From Blastopirellula retiformator (GTDB taxonomy: Bacteria > Planctomycetota > Planctomycetia > Pirellulales > Pirellulaceae): 64,000 bases of DNA. The notes under the pieces are model-generated. The model ran no database searches, was not told where the DNA came from, and saw only the letters and a list, made by a program, of their open reading frames with translations. Shown here piece by piece: positions 1 to 64,000 of the stretch; position 1 is the stretch's first letter, and each line of letters begins with the position of its first letter. The position numbers and the translations under genes are program-made. Location: positions 310,010 to 374,009 of the forward strand of contig NZ_SJPF01000006.1 of NCBI RefSeq assembly GCF_007859755.1, written 5' to 3'.

Positions 1-695
1 TCGACTGGAATCTCTGGATCAGCGGCGCCCCGATGCGTCCTTATGCGCCCGGCTATCATCCGCTGCAGTGGCGCGGACACTGGGCTTTTGGTAGCGGCGC
101 GCTGGGAGACAACGGCTGCCATTTGCTCGATCCAATCGTCAGCGGTCTGCCGATCACGGCGCCAACGACGATCGAGGTCAAAACCTCCGGCGACGGTTCG
201 AACGAATCGCCGCCGAGCTGGAGCGTGGTGAAATACCAGGTCGCCTGCACCGGTGCGCCCGCGATTCCGCTGACCTGGTACGACGGCGGCCAAAAACCGT
301 CGGCCGAAGTGGTTGGCGTCCGCCGCGTTCCGGACGACGGCATTTTGATCGTCGCCGAGCGATCCAAGGTTTACGCCGGCAAGTTTGGCGGGATGCCCCA
401 GATTGTGCCCGGGACTGCGCAAGACGGCTTTCAACTTTCGCCCCTGACGATGGAAGACCCCAGCAACCACCATCAACAGTGGCTGGCTGCGATTCGTAGC
501 GGCGGACCAACCGACTGTCCTTTCTCTTATGGGGCGCGGCTGACGTCTCTCTGCCTGCTTGGCAATGTCGCCGTTCGGCTCAACCAGCGCGTTACTTGGA
601 ACGATGCCGCCCAGCGGTTTGAAGACGCACCCGCCGCCGATGCGCTACTGAAGACGACCCAACGCCAAGGGTGGAAATTCCCCCAAATGCATTGA
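1..695 (+). CDS. Gfo/Idh/MocA-family oxidoreductase, C-terminal part (5' truncated by window)
   Basis: The frame is open from the window edge (codons begin at base 3) and ends at 695, so the methionine at 33 is internal and about 230 C-terminal residues are present. DWNLWISGAPMRPY followed by WRGHWAFGSGALGD and CHLLDP is the pattern of planctomycetal Gfo/Idh/MocA dehydrogenases, where this segment belongs to the C-terminal substrate and oligomerisation domain. The NAD(P)-binding Rossmann part lies outside the window. The family oxidises or isomerises sugars and inositols; the substrate cannot be told here. Such enzymes often sit near sulfatases, and one follows downstream. Confidence 0.85.
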   Translation, partial: DWNLWISGAPMRPYAPGYHPLQWRGHWAFGSGALGDNGCHLLDPIVSGLPITAPTTIEVKTSGDGSNESPPSWSVVKYQVACTGAPAIPLTWYDGGQKPSAEVVGVRRVPDDGILIVAERSKVYAGKFGGMPQIVPGTAQDGFQLSPLTMEDPSNHHQQWLAAIRSGGPTDCPFSYGARLTSLCLLGNVAVRLNQRVTWNDAAQRFEDAPAADALLKTTQRQGWKFPQMH

Positions 696-1116
696 TTTTC
701 ACCAAATCCATAGACAAACAAAATCTGACCGTGATTCTTGTCGCGAAAGTAGACGCCCTTTTTCCGCAATTTTGAGCACCTAACAGAAAAGTCGTTATTG
801 CACGCCAGCTGAATATCTATCGCAAAACTAACCATTTGTTTTCGTTATTGGCGTACTCTCCCCCTCAAACAACCTCGCAGGGATGGGCTCGCAAAATAGC
901 GACGTAAGTCGCTATTTTGCGAGCCGCGAAGAGCTACGGTCTGAGCCTGGCGAGCTCGAGTCGTACATTCTGTTCGGCTGAGCATCGGCGCCGGGCGAGC
1001 GAATTTTGCCCAGGGGTAAAAACGGCCACTGCCGCAGGGTAAGATAAAAACACCCGTCCGCCGGCAAAATGGGCCGACGACCTGCCCCCGCACAATTCTC
1101 ACAAGGCCTCGATCGC
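696..1116. other. Intergenic region with one dispersed hairpin repeat
   Basis: No gene is supported between the oxidoreductase stop and the sulfatase start. The recognisable content is the dispersed repeat at 876-954. The short open frames here read through that repeat and have no ribosome binding site. Confidence 0.6.
876..954. repeat. Dispersed hairpin repeat, partial copy 1
   Basis: A perfect 18-bp inverted repeat (886-903 with 908-925, loop GTAA) starts GGCTCGCAAAATAGCGAC. It is followed by GAGCCGCGAAGAGCTA and CTGAGCCTGGCGAG. The same core occurs at 26915-27071 and 61961-62117. This copy lacks the outer hairpins of the two 157-bp copies. Confidence 0.8.
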
Positions 1117-2616
1117 ATGAGAATCCTCGCCTCTTTCCTGATCTTCTGCGCGCTGACCAGCTCGCTGCTGGCCCAAGACGCGGCTACCAAGTCCGCCAAG
1201 CGTCCCAACGTGCTGTTCATCCTGACCGATGATCAGCGGTACGACGCCCTCAGTTGCATGGGGCATCCCCATCTGAAGACGCCGCATGTTGACCGACTGG
1301 CCAATGAAGGGTTGCTCTTCAAGAACCACTTCTGCACCACTTCGCTTTGTTCCCCCAGCCGCGCTTCGATCCTTAGTGGCCTCTACGCGCATGCCCATGG
1401 CGTGGTCAACAACTTTACCGACTACCCGTCCGACTTCGTCAGCTTCCCGATGCGGCTGCAGCAGGAAGGTTACGAAACCGCCTATCTCGGCAAGTGGCAC
1501 ATGGGCGAAGAGAACGACGAGCCCCGCCCCGGCTTCGATTACTTCGTCACTCACAAGGGACAAGGGAAGTACTTCGATACCGAGTTCAACTTTAATGGCC
1601 AGGGCCGCAAGGTCGTGCCGGGCTACTACACCACCGTCGTCACCGACATGGCCGAAGATTGGCTCCGCAAGCGCGACGGCGACAAGCCATGGTGTCTGAT
1701 GGTCGGGCACAAGGCGCCCCACAGCTTTTACCTGCCCGAGGAAAAGTACGAACAGACCTTCGACCAGGTCGACATCCAATACCCCGAGACCGCCTTCCAT
1801 CTCGAAGACAAACCGGCCTGGTTCAAGAAGCGACTCGATACCTGGCACGGCATCTATGGCCCGCTCTTCGACTGGCGCAAGAAGTTCCCCGACGACAGTC
1901 CCGAGGCGGTCGCCGACTTTGCCCGCATGGTCCGCGCCTATTGGGGCACGATCCTCTCGGTCGACGACAGCGTTGGCCGGCTGTATGACTATCTCGACAA
2001 GACCGGCCAGCTCGACAACACGCTGATCGTCTTCACCTCCGATAATGGTCTGCTCGAAGGGGAACATGGCATGGTCGACAAACGGACCGGCCACGAGCCG
2101 TCGATCCGCATTCCGCTGGTCGTCCGCTATCCCGGGCTCACGCCGGCCGACCAGCCGAAGGTGATCGACAACATCTCGGCCACCATCGACTTCGCCCCGT
2201 CGATCCTCGACATCTGCGGCGCCCGGCCGCTCGACAACATCCATGGCAAAAGCTGGAAACGCCTAGCCCAAGGCGACGACGCCAGCTGGCGCGACAGTTT
2301 CTACTACGAGTACAACTACGAACAGCAGTTCCCCTACACCCCCAACGTCCGGGCTCTGCGGACCGACCAGTACAAATACATCCGCTACCCACACGGCGAC
2401 GGCTCGCCCGACCGACATATGGCCGAACTCTACGACCTGCAGGCCGATCCGCAGGAAGACAAGAACCTGATCAACGATCCCGCCTACGCCGCCAAAGTGA
2501 AACAGCTCCGCAAAGAACTCGACCGCCTGATCGCAGTCCACGGCAACGGCAAACCCGACGAAATGCCCATCGACCAAGGCATCCAATCCGGCCTGCCGGA
2601 TGAGAAGATCCGGTAG
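1117..2616 (+). CDS. Secreted sulfatase (arylsulfatase/alkaline phosphatase superfamily)
   Basis: A 499-residue sulfatase. The ATG at 1117 is preferred because it opens a clean signal peptide ([19 protein letters not shown], then QD); the in-frame ATG at 1069 would add an unlikely charged leader. The mature start [15 protein letters not shown] supplies the metal-binding Asp pair. [13 protein letters not shown] contains the C-x-P-S-R motif whose Cys is matured to formylglycine by a sulfatase-modifying enzyme. A later FTSDNG motif supplies further metal ligands. Length is typical of planctomycetal sulfatases that desulfate algal or host polysaccharides. The substrate cannot be deduced. Confidence 0.93.
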
Positions 2617-2647
2617 GGCAGGCCGCGGCGGCCGAAGTCTAAAGTAG

Positions 2648-2785
2648 GGTGCGTCCAGACGCACCAAGCCCCGCTAACCAACGCCAGATTCCACTTCGCG
2701 TGGCAACGCAGACGTTACTTCTGTGCGTTGCCACGCAAGGCAAAGGCAGTCCGCACGCGCAATCTCTGGTGCGTCCAGACGCACC
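2648..2785. repeat. Palindromic REP-like element (nested inverted repeats)
   Basis: Two identical 18-bp palindromic units GGTGCGTCCAGACGCACC stand at 2648-2665 and 2768-2785. Between them lies a perfect 13-bp inverted repeat (GCGTGGCAACGCA at 2698-2710 with its complement at 2724-2736). The structure resembles a REP doublet or BIME and fills the space between the sulfatase and the CRISPR array. Confidence 0.75.
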
Positions 2786-2814
2786 CTACCCGGACTTATC
2801 TCTTAGTTTGAACA

Positions 2815-3968
2815 GTTGCGGATTGGTCTCAAGCAGGAATCAGATACACTCCAACCGCGACCGCAAACGTAAAAATGGTGTTGCGGATTGGTCTCAAGCA
2901 GGAATCAGATACACTCCAGACCAACGCAAGCTTGATAATTGGCTAGTTGCGGATTGGTCTCAAGCAGGAATCAGATACACTCGAAACCGCCAGCTTTGCC
3001 ATTCCGTCGTGGTTGCGGATTGGTCTCAAGCAGGAATCAGATACACTCTAGAATCTTGCGGCTGACGAGCACCAACGGTTGCGGATTGGTCTCAAGCAGG
3101 AATCAGATACACTGCGCTTCGCGTGTTGGATCGTATCCGTAGTTGCGGATTGGTCTCAAGCAGGAATCAGATACACTACGATGGGTCAAACGGCCTATTC
3201 GTACATAGTTGCGGATTGGTCTCAAGCAGGAATCAGATACACTCGCAGGACCTGTGAATGCGTCAGGACCTGTGTTGCGGATTGGTCTCAAGCAGGAATC
3301 AGATACACTCGCAGGACCTGTGAATGCGTCAGGACCTGTGTTGCGGATTGGTCTCAAGCAGGAATCAGATACACTCCGACGACGCGAGCAACCACCAAAC
3401 GAGGCGTTGCGGATTGGTCTCAAGCAGGAATCAGATACACTGCCTTGATCGCTGACGACTTTTCGCGCAATGTTGCGGATTGGTCTCAAGCAGGAATCAG
3501 ATACACTCGTCCCGATAGTCATTGATTGCGGAAGTCAGTTGCGGATTGGTCTCAAGCAGGAATCAGATACACTCTGCAGCTGCGGCAATTCTCGGAGATC
3601 GGGTTGCGGATTGGTCTCAAGCAGGAATCAGATACACTTAATAGTACCGGAGCGATGCGACATTGGTAGTTGCGGATTGGTCTCAAGCAGGAATCAGATA
3701 CACTGTAGTCCGCCGCCGCCCGTAGCTTCTCTTCGTTGCGGATTGGTCTCAAGCAGGAATCAGATACACTACGATATGGGAGGTGGTCGCCTTCGTTTTT
3801 GTTGCGGATTGGTCTCAAGCAGGAATCAGATACACTCAGCGCAGCTTTCAATTTTGGATCCATTGCGTTGCGGATTGGTCTCAAGCAGGAATCAGATACA
3901 CTGGCGATACATTATCATGTTCGCCAGGAAGCGTTGCGGATTGGTCTCAAGCAGGAATCAGATACACT
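2815..3968 (+). CRISPR. Type II-C CRISPR array, 18 repeats and 17 spacers
   Basis: Eighteen identical 36-bp repeats begin GTTGCGGATTGGTC and end CAGATACACT, starting at 2815, 2880, 2946, 3012, 3078, 3142, 3208, 3274, 3340, 3406, 3472, 3538, 3603, 3669, 3735, 3801, 3867 and 3933. Spacers are 28-30 nt, mostly 30. Spacers 7 (3244-3273) and 8 (3310-3339) are identical. The crRNA sense is the + strand, because the anti-repeat at 8958 is complementary to this strand; the array is therefore convergent with the cas operon. Neither terminal repeat is degenerate. Each repeat contains TTGGTC, 16 nt, then TACACT at its 3' end, which looks like an internal promoter. Confidence 0.99.
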
Positions 3969-4016
3969 ACCTGCCTGCTAAACGACTGTGACAACACGAC
4001 TTGCGTGCGAGATTCG

Positions 4017-4346
4017 CTAAAAAAGTTCGAGCTGATTGGGCATTCCTGGGCGACATTCACGTAGTTTTCCCAGCATAAATTCCATTCGTTCGTATTGTTT
4101 GTCGGTAATGGAAAGGACCGCGACCTCTCCCTCCGGCGGCAGAAATGCGCGGAGTCTCCGCAAATGGACTTCGGCATTTTCTTTCGAGGCACAAGGCCTA
4201 AGATAGATCGAGTATTGCATTCGATAGAAGCCATCTTCAAGCAGTTTCTTACGAAATAAGGCATATTCCTTTCGCGCCTGCTTGGTATCGGTCGGCAAGT
4301 CGAACATCGCCATGATCCACATCGCTCGGTACCCGCTTATTCGCAT
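4017..4346 (-). CDS. cas2: CRISPR-associated endoribonuclease-like Cas2
   Basis: A 109-residue protein, MRISGYRAMWIMAMFDLPTD at its start, with the ferredoxin-like Cas2 fold expected from MAMFDLPT (strand 1 with the conserved Asp) and GFYRMQYSIYLRP. Start ATG at 4346 lies 10 nt inside the 3' end of cas1, so the two are translationally coupled; the longer open frame to 4430 only re-reads the cas1 end. With Cas1 it forms the spacer integration complex. It is the last cas gene, and its stop at 4017 is 48 bp from the array. Confidence 0.95.
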   Translation of the reverse strand: MRISGYRAMWIMAMFDLPTDTKQARKEYALFRKKLLEDGFYRMQYSIYLRPCASKENAEVHLRRLRAFLPPEGEVAVLSITDKQYERMEFMLGKLRECRPGMPNQLELF

Positions 4347-5227
4347 GGAACGGGAATCTCCAGCGCCGTCTGTTCCTTCCTCAAACAGCGCACCAAAGAG
4401 CCAAGCATCCGGTGCAACTGAACCATCCATGGCCCCTTCTCACCTCCCAAGGTGGTCTGCTGGGTGAGCAGTTTCAGCAACTCTCCCTTGCATTCCTGTG
4501 AAAGCGAATCGTAGCCTTGACGATGAAGTTCGCGAACCCGCTCATCCACCATCGGACGAAACGGCTCGATTAGATCGTCCGCCAAACAGAAAGGGTTGGC
4601 GCGATTGCGATGATGCAGGCCAATCGCTGGCGTTAGCCCTGCCGAAACGATCGCCCGGGCGATTGCTGCGCGCAAGACGGCATAACCATAGTTCAGTTGT
4701 GCGTTGAGCCCGCCTCGATCCGGGTCGCGCCGAAACTCAACCTCCGGATACCAGTATTGCCAATAGATTTTGGCGGCACGCGCTTCCACATTGGACGTAT
4801 CGCCTGACTTCACGTGCGAAATCAAAGCCTTGAGACGCTGCCGCCCGCCACAACTATCAGGTAGGACGGCGGCTTGAGCGTCAATCTTCGCACAGACGAT
4901 TTGTCGCCACAGTCGCTTACAAACCGGTTTCGGCGCAGCGATCTGCTCCTGCAATCGCCAAACGACCTCACTATGATCGGCGATCGGAAGCAAGATGGCC
5001 GCGGGCAAATGATTGACGCCGCAAATCACGACCGCCGCATTGGACTCGGCCAGATGACGAAGCGCTGCATGCGTGTAGGTCGTTCCAGGATGGTCGACCA
5101 CCACCATCCCGATTTCTTCACAGGGAATCGAGTGAACGATCTCCCCATCGCGTTTGAAAGTGAGTTGCTTGTGCCGCAGCCCTAAATGCACCGCCTCGCG
5201 AGAAATCTCGACCGTTCGTTTGATCAT
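4337..5227 (-). CDS. cas1: CRISPR integrase Cas1 (type II)
   Basis: A 296-residue Cas1, the normal size for type II. Visible family features are the N-terminal beta domain (MIKRTVEISREAVHLGLR), VVVDHPGTTYTH, the helix EARAAKIYWQYW with the first metal-binding Glu, GLHHRNRANPFCLADDLIEP with the catalytic His, and the acidic pair that follows. It catalyses protospacer integration with Cas2. A hairpin at 5233-5265 ends five bases upstream of the ATG. The gap to cas9 is 102 bp. No csn2 or cas4 is present, which makes the locus type II-C. Confidence 0.96.
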   Translation of the reverse strand: MIKRTVEISREAVHLGLRHKQLTFKRDGEIVHSIPCEEIGMVVVDHPGTTYTHAALRHLAESNAAVVICGVNHLPAAILLPIADHSEVVWRLQEQIAAPKPVCKRLWRQIVCAKIDAQAAVLPDSCGGRQRLKALISHVKSGDTSNVEARAAKIYWQYWYPEVEFRRDPDRGGLNAQLNYGYAVLRAAIARAIVSAGLTPAIGLHHRNRANPFCLADDLIEPFRPMVDERVRELHRQGYDSLSQECKGELLKLLTQQTTLGGEKGPWMVQLHRMLGSLVRCLRKEQTALEIPVPCE

Positions 5228-5232
5228 AAGAA

Positions 5233-5265
5233 CCCAAACTTCGATTCAACGAAAGTGAAGTTGGG
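5233..5265 (-). promoter_or_regulatory. Hairpin abutting the cas1 start codon
   Basis: In the transcript sense CCCAACTTC (5265-5257) can pair with GAAGTTTGGG (5242-5233), one bulged base, loop of 14 nt. The stem ends five bases before the cas1 ATG at 5227 and would cover any ribosome binding site, since no other purine-rich stretch is near. It may damp cas1-cas2 translation relative to cas9. Confidence 0.35.
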
Positions 5266-5329
5266 TCATCCTTGACGCAATAAACGCTTGGTTGGCATTG
5301 TAGTTGGGCAAAAATGCGATTCAACGCGT

Positions 5330-8300
5330 TTAATCGTTCGCGTCCCGAATTTGTCCCAGCGGCGTGGCGGTCACCTTGCGCGCCTCACGTTGCTGCAAAT
5401 TCTTGGGGGTCAAATAAAGATTGTCTTTGTTGATTTCCGCCACGGGCCGCGCATCGGTATGTCGTTTGTAGTAAACGCGTTTACTACGCTGATCGATCTT
5501 GCGAACAACGCACAAGATAATCTCGCCGTCGTCCTGCGTCATTTCAAACATCTCGCCGATCGACAACGACATCACAAATCGCCCCTCGGCGCCATCATCG
5601 CGAGCCACCATGTTACCGCAAGCTTCGGCGTCTTTCGCGCGGCGGGCGGCGTCCCACATCACCGTCACGCTTCCTTTCCAAACCTCTTCCCCTTTTTCTT
5701 CGACCGCAAAGTAAGAAATATGATGGTTGCTGCCGGGCTTGGTCAATTGCAAGCGGTCTCCTTCGCGCAGCGGCCTGAACGTTTGCCCTTCCTCAACCAT
5801 TCGTACTTTCTTGATCGGCGTTCCGGACGGCATTTGGGGAGCGTTCTCGCCGCTAAACGCGTCCTTGGGAATGGCTCCTGGTTTTGTAGGATCGATCTGC
5901 CGCTGGCGCAAATGATCTTGCAGGATGCGGCGAATCGTCACGTCCCGAACCTTCTCCAAGTGTTTCGTGTTCGTCAGATCGGTCACCGCCTTACGACGCA
6001 CGACGACTTGTGGATCTTCGACCCACCCCTTCGCCCACGGGCGGTCCGCTTGCGGCCTCGGCGTCTCCGCTTTCTGGGTAGCGCCGTAAATCGTCGCCTC
6101 GTGTAACGCGCCTTGAATCCGGCGTCGAACTCGATGCGAGACCTTCAGTCTCCCTAAAGCGTCCGCGACATCGCTGCGAAACTTCGGCCATGGGAATTCC
6201 ATGTCCCTGCCGCGCGCCTTGGCCAGCGCATGCAGCCGTTTCGCGTCAGTCAACCCGACGACCACCGCGTCAATTGCGTGATGTCGATGGTCCGCGCGAT
6301 TCTTCCGCTGCGATCCATCCGCGTTCAACAACGCATTGAGTCCCCATTGATGACGTAGTTCCGCCGTCATCGGCCCTTTCACCGTCGTGATCGGAACGCC
6401 AAGTCCTTTCAGATATTGGACCACCAAGCGACTAATATAGGTCGTATCGCGAAGTTGACGCTCAACGAATTCCGAAAGTTCGACATGCTCTTGCACAAAA
6501 CGCTGACGCTTTCCATAAGAAAGCCGTTGTGCCCTCAATAGCAGTTCGTCGAAACGACTCTTGTCGTGCCCCAGCCATTCCCACGGCGTCTTGTCTCCCT
6601 TTTCGTTATTTGCCGTGCGATGCGCAATTACCTTGTTCGCCATGGAGTCGTCCAGGCTGCGCCACCGAGGCAAGATGTGGTCGACGTCAACCTCGCCGGA
6701 GTCGAAAAGTTGCGCCTGACTGATCGCCTTTCCGGTGTAAATGCAAACGCCTCCCTGCTCCTGCCAAAGCAGATAGCGTTGGATATTGCGACGGGTTGAA
6801 CGAACCGGCGGCTTCAACTCTTGCAGCGTCTTCGCGATCGCGGCATTCTCGCGTTCTCGTTTCGCATTGGCGATTCGGATCTGCGTTCGTTCTTCGGCCG
6901 ACTTTTTCGCTTCCCGGGCCAATTCAACCCGGATCGTTCCCAGCCGACCGTGTACTCGAATCAACGCGTTCACTACCTTGCGAACCTCATACAACGCTTG
7001 CCGCACCAGCGGATTGGGCACTTCGGGCGGCTCCGGAAGTTTTTCGTATTGACGAACCTCGCGTTCATCCGGACGGAGATATCCCGCAGCGTGCAGCGCC
7101 GAGTCAGACGCGTCATTGCCCATCAGCGGCATGCCGGCTTCCAGATGAGGCAACAAGTTGCGGATCGCGACTCGGGAATAGTTCGAATATCCCGCGGGGA
7201 GGTGAAGGGCGATTGCGATAGCCGCTTCGTCGCTGGTGAGACCGCACTGGTTGGTCAGTTTTTCGATCGCAACATCTTCCCGATCTTCTTCCAGAACAAT
7301 TCGAATGATCTCATCTTTTACGTCGTCGGCGATATTATTCCATCGCTTCTTACCCAATCCGTTCTTGCCGTTGAACAGCGCGTCGGTTTCGTGTCCCTTC
7401 AGCTTCGAACGCTCACCTCGTTCGTAGTTAAACGCCACTGATTCCGGCAGCCCGAACTTTTTTCGAATTTGCGGAAAGGTGCGCTCCTTCGCTTCGCTAA
7501 GATAAGCGACGAGCTTCTTGTCAGCGTCGGCCCCAACCAGTTCGACGAAGGAATATTCCTTGCGATCGGCGGGCGAAAAGAGCCGCAAATTATTGACCTC
7601 TTGCAGAATGCGGAAACGTTGCGCCAGGCGGTCCGCTTTCGCGCAGCGTTTCTCTTTCGGCTCTAGATCGCAACGCCCGATCATGCTTTTCGGCCAATAC
7701 ATTTTCCGTTGAAAGAAGATGAGCCCGTGCAAACCGAATCGCTTAAGCAAGGTTTCTTCCTTGCGCCGCGCCTCGGGAATGAGCGGATAACTTTTTTTTC
7801 CTTCTGAGCCATACCGAAGCGCTTCGGTCAGAAGCTCCGCATGAAAGGAAGACTGTCTTTCCCAGATCTTGTCGAACTCGTCTTCGTACATTGCCCGCAA
7901 CGTATGGCGACCGCGCAAGCGCGGCAGTGCGTCCTCGTCGCTGACGCCAAGTTGATGAAGATATTGTCCTAAGGTTTCGCAGCCCCGTTCGGCAATCTCT
8001 GCCTGCAACTGGGTCATCGCGGCCAGGATCCCCTTCAGTTCGCTTCCGCCGCCGCGATCGGTGGTGCGATTGGAAAGGAAACCGCGCCGCTTGGCGAGAT
8101 GCAATAAGACTCGCCCGATCTCGTGCGGCGTCAGTTCCTCCAGCAGCGCCTTGGCCCGCAATTCGTAGGGATCGGTCGCTAGAATTTCGGTCTGCGCCTC
8201 TAGATCGGCAGGAAAAAGCCCTGCTTTGATCAATGCGTCCTTCAACTGTCGCATTCTTTGCGCTCTCCGGCGGACCTGACGTCGAATTCCCCGGGCAACG

Positions 8301-8458
8301 CGGCGACTTTGGGACTTCGATTTCTCGCCCCCTTGCTGATCACGATCGACCCCTTCGGGGAAGATGCGGACGCCGCAGTCGATGAGAGTGTCTTTGGAAA
8401 AAAGAGCCCAGCCCAAAGACGTTGGGCCAATGTCGAGACCTAGGACCAAATCTGACAT
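5330..8458 (-). CDS. cas9: Cas9 endonuclease, type II-C
   Basis: A 1042-residue Cas9. The ATG at 8458 follows CGAGGGGACT and opens MSDLVLGLDIGPTSLGW, so the 33-residue upstream extension is rejected. D9 is the RuvC-I Asp. An Arg-rich bridge helix follows (SRRVARGIRRQVRRRAQRM). E512 in RVELAREAKKS is the RuvC-II Glu. The HNH is VDVDHILPRW with H594 and N617/N618 in TANNEKGDKTP. RuvC-III is HRHHAIDAVVVG with H727 and D730. All nuclease residues are therefore present. The compact size and cas9-cas1-cas2 order fit II-C. It cuts DNA guided by crRNA:tracrRNA. Its promoter region is the predicted target of its own long tracrRNA. The PAM is unknown from sequence alone. Confidence 0.98.
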   Translation of the reverse strand: MSDLVLGLDIGPTSLGWALFSKDTLIDCGVRIFPEGVDRDQQGGEKSKSQSRRVARGIRRQVRRRAQRMRQLKDALIKAGLFPADLEAQTEILATDPYELRAKALLEELTPHEIGRVLLHLAKRRGFLSNRTTDRGGGSELKGILAAMTQLQAEIAERGCETLGQYLHQLGVSDEDALPRLRGRHTLRAMYEDEFDKIWERQSSFHAELLTEALRYGSEGKKSYPLIPEARRKEETLLKRFGLHGLIFFQRKMYWPKSMIGRCDLEPKEKRCAKADRLAQRFRILQEVNNLRLFSPADRKEYSFVELVGADADKKLVAYLSEAKERTFPQIRKKFGLPESVAFNYERGERSKLKGHETDALFNGKNGLGKKRWNNIADDVKDEIIRIVLEEDREDVAIEKLTNQCGLTSDEAAIAIALHLPAGYSNYSRVAIRNLLPHLEAGMPLMGNDASDSALHAAGYLRPDEREVRQYEKLPEPPEVPNPLVRQALYEVRKVVNALIRVHGRLGTIRVELAREAKKSAEERTQIRIANAKRERENAAIAKTLQELKPPVRSTRRNIQRYLLWQEQGGVCIYTGKAISQAQLFDSGEVDVDHILPRWRSLDDSMANKVIAHRTANNEKGDKTPWEWLGHDKSRFDELLLRAQRLSYGKRQRFVQEHVELSEFVERQLRDTTYISRLVVQYLKGLGVPITTVKGPMTAELRHQWGLNALLNADGSQRKNRADHRHHAIDAVVVGLTDAKRLHALAKARGRDMEFPWPKFRSDVADALGRLKVSHRVRRRIQGALHEATIYGATQKAETPRPQADRPWAKGWVEDPQVVVRRKAVTDLTNTKHLEKVRDVTIRRILQDHLRQRQIDPTKPGAIPKDAFSGENAPQMPSGTPIKKVRMVEEGQTFRPLREGDRLQLTKPGSNHHISYFAVEEKGEEVWKGSVTVMWDAARRAKDAEACGNMVARDDGAEGRFVMSLSIGEMFEMTQDDGEIILCVVRKIDQRSKRVYYKRHTDARPVAEINKDNLYLTPKNLQQREARKVTATPLGQIRDAND

Positions 8459-8663
8459 AGTCCCCTCGGTGTTTGCTGTGGAAAAGTAAAACGAGTACAC
8501 TAGCCCTCGTGCTGCGTCACACGACAGATCTCGGCAATCCATCCGGGAGAGATGCACCCCTCCCTTCGAGCCAGCGTACTCTCACATATCAGCCTAGGAC
8601 CAGGAACTGTTTCGCAAATACAGTCGGCCGAGCCAGTTCTCAATGCGTTTCAAGATTGGCGAC

Positions 8664-8689
8664 CGTCACAGAGGTGCAACTCTGTGACG
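8664..8689. other. Perfect 10-bp hairpin in the predicted cas9 leader
   Basis: CGTCACAGAG (8664-8673) and CTCTGTGACG (8680-8689) form a perfect stem with a 6-nt loop. On the + strand it is followed by the T-rich tail TTTCCTTTCTTTT, so it could terminate rightward transcription. On the - strand it lies in the roughly 310-nt untranslated leader of cas9. Either an antisense terminator or a leader structure is possible. Confidence 0.45.
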
Positions 8690-8753
8690 TTTCCTTTCTT
8701 TTGGCCTGATAGAGATAAATGTATCGAAAAGTCCGGCCATGTCAACCAGTATC

Positions 8754-8781
8754 TTGAAAGCCACCGATGGTTAATTATAAT
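8754..8781 (+). promoter_or_regulatory. Promoter for long tracrRNA (tracr-L)
   Basis: TTGAAA (8754-8759), 16 nt, then a perfect TATAAT (8776-8781). This is the best sigma-70-type match around the CRISPR locus and points rightward toward the tracrRNA, giving a predicted start near 8788. Its -10 shares the octamer ATTATAAT with the leftward cas9 promoter. Confidence 0.65.
8755..8766 (+). promoter_or_regulatory. Predicted Cas9:tracr-L self-target in the cas promoter
   Basis: TGAAAGCCACCG on this strand is the exact complement of the 12 nt CGGTGGCTTTCA (8844-8855) that lie directly 5' of the degenerate repeat. The protospacer is thus on the - strand, followed 3' by AGATACTG as the candidate PAM region. 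It covers the -35 of the long tracrRNA promoter and the predicted first bases of the cas9 mRNA. Twelve PAM-proximal matches would suit binding without cleavage. Confidence 0.65.
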
Positions 8782-8801
8782 ACAACTAGCCCCGATGACA
8801 C
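8774..8801 (-). promoter_or_regulatory. Candidate cas9 operon promoter
   Basis: Read leftward: GTGTCA (8801-8796), 16 nt, TATAAT (8779-8774), predicted start near 8767. The -10 is perfect and the -35 matches TTGACA at four of six positions. The mRNA leader to the cas9 ATG at 8458 would be about 310 nt. A nearer promoter is not obvious. Confidence 0.5.
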
Positions 8802-8855
8802 TGGGGAGAATGAAAGTTCCGGTAGTTACTACAACAATGACCACGGTGGCTTTCA

Positions 8856-8880
8856 GTTGCGAATTGGTCCAAGGAGCGAG
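8856..8880 (+). repeat. Degenerate CRISPR repeat inside the tracrRNA leader
   Basis: GTTGCGAATTGGTC (8856-8869) differs from the array repeat at one base. After one deleted T, CAAGGAGCGA aligns with CAAGCAGGAA. Similarity fades after about 8880. It is same-sense to the array repeats and complementary to the downstream anti-repeat. Confidence 0.8.
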
Positions 8881-8921
8881 ATTTTCAGCTTAGGGCACGT
8901 CAGCCCCTAAAATTTGGAGGG

Positions 8922-8950
8922 TTGACGACCCACCGTTGGGCAGGTACGCT
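8922..8950 (+). promoter_or_regulatory. Promoter of short tracrRNA
   Basis: TTGACG (8922-8927), 17 nt, TACGCT (8945-8950). The start predicted seven bases downstream (about 8957) falls exactly at the first base of the anti-repeat, which supports the assignment even though the -10 is weak. Confidence 0.6.
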
Positions 8951-8956
8951 GAACAG

Positions 8957-9066
8957 CAGTGTATCTGATTTCTGCTTGCGACTCTTTTCGTAACAAGAAT
9001 GAAAAATTCGCAGGCACTGCTCTACGGAGCAACCAGCCGTCATGTCACGTACAGGGCGGCTTTTTT
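8957..9066 (+). ncRNA. tracrRNA (short form)
   Basis: The anti-repeat AGTGTATCTGATTTCTGC and onward (8958-8984) is complementary to the 3' part of the array repeat. It is interrupted by a small hairpin TTTTC/GAAAA (8985-8989 with 9001-9005), and resumes with AATTCGCA (9005-9012), which pairs with the repeat's 5' TGCGGATT. A nexus-like hairpin TGCTC-TACG-GAGCA follows (9018-9031). The RNA ends in an intrinsic terminator, AGCCG/CGGCT followed by six T (9035-9066). All parts a Cas9 tracrRNA needs are present in order. It pairs with crRNA repeats and docks the crRNA into Cas9. Confidence 0.88.
9035..9066 (+). terminator. tracrRNA intrinsic terminator
   Basis: AGCCG (9035-9039) pairs with CGGCT (9057-9061), an inner stem is possible, and the T-run extends to 9066. 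It doubles as the 3' hairpin of the tracrRNA. Confidence 0.8.
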
Positions 9067-9969
9067 CGTTTCTTGCCGGTCGCTCTGGCGGCATCTTCAC
9101 CCTCCCAAATCGGTTTGCTCAATTGCTCGATATTTGGGAAAATCTGGGGTTCCGATTTTTCTCACTGAGGTCGAGTTGCCGCGGGCGAAATGGCTGGGCG
9201 GTTGCGATCTCGGTGTGCGCTTGTCTTGGGCATGTTGGCAGGAGGGTCGGGCTGGGAAAAAAATGACGCGATTGAGTCCACTCGACTTTCGAAAAAGGGG
9301 AAACGGTCCGGTCCGGCGGTCCGCTTGCTGATGGCGAGCAGCGATCGCCGCTGCAGCCGAGGAAGACACTGGCTATGGCCAGTGGCACCCAGGAGGAGAC
9401 GCTTGCCGTTCGAAAAAAAGCGAAACGGTCCGGTCCAGTTGATCGGTGGTCGTGGATGGGTGAAGGCGGGAAAAAAAGGAGTCGGGTGAGTCCACTTGGT
9501 GTGCGAAAAAAAGGGAATCGTCCGGTCCGGTCGCGCCCGGTTTGGCGGAAGGTGATGTGCAGGCTCGGGTTAGGTCGCCCCGGTGGCGCTGAAGAAAAAA
9601 AGCTGCGGCCGAGTCCACTCGGCGTGAAAAAACGAAATGGTCCGGTCCGGTGGTCCAGGTTGTTAACGGAGGGCGAAGACATGCTTCAATCGCGCGTGCG
9701 ACGCGATAAGAGCATGGCGCCAGGTTAAGAAAAAGTTGGAACATGGTCCGGTCCGGTCCGCTTTCCGCTTTTAATCATTCGCTCATTCGGGTTTGATTCG
9801 TCATTCTGGTTTCGGCATTCGTCATTTACATTGCGGCCGCATTCCCTCGGCTTGCGCACTCGGGTTCGTGTTTTTGGGAATTTCAATATTGGGTTCGAAA
9901 TCAAGACAGCCGCCGGGACTTTCGTCGCCGACGGCTGGGAGAGGTTGATTGGGCTGGCAGCCGTGGGGG
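9067..9969. other. Gene-free region holding a degenerate repeat cluster
   Basis: No gene is supported in these 900 bp. The centre (about 9265-9765) is a repeat cluster described separately; 9766-9969 shows nothing recognisable. Open frames on both strands here are translations of the repeats and lack starts with a ribosome binding site. Confidence 0.6.
9265..9765. repeat. Cluster of five degenerate GGTCCGGTCCGG repeats
   Basis: The GGTCCGGTCC core, or a one-base variant of it, recurs at about 9305, 9427, 9519, 9639 and 9744, spaced 93-122 bp. In four units it follows an A-rich run (GAAAAA.. or CGAAAAAAAG), and in three of these the run is preceded by GAGTCCACT. Between the units the sequence is unrelated. 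The spacing is not a multiple of three, so the shared peptide pattern seen in one frame is a by-product. Confidence 0.75.
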
Positions 9970-10644
9970 CTACTTGGTTTCGGTCGGGGCTTCTTCTTTG
10001 ACCGTCGTTTCGTTGGTCAGGACGGCGGGGGTTTCCTGCTTTTCCTCTTCCGGCTGGTCGTCGGCCGGGGCGGCGGGCGACTTTTCGGTGAGGGCGGTCA
10101 TCAGCGAGGCCTTGAGTTTCGGCTCGAGCTTCGCTTCGACCTGGCCGGCGATTTTGTCGGTCTGCGTCTTGATTTGGTTGGCGACGTCATCCAGCTTGGC
10201 GTTGGCCTGCTTTTTGAGGTCGGCGACGGCGACGTCGAACTGTTTGTTCAGCTTGTCGGACTGGGCGGCGATTTTGGCTTCGGCGTCGGTGCGCAGCTTG
10301 GCGATTTCGGCGACCGTTTCCTGCTGCAGCTTTTTCGCTTCGGCGGCGAGCATCGCTTTGGCCGACTTGCGCATGTCGGCGACGGCCGCTTGCAGTTCGG
10401 CCTTCAGCGCGGCGGCTTCGGCCTGGATCTGCTCGCTCGATTCGGCAGACAGCTGAGCGGCGTTTTCGGCCTTGGCGGCGGCGACTTGTTGTTCGATTTG
10501 ACCATTCATTTCCCAGCGGAGCTGCGCGGCGACTTCGGCTTTGATCCGCTCGCGGCGACGGCCGAAGATGCCTGCCTGAACGTCGGCGACGATCACGACC
10601 GAAAGAGCGACGACCAGCGGCAGAACGATTCGTTTGGCGTTCAT
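9970..10644 (-). CDS. Secreted coiled-coil protein of unknown function
   Basis: A 224-residue protein. The ATG at 10644 is chosen because AAGGAAA precedes it and it opens a signal peptide (MNAKRIVLPLVVALSVVIVADVQA); the longer frame to 10722 has no such support. After GIFGRRRERIK the protein is almost wholly Ala/Lys/Glu/Gln-rich helix (about residues 30-180), with heptad-like repeats such as AAALKAELQAAVADMRKSAK, predicting a long periplasmic coiled coil. The tail is acidic and Pro-rich. No family is recognised. It could be a structural or spacer protein of the envelope. Confidence 0.75.
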   Translation of the reverse strand: MNAKRIVLPLVVALSVVIVADVQAGIFGRRRERIKAEVAAQLRWEMNGQIEQQVAAAKAENAAQLSAESSEQIQAEAAALKAELQAAVADMRKSAKAMLAAEAKKLQQETVAEIAKLRTDAEAKIAAQSDKLNKQFDVAVADLKKQANAKLDDVANQIKTQTDKIAGQVEAKLEPKLKASLMTALTEKSPAAPADDQPEEEKQETPAVLTNETTVKEEAPTETK

Positions 10645-10745
10645 AAGATTTTCCTTAGGTGGGATTTTTTTGATGTGAGGTCTGCGGCTTGGCTCGGATC
10701 GCCACACCTTCGCGGCAGGCAAACCGAGCGGCCGATCAACCTCGA

Positions 10746-11150
10746 CTAGGGGAGAAACGGTGGATCAGTTGGGTAAACGGCGACCTCAATCGGGTTGCCG
10801 TCGGGATCGTGAAAAAACGTCTGGTGGATGTTGCCGGCGTTGACCCGCTGGATGTAAGGAATGCCGTGGCCTTCCAAAATTGTGGTGATTGCGGCGGGGT
10901 CTTCGACCTCAAACGCCAGGTGGCTGGCCCGGGTGTCGATGTCGCCGATCGACGTCTTGAGCGGCGTGGTCCGCTCGATCACGTGGATCTGGATTCCGTA
11001 CCCGCACAACCAGGCGCCACGAAAATCAAACGGCGGGCGTTCGACTTCACGAAAGCCGAGCACGTCGCGATAAAAGTCGCGGCTTTGGACGGCGTCAGCG
11101 GCGGCGACCGCAATGTGCTGCAGCCGGCGGATCGGCAAGGGAGGCGTCAT
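10746..11150 (-). CDS. VOC-family (glyoxalase/dioxygenase superfamily) protein
   Basis: A 134-residue single-module vicinal oxygen chelate protein. The ATG at 11150 gives MTPPLPIRRLQHIAVAAAD, matching the usual first strand with its metal-ligand His. SRDFYRDVLGF is the typical VOC helix, ASHLAFEVED opens the second half with another His, and FFHDPDGNPIEV holds the last ligand Glu. The set His/His/Glu suits a metal-dependent lyase or dioxygenase. The substrate is unknown. An upstream in-frame start at 11231 would add an unconserved leader. Confidence 0.85.
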   Translation of the reverse strand: MTPPLPIRRLQHIAVAAADAVQSRDFYRDVLGFREVERPPFDFRGAWLCGYGIQIHVIERTTPLKTSIGDIDTRASHLAFEVEDPAAITTILEGHGIPYIQRVNAGNIHQTFFHDPDGNPIEVAVYPTDPPFLP

Positions 11151-11319
11151 AAGGCGGGAAGGTTTAGAATCGTACTTACTGGCAACATCCGATTTGGCAG
11201 GATAAATAGTATAACTGGGCGAGCAAGGCAATTAACAGGGTCAAACTCTGAGATTTGCCATCTCGTGACGAATAGTGGGTAAATTGGGCGTTTGTTTACC
11301 TTTGTGCAGGGGGGAAACC

Positions 11320-12558
11320 ATGAAATCGGCGCTGGTCTCGCTGCTGGTTCTGATCGCATTGCCGACGTTTGCGATCGGCGCCGAGGAGGTTGTGCCGGCC
11401 GCTGAACAATCGCCGGCGGTGGAGAAGCATGACGAGATCTACTCCTCGCCGACGCATGTTCTTTCGCAATACTTTGGGCGGCGACGATCGGGTCTGCTGA
11501 CCAGCGGCATGGAGAATGTCGTCGGCGTGACGGCGACCGGGCTGTCGCCGCTGATGGTGTTGTCGGTGACGGGGCCGGTCGTTTACTTCATGACCGAGTC
11601 GGACCAGCGGGGCGAGCTGTTCTTCTTTTACCAGCCGTGGTTTTGGATCATCACCGGCATCTGCAGTTTGATCGTGTTGTTCAAGGACACGATCCTGACG
11701 TTCGCCAGTTATTTGAAGACGCCGCTGAACATCTTGGGGGCGGTCTTCAATTTCGTCGGCTTTTTGTTTGGGCTGCGGCTGATCATCTATTTGTTGGGCG
11801 CCGACTTGGGGACCGATCCGACGCTGACGGAGAAGCTGCTGACGTACCTGACGATTGTGGTGATGCTGGGGTTTTATGCGGCGATCTGGATCTTCGGCAA
11901 CCTGGTCGAAGTGATCATTTTGCTGTCGCCGTTTCCGCTGGTCGATACGGCGCTGCGGTGCTTGCGAATTGGCGTGGTGCTGGTGATGTACCTCTTGTGC
12001 TGGATTCACCCGGCGCTGGGCCTGATGTTTGCGTTGCCGATTTTGATCATCGCCGCGCTGACGATGAACCGTTCGCTGCAAGCGCTGAAGCTGAGCGTGC
12101 GGATCATGTGGGACCTGGTGGCGTGGCGCCGCTATCCGCTGACTCTGGAAACGACGAGGCTGTCGGCGTTCACCATGATCAGCTTGCCGCGGACGCCGTG
12201 GTTTACGCTGGGGCAGTTGATCAAGAAAGAGAATGGCTGGCACTTTTGCTATCGGCGGTTTTTGCTTGGGCCGCGGGTCGACACGCTGGTCGAGCTGGGC
12301 GACTTGCAGATTGCCAAAGGAACGCTGGCGTCTTTGGCGGCGCGGAAGACCGAAAGCGGCTCGCAGGTGATTTTGCGGTTCCCGCCGGGGTATCGCGGCC
12401 AGGAGGAGACGCTCGCGGAGATTTTGGGAGGGGAGACGGTCGATTGGTCGGCGCTGACGAAAATTCGGGATATGTGGAAGAATCGGCGCTGGCCGTTTTT
12501 TGGCCGCGCGGTAAAGGCAAAAGTTGAGAATTGCGATGAACCGCAACCGAGTTCCTGA
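11320..12558 (+). CDS. Polytopic membrane protein of unknown function
   Basis: A 412-residue protein. The ATG at 11320 follows AGGGGGGAAACC, a strong ribosome binding site, and opens a signal peptide (MKSALVSLLVLIALPTFAIG). Six or so hydrophobic segments follow between roughly residues 70 and 260, for example WFWIITGICSLIVLF, GAVFNFVGFLFGLRLIIYLL and PALGLMFALPILIIAALT. The C-terminal 130 residues are soluble and basic. It stands alone, ends at a strong terminator, and I cannot assign it to a characterised family. Confidence 0.75.
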   Translation: MKSALVSLLVLIALPTFAIGAEEVVPAAEQSPAVEKHDEIYSSPTHVLSQYFGRRRSGLLTSGMENVVGVTATGLSPLMVLSVTGPVVYFMTESDQRGELFFFYQPWFWIITGICSLIVLFKDTILTFASYLKTPLNILGAVFNFVGFLFGLRLIIYLLGADLGTDPTLTEKLLTYLTIVVMLGFYAAIWIFGNLVEVIILLSPFPLVDTALRCLRIGVVLVMYLLCWIHPALGLMFALPILIIAALTMNRSLQALKLSVRIMWDLVAWRRYPLTLETTRLSAFTMISLPRTPWFTLGQLIKKENGWHFCYRRFLLGPRVDTLVELGDLQIAKGTLASLAARKTESGSQVILRFPPGYRGQEETLAEILGGETVDWSALTKIRDMWKNRRWPFFGRAVKAKVENCDEPQPSS

Positions 12559-12612
12559 CGATAAATAGCGTTATGATTTCAACACAAAAGAAGGGGTTCG
12601 CCCTTTCTTTAG

Positions 12613-12648
12613 GGCCGTCGCGTTCCTGCCCCACGCGACGGCCTTTTT
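12613..12648 (+). terminator. Intrinsic terminator
   Basis: GGCCGTCGCGT (12613-12623) pairs perfectly with ACGCGACGGCC (12633-12643), followed by five T. It ends the membrane protein transcript. Confidence 0.85.
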
Positions 12649-12825
12649 CTATTTCTTGGCCTAGAAAACGGCCGCCAGCTGCTAGCCCCGGCCGGGTGGA
12701 AAACTTTGCCGGTTATGCGGATTTTCTCGATTAGCGGAAGAGTAACGCCGATAGAGAGGGTTAACGGACGTTACTCCGTGGGCCTGTGCCTGCTCCCCCG
12801 CCGTCAGCCAAGAGGAATTTCGCCG

Positions 12826-13551
12826 ATGCGACTTTCAGCCATCCTCGCCGTCATCACGATGGCGATCATCCTAGGTTCCGCCCAAACCGGCGCCGCCCAG
12901 CACTACCATCAGGCGCCCTGCAGCGACTGCGGTTCGAGCTGCGGAAGCCCCTGTGCGCCAACTTGCGGCAAGGCCAACTGCTCGCCGTTCAAGCTTTGCC
13001 TGCCGATCATTCCGCCGAAGGTGATCTTGAGCTACCTGCGTAAGAAAGCGACCTGCGGCTCGGGCTGCAGTGATGAAACCTACTGGGGCGAATGGTGGAG
13101 CGATCCGCCGAAGTGCGACCCGTGCGACTGCCACGGCAACTACATCGGCCCGAACCCGCACAAGATCTGCCATCCCGGCATCCTGGGCGTCCGCTACGGC
13201 AACCGCTGTTGCGAGTGCGGCCAGGCTTCGTGCGGCTGCGGCTCGAGCTGCGGCGGCGATTGCGGCCCGGATTGCGGCTGTGGGAATGCTCATGGCGCCC
13301 ACATCAGCCATGGCGTTCCGACTTACGCCGGCCCGCAAGAAGGGGACATTATCTATGAAGGGTCGCAGACGACGATGAGCAGCCAAGGCGGCGGTCACGT
13401 CTACACGCAGCCGAGCAGCCGTTCGGTGCGGACCTATGCCGAGCCGACCTACACGACGCAGAGCTACCCGACCTCGATGTCGAACTCAACGTCGACCCGC
13501 AGCGCCACGCCGACCCGCAGCCCCCGCAACCTGGGACGCGGCTCGTACTAG
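12826..13551 (+). CDS. Secreted cysteine-rich protein
   Basis: A 241-residue protein. The ATG at 12826 follows AGAGGAA and gives a signal peptide ([25 protein letters not shown]). The mature part has over 25 cysteines in two clusters: [17 protein letters not shown] near the start, and [19 protein letters not shown] around residues 133-151, continuing into GPDCGCG. The C-terminal 70 residues are Ser/Thr/Tyr/Pro-rich. Cys-rich exported proteins of this kind are common in planctomycetes and are thought to contribute to the proteinaceous cell envelope; the specific role here is unknown. The leader contains AGTAACG/CGTTACT as a possible stem (12741-12747, 12769-12775). Confidence 0.8.
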
Positions 13552-13585
13552 TCGCCCCTCGCTCGCGGCCAATCAGCCAAGTCAA

Positions 13586-13616
13586 AGCGTCGATCGCCCA
13601 GCGATCGACGCTTTTT
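13586..13616 (+). terminator. Intrinsic terminator
   Basis: AGCGTCGATCGC (13586-13597) and GCGATCGACGCT (13601-13612) form a perfect 12-bp stem with a 3-nt loop followed by T-run. It follows the Cys-rich protein gene. Confidence 0.85.
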
Positions 13617-13739
13617 CCGTTTCCCGCCGCGGATCGGTTCGCCCAGCTTCGGCAGCACCGCTTACCGGTGGGGCGTTTTCGGGTAAAATCAACGGCTTGG
13701 CGCAACAATCACACTCCCTCAGATAGAAGTCAGTTAGCT

Positions 13740-14831
13740 ATGGAAGCTGGAATCGTCGGTCTCCCCAATGTCGGCAAATCGACGCTGTTCAACGCCTTGA
13801 CCGCGGCAGGCATCGCCAGTGAGAACTACCCGTTCTGCACGATCGAGCCGAACGTCGGCATCGTTCCGGTGCCTGACCCCCGCCTGGAGACGATCCAGCA
13901 GTTCATCAAGACGCAAAAGGTGATTCCGGCGGTGCTGCAGCTGGTCGACATCGCCGGCATCGTTAAGGGGGCGTCCGAAGGGGAAGGCCTGGGTAACAAG
14001 TTCCTGTCGCACATCCGCGAGGTCGACGCAATCGTGCATGTGGTTCGCTGCTTTGACGATGGCGACGTCATCCATGTCGACGGCTCGGTCGATCCGATTC
14101 GGGACATCGAAACGATCGACACCGAGCTGATGCTGGCCGACCTGCAAACGGTCGAATCGTCGAAAGAACGCGCCGCCAAGGGCGCCCGGTCGGGCGACAA
14201 AGAAGCCAAGGCCCGGATCGAGCTGTTGTCGGAATGCTACGAAGTTCTGGCGGCCGGCAAACCGATTCGCTCGATGTCGATCACTGATCCGGAAGTCGCC
14301 AAGCGAATTCGCGGACTCGGTTTGATCACCGCCAAGAAGGTGTTGTACCTCGCCAACGTCGACGAAGACAACCTAGCAGGCGAAGGGGATCTGGTCGCCA
14401 AAGTGCGGGCTCGCGCTGAAGAAGAAGGGGGCGAAGTCGTCCCAGTTTGTGCCCGGCTCGAAGCGGAATTGTCTGAACTGGACGAAGCCGACCGCAATGA
14501 GATGCTGGAAAGCGTTGGCCTGACCGAACCGGCTCTGCACGCGTTCGCCCGGGCGGCGTACAAGCTGCTGGGCCTGCAAAGCTACTTTACCGCCGGCGAG
14601 AAGGAAGTGCGGGCCTGGACGATTCCGATTGGCGCCACCGCCCCGCAAGCGGCCGGAGTGATTCACACGGACTTCGAACGCGGCTTCATCCGCTGCGAAA
14701 CCTACTCGGTCGCCGACCTGGAGCAGTGCCACTCCGAGAAAGCGATTCGCGACGCCGGCAAATTACGCGTCGAAGGCAAGGCGTACATCATGCAGGATGG
14801 GGACGTTTGCCACTTCTTGTTTAACGTGTAG
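13740..14831 (+). CDS. ychF: Ribosome-associated ATPase YchF/OLA1 family
   Basis: A 363-residue protein, the normal YchF length. The ATG at 13740 gives [20 protein letters not shown], so G1 is GLPNVGKST; the upstream extension is discarded. [20 protein letters not shown] is the switch II region, and LYLANVDE takes the place of the canonical NKxD, which is why YchF prefers ATP. The C-terminal TGS domain ends [11 protein letters not shown]. It binds ribosomes and is linked to translation control and oxidative stress. The 185-residue gene downstream starts 18 bp later on the same strand. Confidence 0.97.
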
Positions 14832-14849
14832 CTCGCAACTGGAAGCGTC

Positions 14850-15407
14850 ATGCCGATTCCCGAGCGATTTCGCCTTCCGAAGCCGACGCCGCAACAGCTG
14901 GCGGAATTGGGTGAGCTTTGCGACCAGATCGAAGATGCATTGGAATCAGGGGATGACGCCTCTTCGCTACTTGCGCGTTGGCACGCGCGGACAAGTCGAA
15001 AATGCGAAACGCATGAGTTCACCAACTATTGGAAGACAACCGACAAGGAACAGTTTGTCCTTAGCGCTTGGGTTCCAGAACCGCTGCTAGTGGAAGACCT
15101 GACCTATCGCGAAGCGGCTGACGTCATCGAAGTCTTAACGACCACCGGATTTGACGAAGAACATCAATCTGAATATTACGTGTCGTGGCTCGAGACGCAG
15201 TTTCCCAACGCTAATATCTGCGACTTGGTCTTCTGGCCCGACATCTGGTTTGGCGACGCTTCCCTATTTCGCGACGAGAATGGCGCCTTCAAGCCGGACT
15301 TGCAACTATCGTGCGACCAAATCTTGGCCTACGCCATGGAAAAATCAGGGCGTAAGCTTGAGGATCGTCCGCGCGACGTGTCGCTGCCGTTGCCCCACCC
15401 CACGTAA
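14850..15407 (+). CDS. Hypothetical protein following ychF
   Basis: A 185-residue soluble acidic protein beginning MPIPERFRLPKPTPQQLAEL. It starts 18 bp after ychF, so co-transcription is likely. Features are an N-terminal amphipathic helix (LAELGELCDQIEDALESG), several Trp (YYVSWLETQFP, VFWPDIWFGD) and no signal peptide or membrane segment. The sequence does not match a family I can name. Codon use resembles neighbouring genes, so it looks real. Confidence 0.7.
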   Translation: MPIPERFRLPKPTPQQLAELGELCDQIEDALESGDDASSLLARWHARTSRKCETHEFTNYWKTTDKEQFVLSAWVPEPLLVEDLTYREAADVIEVLTTTGFDEEHQSEYYVSWLETQFPNANICDLVFWPDIWFGDASLFRDENGAFKPDLQLSCDQILAYAMEKSGRKLEDRPRDVSLPLPHPT

Positions 15408-15426
15408 TGCGAATGCGCTGGTTCGG

Positions 15427-17859
15427 TTAGAACCGTGGGGCTCGATCAATCTGATCAAGCTCCGTCTGCAAGATCAGCATCCGCTCGTCGATCCCGGCCA
15501 GCGCCTCTTCGCTGAGCATAGCGCCGCCGAAGCGGACGCGGTAGTACGTTTCGACGATGGGCGCGATGGCGTCCATGGCGACCGGCGTCAGACGCTCGCG
15601 GAGGGAGTCGACGAACTCATGCGGCGTTTGCCCTGGCTTGCGTCGCATGCCTCGCTTCGCTAGGCGGCGTTCCAACTGTAAGTAGAACGTGACGCCATGC
15701 CGATTGAAGTGCAACTGCCGGCGAACCCAACGCCAGAATGGGACGCCAAACCGCCGCACGAGGAAGCGGCCTAAATGGTAGATGCCGAAACCGGCGATCG
15801 TGCAGAAGATCGTCAGCAGGCTCATGTACCAACTAAACCATTCCCCTTCGATATCGACGCCGATCTTGGCCGCCTGGTCTTTCACCCACTGTCGCCACTC
15901 TTCGTAGTTGAACCAACCGCCCAGCGGCCGCCAAATGCGATCGGTAAACGGCTTGTAGATCGCGTTCTCTTGGCGTTCCGAATTCATCTCGACCACGTAA
16001 TCGCGCCACATCAGTTCGAGATAATCGAACCAATCGAGCGTCTTGCTAAGCAGGCCATCGTCTTCTTCGTAGACCGCGTCGGTCTCGCCGCTGGGCGTCG
16101 GATCGAGTCGCAACCACGCGCCGACCGGATAGTTATCGCGAAGCGACTCCGGCAGATCTTCGTGTTTGATGTAGGCCTCGACCCACGCGTGTGCGTGCAT
16201 TTGCTTGACGGCGAAGTAGCCGCCGACCGAGTTGTACTCGCCCCCTTTGTATCCCACGACGATCCGCGAAGGGATCTGTTGGTACCGCAGCATCAGCGCT
16301 AAGGCGCCGGCGTAATACTCGCAATGTCCTGAGCGGTGATTGACGACGAAGTCCTCCAAGGGATCAAGATTCGGATCGCGGACGCGCGGATCGATTTCGA
16401 GCGTGTAGCTAAACTCCCCCTCGTCGGTAAAAAATCGCTCCAACGTCTCGGCGATCTCAAGATCATTTTTGGGATCAATCTTGGCGTCGGCGATCACCTG
16501 ACGAGTCGTCTGCTGCAACTGTCCGAAGGCGAAGACCTCGATGTCGTCCAGCGTGTTCAAGTACTCTCGAGTGCGGTAATCGAGCTTGTTCTTGTCCTTC
16601 CCGCGACTTACGACCGCCAGCAAGCGATTCTCCATTTCCGCGGGTCGCCAGGGAATCAGCACGTTGTATTGCGACGGTTTGGCGCCCAGAACGTCGGGCG
16701 TGGCGTACGACAGGAACCCGGCCATCCGGTCGTCGATGATTTCGCTGGAAGTCAGCCGATCGCGATAAGCCGGATAGACGCTGAACAACAGATGCCCATG
16801 CGCCGTTTGCACCAACCGCGTCCGCGGATTCAAGACGACGACTTGCCGCACCATCTCTTGTCCCGGAGGAGGAGTCGGCAACTCGATGGCCCCCTCGTCA
16901 TCGGGCGAATAGGTCGTAATCCAGCTCGAGGTCTGGATTTGATATCGATTGAGAACCGTTCCGCGGAAATAGGGCTCAATCGGCGACTCGCGCGGTGCGT
17001 CGGTCACGGGACTGCGAAACGCGACCCGCATCACCATTTCGTCGCTCTGCATGATGCGGCCCATGCGATCGAACGAAATCTGATCTTTAAAACCGGTCTC
17101 ACGCAGGCCGCCCGCAAATCGGCCGCCCCACTGGTCGCGACTGGGCCGCGGAAACGCGTAAAAGACGACGACGGTCGCGATCAACGTAACGAATCCCAAG
17201 CGGCAGACCTGCACGAACATCTGCCAACTCGAAAAGACGGTCGCCAGGTTCTTCGGCAACCGCGATTGCAGCACGACCGCTTCGCCCCCTTCTTCACCAT
17301 TGTCGACCAACTCGTCTCGCCCGCCAAACAAGGCAAAGACCGGGCGATTGTCGATCGCATCGTGCTCGGCTTTCAAAACGGGATCGACGCGGACCGTTTC
17401 GCGATAGATGAAGAACAAACTGAGCGTCGTCAGCGCGGCGAACATATACGCGACCAGCATAAAGCCAAACGAGACGTTCAGATTTAGCGCCGCGGCGACC
17501 ACCACCTGCAGAAGGCTCAAAACGCACAGATGCCAATAGACCCGCGTCGACTTCCGCTGGAACAGCAGCACAATCTGCAGATAGATCAGCAACTTGGCGA
17601 TTGCCTGCAGTTTTTGGGTACTGTCGCCGGGCCAGAAGTCGGAGATCGAGAACGCGACCGCCAACAAGGCGGCGATGTTGGCGAGATTGCGGTTCAAGCT
17701 GAACCATCGCTGAATGTCGGTCACGTAAACCGAAATGAACGCCGCCGCCACCGCCGCAATCGGCAATGCAGCGTCATCCGTCTCACCCCCGCCCAGCAAC
17801 ATCGCACCCAGCGCCGCCAAAACCGCAACGCTGATCTGCAGTAGCCGTTCGACCTTCAT
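15427..17859 (-). CDS. Membrane transglutaminase-like protein, TgpA family (DUF3488)
   Basis: An 810-residue protein. About seven membrane segments occupy the N-terminus (for example ISVAVLAALGAMLLGGG, LLAVAFSISDF, LGFVTLIATVVVFYAF). The periplasmic transglutaminase core has the Cys in RSGHCEYYAGALALML, His in MHAHAWVEAYI and Asp in WLRLDPTP, so the catalytic triad is complete. A further membrane segment (LTIFCTIAGFGIYHLG) precedes a C-terminal DUF4129-like region (RKPGQTPHEFV). The start overlaps the DUF58 stop by ATGA. In other bacteria the trio MoxR/DUF58/TgpA works on envelope proteins; the cross-linked substrate is not known. Confidence 0.9.
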   Translation of the reverse strand: MKVERLLQISVAVLAALGAMLLGGGETDDAALPIAAVAAAFISVYVTDIQRWFSLNRNLANIAALLAVAFSISDFWPGDSTQKLQAIAKLLIYLQIVLLFQRKSTRVYWHLCVLSLLQVVVAAALNLNVSFGFMLVAYMFAALTTLSLFFIYRETVRVDPVLKAEHDAIDNRPVFALFGGRDELVDNGEEGGEAVVLQSRLPKNLATVFSSWQMFVQVCRLGFVTLIATVVVFYAFPRPSRDQWGGRFAGGLRETGFKDQISFDRMGRIMQSDEMVMRVAFRSPVTDAPRESPIEPYFRGTVLNRYQIQTSSWITTYSPDDEGAIELPTPPPGQEMVRQVVVLNPRTRLVQTAHGHLLFSVYPAYRDRLTSSEIIDDRMAGFLSYATPDVLGAKPSQYNVLIPWRPAEMENRLLAVVSRGKDKNKLDYRTREYLNTLDDIEVFAFGQLQQTTRQVIADAKIDPKNDLEIAETLERFFTDEGEFSYTLEIDPRVRDPNLDPLEDFVVNHRSGHCEYYAGALALMLRYQQIPSRIVVGYKGGEYNSVGGYFAVKQMHAHAWVEAYIKHEDLPESLRDNYPVGAWLRLDPTPSGETDAVYEEDDGLLSKTLDWFDYLELMWRDYVVEMNSERQENAIYKPFTDRIWRPLGGWFNYEEWRQWVKDQAAKIGVDIEGEWFSWYMSLLTIFCTIAGFGIYHLGRFLVRRFGVPFWRWVRRQLHFNRHGVTFYLQLERRLAKRGMRRKPGQTPHEFVDSLRERLTPVAMDAIAPIVETYYRVRFGGAMLSEEALAGIDERMLILQTELDQIDRAPRF

Positions 17860-19067
17860 GACGACTCCTTCTCAGCGTTAATTTGGGCGCCGTCGATGAA
17901 TAGGTTTTCTAACTCACCCCGAGCGTCCGATAGGTACATAACCCGTCCGATCTCGGACCGCACCGTGTGGTCGTTCCAGACCTGCTGGAACGTGTTGGTG
18001 TCGGAAAGCTCCAGCTTGCGTGAGCTGAGGATCACCACCTTGCCGGTTCGCCCGACGCGCAGCGCTTCCAGCAGCGCCCGATCAATGGCGTCATGCGTCG
18101 CCGGCGTCACTTCGGCCAGCATGGTCATCGCTTCGTGCACGAACGCCTGCGAAACCGAACCATGGAGATTTTTTGATTTGGCGCCGGCGCAGGCCAAGTA
18201 CATTTGACAGCCTCCGACCGCCGAGAGATCGGCGACGACCGAAGCGGCCATGCTGACGATTCGCTCGACGCTCGCTTCTTCTGCCGCCGTCGAGCGGGGC
18301 GATACCCAGGCGTCAACAATGATCGTCACATCCTGTTCGCTCTGCTTTTCAAACTGACGCACCACCAGCTGATTGCGTTTGGCCGTCGTGCGCCAGTGGA
18401 TCCATTGTTTGGGATCGCCGGTTCGCCATTCTCGCAAACCGTAGAAGTCTCCTTCATGCATGCCGTGCGTGCGGCGACTGGCGGCATAGCCGGAGCGATC
18501 GTCTTGGATCATTCGCCGCCAGATTGGGGTCAAACGACCGATTCGCGGGTAGACGACCAGATCATCGGTATCGCCCAACCGCAACGTGTTGCGAATCAGC
18601 CCAAGCGGAAAGGCGGTCGATACTTCCAGCGGGCCCAAGCGATATCGCCCACGATGTTGAACGCGGGCCCGATAGGTCGACGTTTCCGGCGTACTGTTCC
18701 GGACGCGGGCGAAGAAAACCTCCACATCGCGGGTTTCGCCAATCTTGGGACCATCGACCGCTTCGATGACGTCGCAAGCGACGACGGCATAGACCGAACC
18801 GCGTCCCGAATTTTCGACGCACAGCTCAATCAATAACGGATCGCCGGCGCAAACCGAATGAGAAAGTTTGCGAGAGAACTTCAGTCGACGTAGCGACCCC
18901 TGGACGACGCGCCAGTTGTACAACAAAGGGCCGACCATCATGCAGGCCAGGACCATCAACAACTGAAAGTTGCGGATCATGGCGCCGATCACGATGAACG
19001 TCATCACGAGGAGATAGTAGGTCCCCTCGCGAGTAATCATGGAGCCCTGTCTGCTCCAGAACGACAT
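17856..19067 (-). CDS. DUF58 domain protein (MoxR-associated)
   Basis: A 403-residue protein with two N-terminal membrane helices (YYLLVMTFIVIGAMI, LLMVLACMMVGPLLYNW) and a DUF58 signature, GLREWRTGDPKQWIHWRTTA, near residue 215. A von Willebrand A-like fold follows (VTIIVDAW). It sits between moxR (66 bp upstream) and the TgpA gene (ATGA overlap). DUF58 proteins are taken to be partners of MoxR ATPases in membrane-protein maturation. Confidence 0.9.
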   Translation of the reverse strand: MSFWSRQGSMITREGTYYLLVMTFIVIGAMIRNFQLLMVLACMMVGPLLYNWRVVQGSLRRLKFSRKLSHSVCAGDPLLIELCVENSGRGSVYAVVACDVIEAVDGPKIGETRDVEVFFARVRNSTPETSTYRARVQHRGRYRLGPLEVSTAFPLGLIRNTLRLGDTDDLVVYPRIGRLTPIWRRMIQDDRSGYAASRRTHGMHEGDFYGLREWRTGDPKQWIHWRTTAKRNQLVVRQFEKQSEQDVTIIVDAWVSPRSTAAEEASVERIVSMAASVVADLSAVGGCQMYLACAGAKSKNLHGSVSQAFVHEAMTMLAEVTPATHDAIDRALLEALRVGRTGKVVILSSRKLELSDTNTFQQVWNDHTVRSEIGRVMYLSDARGELENLFIDGAQINAEKESS

Positions 19068-19133
19068 CCGGATCTCCTTTAGCGCCTGAACAACGGCTGG
19101 GGAAAATGAACGTCCGACGGATCGATCGTCCGC

Positions 19134-20075
19134 TTAGGTCGGCACGGCGACTTCATCCACGATCCGACCGACGATCGTCTCAACCGCTTCTCGCTGTCCG
19201 GCGTGAAGATAACCTTTGGGAATCACCCGGTGCGCCAAAACCGAAACGGCCAGTTGCTTGACGTCGTCAGGCACGACGAAGTCGCGGCCTTCGATCATCG
19301 CAAAACTTTGAGCCGCGCGATACAAGCTGATCGCGGCCCGAGTACTGGCGCCCACTTGCAAGTCGTCAGTATCTCGCGTCGCTTCAATAATGTCGAGCAA
19401 ATATTCATGAACCGAGTCGTTCATGTCGATTTCGCGAACGGCATCCTGCAATTGCTTGATCTGTTCGCAGAGGAGCACCGGGGAAAGTTCGGCCACCGGT
19501 TCGCCGCGACGGTGCGTTTCCAGAATCTGACGCTCGGCCGTTCGATCGGGGTAGCCCATCGAGATCCGCATCAGAAATCGGTCGAGTTGGCTTTCCGGCA
19601 GCGGGTAGGTCCCCTCAAACTCAAACGGGTTTTGCGTCGCGATCACCATAAATGGGGTCGGCAGATCGTGCGTCACGCCGTCGACCGAGACCTGGTTGTC
19701 GCTCATCGCTTCCAGCAAGGCGCTCTGCGTACGGGGCGACGTTCGGTTGATTTCGTCGGCGATCACAATGTTGGCGAAGATCGGACCGCGATGGAAAACG
19801 AATTCGTGCGTCTTGTTGTTGAATACGTTCGACCCAACGATATCGCTCGGCAGCAGGTCAGGCGTAAACTGCAACCGGCAGAATTCGCCATCCAAACTGC
19901 GAGCCAACGCTTTTCCGACCAACGTTTTTCCGACGCCCGGCACATCTTCCAGCAGCAGATGTTCGCCCGCCAGCAACGTGATTAAACACTTTCGAACAAC
20001 TTCTGACTTTCCCAGAACAACGCGAGAGATGCTTGTTTCTAGTTCCGCGACGAGACTCGTTAACTCCGCCGGCAT
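19134..20075 (-). CDS. MoxR-family AAA+ ATPase
   Basis: A 313-residue AAA_3 ATPase. Walker A is DVPGVGKTLVGKAL, Walker B is IVIADEINRTSPRTQSALLE, followed by sensor 1 in FMVIATQNPFEFEGTYPLPE and the Arg-rich SQLDRFLMRI. The family acts as a chaperone-like ATPase for partners with VWA or DUF58 domains, and the next gene encodes one. A promoter with a perfect -10 lies 70 bp upstream. Confidence 0.95.
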   Translation of the reverse strand: MPAELTSLVAELETSISRVVLGKSEVVRKCLITLLAGEHLLLEDVPGVGKTLVGKALARSLDGEFCRLQFTPDLLPSDIVGSNVFNNKTHEFVFHRGPIFANIVIADEINRTSPRTQSALLEAMSDNQVSVDGVTHDLPTPFMVIATQNPFEFEGTYPLPESQLDRFLMRISMGYPDRTAERQILETHRRGEPVAELSPVLLCEQIKQLQDAVREIDMNDSVHEYLLDIIEATRDTDDLQVGASTRAAISLYRAAQSFAMIEGRDFVVPDDVKQLAVSVLAHRVIPKGYLHAGQREAVETIVGRIVDEVAVPT

Positions 20076-20516
20076 TCAGGGCTCCTTCTCGGGCCGTGGT
20101 GATCGTCAATGCAAATCAAGTTGGGGGTATGACCGCAGTCTTGGTTGCATTATATCCAGATTTACTTTGTGCGCAACGATCCGGCTACGGTAAAACCATA
20201 GGGTGTCGCGGGTTGCCGCTTCACCTACCGGACGGGTGGACAATTGAACCTTACTCCCCCAATTCGTGGATGTGACACTTTCGCCGGCTGCGAAGGCGTC
20301 CGTGACCGGGTGGCGTTCGGACAACGCATCACGGAACGTTGTTTCGTTTTTACGACACGAAATCGAGCCCGCGGCGCCGCTGAAAATTGACGTAATGTCT
20401 CTCCGCAGGCCAAGTTTGAGAGATTCCCTCCGTAAGTCTTCGCTCCCCTGGCCCAGAAATTGCCTTCTACCAAGAGGAATGCTCCACCCTCCATCTCCTT
20501 ACTCAACACCCTAACC
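20076..20516. other. Divergent intergenic region
   Basis: Apart from the leftward moxR promoter at 20149-20176 nothing is recognised. No RNA gene or repeat was seen. Confidence 0.5.
20149..20176 (-). promoter_or_regulatory. Promoter of the moxR-DUF58-tgpA operon
   Basis: Read leftward: TTGCGC (20176-20171), 16 nt, TATAAT (20154-20149). Predicted start about 20142, leaving a leader of about 67 nt before the moxR ATG. Confidence 0.5.
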
Positions 20517-21635
20517 ATGACCGATGTTATCGAAGTCAACGATATTAGCGAACTTGTCGCCTACTCGGCGGTATGGAAGACGCTATTTAACCGCATGCCG
20601 CGGGCAACGTTCTTCCAGACGCTGCCGTGGCTGCTCGCTTATTGGAAGAATTTCGGGGGCCAGCAACGTCTGCGCGTGCTGATCACCTACGCCAGCGGCG
20701 AACCGATCGGCATTTTGCCCCTGATCGTGCGGGACGAGCGAACCCGTCTCGGCTCTTTTCGAGTTTTGACCTATCCACTGGCCGACTGGGGTTCGTTTTA
20801 CGGGCCGATCGGGCCTGACGGAGCTGCGACGTTGGCAATTGGCCTGCGATATATCGCCCAAAGCCCGCGCGACTGGGACTTGCTCGATCTGCGCTGGATC
20901 GAAATGGACGCGGTCGACCGAGGCCGGACCGCCAACGCTTTTCGGCTGGCCGGCATGACGCCGCTGATTACGCCGTGGAAAGAAGTATCTATGGTCGATC
21001 TCCCCGACTCTTGGGAAGACTATCTGAAGACGCGCAAAACAAAATTTCGTCAGAACGTACGAAGATTGATGCGGCGCGGCGAACTCTCCGGCATTACCTT
21101 CCATCGCTACCGCCCTGCCCCTTCGCCCGCTGGCTCGATGGACGAAAGCTGGGCTTTGCTGGATGAATGCATCGATCTTGCCGCCCGCAGTTGGCAGGGC
21201 GCCTCTCAAACCGGCACGACCCTTTCTCACCAAGGAGTCCGCGACTATTTCCATGACTCGCACGAAGCGGCGACGCGGTTGGGAATGTTGGATATCGGCT
21301 ATCTAAGGCAGGCCGACCGCATGGTCGCCTTTGGCTACAAGTACCATCATCAAGGAGAAGTCCAGGCGATGCGCGTGGGCCACGATCCAGAACTTCAAAC
21401 CGAAGGCCTGGGGACGCTGCAATATGCTCATGGCCTTCGCGACAGTATCGAAGTTGGCGACCGCCGTTTTGATTTCGGCCCCAACCATCTCGAGGTGAAG
21501 GCGAACTGGCGCACCAGTTTGGCGACCAGTTATCGCGTCTGCTACCACTCCCAATGGATGTTGCGGGCCCAGGCGCTGCGTTGGCATCGCTGGTTGAAAT
21601 TTCGCCGCAATCCGACGCCGGAGTCGATCGCGTAG
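20517..21635 (+). CDS. FemAB/BioF2-like acyltransferase (GNAT fold)
   Basis: A 372-residue protein from the ATG at 20517 (MTDVIEVNDISELVAYSAVW). The start is uncertain, because neither this ATG nor the in-frame one at 20460 has a convincing ribosome binding site. FFQTLPWLLAYWKNFGG near the N-terminus, and a C-terminal GNAT-like half with YKYHHQGEVQAMRVGHDPEL, match the BioF2-like (CelD-type) acetyltransferase group found near exopolysaccharide genes. It is cytosolic, and the acceptor is unknown. The neighbours do not form a polysaccharide cluster. Confidence 0.8.
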   Translation: MTDVIEVNDISELVAYSAVWKTLFNRMPRATFFQTLPWLLAYWKNFGGQQRLRVLITYASGEPIGILPLIVRDERTRLGSFRVLTYPLADWGSFYGPIGPDGAATLAIGLRYIAQSPRDWDLLDLRWIEMDAVDRGRTANAFRLAGMTPLITPWKEVSMVDLPDSWEDYLKTRKTKFRQNVRRLMRRGELSGITFHRYRPAPSPAGSMDESWALLDECIDLAARSWQGASQTGTTLSHQGVRDYFHDSHEAATRLGMLDIGYLRQADRMVAFGYKYHHQGEVQAMRVGHDPELQTEGLGTLQYAHGLRDSIEVGDRRFDFGPNHLEVKANWRTSLATSYRVCYHSQWMLRAQALRWHRWLKFRRNPTPESIA

Positions 21636-21645
21636 CGGATATTTG

Positions 21646-24600
21646 CTACGGCAGGTCTTCGTCGATCGGCACAATGCCGGTGTCGATCAACATCATATCG
21701 GCCCAGAAGAACGGATGACTCGCTTTCGCGGGCGGCTTCAACTCTCCTAGAACTCGCACGCGCGGTTCGTGAGCGATATCTAGCGGCGAGTCGCGGATCT
21801 CGGCGATCGCCTCTTGCCAGGCCTGACTCGCCGGCATCCCTTCGATTCGGGCGCCAATACCAGCGGTCATCCGAATCGCCGCATCGCCAGCGCTATGCCA
21901 ACGGCTGAGCGCCAACGTCTGCGTTCCGCCAGAGAAAGTCCCCATCACGGCGGAGAAGATTTCGTCGCCGTTTCCGCCCCGCTTCAGGCTCTCTTCGGCA
22001 GCGGTGTGAAAACCGGGCAGATAAACCGCTTGCGGCGTCGCCAGCGGCAGTGGGAACCAACTCCCCAACTCACTGCCTGGCTTTCCTTTGTCGATCTGGG
22101 CCAGCGACCAGCCATAGGGCAGGTTCTCAATGTCTTCCATATCGTCCATCACCACCAGGTTGTCCCACGTCTTGCCGAGCAAGCTAGTCGGGCCGGGCGT
22201 TTTCTTATCGAGCCGGGCCGAGTTTGCAAACGCCGGCGACAACTGCTGGTAGTAATAGTCGGTCGTTTCCGGCTCGTCGCGAACGTAGAGCCGCCCGGAA
22301 ACGATCGCCGACAACAACGGGCGGCGTCGCTGGTTGACTTCCGGAACCGAGAGCGACGCCAACGGAGCGTAGCGAATTCGGATCTTCTCGGTCAGCGCGA
22401 TTGATCCGCCAGCTCCATCTTCCATGTGCAACATTTCAAACGGCACATACCACAGCGGTCCGTCCGGCACGATCACCAGTTCTTCGTAGTCGTCGAAGAA
22501 CGTCGGTTTGAGCGTCGGCATCAACGTGGTTAACAACTTGGCCGAGTTCGCCTTCCAAGCGTCGTCTTCCAGCGTATCGACATCGATCGGGCCATCCTTC
22601 TTCAGCAGCCCCAGCGAGCGAAACAACTCGACCGTCTCTTTTTTCAAGGCGGCGGGATTCTCAACTTTCCAGTAGACGTAATCTTGCTTGGTGAACAAGA
22701 AGGCGAAGACGCCCCCGGACGAATTGAAGAAAGCGAGCACGACCTGCTTCTCGGGCAGACGCTCACGCAGTTCTTTGGTCGTCATCAGCGGCGGGAAGAG
22801 GAACGAGCTGCGATCGCGGCGCAGGGCGACTTCTCCTAGCTTGGTCTCCATCACCGAGGTCGTTTGGGCCAACTCTTGCAGCAGCTTCTCTTGATCGAAG
22901 AACTGATCTTTATCGACCGCCTGCGCCGGCAACTGCTTTAGCGCTTTCTGAATCTCCGCCGCGCGATCGAGCGAAGTCTTGAGGATCGGATACTTGGTCA
23001 GCAAGTCTTGTCGCTGCAGTCGAGCGTCCGTCGACAAGCTGGTCTCGGGCGAGTTGAGAATCCACCGCAGCGCCATTTCTCGGCCCCCCAGCGGCAACGT
23101 CGCGAAATAGCGTATGCGGCGAATGCGATCGGCGATCTCCAGCGCCAGCTCCGGCTGTTTGCGCTCCAGCGCCGAATAGAACCAACGCTCCAGGGCGACT
23201 CCGTTGGGATTGAGCTGGTAGGTGATCGTATCGAGCGGATCGGTCGCCCAGTCCGAGTCGGTCGGTTCCCGCAGCAGATTGTCGTACAACAGCTGGGCGC
23301 TGCGTTCGGTCAGGGCGCCGGCGGCGAACCATTCGTTGGTCAGAATCGTTTGAAAGATTCGGGGCGACGCGTTCCGCTGAATCGCGACCGCATCACGCAG
23401 CGCAGCACTGCCGGCGATCAAGTTACCCCGCTGATATTCCATCAGGGCGAGCTGATAAGCGTACCGGGCGCCGAGGCGGCCTTTGCTGATGTCGTTGCGG
23501 GTCATCGCGCGACGCGCTTCGTTGAGGGCCGCACCCGCTTTAACCACATCGCCATTGGACGAATAATGTTCGGCTAGTGCGATCATGACCGACGCCTTGA
23601 GGACGTCATACTTGCCGAAGTTTCGCCAAGCGGCCGCGGTGACCAATTGCTTGGAAATGAACTTCGGCTTGCTGACCAACTGCACGCTCCCCAGTTCGAC
23701 GAACGCCTCGGCGGCGACGTCGTATTGGTCAAAGGCGATCGCGGGAAAGGTCGCCTCGGTGAAGTAGGTCTCGGCCGCTTCCAGATTCTTTTGCTCGAGC
23801 GCCAGACGGCCCAGCTCGATCAGCCCGATCGCCGTCAGCGGGTGGTCATACTGTCCGCCGATCGTCAAATTCCGCTGAATGGCTGGAATCGCTTCCTGAA
23901 GTTTCCCGGCGGTCGCGTAAGCCAAGCCCAACTGCATCTCGACAAAGACGCCAAGCCAGTGATTCGGCGGGGCGGATCGCCGCTGTAGCGCCGTGATCAG
24001 GTTCTTATTCAGCGGATCGCTTTCGCCCATCGGCCCCAACAGTTGTCGCCGGCGACTGATCGCTAGCGCCAGACAGCGGGCGATCTCGGTCACCCGGACC
24101 GGATGGTATTGCTGCGCCATCAAGGTCCCCCCTTGATTGACGACCCGTTTATTCTCCGCGGCGCTATTCCCTTGCAGCGAGAGCATCGTGTCCGGGAACT
24201 TGCCGATCGCCGTCGTTCGCGCGGACGGTCCCCAGGTGATCGACGCGCGGCGATCGTTCGTCACCGGGCCGATCGCCAAGACCGTGTCGGTGCTGATCCG
24301 CATCAGCCAGTCAGAGTGTTGAATGTAAAGCAGAACCGCGGCGTTGTATTGTTCTAGCGCCTTGGCGTTGGCGCCCATCTGGTAATAGCACTCTCCCTTC
24401 ATCGTCGCATAGCAGATTGAGTCGACCCACCGACCATTGGCCGTTACCAGCGCCGTCGACGCCCCCCGGTCATAGAACTCCAGCGCTTGCGAATACTCGC
24501 CGGCATAGAGAGGACCGAGACCAAGGAAGAATGAGTTGTTTGGTTTCGAAGCGTCTCCGCGCTGTGCGCAGAGGGCGCCAGCTGGCGTCATGACAGCAAG

Positions 24601-24648
24601 AAATAAAACGAAAGCGGTCAGCCAACCGGATGCGTGCCGTGATGTCAT
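21646..24648 (-). CDS. Exported TPR and CHAT-domain protein
   Basis: A 1000-residue protein with a signal peptide (ASGWLTAFVLFLAVMTPAGALCAQ). Residues about 40-500 are TPR-like helices (for example AKALEQYNAAVLLYI, QNLEAAETYFTEA-type repeats). The C-terminal third is CHAT-like: ELVIVPDGPLWYVPFEMLHM, then IRIRYAPLASLSVPEV, LPGFHTAAEES and SGGTQTLALSRWHSAGDAA. The position usually holding the catalytic Cys of the caspase-like fold reads GTFSGG, so protease activity is doubtful. Export to the periplasm is unusual for CHAT proteins in defence systems. The gene stands alone. Confidence 0.85.
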   Translation of the reverse strand: MTSRHASGWLTAFVLFLAVMTPAGALCAQRGDASKPNNSFFLGLGPLYAGEYSQALEFYDRGASTALVTANGRWVDSICYATMKGECYYQMGANAKALEQYNAAVLLYIQHSDWLMRISTDTVLAIGPVTNDRRASITWGPSARTTAIGKFPDTMLSLQGNSAAENKRVVNQGGTLMAQQYHPVRVTEIARCLALAISRRRQLLGPMGESDPLNKNLITALQRRSAPPNHWLGVFVEMQLGLAYATAGKLQEAIPAIQRNLTIGGQYDHPLTAIGLIELGRLALEQKNLEAAETYFTEATFPAIAFDQYDVAAEAFVELGSVQLVSKPKFISKQLVTAAAWRNFGKYDVLKASVMIALAEHYSSNGDVVKAGAALNEARRAMTRNDISKGRLGARYAYQLALMEYQRGNLIAGSAALRDAVAIQRNASPRIFQTILTNEWFAAGALTERSAQLLYDNLLREPTDSDWATDPLDTITYQLNPNGVALERWFYSALERKQPELALEIADRIRRIRYFATLPLGGREMALRWILNSPETSLSTDARLQRQDLLTKYPILKTSLDRAAEIQKALKQLPAQAVDKDQFFDQEKLLQELAQTTSVMETKLGEVALRRDRSSFLFPPLMTTKELRERLPEKQVVLAFFNSSGGVFAFLFTKQDYVYWKVENPAALKKETVELFRSLGLLKKDGPIDVDTLEDDAWKANSAKLLTTLMPTLKPTFFDDYEELVIVPDGPLWYVPFEMLHMEDGAGGSIALTEKIRIRYAPLASLSVPEVNQRRRPLLSAIVSGRLYVRDEPETTDYYYQQLSPAFANSARLDKKTPGPTSLLGKTWDNLVVMDDMEDIENLPYGWSLAQIDKGKPGSELGSWFPLPLATPQAVYLPGFHTAAEESLKRGGNGDEIFSAVMGTFSGGTQTLALSRWHSAGDAAIRMTAGIGARIEGMPASQAWQEAIAEIRDSPLDIAHEPRVRVLGELKPPAKASHPFFWADMMLIDTGIVPIDEDLP

Positions 24649-24967
24649 GAAGAGAATTCCCGGTAGCTAGCATGAAGGGAGGAGCGTGCGCAAGTCATTG
24701 CATTATAAACGATTACCTATGCGCGACCCACAAAAATGCGGTAATTGAGGCCGAGCCGCCCTCAAATCTAGGGCGTGCCAGAGGGACAGCTGGGAAATTG
24801 GACCGGTTTTTCGGGTTAATCGGTTTAAGTATCCCCTCCCGTTCGGACGATACGGATAGTGGCGATTCTACCGAGAAGTCAGTGTGGACCCGCCTTCGAA
24901 TGATTCACTACCGGGGTCACGACGATCCTGTTTCAACGGACCGCAATTCCAGCGGAGTATTCCCACA
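24649..24967. other. Divergent intergenic region
   Basis: Holds upstream regions of the CHAT gene and of a small lipoprotein. GGAG at 24954 is the likely ribosome binding site of the latter. No repeat or RNA gene seen. Confidence 0.45.
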
Positions 24968-25204
24968 ATGGTCAAACGACAAGCCTGGATGAAAGCCGCC
25001 TTGGTTGGCGGGATTGCGGTCATGGCCGCGGCCTCTACCGGTTGCCAGATCGACGTCGGCGGTCAAACCCTTCCGAGCCCGTACTACATGACGGACGACG
25101 TCCAATACTATCCGAAGGGTCCGGAATTTATCCTGCAGCGTGAATCGGATCAGATGAAGAAGACGCTGGCCGAACAAGCCGAACTGCAGGGCCAAGGCTA
25201 CTAG
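24968..25204 (+). CDS. Small predicted lipoprotein
   Basis: A 78-residue protein beginning MVKRQAWMKAALVGGIAVMA with the lipobox-like ASTGC just after, so a lipid-anchored Cys near residue 26 is likely. The mature part has PSPYYMTDDVQYYPKGPEF and a charged helix SDQMKKTLAEQAELQ. The ATG at 24968 is chosen for the signal sequence and the GGAG upstream. A strong terminator follows 28 bp after the stop. Function unknown. Confidence 0.8.
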   Translation: MVKRQAWMKAALVGGIAVMAAASTGCQIDVGGQTLPSPYYMTDDVQYYPKGPEFILQRESDQMKKTLAEQAELQGQGY

Positions 25205-25232
25205 TAGCCCGAGCAACCAAGTCGAACAACCG

Positions 25233-25266
25233 ACGCCGCGCTGGAAAAATCCGAGCGCGGCGTTTT
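25233..25266. terminator. Intrinsic terminator between convergent genes
   Basis: ACGCCGCGCT (25233-25242) and AGCGCGGCGT (25254-25263) form a 10-bp stem followed by TTTT on the + strand. It ends the lipoprotein transcript and may serve the convergent hydrolase gene less well. Confidence 0.75.
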
Positions 25267-25298
25267 GCTGCGCGCTTGCGATCCGCAGCAAGTCATAA

Positions 25299-26486
25299 CT
25301 ACGCCTGGGTCGCTTCCGCGGATCCTTTGGCCGGCGCCAGTTCGACGTTGGTCGCCTCGTCGTCAGACTTCGATTCTTCCGGCGACTCATCATTGACGTC
25401 CGCGTCGCTTTTCGCCACTTCGGCGTTCGCTGGATCGGCCTCTTCAGCGACAGGCTCCGTTACAACCGGTTCGGTCGCCGGCATCAGAATCTCTTCAAAC
25501 CGCAGGACCTCTCGCGATTGGTCCATGATGCAGCGGTTGCACGCATACAGGTTCCAATCATGCTCTCGGCCCATGATGCAGGAAACGTTGTACTGTGTCG
25601 TCTTCGCCCAACCTTCGCTCGACAAGCCGCCGGCGCCGGTGTAGCCCATCGCTTTGACGCCCCGCCCTTCGAGCATCCAGAACCGCTTTAGCGCCGGGTC
25701 GGAACTGTTGTAGTAGTTGACGAATCGCTCGACCCGCGACATCGCATCTCCGCCATAGCAGTAGGGAGAGAACGATCCGGTAGGCGTGGCCCCCGCGAAA
25801 AAGACGACGCGACAGTTTCTGGGCGCAACCTCCTCCAGCGATCGACCAACCACCACGCCGCCAGCTTGGAGCCGCAGTGCGCCGGTAACGACGCTCGCCC
25901 CTAGGCTGAACGCCGACAGGCTCACCTTTTCCTCGGCAGGCAATTGCGAGAGGAACCAACCGAGATAATACGCCTCGGCGTCGGCCCGGGCATTGTTGCG
26001 GCGGATGCTGGCCAGCGACTTCGAGTTGGGCGTCGTCGGCCACGACCAGATGATGTAGCGAATATGACGATCGGGCGTCCAGTCGCGGGTCACCTCGTGA
26101 TACATCGCCCAACCGCGACGCTTGGCCCAACCACGATCCATCCAGTTGCCATGCACGAAGATCGACGTGCAATCGACCGGAGCGTCGGCGGTCGCCTCTT
26201 CGATCGACGATTGCAACCAACCGGCTTCGCCGTCATAGCGCATCACCGACATCTGCTCGACCGGCAGTTGATAGCCGCAGCCGCCAGGCAGGCAGCGAGT
26301 CGACACCAGGTAGATCTCGTCGCCAGGACGAATCGCCTGGTGATAATTGGGACAACAGTAACCGCCGCCACTATCGCGATAGTCCGCCAATGCAGGCAGC
26401 GTGAAGGCGCCCGTCGTCAACAACAGGACGAGGAAGAATATCGCTTGTGACGATCGACGCGGTAGGAGGGATCGTAGGGGGGGCAT
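25299..26486 (-). CDS. Exported alpha/beta hydrolase-like protein
   Basis: A 395-residue protein from the ATG at 26486, with a basic then hydrophobic leader (SSQAIFFLVLLLTTGAFTLPALA). FVHGNWMDRGWAKRRGWAMY is the oxyanion-side strand of an alpha/beta hydrolase, and LSAFSLGASVVTGAL places the nucleophile Ser in an SFSLG elbow. Later FFAGATPTGS and REHDWN could supply the acid and His. The C-terminal 70 residues are acidic and low-complexity (EEADPANAEVAKSDADVNDE). The frame stays open to 26993, but that part runs through a dispersed repeat and across the divergent lipoprotein gene, so it is not coding. Substrate unknown. Confidence 0.8.
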   Translation of the reverse strand: MPPLRSLLPRRSSQAIFFLVLLLTTGAFTLPALADYRDSGGGYCCPNYHQAIRPGDEIYLVSTRCLPGGCGYQLPVEQMSVMRYDGEAGWLQSSIEEATADAPVDCTSIFVHGNWMDRGWAKRRGWAMYHEVTRDWTPDRHIRYIIWSWPTTPNSKSLASIRRNNARADAEAYYLGWFLSQLPAEEKVSLSAFSLGASVVTGALRLQAGGVVVGRSLEEVAPRNCRVVFFAGATPTGSFSPYCYGGDAMSRVERFVNYYNSSDPALKRFWMLEGRGVKAMGYTGAGGLSSEGWAKTTQYNVSCIMGREHDWNLYACNRCIMDQSREVLRFEEILMPATEPVVTEPVAEEADPANAEVAKSDADVNDESPEESKSDDEATNVELAPAKGSAEATQA

Positions 26487-26568
26487 CGCGGTCCAACATA
26501 CGTTGCGTGACTGTGAAAGTAATCCGACTAAGTTCCCTTTGTCGGCTAGCCGGCGGGTTGTCGTAAAG

Positions 26569-26594
26569 TCGCAACTTGAATGTTGCGATTTTTT
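26569..26594 (+). terminator. Hairpin with T-run between divergent genes
   Basis: TCGCAAC (26569-26575) pairs with GTTGCGA (26582-26588), followed by six T. It would stop rightward transcripts antisense to the hydrolase gene before the lipoprotein promoter. Confidence 0.45.
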
Positions 26595-26606
26595 CGCGTG
26601 TTGCGT

Positions 26607-26634
26607 TTGCACATCATGGTTCCTGATGTAGTGT
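26607..26634 (+). promoter_or_regulatory. Possible promoter of the small lipoprotein gene
   Basis: TTGCAC (26607-26612), 16 nt, TAGTGT (26629-26634), just after the hairpin terminator. The -10 is weak. Confidence 0.3.
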
Positions 26635-26702
26635 TGCGTACCCACAGTTTCGAATATGTATTTCCCGCCTCGCCAACATTCCATTTGCGGAGGATTTCTG
26701 CA

Positions 26703-26918
26703 ATGAAACGTTCCATGCTGTTGCTTGCCAGTGCGATGCTGGTTGTGGCGGTCGTTGGTTGCCGCAGCGGTATGGGCTGGCGCCCGTCCGAACCGGCCTG
26801 CTGCGGTGGCGCCGAGTTTTCCGGCCCCGCGATTTCGTCCTACCCGTCCTACGATGGCGACGCCGTCCTGGTACAACCGTCCAGCCCGACCACGCAAATC
26901 CTGCCCTCGCCTCGCTAA
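26703..26918 (+). CDS. Small predicted lipoprotein
   Basis: A 71-residue protein, MKRSMLLLASAMLVVAVVGC, with a lipobox VVGC at residue 20 and a short Pro/Ser-rich mature part (ISSYPSYDGDAVLVQ). GCGGAGGA eleven bases upstream is a strong ribosome binding site. Its stop codon TAA lies inside the first bases of the 157-bp repeat at 26915, so the element inserted at, or supplies, the gene end. Function unknown. Confidence 0.75.
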   Translation: MKRSMLLLASAMLVVAVVGCRSGMGWRPSEPACCGGAEFSGPAISSYPSYDGDAVLVQPSSPTTQILPSPR

Positions 26919-27071
26919 CTGCCTGTTGAAAAATGCCCTCGTGGCATTTTCCAACCTCGCCAGGCTCAGAGCATAGCTCTTCGCGGCTCGCAAAATAACG
27001 ACTTACGTCGCTATTTTGGGATCGCATCCCTGCGATCCAGCAGCCCGTTGAGAAAATCAACGGACTGCTAA
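26915..27071 (-). repeat. 157-bp MITE-like dispersed repeat, copy 2
   Basis: Inverted relative to the copy at 61961-62117 and exactly the same length. Three hairpins: ATGCC/GGCAT near 26933, the GCTCGCAAAATAACGAC core (its right arm changed here), and AGTCCGTTGA/TCAACGGGCT at the other end. The ends TTAGCAGTCCGTTGA and CTAACTGCCTGTTGA are imperfect inverted repeats. Confidence 0.8.
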
Positions 27072-27370
27072 CGGCGAGACGCGACCCACCAAGCCTCTCC
27101 CCCGCGCACGTCGCCTTCGCGAACCATATTTCGATGTGGATCGCGAAGGCGCTTTTCATTTCGAATCGGGGCCAAGGCCGCTCGCTGGGGCCGTTTCTAC
27201 CGCGCATTCTGCACGATCGCTATTAGCGCGCTAGGTTTTCTGCGAAAGACCTTGGCCGATTGCGGCGATTTTTTGGGCCTTTCGGTTCTCTGAATTACAA
27301 TCGAATAGACCCCGGCTGTCTGATCGTATGCGCTTCCCCGTTCTGATTTCTCACCCCAAGAGGTGTACTG
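27072..27370. other. Intergenic region with a terminator-like hairpin
   Basis: GCCTTCGCGA (27113-27122) pairs with TCGCGAAGGC (27141-27150), followed by GCTTTT. Nothing else is recognised before the GTG start at 27371. Confidence 0.5.
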
Positions 27371-28336
27371 GTGCGACAAGTCCCCCCCTTCGCCGTCGTC
27401 GCTCTGTTGCTGCTTACCAATTCGCAACTGCTGGCCCAATTCGAAGCGGTTCAGCCCTCCGAATCGAAAAACGCTCCGATCTTGGGCGAGGCTCGCACCA
27501 GCAAATACCAAGTCGGCATGACGATCGAAGCGGTCGGCGGCGATTGCGTCGGCCTGTATGGCACGATCCCGGTTCCGGCCGACTGGCCCGAGCAAACCGT
27601 TCGTCTGATCGACGAAGAGGTCTCCAACGAAGCCCGCATCGGCTATCGCATGCTTGAGAACTCGGTCAAACAAATGATGGTCAGCATCCCGGCGCTCCGC
27701 CGCGGTTCGACCGGCGGCGCAGTAATCACCCTAGAAGTCGAAACTCGTTCGGCGCAACCGCCGGTCGACCTGACCGGCGTCAAGATTCCGAAACGTCCCC
27801 CATCCGACATTCGTCGCTATCTCGGTTCGAGCCCCAGCATCGAATCGCGTCATAGTTCGATTCGCAAGCAGGCCCGCAAGATTGTCGCCGATGTCGATGG
27901 CGACTGGCGGAAGGTCGAGGCGATTTACGACTGGGTTCGCGAAAACATTTCGTACGAAAGCCAACGGCCGACGACCGCCGTCACGGCGCTCCGCAAAGGT
28001 ACCGGCGACTTTGAAGATTTGACCGGCCTGTTTATCGCCCTCTGCCGCGCCGCCGATATTCCGGCGCGTACCGTCTGGGTGCCGGGCAGCAGTTACGCCG
28101 AGTTCTACCTGGAAGACGCCAACGAAGAAGGTCACTGGTACCCGGCTCAAGTCGCTGGCCCCCGGGCTTTCGGCTACATGCCCGATCCACGTCCGATCTT
28201 GCAGAAGGGAGACAACTTCCGCGTGCCTGAGAAAACGGAACCGGTTCGCTTTGTCGCCGAATACCTGACCGGCAAGAAGAGTCCCAATGGCGGCCGCCCC
28301 CAGGTGACGTTCATTCGCGAAGAGCCAGGGAACTAA
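27371..28336 (+). CDS. Transglutaminase-like protein lacking catalytic residues
   Basis: A 321-residue exported protein with a GTG start (MRQVPPFAVVALLLLTNSQLLAQ). It is a paralogue of the next gene, sharing VPADWPEQTVRLIDEE with VPTDWPEQTVRLVEKK and the ending RPILQKGDNFRV. In the transglutaminase core the expected GDCE reads GDFEDLTGLFIALCRAA, so the nucleophile Cys is Phe. The expected His region reads VPGSSYAEFYLED where the paralogue has VPGHCYPEVYLQP. Two of three triad residues are therefore missing. It is five bases upstream of the active copy, so both are co-expressed. A scaffold or regulatory partner is plausible; that is inference. Confidence 0.88.
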   Translation: MRQVPPFAVVALLLLTNSQLLAQFEAVQPSESKNAPILGEARTSKYQVGMTIEAVGGDCVGLYGTIPVPADWPEQTVRLIDEEVSNEARIGYRMLENSVKQMMVSIPALRRGSTGGAVITLEVETRSAQPPVDLTGVKIPKRPPSDIRRYLGSSPSIESRHSSIRKQARKIVADVDGDWRKVEAIYDWVRENISYESQRPTTAVTALRKGTGDFEDLTGLFIALCRAADIPARTVWVPGSSYAEFYLEDANEEGHWYPAQVAGPRAFGYMPDPRPILQKGDNFRVPEKTEPVRFVAEYLTGKKSPNGGRPQVTFIREEPGN

Positions 28337-28341
28337 GATCG

Positions 28342-29319
28342 ATGCGTACGTCGTTAATCGGACTGCTCGCGTGGATCGCGCTCTCGACCACCGCCGCCGC
28401 TCAATTTGAACAGGCCGGCGGTCAGCGGAAGATGCTGACCGGCGACGATGTGACCCTGCAGCGCATCGAGGTCGGCTTCAAGCTACAGGTCTCGGGACTG
28501 GCGCAAGGGATCGTGGCGACCTTCCCCGTTCCGACCGACTGGCCGGAACAGACGGTTCGCCTGGTCGAGAAAAAACTGGTCAATGTCAAAGAGTCGGATA
28601 TCAAATTCAACATGCTGGGCGAAACGAAGCAGGCCCAGATCTTGATCCGGGCCCTCTCGCCGCACGAACAAGCCGAGGCGATTCTCGTTTACGAAGTTGC
28701 TCGGCGAAATGTGATCAAGCCGTCCGAGCCGGAAAAGCTAACGGCGCCGGCGGTTCGCGACATTGATCGCAGTATGCGGGTTTATCTCAATCCTGGGCCG
28801 GCGATCGAAAGCAACCACTCGAAGATCACGAAGCTGTCGGCCGAACTAACGCCCCCTGGCGGAACCGACTGGGACAAGCTGGACGCCTTCTATGACTACA
28901 TTCACGAGCATGTCCAATACGAGAACGGACCGCTCAAAGGCGCCGTCGCAGCCCTGGAAGAAGGTCGCGGCGATTGCGAAGAGATGACCGCGTTGTTTGT
29001 CGCCCTTTGCCGCGCCGCCAAGATCCCGGCGCGAACCGTCTGGGTGCCGGGACATTGTTATCCCGAGGTTTACCTGCAGCCGGAGATCGGCGATCCGCGC
29101 TGGGTCATCGCCGAGATGACCAATCAGTTTCCGCTGGGCGAATCGCCCGAGACCCGCCCCATCTTGCAGAAAGGGGACAACTTCCGCGTGCAAGGAAGTC
29201 GCCGGCCGGAACACTACGTCAAGCCGACGATGTCGATCAAGAACTACAACGGAAGCACGCCCCCGGTCGTCCAGTGGTTCCCACCGCCTGGCGTCGAACC
29301 AACCGCACCAACGAATTAA
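28342..29319 (+). CDS. Exported transglutaminase-like cysteine peptidase
   Basis: A 325-residue protein with a signal peptide (MRTSLIGLLAWIALSTTAAA, then QF). The core is intact: Cys in GRGDCEEMTALFVALC and His in VPGHCYPEVYL. The acidic residue is expected at DPRWVIAEM. WDKLDAFYDYIHEHVQYENG is the usual helix before the Cys. The gene starts five bases after its degenerate paralogue, and the pair arose by tandem duplication. It is likely periplasmic, acting as a protease or cross-linking enzyme; substrate unknown. Confidence 0.9.
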   Translation: MRTSLIGLLAWIALSTTAAAQFEQAGGQRKMLTGDDVTLQRIEVGFKLQVSGLAQGIVATFPVPTDWPEQTVRLVEKKLVNVKESDIKFNMLGETKQAQILIRALSPHEQAEAILVYEVARRNVIKPSEPEKLTAPAVRDIDRSMRVYLNPGPAIESNHSKITKLSAELTPPGGTDWDKLDAFYDYIHEHVQYENGPLKGAVAALEEGRGDCEEMTALFVALCRAAKIPARTVWVPGHCYPEVYLQPEIGDPRWVIAEMTNQFPLGESPETRPILQKGDNFRVQGSRRPEHYVKPTMSIKNYNGSTPPVVQWFPPPGVEPTAPTN

Positions 29320-29346
29320 TTCCGGGCGCCGTTGCACTTTGGGCGT

Positions 29347-29844
29347 TTACTTCAGCGCTGACAAAATCTTGTTCGCCAGCGGGCGATCCGGTTTCGTCCC
29401 CGGCAAGACCTGCGAGATCTTTCCTTCGGCGTCGATCACGTAGGTGGTGAACCCTTCCTGGCTGTACGGCTTGGTTTCGACCGCCGTCAGGTCCAGTCCC
29501 AGCGGGAACTCGGCTCCGGTAGTCTTCTTCACTTCTTCCAAACCCTTTTCGCCATCTTCCTCTTCTCGGAAGATCACCAGCACCTCGGCGCCTGCTTCTT
29601 TGATTTTGCCGTAGTTGGCTTGAATGTCTTTGATCTGCTTCATGCAGTAAGGGCACCAATGAGCGCGATTGAAGGCGAGCACCAGCTTCTTGCCGCGGAA
29701 GTCGTCGAGCTTGATCATGCCCTCGTTGACCGTTTCAACTTCAAAACTGGGCGCGACGGCGCCTACCTTCAACTCTTCGGCTGCGAGACCGCTGGTCATG
29801 ATAGCGGCGAAGGCCAAAGTTGTGAGCGACATTATCGTTTTCAT
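29347..29844 (-). CDS. Exported peroxiredoxin-like (AhpC/TSA, redoxin) protein
   Basis: A 165-residue protein with a signal peptide (TLAFAAIMTSGLAA). The thioredoxin fold is marked by VGAVAPSFEVETVN, then LAFNRAHWCPYCMKQIKD with a CPYC motif, and FTTYVIDAEGKISQVLPG. The active site CxxC and the leading W fit a periplasmic thiol oxidoreductase or a peroxiredoxin of the PrxQ/BCP type. It is convergent with the transglutaminase pair, and 166 bp separates it from the TlpA-like gene upstream. Confidence 0.88.
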   Translation of the reverse strand: MKTIMSLTTLAFAAIMTSGLAAEELKVGAVAPSFEVETVNEGMIKLDDFRGKKLVLAFNRAHWCPYCMKQIKDIQANYGKIKEAGAEVLVIFREEEDGEKGLEEVKKTTGAEFPLGLDLTAVETKPYSQEGFTTYVIDAEGKISQVLPGTKPDRPLANKILSALK

Positions 29845-29944
29845 GATCGTTCCCCAAATCAGGTGAGACGTGGTTGGTTGTGAGCCACAATTCTACGGAT
29901 CGCCCCTGCCCGTCCATTGTAGGAGAACATACCTCGCTGGTTCG

Positions 29945-29976
29945 AAAAAAGAAAAACGGAGCCGAAATGGCCCCGT
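29945..29976 (-). terminator. Intrinsic terminator of the TlpA-like gene
   Basis: In the leftward transcript ACGGGGCC (29976-29969) pairs with GGCTCCGT (29963-29956), followed by TTTTC and TTTTTT. Confidence 0.7.
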
Positions 29977-30010
29977 TTTACAGTTAGAAAGTTCGATAGC
30001 TCACGCTCTT

Positions 30011-31741
30011 TTAACGCAGCGGCTGGCCACCGGCGTTGGCCGCAGCAGCGGCCGCGCCTCCGCCCGCCGGAGCTTGCTGCGAAAAGATACTTTCCAGCAC
30101 TTCGCCCAAGCGTTCGCCGCGGGGATTGATTTCGATCACTTTTCCTTCCGGATCGACCAGCACCAAAAACGGAATGCCGTCGACGCCGCAGTGGACCGCG
30201 TTGACGTTCTCAAACCCAACCTTGGTCGGATCGTTGCTGATCACCGTGGTCCAGGGAAGTTGTCGCTTGGTGAAGAACGCTTCGAGCGCCTTGGGGTCTT
30301 CATCCAGATTGACGCCGACCACCTCAAAGCCCCGTTCGCGATACTTCACGAAGTTCTCCTGGATATTCGGAATCTCGGCCAGGCACGGACCGCACCAGGT
30401 CGCCCAGAAGTCGATCAACACGTAGCGACCACGATACTGCGACCAATCGAACGGCGATCCATCGAGGTTCGCCCCGACCAGCGGCAGCGGATTGCCGATC
30501 AAAGCCAAACGCTTGTTGGCGCTGGTCGCACTTTCGCGAATCGCGGCGGCGACTTGCTTGTTCGGGTGATTGCTGTAGTTCGCCAACAGCAGGTCGTTGA
30601 CCGCCTTGGCCAGCTCCATCCGGTTAAACTCTTCCATCTTCTGTTCGATCGCCTGGATCGTGGAGACCGGCTCGAGCGACTCTTTGCCGAACGAGTCGAC
30701 CAGTTGCTGCATCAGCTGCAACATTTCTTGGCCGCGAACGTCGTCGCCATTGGCAGCGTCCATCATCGCGCCGAAGATCTTCCACTGCAGGATATGATCG
30801 TCCAGACCAGCCGAGGCGTCGGCCAGCTCCTTGTCCTGGCTTCTGGCGAACGTCTGGCGAGCGTTGGTCAAGATCTCGACCGCGACGTCGGAGTGGCCCA
30901 TCTGGCCAAAGACGTTGGCGGCGTTCATCGCCACTTGCAGGTGCTGCGTCGAGGCGGCCGGATCGCCGATGATCGCCAGGGCGTCTTCTTTGACCATGCT
31001 GCCCAGCTCTTGCTTGCCCGAGGCGAAGTCCTGCAGCATGTATTCAAACATGTACAGCATGCCAAAGGTGCGGATCATGCGATCCGGATCTTGCGTCAGC
31101 TTTTGGGCCAGCGCGGTCCGATCGGCGATCAGCTTTTCGGCCTGATCGGGATTGATCTTCGCCAACACTTCGTACGAATGGAACTTGAACTGCAGCGCGT
31201 CGCGGCGTTGCTCGGAGGTGGCGTTAGGCAGAGCCAACAGACGATCGGCCGCCTCCATAGTGTTGGTGTAAACCTTGTTGGCGAAGCCGTGCAGCTCCTC
31301 CTGCGAGGCGGTGTTCGGGAAGCTCGTTTCGCCAACCGCCTTCATGTATCTGAGCAGTTCAACCGGGTCGTTCTGCGGCACCTTGTTGATGTCGACCTGG
31401 GCGTCCAGTTCGGCGGCCGAGATCGGGGCCGGCATCACAGGAGCCGCGCCGTCACCGGGCTGCTTCATCGCCAGCTGATTGGTTCCGCCGGCCTTGGGAT
31501 TTTGCGTCGCGGCCGGATTGCCGGTCGCCGGGGCCGAGACTTGAGCCGGACGAACCGGATTGGCGGCCTGCGTTGCCGCAGGCGGAGTTGAATTGTCGGC
31601 GGCGCTGTTGGCGGCCGGGGCGGGAACGTTGGCGGCAGGCGCGTCGCCACCTCCGCCACAACCGGCGAAACTCAAGACGGCGCAAGCGGCGCTGCTAACG
31701 GCCATGTAGGGAAGCCAAGGTAGGAAATGGAACTTTCGCAT
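30011..31741 (-). CDS. Lipoprotein with C-terminal TlpA/thioredoxin domain
   Basis: A 576-residue protein. The ATG at 31741 is preferred to 31756 because GAAGG stands about nine bases upstream. The leader MRKFHFLPWLPYMAVSSAAC continues to a lipobox-like SFAGC followed by GGGG. An Ala/Pro/Asn-rich linker leads to a helical region (about residues 120-430), then the thioredoxin domain with DFWATWCGPCLAEIPNI and VVGVNLDEDPKALE. It is probably anchored on the outer face of the inner membrane and reduces or rearranges periplasmic disulfides. A terminator follows the stop. Confidence 0.88.
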   Translation of the reverse strand: MRKFHFLPWLPYMAVSSAACAVLSFAGCGGGGDAPAANVPAPAANSAADNSTPPAATQAANPVRPAQVSAPATGNPAATQNPKAGGTNQLAMKQPGDGAAPVMPAPISAAELDAQVDINKVPQNDPVELLRYMKAVGETSFPNTASQEELHGFANKVYTNTMEAADRLLALPNATSEQRRDALQFKFHSYEVLAKINPDQAEKLIADRTALAQKLTQDPDRMIRTFGMLYMFEYMLQDFASGKQELGSMVKEDALAIIGDPAASTQHLQVAMNAANVFGQMGHSDVAVEILTNARQTFARSQDKELADASAGLDDHILQWKIFGAMMDAANGDDVRGQEMLQLMQQLVDSFGKESLEPVSTIQAIEQKMEEFNRMELAKAVNDLLLANYSNHPNKQVAAAIRESATSANKRLALIGNPLPLVGANLDGSPFDWSQYRGRYVLIDFWATWCGPCLAEIPNIQENFVKYRERGFEVVGVNLDEDPKALEAFFTKRQLPWTTVISNDPTKVGFENVNAVHCGVDGIPFLVLVDPEGKVIEINPRGERLGEVLESIFSQQAPAGGGAAAAAANAGGQPLR

Positions 31742-31882
31742 CGAACATGCCTTCATGTAGTCGCGGCGGGAATCGTATCCGCATCCGTTGGAGAAGTGCG
31801 ACCGTCGGGTCGTACCTTTGCAAACTAAGCGTGCGGAATTCTAGGAAAATGACGCCATGAAAGCAGCGCCGATTTCCGCCGA

Positions 31883-31908
31883 TTTCACCCCAATTTTTGG
31901 GTGAAATA
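31883..31908 (-). terminator. Hairpin directly after the SDR stop
   Basis: ATTTCACCC (31883-31891) and GGGTGAAAT (31900-31908) form a 9-bp stem two bases past the stop codon of the SDR gene. There is no U-run, so termination is uncertain; mRNA end protection is an alternative. Confidence 0.3.
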
Positions 31909-31909
31909 G

Positions 31910-32716
31910 CTAACTGCTAGCACCAAAATCACTGTTCGCAAAGATCGTGCGGCCCCCATCGACCGGAAGGCAAACTCCGGTCACGAAAGGGTTTTCGATC
32001 AGAAACAACGCCGCATGCGCCACATAGTCGGGCTTTCCTTGGCGTTTTACCAGGGTCCGCTCGATATCGCGGTCGATTTGCTCCTGCGGCGTTCCCTCGG
32101 GCTGCATTACCTGGCCCGGTAAGATGGCGTTAACCCGAATGCTGGGGTTTCGCGTCCCCAAATCGACCGCCAGGCTGCGCGTGAGCGTCGGCAGCGCTCC
32201 CTTCGACGCGAAGTAGGGAGCATGGTCCGGATAAGGTCGCACCACCGACCAATCGCCGATGTTGACGATCGCCCCGCCGTGCGGCTGATCAATCATCCGC
32301 CGTCCCGACGCCTGGCAGCAGAGAAACGTGCCGACCGCGTTCACTTCAAACTGCTGGCGAAAATCGGCGGCGGTGACTTCCTCAAACGGATGCGAATCCC
32401 AGATCGCCGCCGTGTTAACCAGCACGTCGATCCGGCCGAAATAGAAGTGAATGCTCTCGAACAGGGCGTGAATTTCCGCTTCGTCCGACAGATCGGCGGC
32501 GAACGCTTTCGACTCGATTCCTTGGTCCACCAACTCGGCCGCAGTCGCTTCCGCCTCGTCGATCGAACCATTGGCGTGCAGCGCGATCTGGTACCCTTGT
32601 TCGGCCAGCGTCAGCGCTACAGTCTTGCCAACGCGATCGGCGCCACTGCCGGTAACCACGGCGACAGGGGCGGCGTTGCCGAACAGCGACTTCAGTTTCT
32701 CTTGCTTGGTAGTCAT
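31910..32716 (-). CDS. Short-chain dehydrogenase/reductase, pteridine-reductase-like
   Basis: A 268-residue SDR. The ATG at 32716 overlaps the stop of the upstream gene (ATGA) and follows AAAAGG. The dinucleotide site is VVTGSGADRVGKTVALTLAE, of the PTR1/FabI-like extended type. VLVNTAAIWD matches the NAG region, with Ser in IVNIGDWSV and Tyr-Lys in YFASKGALPTL. The C-terminal NPFVTGVCLPVDGG is typical. It probably reduces a pterin or a related carbonyl; the true substrate is uncertain. Confidence 0.88.
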   Translation of the reverse strand: MTTKQEKLKSLFGNAAPVAVVTGSGADRVGKTVALTLAEQGYQIALHANGSIDEAEATAAELVDQGIESKAFAADLSDEAEIHALFESIHFYFGRIDVLVNTAAIWDSHPFEEVTAADFRQQFEVNAVGTFLCCQASGRRMIDQPHGGAIVNIGDWSVVRPYPDHAPYFASKGALPTLTRSLAVDLGTRNPSIRVNAILPGQVMQPEGTPQEQIDRDIERTLVKRQGKPDYVAHAALFLIENPFVTGVCLPVDGGRTIFANSDFGASS

Positions 32717-33576
32717 TCGGCCTTTTCGCACGGAGTGGGATGATTATGAAACTTGGCGATGATGTCCCAGGCCTGGGAGGGAGAATCGGCGAAGCTGATC
32801 AGATCCAAGTGCGAATCCCGAATCACTCCTTCGTCAGCCAAATACTGAAAGTTGACGACGTTGTTCCAGTATTCCGATCCGTACAAGATGATCGGGATAT
32901 CTTGCATGCAACCGGTCTGCCGCAGCGTCAGGGCGTCAAACAGTTCGTCCAGCGTCCCAAATCCGCCTGGGAAGACGACCAGCGCCTTGGCCCGCACCAG
33001 GAAGTGCATCTTACGCATGGCGAAATAATGGAACAAGAAACAAAGATCCGGCGTGATGTACGGGTTGGGATGCTGTTCATCAGGTAACGTGATGTTGAGC
33101 CCGACCGAAGGCGCCTCGGACTCGAACGCGCCTCGATTGGCGGCTTCCATCACGCCTGGGCCGCCGCCGGTGACGACGACATAGTCGCAATGACCGTCGA
33201 TGTGACAGTTGGTCGAACAGATGTGCGAGAACAGGCGGGCCTCTTCGTAATAGTGCGACTTGGCCAAGATCCGTTCGGCGCGGGCAACGTCGCGCATCCT
33301 CTGTGGATCGGTCGGCGCGGCGTCCAGCAGCATCTTCGCTTTCTCCAGGCGTTCTTCCGCCACGTGCTGTTCGACGATCTGCGTACCGCCAAACACGATC
33401 ACCGTCGAACGAATATTGAGCCGACGGAACGCGAGTTCCGGCTTCAAGTACTCCAGCTCCATTCGGACGGCCCGCAGCTCGTCGCTTTGCAGGAAGTCAG
33501 TATCCAGCTCCGCCATCTTGTAGGTAGGAGACTTCAAAATCATCGACAGGTTTTCGTGCACCCGTTTTCCATCCAC
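32713..33576 (-). CDS. LOG-family (TIGR00730) nucleotide phosphoribohydrolase-like protein
   Basis: A 287-residue protein. VVTGGGPGVMEAANRGAFE and VVFPGGFGTLDELFDALTL are the two glycine-rich motifs of the LOG family (formerly annotated as lysine decarboxylases), which cleave N6-substituted or plain nucleoside monophosphates. The N-terminal 70 residues are an extra helical segment beyond the 190-residue core. Its stop overlaps the SDR start by four bases, and it starts four bases before the stop of the beta-CASP gene, so the three form an operon. Confidence 0.9.
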   Translation of the reverse strand: MDGKRVHENLSMILKSPTYKMAELDTDFLQSDELRAVRMELEYLKPELAFRRLNIRSTVIVFGGTQIVEQHVAEERLEKAKMLLDAAPTDPQRMRDVARAERILAKSHYYEEARLFSHICSTNCHIDGHCDYVVVTGGGPGVMEAANRGAFESEAPSVGLNITLPDEQHPNPYITPDLCFLFHYFAMRKMHFLVRAKALVVFPGGFGTLDELFDALTLRQTGCMQDIPIILYGSEYWNNVVNFQYLADEGVIRDSHLDLISFADSPSQAWDIIAKFHNHPTPCEKAE

Positions 33577-33580
33577 GGCT

Positions 33581-34969
33581 CTACTCTCCTAGCTCGAACG
33601 ACTCGCCCAACTGTGGGATCACCGTTTCAAATTGATATTGATCGCGTAATGCGGCGGCGAACGATTCTGCGCTGTCAGGCTCGCCATGCGTGATGAACGT
33701 CTTTTTGGGCTTGGGCAGATCCTTTAGCCACCGCAAGAGCTCGCTACGGCCAGCGTGACCGCTCAGTCCCGAGACGCTATCGATCGCCGCACGGACCGGC
33801 ACATCCCAGCCATGAATGCGGATCGTCGGCCGCCCCCGCTGCAAATCGCGTCCGCGGGTACCAGCCGCCATGTAGCCCCCCAGTAAGATCGTGTTTTTTG
33901 GATCGGGAAGCCGCCGCTTCAAGTGAAACAAGATTCGCCCGCCGGTCATCATGCCGGACGAGGAGATGATCACCGCCGGTCCCTTGACGTTGTTCAGCTG
34001 TTTCGAGCGGTTGTGCTCGCGGACCAGTTCGACATTCGGCCCGTCGAGCACGCTATTGGGCGGCGCCAGCTCTCCTTCGCTCAGATCGTGATCCTTCGAG
34101 AAAGTGCGGAAGATCCTAGTCGCGTCGACCGCCATTGGGCTGTCGAGGAAGATCGGAATTTTTGGAATCCGCCCCTCGTGCATCAAGACTTGCAGCAGGT
34201 AAATCAACTGCTGACTGCGCCCCACGGCGAACGCGGCGAACAGCATGACGCCGCCGCGGGCATACGCCTGATTGACCTTCTCGGCCAGGATCTCCAGCAC
34301 ATCCTCGTCCGGATGATCGCGATCGCCATAGGTGCTTTCGCAAATCAAGTAATCGCACGGCGGCGGCGGTGAGGGATCAAAGTAAAGGGGCGCGTCGTAG
34401 CGTCCAACGTCGCCGGAGAACAACAGCCGCAGCGGCGGATCACGATCACGGATTTCCATCTCGATCATGTTTGAGCCGAGCAAGTGCCCGGCGTCATGAA
34501 ACCGCACCCAGATCGGATCGCTCAGCTCATGCCACTCTCCCCGCGCAACCGCCTTTAATCGGTGAAGCGCTCGCCGGGCATCTTTCACATCGTACAGCGG
34601 CAGCGCCGGCGAGTGCTTGGTGAGATGCTTGCGATTCAGATAGGCGGCGTCTCGCTTTTGGTTCTTCGCCGAATCGAGCAACAGCAGCTTGGCCAGTTCT
34701 TTGGTCGCCGGCGTACAAACCACCTTGCGGCGAAACCCATCGCGGACAAACCGCGGCAAGAATCCGATGTGGTCGATGTGGGCATGCGTCAAAACGACGG
34801 CGTCGACCGAACTGGCCGCAAACGGCAATTGCTTCCAATTGAGCAACCGCAGTTGCTTCATCCCTTGGAACAAACCGCAGTCGACCAGCACTTTGGCCTG
34901 GCCCGCTTCGATCAGGTACTTCGAACCGGTAACCGTTCCGGCGGCGCCGTGAAAAGTGATTTTCGCCAT
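33581..34969 (-). CDS. Metallo-beta-lactamase/beta-CASP RNA-processing-type hydrolase
   Basis: A 462-residue protein. The metallo-beta-lactamase motif is VLTHAHIDHIGFLP, with a further ligand in FHDAGHLLGSNM and FSGDVG. The beta-CASP part has DSPMAVDATRIF and IISSSGMMTGGRI, and the C-terminal zinc His is in GLSGHAGRSELLRW. This layout is the bacterial homologue of CPSF-73-type ribonucleases. It is expected to act on RNA in the cytosol. It is first in the operon with the LOG and SDR genes. Confidence 0.92.
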   Translation of the reverse strand: MAKITFHGAAGTVTGSKYLIEAGQAKVLVDCGLFQGMKQLRLLNWKQLPFAASSVDAVVLTHAHIDHIGFLPRFVRDGFRRKVVCTPATKELAKLLLLDSAKNQKRDAAYLNRKHLTKHSPALPLYDVKDARRALHRLKAVARGEWHELSDPIWVRFHDAGHLLGSNMIEMEIRDRDPPLRLLFSGDVGRYDAPLYFDPSPPPPCDYLICESTYGDRDHPDEDVLEILAEKVNQAYARGGVMLFAAFAVGRSQQLIYLLQVLMHEGRIPKIPIFLDSPMAVDATRIFRTFSKDHDLSEGELAPPNSVLDGPNVELVREHNRSKQLNNVKGPAVIISSSGMMTGGRILFHLKRRLPDPKNTILLGGYMAAGTRGRDLQRGRPTIRIHGWDVPVRAAIDSVSGLSGHAGRSELLRWLKDLPKPKKTFITHGEPDSAESFAAALRDQYQFETVIPQLGESFELGE

Positions 34970-35057
34970 GCGACTCGCTTTGATCCTTCGCCCGACTCAT
35001 GTTGCGTTACCGAGGTGGCCCAATTGTAGAGCCTGGCCGGGGGCGGGACCAGTCGCG

Positions 35058-36077
35058 TCAATATTCGACGTCGCTGGTTGGCTTCAGCTTGAAGAGATAG
35101 AAGAGCAGCGCCAGGCTGGGCACCAAAATCACCGCGCCAACCAGCACCGCGCCGATCATCGCCCACAACACCGAGTCAGGCGACTTCGCCTCGGCGAGCG
35201 TCAGATAGGGGGGAGCGATCACCGGATACTGGGCGATCCCCCAACCCCAAATGATGTTGCCTGCCGCCAGCATCGTACATGCGGCCGCCGGCGTGTACTT
35301 CTTCAGAAACAAGAGGACCAACGACGCGGTTCCGCAAATTGCCGAGAGCGCGACCAGCGGCCAGGCCCGAGTGACGAACCCTTGGGCCAGTTCAGGCGTT
35401 TCCAGCGCGACAAACACCAGCCCGACCGCCGCCAGGGCGCCCATCCAAATGCCGTTCGCCAGCGAACGTTGCCGCCAGACGAGCGTCAGCTCTTCGTCCC
35501 CTTCCTGATTCGCCTCGCGAGTCAAAAAAACAGCGGCCAGGTAGGAGCAGAGGCCAACCGTAAAAAACGCTGTGAACAGTCCCATCGGCGTGATCCAGTC
35601 GGTCAGGTAGTTCCCCTCGTAGACGCCTTCGGCGTTGATCTTCGAGTCGCCTGAGGCGAGCGTTCCGGCGATCGCGCCCAAAAAGAAGGGCGCTGCCGCC
35701 GAGGCGCCCGCGAACATCACCCGCCAGATCCGCTGATGCGAACCGGAGTCAATCGAATAAGCCCGAAACACATACCCGGCGCCCCGAAACACAATGCCGG
35801 CCAAGACCAGAAACGCGGGGATAATGAAAGCCGAGCAGAGCGCCTGAAACGCTAGCGGAAACGCAGCGAACAGCACCACCAGCACAAAGATCAGCCAGAT
35901 ATGGTTCGCTTCCCAGACCGGACCGATCGCATGGTACAGCAGTTTCCGCTCGCGCTCGTTCGATTGGAACGCGGTGTTGATTTCCCAGATTCCTGCGCCA
36001 AAGTCGGCGCCACCCAGCACGAGGTACAAGGTCGTCGCCGCTCCCAACACGATTCCGACAATTAACTCAGGCGGCAT
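35058..36077 (-). CDS. cydB: Cytochrome bd-type quinol oxidase subunit II
   Basis: A 339-residue protein with about nine membrane helices. LVLGGADFGAGIWEI near the start, then GPVWEANHIWLIFVLVVLFAAFPLAF and RGAGYVFRAY, are typical of CydB. It starts inside the last codons of cydA (11-base overlap). With CydA it forms the bd terminal oxidase, which reduces O2 at high affinity using quinol. No small cydX gene was found after it. Confidence 0.93.
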   Translation of the reverse strand: MPPELIVGIVLGAATTLYLVLGGADFGAGIWEINTAFQSNERERKLLYHAIGPVWEANHIWLIFVLVVLFAAFPLAFQALCSAFIIPAFLVLAGIVFRGAGYVFRAYSIDSGSHQRIWRVMFAGASAAAPFFLGAIAGTLASGDSKINAEGVYEGNYLTDWITPMGLFTAFFTVGLCSYLAAVFLTREANQEGDEELTLVWRQRSLANGIWMGALAAVGLVFVALETPELAQGFVTRAWPLVALSAICGTASLVLLFLKKYTPAAACTMLAAGNIIWGWGIAQYPVIAPPYLTLAEAKSPDSVLWAMIGAVLVGAVILVPSLALLFYLFKLKPTSDVEY

Positions 36078-37404
36078 CAGTCAACTCCGGCATGGGGCGT
36101 TTCGCCAAGATTCGTAGCACCAGGATGCAACCGGTCGTCAGCACCAGGTAGATCAACATCGTCACACAAAATATTGTCCAGACGCCCGGCGACTTGGTGA
36201 CCGCATCGGCCGTTCGCAAGTAGCCATGCACAATCCACGGCTGGCGTCCCACCTCGGTCACGGTCCAGCCCGCCTCCATCGCCAACACGGTCGCCGGACC
36301 GCTGACAAACAGCGTCCAGAGCCACAGCTTCCGCGTGCTCCAGTCCGACGTTCCCCATTTCAGCAGATAGCCTGACCAGAGTCCGATCGCGATCAGCAGC
36401 GTGCCGATCCCGACCATGATCTGGAAGGCAATATGGACGATCAACACCGGCGGGTGCTCATCTTCCGGAAAGGCATTCAGCCCTTTCACCTCGGCCGCCG
36501 GATTCTCATACGCCAACACGCTGAGCATCGCCGGGATTTCGATCGAATAGGGAGTCGTTTTCGTCTCGGGATCAGGAATGCCGCCGATTCGCAGCGGGGC
36601 GTACGTTTCGCTCTCCCACTGCCCTTCCATGGCGGCCAGCTTGATGGGCTGCGTCACCGCTACAGCATGTCCCGCCCAGTGGCCGACCGGCCCTTGCACC
36701 AGCGCAAAGACCCCACCCATCAAAACGCCCAGCGTCAGCGCGCGGCGTTGGTAGAGCGTGTTCCTGCCGCGCAGGATCTCCCAGGCATAAAACGCCGCCA
36801 CCAAGAAACCGGTCACCATATAGGCGGCGACAATCATATGCGTCGTCTGCGCGCCGGTCGCTGGATTCAGCATCGCCGTCCAGGGCTGCACGTTCAGCAG
36901 CTTGCCGTCAGCGTCCAGCTCAAACCCTTGCGGGCAATTCATAAAAGAGTTAGTCGTCACCACAAACCAAGCCGATGCGGTACCCGCGATGGCGATCGGA
37001 ATGCCGCAAAGCCAGTGATGAAACGCCGATAACCGATTCCAGCCGTAGAGATAGATGCCGACGAAGATCCCCTCGGTAAAGAAGGCAAATCCCTCCAGGG
37101 TAAACGGCAAACCGACGACCGGCCCAAACGTCCCCATAAAGTCGGGCCACAGCAGACCCAACTCAAACGATAAGACGGTGCCCGAGACCGCCCCGACGGC
37201 GAACAGCACGGCGAATCCCTTGCTCCACCGCTGCGCGATCAATCGCCAGACCGGGTCCTTCTTTTTCAGCGAGAGCCATTCCGCAACCACGATCAGGATC
37301 GGCAGGCCCATCCCGATGCAGGCGAAGATAATATGAAAGCCGAGCGTGAAGGCCATTTGCAGGCGGGCCGGCAACAGATTCGCGCTGTCCGCTAGTAGCA
37401 ACAT
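36067..37404 (-). CDS. cydA: Cytochrome bd-type quinol oxidase subunit I
   Basis: About 445 residues from the ATG at 37404; the frame extends by four codons to a TTG at 37416. LGFHIIFACIGMGLPI holds the N-terminal haem ligand His. VGLPFTLEGFAFFTEGIF and the hallmark EAGWTVTEVGRQPWIVHGYL are CydA signatures. The Q-loop is short, as in the CIO/short-Q-loop group. It binds haems and oxidises quinol. A symmetrical operator-like sequence lies about 75 bp upstream. Confidence 0.93.
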   Translation of the reverse strand: MLLLADSANLLPARLQMAFTLGFHIIFACIGMGLPILIVVAEWLSLKKKDPVWRLIAQRWSKGFAVLFAVGAVSGTVLSFELGLLWPDFMGTFGPVVGLPFTLEGFAFFTEGIFVGIYLYGWNRLSAFHHWLCGIPIAIAGTASAWFVVTTNSFMNCPQGFELDADGKLLNVQPWTAMLNPATGAQTTHMIVAAYMVTGFLVAAFYAWEILRGRNTLYQRRALTLGVLMGGVFALVQGPVGHWAGHAVAVTQPIKLAAMEGQWESETYAPLRIGGIPDPETKTTPYSIEIPAMLSVLAYENPAAEVKGLNAFPEDEHPPVLIVHIAFQIMVGIGTLLIAIGLWSGYLLKWGTSDWSTRKLWLWTLFVSGPATVLAMEAGWTVTEVGRQPWIVHGYLRTADAVTKSPGVWTIFCVTMLIYLVLTTGCILVLRILAKRPMPELTDAA

Positions 37405-37472
37405 CAGGCGGTCCAAGGTTCGAGCGAGCTGGCAGCAAGTTAGCCTCTCAGTGTGCCCGATACGTCGAAATA

Positions 37473-37495
37473 TCGCAATGCGACAATTTGTCGCA
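37473..37495. promoter_or_regulatory. Symmetrical operator-like site upstream of cydAB
   Basis: TGCGACAATTTGTCGCA (37479-37495) is a perfect palindrome with 8-bp arms around one base. It overlaps TCGCAATGCGA (37473-37483), so the half-site TCGCA occurs three times in alternating orientation. The position suits a regulator of cydA, though UbiD-gene stop lies only 30 bp on the other side. Confidence 0.5.
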
Positions 37496-37524
37496 ATCAG
37501 CCACGCAGTTAATCGCTATTAGTA

Positions 37525-39348
37525 TTATAAGTATTTGGCGATCGCGCCGCCGCGCGCCGCCAGCGCGTCCACCTTGGCCGTTACTACTGGATCTTCGACG
37601 AGCGGCGGCGCGTTCCACGGCTTCAGCCGGGCGTCAATCACCAGCGCACCGCGGCAGCCCCAATGCTTGTCTTTCGTGAACGACTCGATGCCATGCACAT
37701 CGGCCGCCGGGTTGCTGCGGGTAAACAGCGTCCAGGCAAAATTGTTCTCGCTCGCCGCCGCAAACGGACTGTCATCGGCGATCACAATCAGCGGAAACTG
37801 GTTGATCGGCGCCGAGGCGTCAAACGCCGCACAAAACCGCTCGATCTCACTACCGTCGCCATACTTCGGCCCCTGCACCACCATCACGCCCGGCTGCGCA
37901 ACCTGCGGCGCCGTGAAGCCATCGGGCAATGAAAGATTGGTCGGCAGCTCGGCCGGCAACTCGCGAATCGGTTTACCAACCGCCGCCATCACCAGCTTCG
38001 AGCCATGATTGAACTGCCCGCTGCTGTAGTCGAGCGTGTCGATCGTCGTTTCGGTTTGAAAATGAAGATCACGCCGCCAGTCGATCCGCTGCAACAAGTG
38101 CGCAAGGAACCGATCGAGGTGATGCAGATCGAGACTCGGGTCATCTTCTTCGGCGACGATCATCAAATACTTCGCCAGCGACATCTGCCCTTGCCCCAGA
38201 ATCGCATTGGCTTGCGTCAACAACTCCTTCGGCCGCGTCCGTTCGTCATACGGCACGTACCGTTCGCTGCCGATCGCCAACATCAGCGGATGAACGCCGG
38301 CCGCGTCGACCGCATGCACCGCTTTGACGCCTGGCAAGACGGTCGGAATGATCGGCCCGGTGATTTCATGGATCAAGGCGCCAAACGTCGTATCCTCTTG
38401 CGGCGGTCGTCCCACCACGGTGAAGGGCCAGATCGCATCGTCGCGATGGTAGACGCGCTCCACCTTCAGCACCGGGAACGGATGCGTCAGACTATAGTAG
38501 CCCAAGTGATCGCCAAACGGGCCCTCGGGCTTCGTCTGCGATTGAATCGTCCCGGCGATGCAGAAGTCAGCCTCGGCATACAGCGGCAAAGAGGTCGCGC
38601 CGTAGGCGAGTGGAATCCGATGCCCCGCCAAGGCGCCGGCAAACTGCAATTCGCTCAATCCTTCTGGCAACGGCATCACCGCCGAAAGGGTCATCGCCGG
38701 CGTTCCCCCGACAAAAATATTCGCCGCAAATGGTTTGCCGGCCGCCAGCGCCGCGGCATGATGCACGCCGATGCCGCGATGGATCTGATAATGCAGACCG
38801 ATCTCTTCGTTGGGCAGATAGTCGTTGCCGCTCAGTTGCACACGATACATCCCCAGGTTCGATTTCATCGCCCCCGGGTGATTCACATCCTCGGTATAAA
38901 CCTGCGGCAGCGTCACATAGGCGCCGCCATCATCGGGCCACGAGACCAACCGCGGCAGCTCGCCAATCTTGGTCTGATTTTTTAACACCGACCCGCTACG
39001 ACGCTTAGACGGCAACATCTTCATCGCCCACAGCGGCGCCCCCGCATAGCGCAACGGGCGTTTCCACAACTCGTTCGGATCGATCTTCAGTTCGATCAGC
39101 CGTTTGACCTGATCGATGGTATCGCGAAACAGGAAGCGGGCCTGGTCGAGCGAGCCGAACAGGTTCGACACCATCGAAAAACGACAGTCCTTCACATTGG
39201 CGAAGTAGATGGCTGGGCCGCCGCTGGCGTAAACCCGCCGCTGAATCTCCGCCGCTTCGAGCCGGGCATCGATGCAATCGTCGATCTGGATTAGGCGGCC
39301 ATGCTTGCGGAGGTCCTCGACGCACTGCCGGAGATTTCGATAGCCCAT
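37525..39348 (-). CDS. UbiD-family prenylated-FMN decarboxylase
   Basis: A 607-residue protein. The ATG at 39348 (MGYRNLRQCVEDLRKHGRLI) matches the usual UbiD start better than the TTG three codons upstream. PEGPFGDHLGYYSLTHPFPV is the strongest signature and lies in the active-site lobe; HHAAALAAGKPF and SELQFAGALAGHRIPL flank it. The family decarboxylates aromatic or alpha,beta-unsaturated acids using prFMN made by a UbiX protein, which is not in the window. The aminopeptidase gene is divergent. Substrate not determined. Confidence 0.9.
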   Translation of the reverse strand: MGYRNLRQCVEDLRKHGRLIQIDDCIDARLEAAEIQRRVYASGGPAIYFANVKDCRFSMVSNLFGSLDQARFLFRDTIDQVKRLIELKIDPNELWKRPLRYAGAPLWAMKMLPSKRRSGSVLKNQTKIGELPRLVSWPDDGGAYVTLPQVYTEDVNHPGAMKSNLGMYRVQLSGNDYLPNEEIGLHYQIHRGIGVHHAAALAAGKPFAANIFVGGTPAMTLSAVMPLPEGLSELQFAGALAGHRIPLAYGATSLPLYAEADFCIAGTIQSQTKPEGPFGDHLGYYSLTHPFPVLKVERVYHRDDAIWPFTVVGRPPQEDTTFGALIHEITGPIIPTVLPGVKAVHAVDAAGVHPLMLAIGSERYVPYDERTRPKELLTQANAILGQGQMSLAKYLMIVAEEDDPSLDLHHLDRFLAHLLQRIDWRRDLHFQTETTIDTLDYSSGQFNHGSKLVMAAVGKPIRELPAELPTNLSLPDGFTAPQVAQPGVMVVQGPKYGDGSEIERFCAAFDASAPINQFPLIVIADDSPFAAASENNFAWTLFTRSNPAADVHGIESFTKDKHWGCRGALVIDARLKPWNAPPLVEDPVVTAKVDALAARGGAIAKYL

Positions 39349-39584
39349 ATTCGCCAAAGAGAAAAAAATAAGGGTGAAAGGGAGATTTTCAGCTATCCGC
39401 GCAGCGCCGCGGCGATATTACTTATTCGACCGGAAACGCGCCACTAGCGACAACCGCCCAAAATCGTACCCCGTAATCGCCGACATAACAGCCGGGGGCT
39501 CCTGTAAAGCCCCCCGCTATCCCATTAAACTGGTCGAAGGAAAACCGCTTCCCGCACCGCTACTTCGCTCAGAAAGACGCCGAC

Positions 39585-41042
39585 ATGATGATTCAACCCA
39601 CGAAACAACCGGTTCAAGAGTTCGACGGAGACGCCATCATCGTCGGCGCATATTCCGACGGATTGTCGCCCACCGCCGAACAACTCGACCCGGCGATAAG
39701 CGGCGCGATCGATCGTTTGAAAGCGGCCGGCGAAATCACCGGCAAGAAGTACGAAACGACCCGCATTCTCGCTCCGGCCGGCGTGCCGACCATCGAAGTG
39801 GTCGTGATCGGCCTGGGCGCCAAAGCCGATTTGTGCGCCGAAACGGTCTATGGCGCCGCCGCCACCGCCGCCAAGTTGGTTGCCAGCAAGAAGCGAAAGA
39901 AGGTTGGCTTCTTCCTCGACGACTTCTGGCCGAAAGACCTGTCCGAACAAGCGATCGCCGGGCTCTGCGTCGGCATCCAGGGACAAGATCTCTATCGCAA
40001 AGAAAAAGCGCTCACCACGCCCGACGAAATCTTCTGGTACGGCGTCGATGAAGAAACGATCGAAAAAGGCGCCGCTTACGGCAACGCGATCAACCTGACC
40101 CGCAGCCTGGTCAATCGCCACGCCTCCGACATCTACCCCGCCACGTTTGCCGAGGAAGCGTCGGTCGTCGCCGAAGACTACAACCTGTCGATCGAAGTCT
40201 GGGACAAGAAGAAGCTGGAAGAAGAACGGTGCGGTTCGCTGCTGGCCGTCTCGCAAGCTTCAACCCGCGAACCGCGTCTGGTCATCATTCGCTACAGCGG
40301 CGGCAAGCTGGGCGAATCGCCGTTGGCCTTGGTCGGCAAAGGGGTGACTTTTGACTCAGGCGGCCTCTCGCTAAAGCCGAGCGACGGCATGAAGGCGATG
40401 AAATGCGACATGGCTGGCGCCGCCACCGTTCTGGGCGCCGTAAAAGCGATCGCCGCGCTAAAGCTGCCGCTCAACGTCGTTGGCCTGGTCGGTCTGGTCG
40501 AGAACATGGTCTCCGGCGACAGCTACAAACTGGGTGACGTGCTGACCGCCCGCAGCGGTAAGACGATCGAAGTGCTCAACACCGACGCCGAAGGTCGCCT
40601 GGTATTGGCCGACGTGCTGAACGTCGCCCTCGACGAAAAGCCGACTCGCATCATCGACCTGGCGACGTTGACCGGCGCCTGCGTCGTAGCGTTGGGACTG
40701 GACACGGCCGGCCTGATGACCAACGACGAAGCGATGCAAGACATGATCTTCGATTGCTCGAAGCGGATGGGCGAACCGATGTGGCCGCTGCCGATGTTCC
40801 CCGAATTCAGCGAGCAGATCAAAAGCCAGGTCGCCGACATCAAGAACATTGGCGAAGGTCGCTGGGGCGGCGCGATCACCGCGGCGAAGTTCCTGGAAGA
40901 GTTCGTCGAAGGGACCGCTTGGACCCACATCGACATCGCCGGTCCCGCCTTCCTCGAGAAAGGCAAACCGTGGATGGACGGCGGCGCCTCCGGCTTCGGC
41001 GTCCGTACATTGGTCGAAGTCGCCAAGACTTTGTGCAAATAA
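39585..41042 (+). CDS. pepA: Leucyl aminopeptidase (M17, PepA)
   Basis: A 485-residue M17 metallopeptidase. GKGVTFDSGGLSLKPSDGM carries the metal-binding Lys/Asp and NTDAEGRLVLADVL the second set, with the catalytic Arg in the latter. The N-terminal domain runs to about residue 165. It releases N-terminal amino acids from peptides in the cytosol and may bind DNA in some relatives. A palindromic repeat starts two bases after the stop and may act as terminator. The longer upstream frame (from 39374) is in another register and is rejected. Confidence 0.95.
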   Translation: MMIQPTKQPVQEFDGDAIIVGAYSDGLSPTAEQLDPAISGAIDRLKAAGEITGKKYETTRILAPAGVPTIEVVVIGLGAKADLCAETVYGAAATAAKLVASKKRKKVGFFLDDFWPKDLSEQAIAGLCVGIQGQDLYRKEKALTTPDEIFWYGVDEETIEKGAAYGNAINLTRSLVNRHASDIYPATFAEEASVVAEDYNLSIEVWDKKKLEEERCGSLLAVSQASTREPRLVIIRYSGGKLGESPLALVGKGVTFDSGGLSLKPSDGMKAMKCDMAGAATVLGAVKAIAALKLPLNVVGLVGLVENMVSGDSYKLGDVLTARSGKTIEVLNTDAEGRLVLADVLNVALDEKPTRIIDLATLTGACVVALGLDTAGLMTNDEAMQDMIFDCSKRMGEPMWPLPMFPEFSEQIKSQVADIKNIGEGRWGGAITAAKFLEEFVEGTAWTHIDIAGPAFLEKGKPWMDGGASGFGVRTLVEVAKTLCK

Positions 41043-41044
41043 GC

Positions 41045-41103
41045 CCATTGCGGTTAGCCCAGGAAGGTCTCCCTTCCTGGGCGGCGCAACCGCAGGAAGC
41101 ATC
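41045..41103 (+). repeat. 59-bp palindromic repeat, copy A
   Basis: CCATTGCGGTTAGCCC begins it and GCAGGAAGCATC ends it. The centre is a perfect 11-bp stem, GCCCAGGAAGG (41057-41067) with CCTTCCTGGGC (41072-41082). The same sequence recurs inverted at 41464-41522. Confidence 0.8.
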
Positions 41104-41148
41104 ACTCCGTGGTAAGTTGCGAATCGGTAGACGGCCCCAGGAATCGCT

Positions 41149-41397
41149 ATGATCCTATTAGCCTTGGATGGCATCGCCGAAGCGATCGGACAGCTTCTTC
41201 GATTCGCACTGATGATTGTCTGGCAGGTCATCAAATGGCCGCTTCACCTTTTGCTCGAATGTCTGTTTGGCCTCTTCGATATTGGTCTACGTCGGCTCAC
41301 CGACGAGCCGGTACAGGAGATCGAACGAAATCACGAACATGACCAGCCACGTGGTCCCTCGTTTCCGTCTCCCGAGCAGCGCAAGCCGAATACGTAA
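41149..41397 (+). CDS. Small hypothetical protein with a hydrophobic N-terminal half
   Basis: An 82-residue frame, MILLALDGIAEAIGQLLRFA, continuing into a hydrophobic stretch WQVIKWPLHLLLECLFGLF and then a charged tail (DEPVQEIERNHEHDQPRGP). CCAGGAAT upstream of the ATG can serve as ribosome binding site. It lies between two inverted copies of a 59-bp repeat. No family is recognised, and coding status is moderately supported. Confidence 0.5.
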   Translation: MILLALDGIAEAIGQLLRFALMIVWQVIKWPLHLLLECLFGLFDIGLRRLTDEPVQEIERNHEHDQPRGPSFPSPEQRKPNT

Positions 41398-41712
41398 GTG
41401 GTGACCCCCATTGGCGCCACGCGTTTTGAAGTAGCTCGCTCCGCAATCCTTCCTTTCTCGGCCTGATGCTTCCTGCCGACTTCGTCGGCCCAGGAAGGAG
41501 GACCTTCCTGTGCTAACCAATGGGCGGGGGGGCCCGCTTCGGCGGAATCTTCGGCATTTCCCGTCTGTTTGGTTTGACAACCTGGGCCCAGAATCCCAAG
41601 ATACGGGGGGTTGGCGGCGGGACGGAATTCCCGCAATATTTGGCCCGCCGTGGCGAATACCAGGTGACCATACAGGCATCGCGGAATTCGTTCCGATTGA
41701 AAGGGGCGGTAA
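41398..41712. other. Intergenic region with repeat copy B
   Basis: Contains the inverted repeat copy at 41464-41522; the rest shows nothing recognisable. AAAGGGGCGGTAA just before 41713 is the ribosome binding site of the NfeD-like gene. Confidence 0.5.
41464..41522 (-). repeat. 59-bp palindromic repeat, copy B (inverted)
   Basis: Its reverse complement reads CCATTGGTTAGCACAGGAAGG at the start region and GCAGGAAGCATC at the end, aligning along its length with copy A. The small stem here is CCGACTTCGTCGG instead of copy A's outer TGCGGTT/AACCGCA pairing. Confidence 0.75.
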
Positions 41713-42300
41713 ATGAGCACCATGTTTCTAATTTGCGCCGTTTTGGGCGGTTCGGTTTTCGTCATCCAGTTTCTGCTGACCTTGCTCGGCATTGGGGGCG
41801 AAGCGCTCGACTTTGAAGCCGACATCCCGGACGATCTCGATCTGCCGGACGATACCGACTTTTCGGCCACGGCCCATCATTCGACCTGGCTGTTCGGCGT
41901 TCTGTCGTTCAAGACGGTCGTCGCGGCGATCGCCTTTTTCGGCATTGCCGGCTTGGCGGCCGAATCGGCAAACATCGGCAGCGCCCTTTCGCTGGTGGTG
42001 GCGGTCATCTTTGGCATCGCCGCGATGTACGTCGTCCACTGGCTGTTGCTGTTCATCTACCGGCTTGGCGTCGACGGTACGACAAGAATCAGCGATGCCG
42101 TCGGCCAGCCGGCCAAGGTCTATGTGCCGATCCCTGGCGAGAACGGGGGCCAAGGCAAGGTTCAGATGCAACTGAATAACCAGATCGTCGAATACGCGGC
42201 GATGACCTCCGAAAGCGAAAAGCTGGCGACCGGCACGTCGGTAAAAGTCGTTCGCGTTATCGACGATGCGACGCTGGAAGTCGCCCGCTTGTCGGCATAG
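41713..42300 (+). CDS. NfeD/YuaF-like membrane protein (flotillin partner)
   Basis: A 195-residue protein. Hydrophobic segments are MFLICAVLGGSVFVIQFLL, SFKTVVAAIAFFGIAGLA and ALSLVVAVIFGIAAMYVVHW. The C-terminal 85 residues (ISDAVGQPAKVYVPI to VKVVRVIDDATLEV) look like the OB-fold of NfeD/YuaF. A flotillin gene follows 137 bp downstream, the arrangement seen for yuaF-floT in Bacillus, where both organise membrane microdomains. Confidence 0.85.
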   Translation: MSTMFLICAVLGGSVFVIQFLLTLLGIGGEALDFEADIPDDLDLPDDTDFSATAHHSTWLFGVLSFKTVVAAIAFFGIAGLAAESANIGSALSLVVAVIFGIAAMYVVHWLLLFIYRLGVDGTTRISDAVGQPAKVYVPIPGENGGQGKVQMQLNNQIVEYAAMTSESEKLATGTSVKVVRVIDDATLEVARLSA

Positions 42301-42437
42301 TCGGCGTCTCTCGAATAACCCGCGCAAACCAACCCTTTGCGTCCCTAAATCCTTTGCGGTCGCGATACGCGCCCGCTTAGCACAACGTACATCTAGTAAG
42401 GCACGAAGTTCACCCCCAAAGAACCGGATCGACCATC

Positions 42438-44085
42438 ATGCTAACTCACTTTCCACTGGTACTCGGCCAAATGCTCGGCAGCACGATGATTTGGACGCTT
42501 GTCGGCGTCGGCATCTTCGTCATGTTCCTCTTCTCGATGATGATCTTCATCGCGAAACAGTACAAACGCTGCCCGTCGAACCGCGTGCTGGTCATCTACG
42601 GTCGCACCGGCAAAGGGAGCGCTGCAAAAACCATTCACGGCGGCGCCTCGCTGGTCGTGCCGCTGATCCAAGACTACGCCTATCTCAGCCTCGAGCCGAT
42701 CCAGATCGACATCCCGCTCCGCGGCGCCCTGTCGTCCGAAAACATCCGCGTCAACGTTCCCAGCTGCTTCACCGTCGCCATCGGCACGTCGCCCGGCGTG
42801 ATGGACAACGCGGCGGTTCGCTTGCTCGGCTTGACCGTCGGCGAAATTCGTAAGCAGGCGGAAGAATTGATCTTCGGTCAGCTTCGCCAGGTGATCGCGT
42901 CGATGCGGATTGAAGAAATCAACCGCGACCGCGACAAGCTGCTCGAACACATCCAGTCGTCGCTCGAACCGGAACTGAACAAGATCGGCCTGATCCTGAT
43001 CAACGTGAACATCACCGACATCACCGACGAGTCGGGCTACATCGACGCCATCGGCCAGAAGGCGGCCTCGCTGGCGATTCAAAATGCCCGCGGTGACGTC
43101 GCCGAAAACTTGAAGATGGGTGAAATCCGCGTCGCCGAAGCCGACAAACAAAAGTTGATCTCGGTCGCCCTGGCTAACAAAGAGCAAGTGATCGGTACCC
43201 GCGAAGCGGAACGCGACCAAGCGATCCGCGTCGCCGACATGCAGAAAGAACAAACGATCGGCGAACGAGCCGCCGAGTACGAACGGGAAGCGAAGGTCAA
43301 AGACGCCGAGCGCGAAAAACGCGTTCGCATCGCGGAGGCGGACGCGACCGCGATCGAAGGCGAAAACTTGTCGAGCGCCAAAATCGCCGCGTCGCAAGCC
43401 GCCCTGGCGGTGAAGCGCGCCGAAGCCTACCAAACCGGCCGGCGAAACCCGCAAGAAAGAGGCGGAAGCGGCGGTGCTGGAAGCCCAAAACCGCGCGATG
43501 GCCAAAGCGGCGATCGCCGAAGCGGAACGGGTCGAAGCCGAGAAGCGGGCCTTGCTCGAAGCTCCGGCAAAGGCCGAAAAGGCGAAGATGGAAGTCGACG
43601 CGTCGGCCGAAGCGGCCAAACGCCGCATCCTGGCTCAGGCCGAAGCCGACGCGATCTACGCCAAGCTCGAAGCGGAAGCCCGCGGTGAATACGAGAAGCT
43701 GGCCAAGAAGGGTGAAGGTCTCAAGCAGATCGTCGCTGCGTGCGGCAGCTCGAAAGAAGCGTTCCAGATGTTGCTCTTGGAACACCTCGACAACCTGGCC
43801 GAATCGTCCGCCAAGGCGATCTCGAACATCAAGTTCGACAAGGTGGTTGTCTGGGAAGGTGGCGGCAATGGCAAAGATGGCCGCAGCAGCACCGCCGACT
43901 GGCTCTCGGGCATGTCGAAAACCTTGCCCCCGATGATGCAAGTCCTGAAAGACATCGGCGGCGTCGAACTGCCCGAAGCCTTGATCCGCTACAGCGAAGA
44001 AGGCCCCGAAAGCCTAGCCAAGACCGAGTCGAACGGCTCGGTCGCTACGGCCGAAAAGCCGGACGACGACGAGGAAGAGGCGTAA
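42438..44085 (+). pseudogene. Flotillin, broken by a frameshift near 43440
   Basis: The first frame runs from the ATG at 42438 through a membrane hairpin (IWTLVGVGIFVMFLFSMMIF), the SPFH domain (VLVIYGRTGKGSAAK, ENIRVNVPSCFTVAIG) and the start of the long coiled coil, up to AVKRAEAYQTGR. At about 43437-43443 (CCGGCCGGCG) the correct reading moves one base on, and the second frame continues ETRKKEAEAAVLEAQNRAM to the normal flotillin tail (LKQIVAACGSSKEAFQMLLL). A net extra base (one, or four) explains it. Joined length would be about 548 residues, normal for flotillins. Either a real mutation or a sequencing error in a GC-rich run. If unrepaired, the product would end with about 80 unrelated residues at 43688. 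Confidence 0.85.
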
Positions 44086-44104
44086 TCGCCAACAGAAATC
44101 AAAA

Positions 44105-44140
44105 ACGCCGCCGCGAGTCAATTCGCCGCGGCGTTTTTTT
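44105..44140 (+). terminator. Intrinsic terminator after the flotillin gene
   Basis: ACGCCGC (44105-44111) pairs with GCGGCGT (44128-44134), followed by seven T. Confidence 0.85.
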
Positions 44141-44213
44141 GTGCGCATTGGCCAAACATTAGCCCGCAGCGCGAACGAGGGAATGCGGTGGCAAGCGATC
44201 TCGCAGGATAATA

Positions 44214-45581
44214 TCACTCCCCAGAGTCCGCCGAACTCTCACTCGTTTCCTCCGCCGTAGTCTCGTCGCCGATCGTCGCTATCCGGCGGCACCAACCAAT
44301 CACCACCAGCCAACCGATGGCGTTTTCGACCAAACCTGCTTGCCACGTCTCGACGCCGAAATCGATTACAAACACGAAGAACGCGAGACACATCGCCAGC
44401 ATGACGACGCAAAGCGCGATTCTCGCGGATTGAGACGCCACCTTGGGCTGCTCGACCAGTACGTATTGCGCAACCGCCAGATAGACATAGGCGGCGGTCA
44501 GCGCAATCCCAAAGATCGAGCCATCGCCGGCTGCGATTCCCCAAGCCGCGACGCTCCAGATTCCTAGCAGCGCCAAACCAAGCAGCCGTAGAGGTACCCT
44601 TTTCCAGCGTGGGTACTGCGTCATCAGCGACTGTGTCGGAAACAACGCACAGGTAAGCGGGATAATCACAACGTCCGAAATGAGGTACGTTGGCACGAGC
44701 GGGGCGATGCTGAGGGTCCACGCAACCCAATCCATCTCTCTCCAGCAGAAATAGGCGATGCAATACGCGATGAGTAGCCAAGACATCAGCACGTAGGTGG
44801 TTGTCTGCGTCAGGAGCCACTTCAGGCCGTTCACATACAGGCGGACGCTGACGGCCCACCATTCAAACGGCGAGGCGTTTCTCGGCAGACTGACCTCGTC
44901 TAATTTCGCCAGTTTCTCCTGGGCATCCGAATCGACGGGGCAAATCCGCAGCGTTTCTAGGTACCGTGCTCGCGCATGTTCCCGCAGTCCCAGGGACGAA
45001 TAACAAACGCCCATAAAGTAATGGGCGTCCGACTCTTCCGCGTTGTACCGAAGCGCCTCTCGCAGTACGCCAAGCGCCTCCTGGTACTTGCCCAGCGATA
45101 TGAGCGTGCGTCCCTTCAGTAACAAGGCGCCGCTGGCGGTAGGCTGCAGCTCTAGCGCCTTGTCGGCATGCCGACTCGCCGGCTCCGGCTTTTTTAGTCG
45201 CAGATACGTCCGCGCCATCCGGTCGTGGGCGACGTACGATTCGGGCGAGAATTGCAGCGCTGTCTGAAGCGATTCGTGGGCCGATTCATACTGCTCCGCA
45301 TTGAAAAAGCAGATCCCGAGATTGAGATGAAAGTCGCATCGATCCGGCTGCAACGCGACCGCTATTCGGCCGTGCTCAATCGCCTCGTCGTACCTATCCA
45401 TTCGCGAGAAGCAATACCCCAGCTTGGCGTGTGCCCGGGGATTTTCTGGTTCGATCGCGATCCACCTGAGCAGCTCTTGGAGAGCTTCTGCGTATCGTCC
45501 CATATCCAAGAGCAACTGGCTGCGTTGCGCGAACCGATCGGACGGATTCCGCGGCGGTCGTTTCTCGGGCAAATCGTTCAC
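44214..45581 (-). CDS. TPR protein with C-terminal membrane domain
   Basis: About 455 residues from a GTG at 45581; a TTG at 45653 would add 24 residues, and neither start has a clear ribosome binding site. At least five TPR units are visible, such as GRYAEALQELLRWIAIEPEN, AHAKLGYCFSRMDRYDEAI and GKYQEALGVLREALRYN. After residue 250 come about six membrane helices (YVLMSWLLIAYCIAYF, LGLALLGIWSVAAWGIAA, IALCVVMLAMCLAFFVFVI). The tail is acidic. TPRs usually bind partner proteins; no specific role can be given. Confidence 0.82.
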   Translation of the reverse strand: MNDLPEKRPPRNPSDRFAQRSQLLLDMGRYAEALQELLRWIAIEPENPRAHAKLGYCFSRMDRYDEAIEHGRIAVALQPDRCDFHLNLGICFFNAEQYESAHESLQTALQFSPESYVAHDRMARTYLRLKKPEPASRHADKALELQPTASGALLLKGRTLISLGKYQEALGVLREALRYNAEESDAHYFMGVCYSSLGLREHARARYLETLRICPVDSDAQEKLAKLDEVSLPRNASPFEWWAVSVRLYVNGLKWLLTQTTTYVLMSWLLIAYCIAYFCWREMDWVAWTLSIAPLVPTYLISDVVIIPLTCALFPTQSLMTQYPRWKRVPLRLLGLALLGIWSVAAWGIAAGDGSIFGIALTAAYVYLAVAQYVLVEQPKVASQSARIALCVVMLAMCLAFFVFVIDFGVETWQAGLVENAIGWLVVIGWCRRIATIGDETTAEETSESSADSGE

Positions 45582-45816
45582 AAAGCAAGCAGGCCCCGGC
45601 CGGACTAGGTAACGCGATCGGCTGCCGCCAAACGTCTCAGAATGCCTATTCAACCATTCTAGCCGCCGCGCGGAGGACTAGTAGAGATGGGGATCCGAAA
45701 AAAAATTTCTAGACCGGGACCAATCGTGTCACAGGCCTGGGCGATGATCTCTCCTGTCGCGACGAGGCGACCGCAAGAAGTGCAACCCAAGCCCCTCGGC
45801 GAAAAGGAAATTTCCC

Positions 45817-47034
45817 ATGATCAAGCACGAAGCTCTCCTCTCCCCTGCTCCGCTGTACGATGACGTCCTTTCGGCCCCGGCCGCGCCGTTTGACGATAGC
45901 TGCTTGGACGACCTGTTCGAGGGGGCCTTGGTCGATCCTCGTCCTTATCAGCTGCGGATCGCCTCGAAGGCGATTTCGGCCTTTGAGCAACATCGGGCCG
46001 ATCCATTCGCCGAACTCTCCGCTTCGGCCGCGTCGGTGTTGGTCGAAAGTCCGACCGGCAGCGGCAAGACGGTCATGGGGCTTGGAATCGCCCAGTGGAT
46101 GCAAAAGCACTATGGGCTGAGCATCGGCTGGGTCGCCATGCGGCGGAATCTGCTGCAGCAAGCCCAGGAAGAGAACCTGCGGCGGGGCTTTGACGTCAAG
46201 CTAGAACTGATCTCGATGTTCGACAAGAATCCTCCCAAGGTCGACATGCTGATCGTCGACGAAGCCCAGCACGACGCCGCTAGCAGCATGGCGAATCTCC
46301 ACTGCTCGGTTCGCCCGCAGTACATCCTAGGACTGACCGCCACGCCGTTTCGCAGCGATCGGGTCAAGCTGTGCTTTGACACGGTGATCAAAGACGCCGG
46401 CATTCACCAGCTGATTCAAGACGACTACCTGAGTCGCTTCCATCACTTCACCATTCCGGAATACACGCCGGAAGCGGTCGCAGAGCACTATGCTCGTAGC
46501 CCGCAGCACTGGGGCAAGTCGATCATGTTTTTCCATCGCCGCCAGCAATGCGACGCCGCCCAGCTCGCTTTGGCCGGATATGGCATCCGCAGCGAAGTGG
46601 TCACCGCCACCAGCGATCGCGAGCGGCAGTTGGCCGACTTCATCGCCGGGCGTACCCAGGTGCTGATCAATATGTCGATCTTGACCGAAGGTTTCGACTG
46701 CCCGGATCTGCAAACCGTTTTCTGCCGTCCTTCGAGCCGGGCCTGCACAATTCAAATGTGCGGCCGCGTCTTCCGCAAACATGCGGCCCATCCCTTCAAG
46801 CAAGTGGTGCAGTGCCGCAACACGCCGCATCCGATTTTGAAAACGGCGTCAGCCGCCGAGCAATACGTCTGGAACGGCGAAGGCTGGCGAAGTCTGAAGA
46901 TGAACCGCGAGATCAACAAGATCAGCAGCCGCACCCGGCAACTAATCGCCGGCGCCGAAGTGAAACTGCCCAAAGTGGTCGCCGCCGCCCGCACGTCGAA
47001 ACCGTTCTGGCAACAGGTTCGCGAACGGTTTTAG
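45817..47034 (+). CDS. DEAD/DEAH-box (SSL2-like) helicase
   Basis: A 405-residue superfamily 2 helicase. YQLRIASKAI is the Q-like motif, LVESPTGSGKTVMGLGIA is Walker A, and MLIVDEAQHDAASS is motif II. LGLTATPFRSDR is motif III, LINMSILTEGFDCPDL motif V, and MCGRVFRKHA motif VI. RecA domains 1 and 2 are complete and there is no nuclease domain. GGAAATTTCCC precedes the ATG. It lies 170 bp upstream of a DUF932-like gene on the same strand. The set resembles mobile or defence-related DNA helicases; the precise role is unknown. Confidence 0.9.
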   Translation: MIKHEALLSPAPLYDDVLSAPAAPFDDSCLDDLFEGALVDPRPYQLRIASKAISAFEQHRADPFAELSASAASVLVESPTGSGKTVMGLGIAQWMQKHYGLSIGWVAMRRNLLQQAQEENLRRGFDVKLELISMFDKNPPKVDMLIVDEAQHDAASSMANLHCSVRPQYILGLTATPFRSDRVKLCFDTVIKDAGIHQLIQDDYLSRFHHFTIPEYTPEAVAEHYARSPQHWGKSIMFFHRRQQCDAAQLALAGYGIRSEVVTATSDRERQLADFIAGRTQVLINMSILTEGFDCPDLQTVFCRPSSRACTIQMCGRVFRKHAAHPFKQVVQCRNTPHPILKTASAAEQYVWNGEGWRSLKMNREINKISSRTRQLIAGAEVKLPKVVAAARTSKPFWQQVRERF

Positions 47035-47040
47035 GTAGAA

Positions 47041-47160
47041 ACCATGGCGCCATGCTCTTACGACGTCTTCGGCGGAAGAGCATGCCTTGGTCCTGCTGTT
47101 GTGTCTCGAAGACATGCTCTTCTCGCGAAGACGCGACAAGAACATGCCACCAAAAAATCA
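47041..47160. repeat. Cluster of ATGCTCTT hairpins
   Basis: GGCGCCATGCTCTTA (47046-47060), AAGAGCATGCC, CGAAGACATGCTCT and ACAAGAACATGCC alternate in orientation and can form stems. The 15-mer is found inverted at 9707-9721 and CGAAGACATGCT at 9674-9685, so this is a dispersed family. Confidence 0.55.
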
Positions 47161-47205
47161 ATCAACGCGTTCAAATCCTTTCACCCATGCATGGGAGACG
47201 ACACG

Positions 47206-48270
47206 ATGAAATGGAACTTCGAATACGGATATGCCCGAATCAAAGATTTTCAGGTCGCCGCCGAGCGTGACATGCGCAGCGGCAAGGTCCATGTGAAGTC
47301 GATCGACTTGCATGGCGAACAGCTGACGCCGACGCCGCGGTTTTGGCGGTCGATGTTTCAGCGGTTCGGGTTCTCGGAAAGCGTGTTTCGCTACTTCGAT
47401 CATGGCGAAGTTTTTCAGCGGATCGCGGCCCGCACGCCGAGCGATGCGATCCGCTTCTGCGTCGAGCGTTCGCCGCAAGGGAAAAGCCGCCTGCTGTCGG
47501 TCAGCAATCCGAAACGTCCCGTCATCTCGCATGACGAAGTGATGGACCTGGTCGATCGTTACGAAGGGGGCGACGTTGGCTACGCCGACGGTCTGATCAC
47601 CAGCACGCATCGTCCTCGCAGCGGCGACTGCACGTTTGAGATCGGCGGCGATCATTTCAAACATCGCTTTGTGATGGAGACGCCGATCGACGGCTTCAGC
47701 CAACCCCGGATCTTCCTCTCATTCTTGCGGATGGTTTGCTCCAATGGCGCCATCGGCTACAGCCGTGCCTTTCGCAGCGATGTCAGCCTGGGAAAGGATA
47801 TCGGGCATTGCATCAGCCGGGCGCTCGACAGCTACGACAATGGCGAAGGGTACGCGGCGCTACGGCAGCGATTTGAAAGCGCGCAGACTTCGTGGGCATC
47901 GCTGCACGAATGCAATTCGCTGTATAAGATCTTGTGCAAGTTTGAGCGAGGCAAGTCGATCTCGGCCGAGAACGTGATGCCCGACTTCCACAAAATGACC
48001 GGACGCCTGCACGAGTTGTACGGGATGGCGAATCTCGATGCCCTCAGCGAAAAACGCCAGCGAATTTTGCCGGCCCGCTGCCGCATTTACGACCTGGTCA
48101 ATTTCGCCAGCGAAGTCGCCACGCATCATGCCGAAGCGGACGCCAGTCGTAGCCTGCAGGCCTACATCGGCAGTCTGATCTCGGACGAGTACGACATGGA
48201 AGGAACGGCGGTCGATTCGACCGAATTCGCCGATTTGCTCCTCTCCGAATCGAGCGCCGCGCTGAATTAG
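47206..48270 (+). CDS. DUF932-like (phage/plasmid-type) protein
   Basis: A 354-residue protein from the ATG at 47206 (MKWNFEYGYARIKDFQVAA), preceded by GGGAG. LSVSNPKRPVISHDEVMDLV and FLRMVCSNGAIGYSRAF resemble the DUF932 family, whose members are found on phages and plasmids; the typical conserved NG around CSNG is visible. Its molecular function is not known. It lies between a helicase and a WYL regulator, all on the + strand, so a shared role is possible. Confidence 0.75.
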   Translation: MKWNFEYGYARIKDFQVAAERDMRSGKVHVKSIDLHGEQLTPTPRFWRSMFQRFGFSESVFRYFDHGEVFQRIAARTPSDAIRFCVERSPQGKSRLLSVSNPKRPVISHDEVMDLVDRYEGGDVGYADGLITSTHRPRSGDCTFEIGGDHFKHRFVMETPIDGFSQPRIFLSFLRMVCSNGAIGYSRAFRSDVSLGKDIGHCISRALDSYDNGEGYAALRQRFESAQTSWASLHECNSLYKILCKFERGKSISAENVMPDFHKMTGRLHELYGMANLDALSEKRQRILPARCRIYDLVNFASEVATHHAEADASRSLQAYIGSLISDEYDMEGTAVDSTEFADLLLSESSAALN

Positions 48271-48386
48271 TCGTGCGACCGTTGCCGAGCGGGGTGGCGG
48301 CGGGTTACACTGCCAATCGAGCGGCGATCTTCGCCGCAGACGCGCGGTGCGATTCTCCCCCTTCGTTCACGGAAGAACCTGATCCG

Positions 48387-49406
48387 GTGGCACGCAACGA
48401 ACAGCTGATTCGACAGCACAAAATCTTGCAGATTCTCGAACCCTCGCGGTACGGCTATCTGCTGGAGGAAATCCGCGACGATCTGGTTACCCAGTTGGGC
48501 CTGACGTCGCTGCATGTGCGAACCGTCCGCCGCGATCTGGAAGCTTTGCAAGCGGCCGGCGTCGACGTCGACAGTCACGAATCGCCCCGCGGTCGCGTCT
48601 GGAAGATGGGCTCTGGCGCCCGAGGGATGCACAAGATCAACGCCTCGGCGACCGAACTGATCGCCTTGTCGCTGGGTCGCGATCTAATGTTGCCGCTGGC
48701 CGGCACTCCCTTCTGGATCGGCATCGAATCGTTCTGGAACAAGATTCAGGAAGAGCTGCCTGGGTCGATCTGGGATCACTACCACAAGTACCGTCAGGTG
48801 CTGCACGTTAGCGGCATCACCCCCAAGTCGTACAAGGAGCAAGAAGGCGTTCTGAAAACGATCAACCGGGCGATCCAGCAACATCGCGTCGTGCAGATCT
48901 CGTATCAAACGCTCGGCCAGCCAATGCCCAAGCAGCGTGAGATCGAACCATACGGCGTGGTGCTGTATCAATCGAGCATCTACATTGTCGCGGCGGCCCG
49001 CGAAGTCGAAGATCCGGAAAGCCGGGTACGCCACTGGAAGCTTGACCGCTTCAAAAAGGCGGAGGCGCTTGACGACTACTTCAAACCACCGAAAGACTTC
49101 GACCTCGAACAGCACTTGGCCCAGTCGATCGGCATCTTCGCCTCGGAAAAGCCGCAGAACTTTAAGATCCGGATCAGCAGCTTCGCCGCCGCCTGGGTTC
49201 GCGAAGATCCATGGCATCCGGAACAGAAAATCGAACCGCAAGAAGATGGCAGCGTGATCCTGACCGTCAAAGCGGCCAACGACCTGGAAATCATCCCGCG
49301 GGTCTTGGCGCTAGGACCTGAAGCGGAAGTGTTGTCCCCCGCCTCGTGCCGCAAAGCGGTCGCTGAGCGAGTCAAACGCTTGGCCGAGATCTACAAGATC
49401 GACTGA
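48387..49406 (+). CDS. WYL-domain transcriptional regulator
   Basis: A 339-residue protein from a GTG at 48387 (VARNEQLIRQHKILQILEPS), with GGAAGA upstream. The N-terminal 75 residues form a winged helix-turn-helix (LHVRTVRRDLEALQAAGVDV). The WYL domain covers about residues 150-250 (VVQISYQTLGQPMPKQREIEPYGVVLY in outline, then VRHWKLDRF). A C-terminal WCX extension follows. WYL regulators sense nucleic acid or nucleotide ligands and often control DNA-repair or defence genes. Immediate neighbours are a helicase, a DUF932-like protein and the convergent nuclease operon. Confidence 0.9.
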   Translation: MARNEQLIRQHKILQILEPSRYGYLLEEIRDDLVTQLGLTSLHVRTVRRDLEALQAAGVDVDSHESPRGRVWKMGSGARGMHKINASATELIALSLGRDLMLPLAGTPFWIGIESFWNKIQEELPGSIWDHYHKYRQVLHVSGITPKSYKEQEGVLKTINRAIQQHRVVQISYQTLGQPMPKQREIEPYGVVLYQSSIYIVAAAREVEDPESRVRHWKLDRFKKAEALDDYFKPPKDFDLEQHLAQSIGIFASEKPQNFKIRISSFAAAWVREDPWHPEQKIEPQEDGSVILTVKAANDLEIIPRVLALGPEAEVLSPASCRKAVAERVKRLAEIYKID

Positions 49407-49813
49407 AATCTTCCGCCGGCCGGCTTCCAGTTCACAATGCCTTGCTCATCGGGCAAGATCCGCATCTCTTCGGTCAACGGATCGGTCTGAGCGCAAATGT
49501 ACGCGGTGGCGGAAATCGCCTGGCCGTCGAACGTCTCGCAGTCGAACGGTTCTCGCAGATAAAGCCGCGGGTAGTCTTCAACCTCGTCCAGCACCTCAAG
49601 CACCCGCTGAATGTCGCGATGCTTGAAGATCCAAAGCTCTCCCTGCACGCGATCTTCGCCGCGTACCAGACCAGGATATTCTCCGAGTTCGTAGAGCCGG
49701 CCTTGGGTGAACGCGGTCACCACGGTCAACGGGCGAGCGGGCCACAATTTTTCCCGTTCTTCGCCACGTTTGAGCGTGCCGTAGGCGAACATCGCTGCGA
49801 TTTCGTTAGCCAT
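49391..49813 (-). CDS. Gamma-glutamylcyclotransferase-like protein
   Basis: A 140-residue GGCT-like fold protein. MFAYGTLKRGEEREKLW holds the substrate-binding YGTLxxG motif, and LDEVEDYPRLYLREPF contains the expected catalytic acidic residue. The ATG overlaps the yhaN stop (TGATG), so it is the last gene of the addB operon. The 3' end overlaps the convergent WYL gene by 16 bases. The family makes 5-oxoproline or acts on gamma-glutamyl amines; the true substrate is unknown. Confidence 0.85.
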   Translation of the reverse strand: MANEIAAMFAYGTLKRGEEREKLWPARPLTVVTAFTQGRLYELGEYPGLVRGEDRVQGELWIFKHRDIQRVLEVLDEVEDYPRLYLREPFDCETFDGQAISATAYICAQTDPLTEEMRILPDEQGIVNWKPAGGRFQSIL

Positions 49814-52800
49814 CAGTTGAACAGCGTGGGGGTTTGCGATTTTTTGCGTTTACGATTTTTGGGGGCCGGCGGCGACGTGGCGATTGGCGCGTCGCCAAGC
49901 GACAAGACGGGGATTGAGCTGGAGATGCCTTGCGCCTTTTCGACCATCGTCTGGTGGCAGGTCAGAAACAAGATCTGCACCCGGGGGTCAAAGTCGTGCA
50001 GCACCGCCAAGGTGCGGCGCTGTCGCTCGTCATCGAAGTTGACCAGAATGTCGTCCATCACCACCGGCAACGGTTCGCTGCCGCTGGCGTAGCTTTCGAT
50101 ATAGGCGAGCCGAATCGAGAGATAGAGTTGCTCCCGCGTGCCGGTGCTCAGTTCTTCGGCGGTCTTCGGTTTCCCTTCGCGGGGAATCACCATCAAGGTG
50201 CCGACCTCGTCCAATTGTCGCTCGATCCCTTGGTACTGCCCAGCGGTCATCTCGCGGAAGATCCGCCCGACCGCGTCGAGCATGTCTCCCTGCGTCTTCG
50301 CCCGATGTTTGGCGACTGCTCGGTCGACCAGCGCCCGGGCCAACACCAGCGGAGCGTATTGGTCGACCTTCTCTTGCAGCTCTCCCTTTAAGCTTTCCAG
50401 TTCCGACGCAATCGCGATCGACTTGTCGGAACCTTCCAGCGACTCTTGCTGCTGGCGGGTGCGGCCGAGCGACTCCTTCACCTCGTCCAGTTGCTCATGC
50501 AGGCGAGCCGATTCCGCTTCGCTCTCTTGCCGCTCTAGCAACACCTGATCGAGATCCGCTGCGGCGAGCGCTTCCTCAAATGCGGACACTTCTTCCGATT
50601 GCCGAATGCCAGTCAGCTGCGCTTGCAGCGTCCGGCGTTCGGTTTCCAAGTCGGCCAGCCGGCGGGCCCTGTGGGTCGCTTCTTCCAGACCGTCGTCATC
50701 GGCGACGCCAGAAGCTTCTCGCCAGGCGGCCAACTGCGTTTGGATCGTCTCTTGCTGCGCCGCACACTCGGCGATCTGTTGCCGCAACCGCGATAATTGC
50801 TTTTCGGCGTGCGACTTCTGCTGCCGAGCCGCTACGACATCCTTCAACCGCCGATCAAGCTCGATCGCCTGGTTCTCGGCCGACAGATCGCTGGGCGGTA
50901 GTCCAGCCGCTTCCCAACAGGCGGCGACCTCCGCTTCAAACGCGGCGATCCCTTGCTGCATGTCGGTAACGCGGGTCTGCAAACTGGCGGCGGAATCGCG
51001 CATGCCGCGGACCGAGTCGATCCGCGACAGCAGATCGATGATAATCTGGGCGTCAGAGGAACCCAAATCAGGCGCCGCGGCCAACAGCGTGCGAATCGTC
51101 TCCATCGCCGCCAACTGACGCTGTTTCAATTGGCCGCACGCGTCGATCGCCGTGTCACGATCAGCAGCCAACTTCTTCGCTTCGGCGGTGGCCTGGGCGT
51201 GTTGGTTTCGTTGCTGTTCGTCCGCGGCAGCCGCTTTCTGCAGCGCGTCGACGGCCGCGGCGATGTCGGCGTCCACAGCGATCTCAGGCAGCGCCGCCGC
51301 GATCTGCGCCGCCAACGATTGGTTGGCGGTCGTCATGTCGGCCAGGGACGTTTCGAGCTCGGCGATCCGATCTTCCATTTCCCGCCATCGCCGGAACTTG
51401 TCGCACCAAGCGAGCATCTCCTTCGGCGACAGCGGCGCGACTTGTAGTTCGCTCCAAAGTGCGATCCACTCCTCGCGCAGCGTCTGTTGCTGCCGCTCGG
51501 CCGTTTGCGCCGCGGCGCCAGCGCGTTCGATCCGGCGCTGCGTCAAATCGCGGTCATCCGACAGCTTGTCCCGGCTCGCTAGCAGCTCCGCTTGTTTCTG
51601 GCGCCGATCAGCCAACGCATCCGGCGCTTTCAATAGCTGCTCAAACTCGGCCAGCTTTTCGGCGTCGGGTTTCTGGGCGCCCAGGGAATTTCGAAGTTCG
51701 TCCCAGGCGGCGTCGCGAGCCTGGCGGGCCTGTTGCAACTGCTCGGGCGAAACCAGCGCATGTCGCTGATCAAGCAACTCAATCTTCGCCTCTAGATCCG
51801 CGAGCGACTCCAGTTCGCTGGCGAGCCGCGCGGCCGCTTCGCCTTGCTTTCGTTCCGCCTGTTGCAGCTCGTCGGCAAAGCGTTCGATCTCCCCATCGGC
51901 TGGCAGCAGCGAAACAGTGACGTCGTCATAGCCCGGGATCGTGGCGACGCTATTCTTCAGCGGTTTCGCCGACATCAGCTGCTGCTGAAAATCGCGGCGG
52001 AGGTCGGCTTCTCGTTCGGTTCGTCGACTCCAGGTCGTCGCTTCTCGCAATAGCGGAGCGAAATCAACTTTGCTCGGCGGCGGCAGTTCGCTCAGGCGCT
52101 GTTCGGCTCGCTCGCACTGCCCAGCCAGCCGCTGCACGTCTTGCTCGTAGACCTTCAGCTGACTACGCAGATCGCTTTCGACAGCGGCGGCTTGTTCGAC
52201 TTCCTTCCGCTGCGGATGCGACAGGGCGAACTGCGACAACGTGGCGACGCTCCACTCGGGATGCAGCTCGCGCATCGCCTGATCGGCATCGGCCAATGCG
52301 GCCGCTTGCTCTTGTTGCCGTAGCGGAATGTGGCTGCGAAAGTTTTGAATTTCGGAGACGGTACGGACCAGCCGCTGGATCGTCTCCTCTTGCAGCAGCA
52401 GTTCTTTGCTGATCGCGGCGGCGCTTTCGGCCTGCTCTTTGGTCAGCAGTTCCAATTGCGAACGATACCGCGACAACTCTTCCTCCAGCGACTGTAGACG
52501 CGTCCGCTGGTACTCGAACTTTTCGATTGCTTCCCGCGGCGGCTGCTTATCGCCGGTCAGCGCGGCGATCTGCTCGCTCAACTGCGAGAGCTCACGCCAA
52601 ACGGGATACGCTTTTTCGATTCGCTCCAGGTGCCGCAGACGCAGAAACGCCGCTTCGTGCCGCTTGTAGAGTTGATCCCGACGCTCAATCAACTGATCAA
52701 TCTGGCGTAGCTTCTCATCGTATTGCGCCGGTCGCAGCGGAGCGCTACGCAACCGCGTCCGGGCCTCCCGCAATTGCGACAATAGCTCGTTGATTCGCGG

Positions 52801-53331
52801 TTTGCGACCAGTCGGCAAAAAGAGGGCGCTGCTTTCGGTCTCCAGCGTTTTCTTGAGCGTCTGCAATTGGCCAAGTCCGCCCAGACTGCCGCCGTACAGC
52901 GCTTCGTCCAAACTGGCCGCCTTCAGGCCCGCTTCGCCCGAAGCGAGTTCGGAAAGCGAAAAACCAAACAGTTGCTCGTAGGCAGGCTGCTCGATGCCGC
53001 CTAGCAGACTTGTCCAGGTTGTTTCGTCAAACGTCTCTTCGCTGCCGCTGAACAGCCCGGTCAGCGCCGACTTGGTCGACTTGGTTCGGCGAAACTGCAA
53101 CTGGCGACCGTCGGACAGCGAAGCGCCCACTTCGACCGCCATCTTGCCGCCATCGACAAAGGCGTACGGATTGCGCACCTTGAAGCCGAAGATCGCCTCG
53201 CGGATCAGCTGCAGCAGCGTCGACTTGCCTGCTTCGTTGGGGCCATAGATGATCTGCAACCGGTCGCCAAAGTCGAAGCGGCGATCGGCAAAGACTCCAA
53301 AATTCTCAGCTTGAATCGCTTGAATCTTCAC
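49813..53331 (-). CDS. SMC-like ATPase YhaN/RecF-type (partner of YhaO nuclease)
   Basis: A 1172-residue protein with a GTG start at 53331 that overlaps the yhaO stop (GTGA); the longer frame to 53382 lies within yhaO. VKIQAIQAENFGVFADRRFD leads to Walker A IIYGPNEAGKSTLLQLI. A very long coiled coil fills residues about 170-1000. The C-terminal lobe has LSTGTREQLYLSIRLAYIES (signature) and LPVVMDDILVNFDDERQRR (Walker B). This is the AAA_27/YhaN type that pairs with an SbcD-like nuclease for DNA end processing. Confidence 0.92.
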   Translation of the reverse strand: MKIQAIQAENFGVFADRRFDFGDRLQIIYGPNEAGKSTLLQLIREAIFGFKVRNPYAFVDGGKMAVEVGASLSDGRQLQFRRTKSTKSALTGLFSGSEETFDETTWTSLLGGIEQPAYEQLFGFSLSELASGEAGLKAASLDEALYGGSLGGLGQLQTLKKTLETESSALFLPTGRKPRINELLSQLREARTRLRSAPLRPAQYDEKLRQIDQLIERRDQLYKRHEAAFLRLRHLERIEKAYPVWRELSQLSEQIAALTGDKQPPREAIEKFEYQRTRLQSLEEELSRYRSQLELLTKEQAESAAAISKELLLQEETIQRLVRTVSEIQNFRSHIPLRQQEQAAALADADQAMRELHPEWSVATLSQFALSHPQRKEVEQAAAVESDLRSQLKVYEQDVQRLAGQCERAEQRLSELPPPSKVDFAPLLREATTWSRRTEREADLRRDFQQQLMSAKPLKNSVATIPGYDDVTVSLLPADGEIERFADELQQAERKQGEAAARLASELESLADLEAKIELLDQRHALVSPEQLQQARQARDAAWDELRNSLGAQKPDAEKLAEFEQLLKAPDALADRRQKQAELLASRDKLSDDRDLTQRRIERAGAAAQTAERQQQTLREEWIALWSELQVAPLSPKEMLAWCDKFRRWREMEDRIAELETSLADMTTANQSLAAQIAAALPEIAVDADIAAAVDALQKAAAADEQQRNQHAQATAEAKKLAADRDTAIDACGQLKQRQLAAMETIRTLLAAAPDLGSSDAQIIIDLLSRIDSVRGMRDSAASLQTRVTDMQQGIAAFEAEVAACWEAAGLPPSDLSAENQAIELDRRLKDVVAARQQKSHAEKQLSRLRQQIAECAAQQETIQTQLAAWREASGVADDDGLEEATHRARRLADLETERRTLQAQLTGIRQSEEVSAFEEALAAADLDQVLLERQESEAESARLHEQLDEVKESLGRTRQQQESLEGSDKSIAIASELESLKGELQEKVDQYAPLVLARALVDRAVAKHRAKTQGDMLDAVGRIFREMTAGQYQGIERQLDEVGTLMVIPREGKPKTAEELSTGTREQLYLSIRLAYIESYASGSEPLPVVMDDILVNFDDERQRRTLAVLHDFDPRVQILFLTCHQTMVEKAQGISSSIPVLSLGDAPIATSPPAPKNRKRKKSQTPTLFN

Positions 53332-54587
53332 GCGGCGCCCTCCAGTCCGGTCAGCACAATTTGCTCGGCGGCGGAAAGCCACTCGTCCATCCGTTCGCTC
53401 GTTTCCCGCTGGTCGCTAAGATCGGCCTGGGCGGCGCCCAGCTTTTCAAACAACGATTTCAGCTCGGACGATAGTGCGGCCAGGCTCTCCGGATCTTGCC
53501 GCAACAGCTCCACCTCGCGGGCTAGCTCGCCCAGCAAATCAGCCTCGCCGCGCGAGAGCGGCGCCCGCTCGGCGGTGGTGCGGATCTTGACCTTTTCGAT
53601 GCACAGGTCATCGCTGATCGCCGCCGCGGCGTCGCGGATCCGGCCGATCCAATTGCCTTGCTTCAGCGGATCGTTCAGCTCGGCGTGAAGTTGACAGCTG
53701 CCGGTCAACCGAACCCGGGCGACCGTAAACCGCCCGTCGTTGCTCTCGTGCGCCGACGAAAGCGCATCTCGAATTTGTTCGTCCAACTGCTGAGCGTCGG
53801 CCTCGGTCGGTACCGCGATTTCGACTTCGCTGAACCGCAGCACGTCGGTCGGTTCAAAACGAACTTCTGCGAGCTGTCCATCGGTCACCGTACCGACCAG
53901 GCAGCCTTTGGCGCCTTGTTCGCGAATGTGGCGACCTTGCGTGTTGCCGCTGTAGGCGACGTAAGGATGTTCGCACAGCGGCGCCGCTTCGCGCAGATGA
54001 ATATGTCCCAGCGCCCAGTAGTCATAACCTTTGCTCCGAAGGGTGTCGATCGTCGTCGGGGCGTACGGGTCGTGCTCGTCATAGCCTTGCAAACTGGTAT
54101 GCAACATGCCGACATTGAAATAGCCGGAGAGCGCCGCCGGATATCCAGCCGCCAAATCCTCGAGCACATCGGGCCGGGCGAAACCACGGCCGTGGATCGC
54201 CGCCTGAATATCATCGAGCTGGATCGTCTCCGCCTTCTTCGCCGACAGTTCGCTAACATTGTCGGGCCAGCGAATCGACTTCTGCAGCTTGCTCTCGGCA
54301 TCGTGGTTTCCACGAATGTAGAAGACGCGAATTCCCTGCGTCTCTAACCGGCGAAACTGGGCGATCGTCCACTGTCCGGTCCGCATGTCTTGCCACTGGC
54401 CATCGAACAAGTCGCCGGCGATCAAGACGAACGCCACCTCTTCGCGGATCGCCAGTTCCACGACATTTTCAAACGCGGTGCGAGTCGCCAACCGGACTCG
54501 CTGCATCATCGCCGGGTCGATCTTGCCCAACCCTTGCAGCGGGCTATCGATATGCAAATCGGCCGCATGAATAAATCGAAAGCTCAT
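53328..54587 (-). CDS. SbcD/YhaO-like DNA repair metallophosphoesterase
   Basis: A 419-residue calcineurin-like phosphoesterase. The ATG at 54587 gives MSFRFIHAADLHIDSPLQGL with the Asp-His motif, then IAGDLFDGQWQDM, YIRGNHDAESK and LGHIHLRE, all the metal-binding motifs of the SbcD/Mre11 group. The ATG overlaps the addA-like stop by four bases, and its stop overlaps the yhaN start. The partner ATPase is next in the operon, so the two are inferred to form an SbcCD-like nuclease complex. Confidence 0.93.
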   Translation of the reverse strand: MSFRFIHAADLHIDSPLQGLGKIDPAMMQRVRLATRTAFENVVELAIREEVAFVLIAGDLFDGQWQDMRTGQWTIAQFRRLETQGIRVFYIRGNHDAESKLQKSIRWPDNVSELSAKKAETIQLDDIQAAIHGRGFARPDVLEDLAAGYPAALSGYFNVGMLHTSLQGYDEHDPYAPTTIDTLRSKGYDYWALGHIHLREAAPLCEHPYVAYSGNTQGRHIREQGAKGCLVGTVTDGQLAEVRFEPTDVLRFSEVEIAVPTEADAQQLDEQIRDALSSAHESNDGRFTVARVRLTGSCQLHAELNDPLKQGNWIGRIRDAAAAISDDLCIEKVKIRTTAERAPLSRGEADLLGELAREVELLRQDPESLAALSSELKSLFEKLGAAQADLSDQRETSERMDEWLSAAEQIVLTGLEGAA

Positions 54588-57500
54588 GATTTGACCTCCA
54601 CAACAGCGTCGACCGAGGCGAAGTAGAGATGCCCCGACACCGCTTTGTCCGGCAGTTTCCACATTTGCTGCACCGCACGGCGATATGCGTTGACCTGGGG
54701 ACGATAGAAGGCCGCTTTGTCAGCCAGGGCTTCGGTTTCTTCCGCCGCCAGACGATCGGTCTTAAAGTCGATCACGTCAGCCGCCACCACTTCGTCTCCT
54801 TCTTTCCACAGCACGAGTCGGTCGATGGAACCATTCTGGATTCCCCCTTCGACCGCAATCGCAAAGGTTTGCTCCTGACGAACCTCCGCCGTCGCCGCTG
54901 CCGATACGCCTGCCGGACGCCGCGTCGTCTGCTGACCGAGCAGTTGCTGCAGATTCGGCTGATCGATAATCTTGCGAAACCGCGACAACAAGTGGTCAAC
55001 GTTCAGCGCGTCGCCAACAATTGCGCGAGCGACCGTGCCGAAACCTTGCTCATCCAGTTCAAAATTGTCGAGCCACTCGATTCGCTCCAGCCAGGCATGC
55101 GTCACCGAGCCGACCAAACGTCCAGTCGAATCGGACGTTTGCAGCAGGTTGGCGACTTTCAATCGCGGCCCCCCTTCTAGCTTCGACGGCGGCAACGCTT
55201 CGCCCCGCTGCCGTTTGACGGGCGCCATGGCGATTGGCAAGCGACGGGCGATTGTCTGCGTACGATGCGCGCTCGGCATGTCGGCCGACGCCAAATGGGC
55301 GTTCCACTCGGCGTCTCCCATTTGGTAGACCACTTCGTTGGCTTGCGGTTGGCGGTTCACTTCGAGCGCTTCGGTCAGTAACCCAGCCATCGTTCGCGGC
55401 GGGTTTTTCTCTTTGGCGGTTGGCGGTTTGATCACAATGTGCATCGCATGCACCGCGCGGGTGATCGCCACGTATAGCACGCATAACTCTTCGACCGCTT
55501 GCTGCGAGCTAGAGCTAGTGAACATGCGCTGAAGTCGCGGCGGCAACACCTTTTGAACGTCTTTGTTGGCGTACCGCACAATGCCGGTCACCGGGGCGAG
55601 CGGCGCCGAGCGTTCGATCACAAAACTGGGCGGATGCCCCGGAAACTTCTGATCCAAATCCAGCAGCACCACGACGTCAAACTGCAACCCTTTCGCCTGG
55701 TGAATGGTCATCACCCGCACGGCCGAAGCCTGGGGATCGGCGACTCGCTGCGTTTCGACGAACTCGATAAAGTCGCTGGTTCGCAGCGTCGATTTGCGTT
55801 GGTAGCCGTGCGCCAGGCGAACCAGTTGTTCGATCCGTCGCCGTTCGCGCGAATTGCCAATCTCGGCCAACGTGCGAGACCAACGCCGCAACGTCGCCCC
55901 GTATCCGTCGACCAGAATCTCGCCACGTAGCTGCTGCGCCAGTTGCGACGCACGCTGCGAGCCCATGTGCGGCTTCAGGCCGATCACCTCGGCCAGCGGA
56001 CTGTTTCGCACATGGAACCGGGCGACCGTATCGGCCGGATGATCGATCCACTGCAAGAGAGACATCATCAGCTGGACCGACGCGGAGTCAGTCAGCGTGC
56101 CCCCTCCTTCTTCGCTCGCAGTGACGCCTCGCTGACGCAGCTCGAAAATCATCTTCCGCACGGCCGAGTTGGTGCGGACCAACACGCCAACTTCACTGCC
56201 GGGCGAGTTCTCCAAACTGCGGCAGACTCGTTCGGCGGCGGCGATGAAGAGCGTCTCGTTGCTCGGATCGCCATCTTTGTCATACGGCGCCGTTTCCACG
56301 CTGACGTAGCCAGGCAAGTTTGTCTTGGCGGTCGAGTGATCCGCGAAGAGCGTCTGCCAACGTTTAACGCCCGCTTCGTACCGATCGAGCCCCGGGTGGC
56401 GATGCAGGTTGCGGGCCACCAGATTCACAAAGTCGATCACTACCGGCGACGAGCGAAAGCTGACCTTCAGTTCCGCTTCGTCCAGTTCCCCCAGTTCGGA
56501 AACGACTTCTTCAAAGATCTCGGCCACGCCGCCGCGCCAACCGTAGATCGCTTGCTTTACGTCGCCCACGCAAAAAAAGCTCCCTTGCGGCTGCGTCGTG
56601 ACGCGACGCGCAACCGGCCGCAAGACGCTCCACTGGGCCGGCGACGTATCTTGAAACTCATCCAGCAGCAGGTGATTGATGTGCCCGTCTAGACGATAGG
56701 CGACGCGGGTCGGCGTGTCGGCGTTGGCCTGACGCGACAGAAAGCGAGTGACGTCGTCGAAGCGGTAGGCCTGCGATTGAAACTTCAAGCGGCGATAAAT
56801 CGCATCGAACCGCTCGAGCAATTGAAACGCCCCTTCGGTCTGCCGCACCAGCAGGTTGTAAGGTTCGCAGGCCGCGGCGTCGATCAACGTTTGATAGGCG
56901 CAAGCGACATCGGCCGGGATCTCGGCCCGGTAATACATCAGGTCAGCTTCAATGACCTTCTTCGCCAGGCCTTTTTCAAGGAAACCGCCGAAGTCTCCCT
57001 CGTCAAACCGACTGAGATCTTCGTTACGGGCCTTGGTCATTCGCTTGTCGAGCGGCGCCTCGAGCAGCAGTTTTTTTGCCGCGTCAATCTCTTGCCGCTT
57101 CGGCGGCTGGCGGGTCTTGAGCGCCGTCCAAACTTCCCCAGGGGTTTCCTGAAACAGCCCATACAACTGGCTAGCCGCGTCCAGCATCAGTTGGCTAACG
57201 CCGCGGGTCGTTTCCCCTTTGCTCATCAGGTGCACGATCTCGAGCACCAGCTTCGCTTCGTGCTCGCGGAGCAGTTCTTCGATCGCGTTGACGCGCAGTT
57301 CCGAGTCGTCGACTTCGTCGGCAATCGACCATCCAGGCGGAAAGCCCATCTCAAAGCTGAAGCACTGCGCGACCTGGATGAAGAAACTATCGAGCGTCTG
57401 TACCCGCAGGCGATGCAGTTGCCGCGTCAACTCGCGCAGCGTGGCGATGCAGGCATCCTGAGTGACCGGCGCCGCCTCGATAAAGTTGTTCAGCTCGGCC

Positions 57501-57706
57501 AGCTTGTGGGGATCGCGAGCCGCTTCGGCCAGGCGAATCATGATCCGGTCGAGGATTTCGCCCGCCGCTTTGCGGGTAAAGGTGGTCGCCAAGATCTCGG
57601 CCGGCGCGTCACCGGTCGCCAATACGCCCAAAAAGCGATTCGACAGCTGGAACGTTTTCCCGGAACCGGCCGAAGCCCGGATCAGGCGATGTTGGAACGT
57701 TCTCAT
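54584..57706 (-). CDS. AddA/RecB-like helicase-nuclease subunit
   Basis: A 1040-residue UvrD-family protein. The ATG at 57706 follows GAGGAGGTGGCTCA, a strong ribosome binding site. Walker A is IRASAGSGKTFQLSNRF, motif Ia TTFTRKAAGEILDR, motif II LLLDEFQDTSPAQWSVLRPV. Then GDVKQAIYGWRGG is motif III, VMTIHQAKGLQFDVVVL motif V and LYVAITRAVHAM motif VI. The C-terminal PD-(D/E)XK nuclease shows GSIDRLVLW and VIDFKTDR. It overlaps addB by ATGA. The pair resects double-strand DNA ends for recombination. Confidence 0.93.
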   Translation of the reverse strand: MRTFQHRLIRASAGSGKTFQLSNRFLGVLATGDAPAEILATTFTRKAAGEILDRIMIRLAEAARDPHKLAELNNFIEAAPVTQDACIATLRELTRQLHRLRVQTLDSFFIQVAQCFSFEMGFPPGWSIADEVDDSELRVNAIEELLREHEAKLVLEIVHLMSKGETTRGVSQLMLDAASQLYGLFQETPGEVWTALKTRQPPKRQEIDAAKKLLLEAPLDKRMTKARNEDLSRFDEGDFGGFLEKGLAKKVIEADLMYYRAEIPADVACAYQTLIDAAACEPYNLLVRQTEGAFQLLERFDAIYRRLKFQSQAYRFDDVTRFLSRQANADTPTRVAYRLDGHINHLLLDEFQDTSPAQWSVLRPVARRVTTQPQGSFFCVGDVKQAIYGWRGGVAEIFEEVVSELGELDEAELKVSFRSSPVVIDFVNLVARNLHRHPGLDRYEAGVKRWQTLFADHSTAKTNLPGYVSVETAPYDKDGDPSNETLFIAAAERVCRSLENSPGSEVGVLVRTNSAVRKMIFELRQRGVTASEEGGGTLTDSASVQLMMSLLQWIDHPADTVARFHVRNSPLAEVIGLKPHMGSQRASQLAQQLRGEILVDGYGATLRRWSRTLAEIGNSRERRRIEQLVRLAHGYQRKSTLRTSDFIEFVETQRVADPQASAVRVMTIHQAKGLQFDVVVLLDLDQKFPGHPPSFVIERSAPLAPVTGIVRYANKDVQKVLPPRLQRMFTSSSSQQAVEELCVLYVAITRAVHAMHIVIKPPTAKEKNPPRTMAGLLTEALEVNRQPQANEVVYQMGDAEWNAHLASADMPSAHRTQTIARRLPIAMAPVKRQRGEALPPSKLEGGPRLKVANLLQTSDSTGRLVGSVTHAWLERIEWLDNFELDEQGFGTVARAIVGDALNVDHLLSRFRKIIDQPNLQQLLGQQTTRRPAGVSAAATAEVRQEQTFAIAVEGGIQNGSIDRLVLWKEGDEVVAADVIDFKTDRLAAEETEALADKAAFYRPQVNAYRRAVQQMWKLPDKAVSGHLYFASVDAVVEVKS

Positions 57707-60519
57707 TGAGCCACCTCCTCTTCGGTCGCCAGGGGAACCCAGCGTCCCAACACGCCATCCTGACAGATCCGCGAGAACTCGTCGTTGTTCTGTCCCACAT
57801 CGGACGGGGGCCAAAACTCGCCATTGCGAATGCGACGGACCACCTCGGCGATCACTCCTTCGGCCTGATCAAAATCGGCATCTTCCCAGGCGGCGGCACG
57901 ATAGCGGGTATCTTCGCGCTTGGCCGGCAAGGTAAAGTAGCCGACTTCCACGTGCGGACCGATCCCCAATTCGCGAGCAATCAAGCGATAGAAGGGTAGC
58001 TGCACGTTGAACCAATCGCGCTCCTCAAACTTCCCTTTGTGATGATCGGTCTCCGGCTTCTTGGCGGTGTCGCCGGTCTTGTAGTCGACCACGGCCCAGC
58101 GATTGGTATCGGGATGGTGATCGATCCGGTCGATCCGCCCTTTCAGCCGAACCGGCACATCGTCGACCATTAAGATTGGCTCATGCTCGGCGTTTTCGGT
58201 TTCGGTCCGCACAATTTTCCAGCCTTCTTCGGCGCGACGGGCCTGCGCGGTCGCAAACCATTGCAAGCGAAGTCGCAACTGCTCGACCTGGATCCGAACC
58301 GCCGGCAGCACGCGAGCGCCAAACCTCTCTTTCACCAGGGTACTTAGGGCTTGCTCTAAAAAGTCGCGGATCGCCTTCTCATCGATCGAGTTCCGCAGCT
58401 CGCTGCGGCCAAACGCCTCGAGACTGTCATGCGCCAAGTTGCCGAACTGGGCGGCGTCGAGCTCTCGGGCACTGTCGGAATACGACCGCAGCCGCAAGAT
58501 TTTTTCGAGGTAGTAGCGATACGGACAGTAAAGATAGCGGCGAATATCGCTGGCTGTGATCTTCTCGACCTGGTACGGCCCGGGCTCTGGCAGCGGGATC
58601 TCGATCGCCTGACCGAAGAGTTCGGCTTCTCCTTCCAGGAACGAGACCGCCGAGTTCTTGATCGGTTCGGGATCGCCGAACATTCGCTCCACCGCCGCCG
58701 GCAACGCCGCGTCGTCGCACCCAAACAACAACCGACTGGGCGCCAGCGGATCTCCGGCCGAGGTTCGTTTCGCGACGATCACGTCCAGATCTTGGCGACT
58801 GTTCAGTAGCAATTCAAAGGCATAGGCGTCACGCGCAAGCCGACGTGCGTTGTCTTCAATGCCCAAACGTTCTCGCAGCGAGTTCGGCAGAAACAAGTCG
58901 GCGTTCGCCGAGCTTGGCGTAAGTCCGTCATTGAAACTGGTCAGGATCAACGCCGGAGCGTCTTGCAACGGAAGTTCGAGCCAACCGAGCAGTTCGATCA
59001 CGCCGTCACGCGGCTCTTCCGGCACCAGGTCGCCGCGAAGCAGTCGCAACAAGATGTCGATCGCTTCGCTGGCCGACAGCAGCGGTTGCAGCGTGTCGGG
59101 GATTTCTTCCCAGGTCGCCATCGCGTTCTCGATCGACTCAATCGGCAAGTAGATCGCGCGGTAGTCGACGCTGCTCGGCGTCAGCTGACGATCGCCATAG
59201 ATCGATTGCAGCAGTTGACTGATCGGTTGCCGCCATTGCAACAGCGGACAAACAGGCTGCGAAAGCGGCATCGCCAGCTGATCCATCTGGGCCATTAAGT
59301 CGGCAATCGTTTCGCCTTCCAGTTCACTCGCTTCGAGCGCATCGCGCAGGTGTTCGCCAAAGAAGAGATCGAGCGTTTCGAGCGGATCACGTTCCGACTC
59401 CATCATCCGCCAAACGTCAGGATGCCGCAGCGCCTCGGCCAGCGACGCAAAGCTGCGGCGGCGGAGATAGTCGGAAAAGGTGCGCAGCGCGCGGCAAGGC
59501 AGGGTTTCTACCACCGGGGATCCAGGACCAAAGCGACTATCAAGCTCGTGCGCGGCCAGCCGTTGTTTCAGTTCCGGCACTAGCGCTTCGTCCGGCACGC
59601 CGATTACGACGTCTTCCGGAGCGTAACGTCCGCCGTAGTTGGCCAGACAGGCAACCGCTTGTTCCGATTGATCGGCGGGCCCTTCGACCAGGTAAACGCG
59701 CTTCGTATCGACGGCGGGGCGACGATCCGACCAGGCGTCCGGCTTTATGCAACCATGCCCATCAAACGCACCTGCTAGTTCTTCCGGCGCGGCGATCAAA
59801 GCCGAGACTACAGCGCCATGGGCAACCGCCTGATCAAGCATCGACCGCAACGTCTGGTTCAAGTCGACCGTCCCGATCAACACCAGATGCCGATCGCAGC
59901 GGCATTCGTCGTATTGCAGAGCAAACAGCCGGGCAGTCTCTTTATCCCAGACGCCGACCCGATCGAGCCGGTTGAGATAATCTTGCTGCAATTGGGCGAG
60001 CGTCCGCCACCGCTCGACTTCGGCGAACTCCGGCATCTCCATCGCCCGCTTGGCGACGGCGGCGAAGTCAAGCTTCTCGCTCGCCAACTCGCGGTGGGTC
60101 TTGCGAATGATTTCGCCATACTCGCGCCACTGCGACAGATCGTCGGACGATGGCGGATGCGGAATCAGGTGCTTTCGCTGCTGCGAATTGAAGAGCCGCA
60201 ACGTCTCGGCCCAGGCCAATTGCTGCGTCAACTGACTGGCGAACGGCCGCTTTTGCTCGTACAGCAGTTCCGGCGTTTGCCCGACGCCGCACAACATGGG
60301 GGGAACCAGCGAGAGCCCTTCGCTCTCGGCTCGCTCGACCAACAGATCGCGCAGTCGACGCCCTGCTTGGGCGCCCGGCAGAATCAGTGCGTATTCGCTT
60401 AGATCGATTAGCGGTCCGTCGCGACGAGCCAGCCCGGCCAGGTGATCCGCGGCAGTTACGAGCGCAGGGCGATCCCAGCCCAGAAAAAATCGCGCTAAGT
60501 CGTTTGGTCGTCCTGACAT
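57703..60519 (-). CDS. AddB-like nuclease subunit
   Basis: A 938-residue protein beginning MSGRPNDLARFFLGWDRPAL. The middle is a degenerate helicase-like region with no Walker A, as in AddB. The C-terminal nuclease has YLYCPYRYYLEKIL, GRIDRIDHHPDT and WAVVDYKTGDT, the PD-(D/E)XK motifs. Only two cysteines (YLYCPYRY and the late RICQDG) stand where AddB normally has four Fe-S ligands, so the iron-sulfur cluster may be missing. It is first in the operon addB-addA-yhaO-yhaN-ggct. The leader carries a large inverted repeat. Confidence 0.88.
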   Translation of the reverse strand: MSGRPNDLARFFLGWDRPALVTAADHLAGLARRDGPLIDLSEYALILPGAQAGRRLRDLLVERAESEGLSLVPPMLCGVGQTPELLYEQKRPFASQLTQQLAWAETLRLFNSQQRKHLIPHPPSSDDLSQWREYGEIIRKTHRELASEKLDFAAVAKRAMEMPEFAEVERWRTLAQLQQDYLNRLDRVGVWDKETARLFALQYDECRCDRHLVLIGTVDLNQTLRSMLDQAVAHGAVVSALIAAPEELAGAFDGHGCIKPDAWSDRRPAVDTKRVYLVEGPADQSEQAVACLANYGGRYAPEDVVIGVPDEALVPELKQRLAAHELDSRFGPGSPVVETLPCRALRTFSDYLRRRSFASLAEALRHPDVWRMMESERDPLETLDLFFGEHLRDALEASELEGETIADLMAQMDQLAMPLSQPVCPLLQWRQPISQLLQSIYGDRQLTPSSVDYRAIYLPIESIENAMATWEEIPDTLQPLLSASEAIDILLRLLRGDLVPEEPRDGVIELLGWLELPLQDAPALILTSFNDGLTPSSANADLFLPNSLRERLGIEDNARRLARDAYAFELLLNSRQDLDVIVAKRTSAGDPLAPSRLLFGCDDAALPAAVERMFGDPEPIKNSAVSFLEGEAELFGQAIEIPLPEPGPYQVEKITASDIRRYLYCPYRYYLEKILRLRSYSDSARELDAAQFGNLAHDSLEAFGRSELRNSIDEKAIRDFLEQALSTLVKERFGARVLPAVRIQVEQLRLRLQWFATAQARRAEEGWKIVRTETENAEHEPILMVDDVPVRLKGRIDRIDHHPDTNRWAVVDYKTGDTAKKPETDHHKGKFEERDWFNVQLPFYRLIARELGIGPHVEVGYFTLPAKREDTRYRAAAWEDADFDQAEGVIAEVVRRIRNGEFWPPSDVGQNNDEFSRICQDGVLGRWVPLATEEEVAQ

Positions 60520-60531
60520 GGCTCGCCTTTG

Positions 60532-60595
60532 CTCGGGAAAAGCTCAACATACCCGCCGAAGCCGGCAGGGAAAAGCCGCAGGAGCTTTTCCCGAG
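60532..60595 (-). promoter_or_regulatory. Leader with mutually exclusive hairpins before addB
   Basis: In transcript sense CTCGGGAAAAGCTC (60595-60582) can pair perfectly with GAGCTTTTCCCGAG (60545-60532), or its GGGAAAAGC part with GCTTTTCCC (60576-60568). The two stems exclude each other. The long form ends 12 bases before the ATG. No U-run follows, so translation control is more likely than termination. Confidence 0.45.
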
Positions 60596-60667
60596 GGTCG
60601 AGTGTAGAGACCGCGTGTGACACGTTGGGTCACGCGCAGCGAGCAAATCGCGAGAGAATGGCGGATT

Positions 60668-61864
60668 TTAGCCGAGCAGTTCGTCGTAGACGGCGGCAGT
60701 TCCGCTGGCCATGCTCCGGTCCGAGAAAGCTTCCCGCTGCCGCAGAAGAGCCGCCTGACGCAGTGAGAGCCAATCGACCTGGCCCGACACAACCGACGAA
60801 ATTTTCTGCGTCAAATCGTCGGCATCGGCGGGAATGGCCAGCAAACCGTCGACGCCTGACTGGATCGCCTCGCAGGCGCCTTCGACGTCGGAGGCGATTA
60901 CCGGTACGCCGGCCGCCATCGCTTCCAACACCACCATCGGCAATCCCTCGCCAAACAGACTGGGCAAGACAAACAAGTCCATCTGAAACAGTTCGGCGTT
61001 CACATCCTGGGTGAAGCCGACCCAGTCGATCGCCGCTTGCAAGTCCAGCTTGGCGACCAAGGCCATGATCTCACGCTCGTACTCCGGCGTCTCGAATGGC
61101 CCGACCGCTCGCAGGCGGACATCGTGACCGGCGCTGCGCAAGTTGGCGAGCGCCTGCAGCAAGACTTCGATACCTTTCCGCGGACGAAACAGAGCGACGC
61201 AGCCAACCGTCCAAGTCCCTTGAGACGCTTCGCGCGCCGGGACCTCTTCCAGGGGCGGCACGCCATTGTGCACAACGCGAACTTTCTCGGCCGGCACATG
61301 CAGCGACGCCAAGTGACGACTCAGGCTATTGGAAACGGTGATCAAGCGAGCCGCTTGGAACATCGCCCACGACTCGACCTGTTGATTCACCCAATTGGTA
61401 AACCGCCGCGTCGAGTCGCGCGAGGTCGGGCTGTGAACATGATAGACGAACTGCGCATCGCAAGATCGCGCCGCCAACATCGCCAGCAGCGCGGTCCGCG
61501 GCGTGTGTGCGTGAATGATTTTGTAGCCATGCTCTTGCACCAAGCGCACGACGTCGCGCGAACGCCACAGATCGAACCGATGCCGCATCGCCAGTTCAAA
61601 TACCTGGCAATCTTGTGCACGGCGCGACGTGGCGAACTTCCCCGGTTTGACGCAGGCAAAGTCGGCATGATAACCGAACTCCGGCAGACGCAGCCCCAGC
61701 AGATCTTGCACGCGCTCGGCGCCCGAATAGTGCTCGCCATTGATCAGGTGCAACACCTTTTTCAGGCCAGTTTCGGTTTGCGGCGCAGCAGCCGACTTCG
61801 ATACGGGGGGAACATATGCGCTCGACGAAATGTCAGTGGAATGCGAACCTGTATGGCCGTCCAT
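60668..61864 (-). CDS. Glycosyltransferase family 4 protein
   Basis: A 398-residue GT-B enzyme. LHLINGEHYSGAERVQDLL is the N-terminal acceptor domain with the usual glycine loop. FRPRKGIEVLLQALANLR and FGEGLPMVVLEAMAAGVPVI (with the E-x7-E motif) are donor-side GT4 signatures. The N-terminal 35 residues are Ser/Ala/Pro-rich. It is expected to add sugars from nucleotide donors to a polysaccharide or lipid. It stands alone on the - strand between addB and a dispersed repeat. Confidence 0.92.
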   Translation of the reverse strand: MDGHTGSHSTDISSSAYVPPVSKSAAAPQTETGLKKVLHLINGEHYSGAERVQDLLGLRLPEFGYHADFACVKPGKFATSRRAQDCQVFELAMRHRFDLWRSRDVVRLVQEHGYKIIHAHTPRTALLAMLAARSCDAQFVYHVHSPTSRDSTRRFTNWVNQQVESWAMFQAARLITVSNSLSRHLASLHVPAEKVRVVHNGVPPLEEVPAREASQGTWTVGCVALFRPRKGIEVLLQALANLRSAGHDVRLRAVGPFETPEYEREIMALVAKLDLQAAIDWVGFTQDVNAELFQMDLFVLPSLFGEGLPMVVLEAMAAGVPVIASDVEGACEAIQSGVDGLLAIPADADDLTQKISSVVSGQVDWLSLRQAALLRQREAFSDRSMASGTAAVYDELLG

Positions 61865-61960
61865 TGCGAATCTTTCGGGGGAGAAAATAAGCGTCCACCG
61901 AAATATAGAATCCCGGCAGCGCGGCGCAGGAGGATTCTCGCGAATGTCCGGTTGTAGCGA

Positions 61961-62117
61961 TTAACAGTCCGTTGATTTTCTCGACGGACTGCGTGATCGC
62001 ACGGATGCGCTCGCAAAATAACGACGTAAGTCGTTATTTTGCGAGCCGCGAAGAGCTATGTTCTGAGCCTGGCGAGGTTGGAAAATGCCACGATGGCATT
62101 ATTCAACAGGCAGTTAA
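61961..62117 (+). repeat. 157-bp MITE-like dispersed repeat, copy 3
   Basis: TTAACAGTCCGTTGA starts and TTCAACAGGCAGTTAA ends it (imperfect terminal inverted repeats). The centre is a perfect 17-bp stem (GCTCGCAAAATAACGAC, GTAA, complement). Two smaller hairpins, AGTCCGT/ACGGACT and AATGCCA/TGGCATT, flank it. It lies between the glycosyltransferase start and the transporter stop. Confidence 0.85.
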
Positions 62118-62122
62118 GCAGG

Positions 62123-63880
62123 CTATTGCCACAAGCTGGCGATGTTGTTGATCAGCTCCGGCGTCTTGGCGTAGGCCAAGTACCCGCCGGCGACCAGCAT
62201 TCCCAAGGCCGACAGCCAGAGACAAACGTCCCACGCCAGCCCCGGGGCGATCCGTTTGTCACAGTGGTAATAGCGGAAGTAGAGCGCCGCCGCCGAGAGC
62301 ATCGGCAACATGATCGCCTGCATCATGCCGCTGAAGATGACCAGGATCGTTGGATGGGGATAGACGATGTAGATCACCACGCAAAGTAGCGGAAAGAACC
62401 CACACAAGAACTTCACGCCCGATCGATAGGTCGCATCCCCCTGCCCGAGCATGCCAAAGATCTGCAAACCGTCGGCATTCACCCGAGCATGACAGGCGTT
62501 CGCCACAAAGAACGTGGAATACAGAACCGCAACGGCGCCAAACAAAAAGATCGGCGGCGCGTAGGCGCCGAATACCGGCTCATACATCACGCTGAGCGAA
62601 CGGATCATCTCGGAGCTTTCCGGAATCAAATGAATCCGCCCCAAAATCGCCGCTCCCAGCAAGTAGAAGGCGAGCGTCGCAAAGGTGTAAACGATCATCG
62701 AACACCACGCGTCGCACCGCATCACTTTCATCCAGCCGGCGGCTCGCTCGCCCCAGCCGACCGAATCATCACGCGGACCGGTAAACCGGGCGTACCCTTT
62801 CTCCAGGCACCAATAGGGATAGGCGATCAACTCCGTCGCGCCGACGCCAATAATGCCGAAGGTCGCCAGCGCCGTCATCAATGGCGAAACGCCAATCGCC
62901 TCCGACGCTGGAGTAAACCGGAAGCTGAGCCCCCGCATGAATTCCTGAGGCGTCACCGCCCAGTCGGGATTCAGTTGCAGCGCCAGCAGATTGCCAACCG
63001 TCACCAGCGTGAACGAGGCGACCAAGGTGGTCGAAATCGATTCGATGAACTTGTAGTGCCCAACCAGCAACAAGATGGCGGTCACGATCCCTAAGACGGC
63101 GGCCCAGATCTCATCGTCAATCGGCTCGATATTTTTCTGGATCGCTTTCCGCTGGTCCTTCATCTCCGCAAGTCCGTTGCGCAGGACACCCGCTTCCTCG
63201 GCAGTGAGATCAGGGGAAGCCAACTGCGTGTTCGCCTGGTGAATTCCCAGCCGCAGCGCGAGATAGCGGTCGCCTTGTTCGTCCAAGTCGTCTTGCAACG
63301 AGGCGAGCGCCGCTTGCTGAGCCGCTTCTTCTTCGGCATTGCCGCGTTCGGCCGCTCGCGTGATCAAGGTTTCGGTCACGCGGATCCGCGTTTGCAGATC
63401 GCCAAACTCGTTGTAGTAGCGGCCTTTCTCGGTCAGCGGCAGCCCCATCTGCATTGCCTGACCAACTCCGCCGACGATACCACCCAGCTGCGCGATACTG
63501 GCGGCGGTCATGATGAACCAATAGATCATCAGCCAATTAACCCGCGCCGGCGTTACCAGGCGGTAAGAGATGGCCGGGCCGGGAACTTCGTTCATCCCAT
63601 GCAGCGCCGTCTTGCCGCTATAGATGGTGTAGCGGCCGAACTCGACCTGGACGAAGACCTTGATTACGCAGCCGATCAAAATCAGCCACAGCAGCCAGAA
63701 GCCTGCTTCGGCGCCTGCCTTGGTGGTGGCGATTAATTCGCCCGAGCCCACGATCGAACCAGCGACGATCAAGCCCGGCCCAATGCGGCGCAAGATTTCG
63801 CCAAGCGACGTGGGGGGCGTTTCGATCCGGAGCAGATCCTCTTCCAACTCGGAAGAAGTTTCAGGGAGTGAGGTACTCAA
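62123..63880 (-). CDS. Nramp-family divalent metal transporter-like protein
   Basis: A 585-residue membrane protein with about 11 helices and a hydrophilic, coiled insert (residues about 150-240). IGPGLIVAGSIVGSGELIAT is Nramp TM1, but the canonical DPGN metal motif reads GSGE. TM6 shows GIIGVGATELIAYPYW where MPH is expected. Such variants are common in planctomycetal homologues and suggest another ion or substrate. The start shown is a TTG; no good ribosome binding site is visible. Function is therefore only tentatively metal transport. Confidence 0.8.
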   Translation of the reverse strand: MSTSLPETSSELEEDLLRIETPPTSLGEILRRIGPGLIVAGSIVGSGELIATTKAGAEAGFWLLWLILIGCVIKVFVQVEFGRYTIYSGKTALHGMNEVPGPAISYRLVTPARVNWLMIYWFIMTAASIAQLGGIVGGVGQAMQMGLPLTEKGRYYNEFGDLQTRIRVTETLITRAAERGNAEEEAAQQAALASLQDDLDEQGDRYLALRLGIHQANTQLASPDLTAEEAGVLRNGLAEMKDQRKAIQKNIEPIDDEIWAAVLGIVTAILLLVGHYKFIESISTTLVASFTLVTVGNLLALQLNPDWAVTPQEFMRGLSFRFTPASEAIGVSPLMTALATFGIIGVGATELIAYPYWCLEKGYARFTGPRDDSVGWGERAAGWMKVMRCDAWCSMIVYTFATLAFYLLGAAILGRIHLIPESSEMIRSLSVMYEPVFGAYAPPIFLFGAVAVLYSTFFVANACHARVNADGLQIFGMLGQGDATYRSGVKFLCGFFPLLCVVIYIVYPHPTILVIFSGMMQAIMLPMLSAAALYFRYYHCDKRIAPGLAWDVCLWLSALGMLVAGGYLAYAKTPELINNIASLWQ

Positions 63881-64000
63881 GCGGGGGCTGACTGATGGAG
63901 GGCGTGGTTCCAGAGGCGATCACCGCAGGCACAGAACTGCCGCGGGTGGGAACCTACGAGACTAACGCATCAACCCCGCGTTGGGAAGAATAAAATGCCG
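63881..64000. other. Window end, upstream of the transporter gene
   Basis: No gene or signal is recognised in the last 120 bases. Confidence 0.4.

Follow-up and report, generated by a model that had tools for sequence, protein, structure and literature searches.

Cas9 of Blastopirellula retiformator probably represses its own gene, as well as the RNA that guides it, by means of a natural single guide that does not lead to cutting, in a manner analogous to that of the tracr-L RNA of Streptococcus pyogenes. As far as can be judged from the DNA alone, the evidence for a natural guide aimed at a promoter is strong; it is likely, though not demonstrated, that the guide RNA turns Cas9 into an active repressor, and transcription of the long RNA, its loading onto Cas9, binding, non-cleavage and repression are all inferred, no RNA or repression data being available. 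Equivalent guides, which differ in sequence and each match their own locus, are found in certain further members of the phylum.

Organization of the presumed type II-C locus

The 64,000-nt stretch of contig NZ_SJPF01000006.1 that was analysed, hereafter the window, was found to contain cas9, cas1, cas2, an array and a tracrRNA gene (Table 1), a gene set that points to type II-C. A leftward cas9 is followed by a 500-bp gap and then by the rightward tracrRNA gene, and the array, cas2 and cas1 are located on the far side of cas9. Neither csn2 nor cas4 was noticed among the neighbouring frames, for which only the list of open reading frames was consulted, without a csn2 profile, and an Rfam scan around the locus returned a single sub-threshold match.

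Table 1. Coordinates of the features of the Blastopirellula retiformator locus within the window.
Feature	Position	Strand	Remarks
CRISPR array	2815-3968	+	18 repeats GTTGCGGATTGGTCTCAAGCAGGAATCAGATACACT, 17 spacers
cas2	4017-4430	-	TIGR01573; limits as in the ORF list, translation may begin further inside
cas1	4337-5227	-	TIGR03639, type II cas1
cas9	5330-8458	-	TIGR01865; HNH and RuvC-III domains matched
Hairpin and T-rich tract	8664-8689	+	terminator-like reading rightward; between cas9 and target
Likely cas9 promoter, TTGACA-16-TACATT	8718-8745	-	consensus scan; inferred
PAM-side flank of self-target, AGATAC	8749-8754	-	PAM inferred only
Promoter-like site of long RNA, TTGAAA-16-TATAAT	8754-8781	+	11/12; -35 overlaps target
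Self-target, protospacer CGGTGGCTTTCA	8755-8766	- (protospacer strand)	exact match to guide
12-nt guide CGGTGGCTTTCA	8844-8855	+	adjoins repeat-like segment
Degenerate repeat	8856-8878	+	pairing possible of 8856-8863 with 8987-8994, and of 8867-8873 with 8975-8982
Promoter-like site of short tracrRNA, TTGACG-17-TACGCT	8922-8950	+	weak -10
tracrRNA (anti-repeat to 8994, nexus, terminator)	8958-9067	+	model R1

The hairpin between cas9 and the target resembles a rightward terminator, yet there is no obvious transcript for it to terminate; hairpins of other sequence were seen by eye at a like place in three related loci (L104, L123 and L124, see below). On the 3' side of the tracrRNA gene, at 9258-9760, blocks of GGTCCGGTCCGG and GAGTCCACTYGG are irregularly repeated beside A-runs.

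A 12-nt guide complementary to a promoter-like region

The original prediction held that a 12-nt segment adjoining a degenerate repeat is exactly complementary to a site further upstream, and this was borne out when the sequence was checked: CGGTGGCTTTCA at 8844-8855 reads exactly as 8755-8766 does on the opposite strand, and the repeat that begins at 8856 shows a single mismatch to the array repeat over its first 11 nt. The pair represents the sole non-overlapping inverted 12-nt match within 8460-9075. Following dinucleotide-preserving shuffling of 8461-8843, the 12-mer was matched, on either strand, in one of 20,000 shuffles, and a second shuffle test of the guide match gave 0/3,000. Matches of 10 nt were observed at four of 376 other positions of the gap, three of which constitute the target side of the same pair, and the fourth of which belongs to the hairpin at 8664-8689. 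In the 6.2-Mb assembly the 12-mer is present in three copies (0.74 expected at equal base use), i.e., guide, target and one copy on contig 3; the last is located near a frame named transposase-like by eye, and was taken as chance.

The target had also been placed in overlapping divergent promoters. A consensus scan of 8460-9100 returned three promoter-like sites, versus 0.4 expected, and these agree with that placement to the extent that promoter-like sites point both towards cas9 and rightward, without transcripts to confirm them. The rightward site scores highest, its -35 being partly covered by the target, and the other two are leftward and each score 10/12: TTGACA-16-TACATT, which begins 9 nt beyond the target, and GTGTCA-16-TATAAT at 8801-8774. 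That 8755-8766 belongs to a cas9 promoter is thus inferred from consensus only. Both the guide RNA and cas9 may be repressed, since the target shares nucleotides with the -35 of the former's promoter-like site and sits just upstream of the likely -35 of the latter. A weaker site, TTGACG-17-TACGCT, lies 5' of the anti-repeat, and a TTGAC-type site was seen at a like place before the tracrRNA in most relatives inspected (by eye, uncounted). The occurrence of promoter-like sites both upstream and close to the anti-repeat makes it likely that a long and a short tracrRNA are produced, as in S. pyogenes, there being no transcript data.

Orphan repeats in planctomycete loci

Matches to a tracrRNA covariance model were obtained in 37 of 396 genomes of the order, 32 of 397 of the class and 17 of 392 of the phylum (the samples overlap; E <= 1e-4 for the phylum). 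Sixty-five oriented loci from 63 genomes were gathered, made up of 56 loci with one model match each, some of them weak, and nine others, with G251 and G903 contributing two apiece. A repeat was counted as an orphan if it contained GTTGCGGATTG with at most one mismatch, on the tracrRNA strand and outside the main array, and if it remained repeat-like past 11 nt as judged by eye; three sites that passed over the 11 nt, in L146 (9348), in L173 (832) and, on the opposite strand, in L147, failed the remaining criteria and were excluded. The start of cas9 was not located by script in 26 of the first 56 loci, in which case 1600 nt upstream were scanned; less than 1600 nt was available upstream in L105, L128 and L130, the cas9-side limits of L104, L123, L124, L132, L155 and L182 were set by hand, and L153, where an array lies beside a broken cas9, was counted as array.

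An orphan repeat 5' of the tracrRNA was found in nine of the 65 loci (the window, L103, L104, L114, L123, L124, L182, L155 and L132) and was not counted in the other 56. Four further phylum matches (G928, G981, G1086 and G1142), which were subjected to the orphan-repeat scan only, yielded none, and a search of the families of G341, G282 and G251 for further orphan loci produced zero new tracrRNA genomes. The two nearest relatives, B. marina and G037, whose Cas9 proteins are 77-80% identical, possess the same tracrRNA, a cas9-tracrRNA gap of 103-121 nt and no such element, indicating that the device is not universal.

Comparison of guide and target across relatives, which had been suggested as a check on the window, proved favourable. 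Seven of the nine orphans match their own gap with a repeat-anchored score of at least 9, compared with four of the 207 guides taken from ordinary arrays (p = 2.9e-9, Fisher test); the corresponding figures without the window were six of eight (p = 4e-8), and five of seven (p = 7e-7) when L123 and L124 were also counted once. The threshold of 9 was chosen after the exact matches were known, and the 207 control guides represent at most the first 25 repeats per locus in ten selected loci. Exact matches of at least 10 nt were present for 6/9 orphans versus 2/364 array guides, the latter being every qualifying array repeat in 19 loci. The number of other positions in a locus's own gap that reach a 10-nt match ranged from 0 of 273 (L155) to 50 of 838 (L114), and the L114 gap contains a 26-nt inverted repeat elsewhere. 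For L155 the match is only 7 nt long (P 0.03-0.13), and L132 showed no convincing guide match to its own gap and no Cas9 in the stretch examined. At the sequence level, the contrast of 7/9 with 4/207, together with a second fused locus (L182), supports the tracr-L-like autoregulation that had been proposed for the window.

In L132 (G423), one of the two loci without a counted match, at about 10111-10215 of the oriented strand, a full repeat is fused straight to the 3' half of a tracrRNA that lacks the anti-repeat, a second degenerate tracrRNA adjoins this fusion, and a long inverted repeat is located upstream.

Fused and unfused guides and their targets

Different clades have unrelated guide sequences but a conserved repeat. 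The inverted exact matches measure 12 nt in the window, 13 nt in L103, 10 nt in L114 and 12 nt in L182, and they end precisely at the start of the repeat in the window, L103 and L182, and extend 1 nt into it in L114. Direct matches were found in L104 (20 nt) and L124 (17 nt), stopping 2-3 nt short of the repeat; in both, the match resumes after a 1-nt slip (with one mismatch in L124), and L123 displays a direct match of the same kind with one internal mismatch. This 1-nt offset near the PAM end of L104, L123 and L124 could weaken Cas9 binding. The flanks of L123 and L124 look homologous, and the five substitutions between their guide cores recur in the targets, according to an alignment made by eye.

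The locus L182, from genome G1132 of the same phylum yet outside the class of the window, is likewise fused, with a 12-nt guide, a repeat-like segment and a tracrRNA anti-repeat 103 nt downstream; the repeat-like segment is of its own array type, and a short-form promoter-like site of its own is present. A cas9-ward promoter-like site brackets the target in L103 (TTGACG-18-TATTTT), L114 (TTGACA-17-TATTTT) and L182 (TTGACA-16-TAAAAT), with its -35 on one side and its -10 on the other; in L114 and L182 the target additionally overlaps the -35 of a rightward site. For the direct cases, the overlapping promoter-like sites are weak (8/12) or, in L124, absent. In L182 the targeted promoter is separated from cas9 by a tRNA gene, so that this promoter may serve the tRNA and does not necessarily drive cas9. 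The gene in question (L182:9494-9583, cas9 strand) is 90 nt long, was called as tRNA-Trp (CCA) and has an apparent long variable arm; L155 possesses a tRNA-like stretch at a like place, which was not called by ARAGORN.

Five of the matched loci (L103, L104, L114, L123 and L124) are unfused, i.e., a stand-alone mini-array is found beside HicB-like genes, and in all five a HicB-like gene follows on the 3' side of the mini-array in the same direction. A HicB-like motif within 1500 nt upstream of the tracrRNA was detected in eight of the 65 loci, these being the five mini-array loci and three that have two tracrRNA copies. A HicA-like frame is also present in four of these mini-array loci, all except L104 (two recognised by motif, two by eye), and Pfam searches placed the L123 frame above the cut-off for HicA_toxin and the L104 frame just below that for HicB_lk_antitox. 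For neither the window nor L182 does the ORF list include a frame of 45 codons or longer in the interval from guide to tracrRNA, which does not exclude a small toxic RNA; inspection of 8788-8843 by eye for a CreT-like toxic mini-RNA revealed no feature shared with L103, L114 or L182.

Three minor observations concern these loci. In L106, L105 and L113 a HicB-like gene is situated between two tracrRNA copies, where L103 and L104 have their mini-array. The mini-arrays of L103 and L104 end in a common truncated second repeat, GTTGCGGATTGGTTACACT, despite their unrelated guides. Lastly, the final 12 nt of array spacer 17 of 34 in L103 match that locus's own HicB-like gene, which could be chance among 364 guides.

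The arrangement of these genes raises the possibility that the main target is the rightward promoter. In the manner of CreA in CreTA/CrePA, Cas9 with the guide would then silence the RNA that carries this guide and, in relatives of the unfused kind, the HicB/HicA-like genes as well, any effect on cas9 being incidental or absent. Such a role would fit the rightward orientation of the best promoter-like site of the window (11/12), whose -35 is covered by the target, the constant position of the HicB-like gene in 5/5 matched unfused loci, and the fact that the first gene after the cas9-ward promoter of L182 is a tRNA. We nevertheless consider it rather unlikely: the cas9-ward site over the target scores better in L103 and L182 and equally in L114, and neither fused locus has a listed frame of at least 45 codons between guide and tracrRNA.

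Pairing of the orphan repeat with the tracrRNA

Repression of cas9 by Cas9 carrying a natural single guide remains the preferred reading, our confidence in which is slightly reduced by the tRNA in L182 and by the weak pairing over 36 nt reported here. When the array repeat and the tracrRNA were co-folded, nucleotides 1-8 of the repeat paired with TTCGTAAC at 8987-8994, and pairing with the 5' end of the repeat would explain the conservation of the TTCGTAAC motif. According to the original prediction, a G to A change at 8862 perfects the pairing of the degenerate repeat with AATTCGCA at 9005-9012. The change is real and is indeed a strengthening one, giving A:U in place of G:U, though in the stem with 8987-8994, and the partner that had been assigned to it is probably wrong. 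Pairing of 8857-8864 with 9005-9012 as the main stem was rejected, since co-folding of the array repeat and tracrRNA pairs these elsewhere. A matching change in the stem was observed in L182 (repeat GTCGCG, tracrRNA CGCGAC).

The orphan repeat of the window retains the lower stem and an upper stem with one bulge, and pairing of its 3' half is lost. Across the full 36 nt its pairing to the tracrRNA amounts to -4.2 kcal/mol versus -32.7 kcal/mol for the array repeat, and over the first 22 nt to -7.8 versus -9.8 kcal/mol. The single-guide fold, in which both stems are formable, was predicted at -86.9 kcal/mol versus -91.8 kcal/mol for the unconstrained minimum, i.e., about 5 kcal/mol above it. 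The orphan repeat of L182 pairs with its tracrRNA nearly as the array repeat does (-29.0 versus -31.0 kcal/mol), and the predicted minimum fold contains the lower stem.

A degenerate 3' half, weak pairing over 36 nt and a minimum fold other than the single guide are also what a decayed remnant of an old mini-array might display, its match, whether once functional or a leftover, now being idle; the nearest relatives, moreover, lost or never had the element, and type II-C arrays often contain additional, mutated repeats, according to the accessible portion of PMC12080349. Little credence can be given to such decay in view of the perfect 12-nt match, the intact 5' half of the repeat, in which the one change strengthens pairing, and the near-consensus promoter-like site of the long RNA. 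A DNA-binding protein unrelated to Cas9 might instead use both the inverted and the direct repeats as its operators, a role to which the three direct cases with their 1-nt offset would be equally suited. This is highly improbable, as the inverted matches stop where the CRISPR repeat begins, or in L114 one nucleotide into it, and the sequences are unrelated between clades that conserve this repeat.

Distribution of orphan guides on the Cas9 tree

A tree was constructed from 42 of the 44 gathered Cas9 sequences, without L146 and L113. The window groups with G037 and B. marina, this trio falling in a supported clade with L104, L123, L124 and L109, while L103 and L114 form a second clade with L106, and L182 belongs to a third. 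The 'orphan' label (eight rows, including L155) requires six changes on this tree, and a number as low was obtained in 57 of 500 shuffles, meaning that clustering is not clear; a label scattered in this way implies that the device is either old and often lost, or repeatedly gained. In the window, L104, L123 and L124 alike, the cas9 leader is long and includes a hairpin ahead of the target, the hairpin sequences differing (by eye), from which we infer that inheritance, followed by fusion in the lineage of the window, is favoured.

It may be proposed, if only tentatively and with less than even confidence, that planctomycete type II-C systems have long and repeatedly relied on promoter-aimed orphan guides for self-regulation. 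In this view the mini-array form would also govern hicBA, such that disabling Cas9 could release it, fusion with the tracrRNA would have taken place at least twice, and cutting would be avoided by a short match or a one-base slip. HicBA would have its own protein antitoxin.

Proposed mode of action and relation to known systems

Self-repression by Cas9 in the window would proceed as follows. Two tracrRNAs would be made from the locus, the short one, from 8922-8950, serving immunity. The long RNA, starting near 8788, would carry the 12-nt guide towards its 5' end, followed by the repeat-like segment and the whole tracrRNA at the 3' side, and would fold into a natural single guide. Cas9 in complex with this RNA would bind 8755-8766 within the divergent promoter region of cas9 and the long RNA, and, the 12-nt match presumably being too short for cleavage, the bound protein would block RNA polymerase, thereby keeping both Cas9 and its own regulatory guide low. 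Derepression would ensue when crRNAs occupy Cas9, or when an inhibitor disables it.

As described in the accessible portions of PMC8616872, PMC11417352 and PMC12216829, tracr-L of S. pyogenes (type II-A) is a natural single guide with an 11-nt guide that targets the cas promoter region. The window resembles it in a predicted long tracrRNA from an upstream promoter alongside a short form (recognised here as promoter-like sites only), and in a short 5' guide, 12 nt instead of 11 nt in length, that matches the presumed cas promoter region. It differs in its type II-C gene set, and is hence not filed in the II-A tracr-L family; furthermore, its guide adjoins what can still be recognised as a degenerate array repeat, its promoter-like sites are divergent and overlapping, and its relatives possess unfused mini-array forms. 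The available part of PMC8616872 (2021) states that tracr-L is absent from other subtypes; 'II-C' is not mentioned in that of PMC11417352, nor 'type II-C' in those of PMC8616872 and PMC12216829. A literature search for self-repression by a type II-C natural single guide found none, most subscription papers lying outside its scope.

CreR RNAs are crRNA-like autoregulators of type I and type V-A systems (PMC12737573, in the part available). They share with the present case a guide RNA encoded outside the array that matches its own cas promoter, and L103, L104, L114, L123 and L124 resemble CreR, albeit by sequence match only; the difference is that the effector here, Cas9, needs a tracrRNA, and that guide and tracrRNA would form one transcription unit in the window and L182. 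The same source, as far as accessible, gives CreTA for type I-B and a CrePA toxin with a KilA-N domain. The toxin-antitoxin-like genes 3' of the orphan guide in the five unfused relatives recall these systems, whereas the window has no such gene under the targeted promoter. The scaRNAs of Francisella novicida and of the type II-C system of Neisseria meningitidis are, similarly, small RNAs from outside the array that act with Cas9, but target other genes; in the available text of PMC13431127 the Neisseria scaRNA acts post-transcriptionally and is not described as repressing cas9. Extraneous II-C crRNAs are treated as something to suppress in the portion of PMC12080349 that could be consulted.

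Within the literature surveyed, some of it available only in part, single-guide Cas9 self-repression has so far been described for type II-A only. If the self-repression proposed here is true, the same solution to self-control has been met repeatedly by different Cas9 systems, in this instance with II-C anatomy, two forms and one co-changing guide-target pair, and naturally evolved single-guide RNAs would be at hand for a new Cas9 group.

Target flanks and PAM

Such guides would also supply natural targets from which a PAM may be inferred. A literature search on the PAM of Blastopirellula Cas9 found nothing, no protospacers of the window array were found in phages, and viral contigs searched with four spacer patterns (one from the window, three from L156) contained no protospacers. 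The target flanks within the Cas9 clade of the window read AGATAC, GAATAC, GGATAC and GAGGAC, loosely NRRKAC (by eye, a 1-nt slip being allowed), and flanks differ between clades. Of note, two adjacent spacers of the window array, at 3244-3273 and 3310-3339, are identical (CGCAGGACCTGTGAATGCGTCAGGACCTGT).
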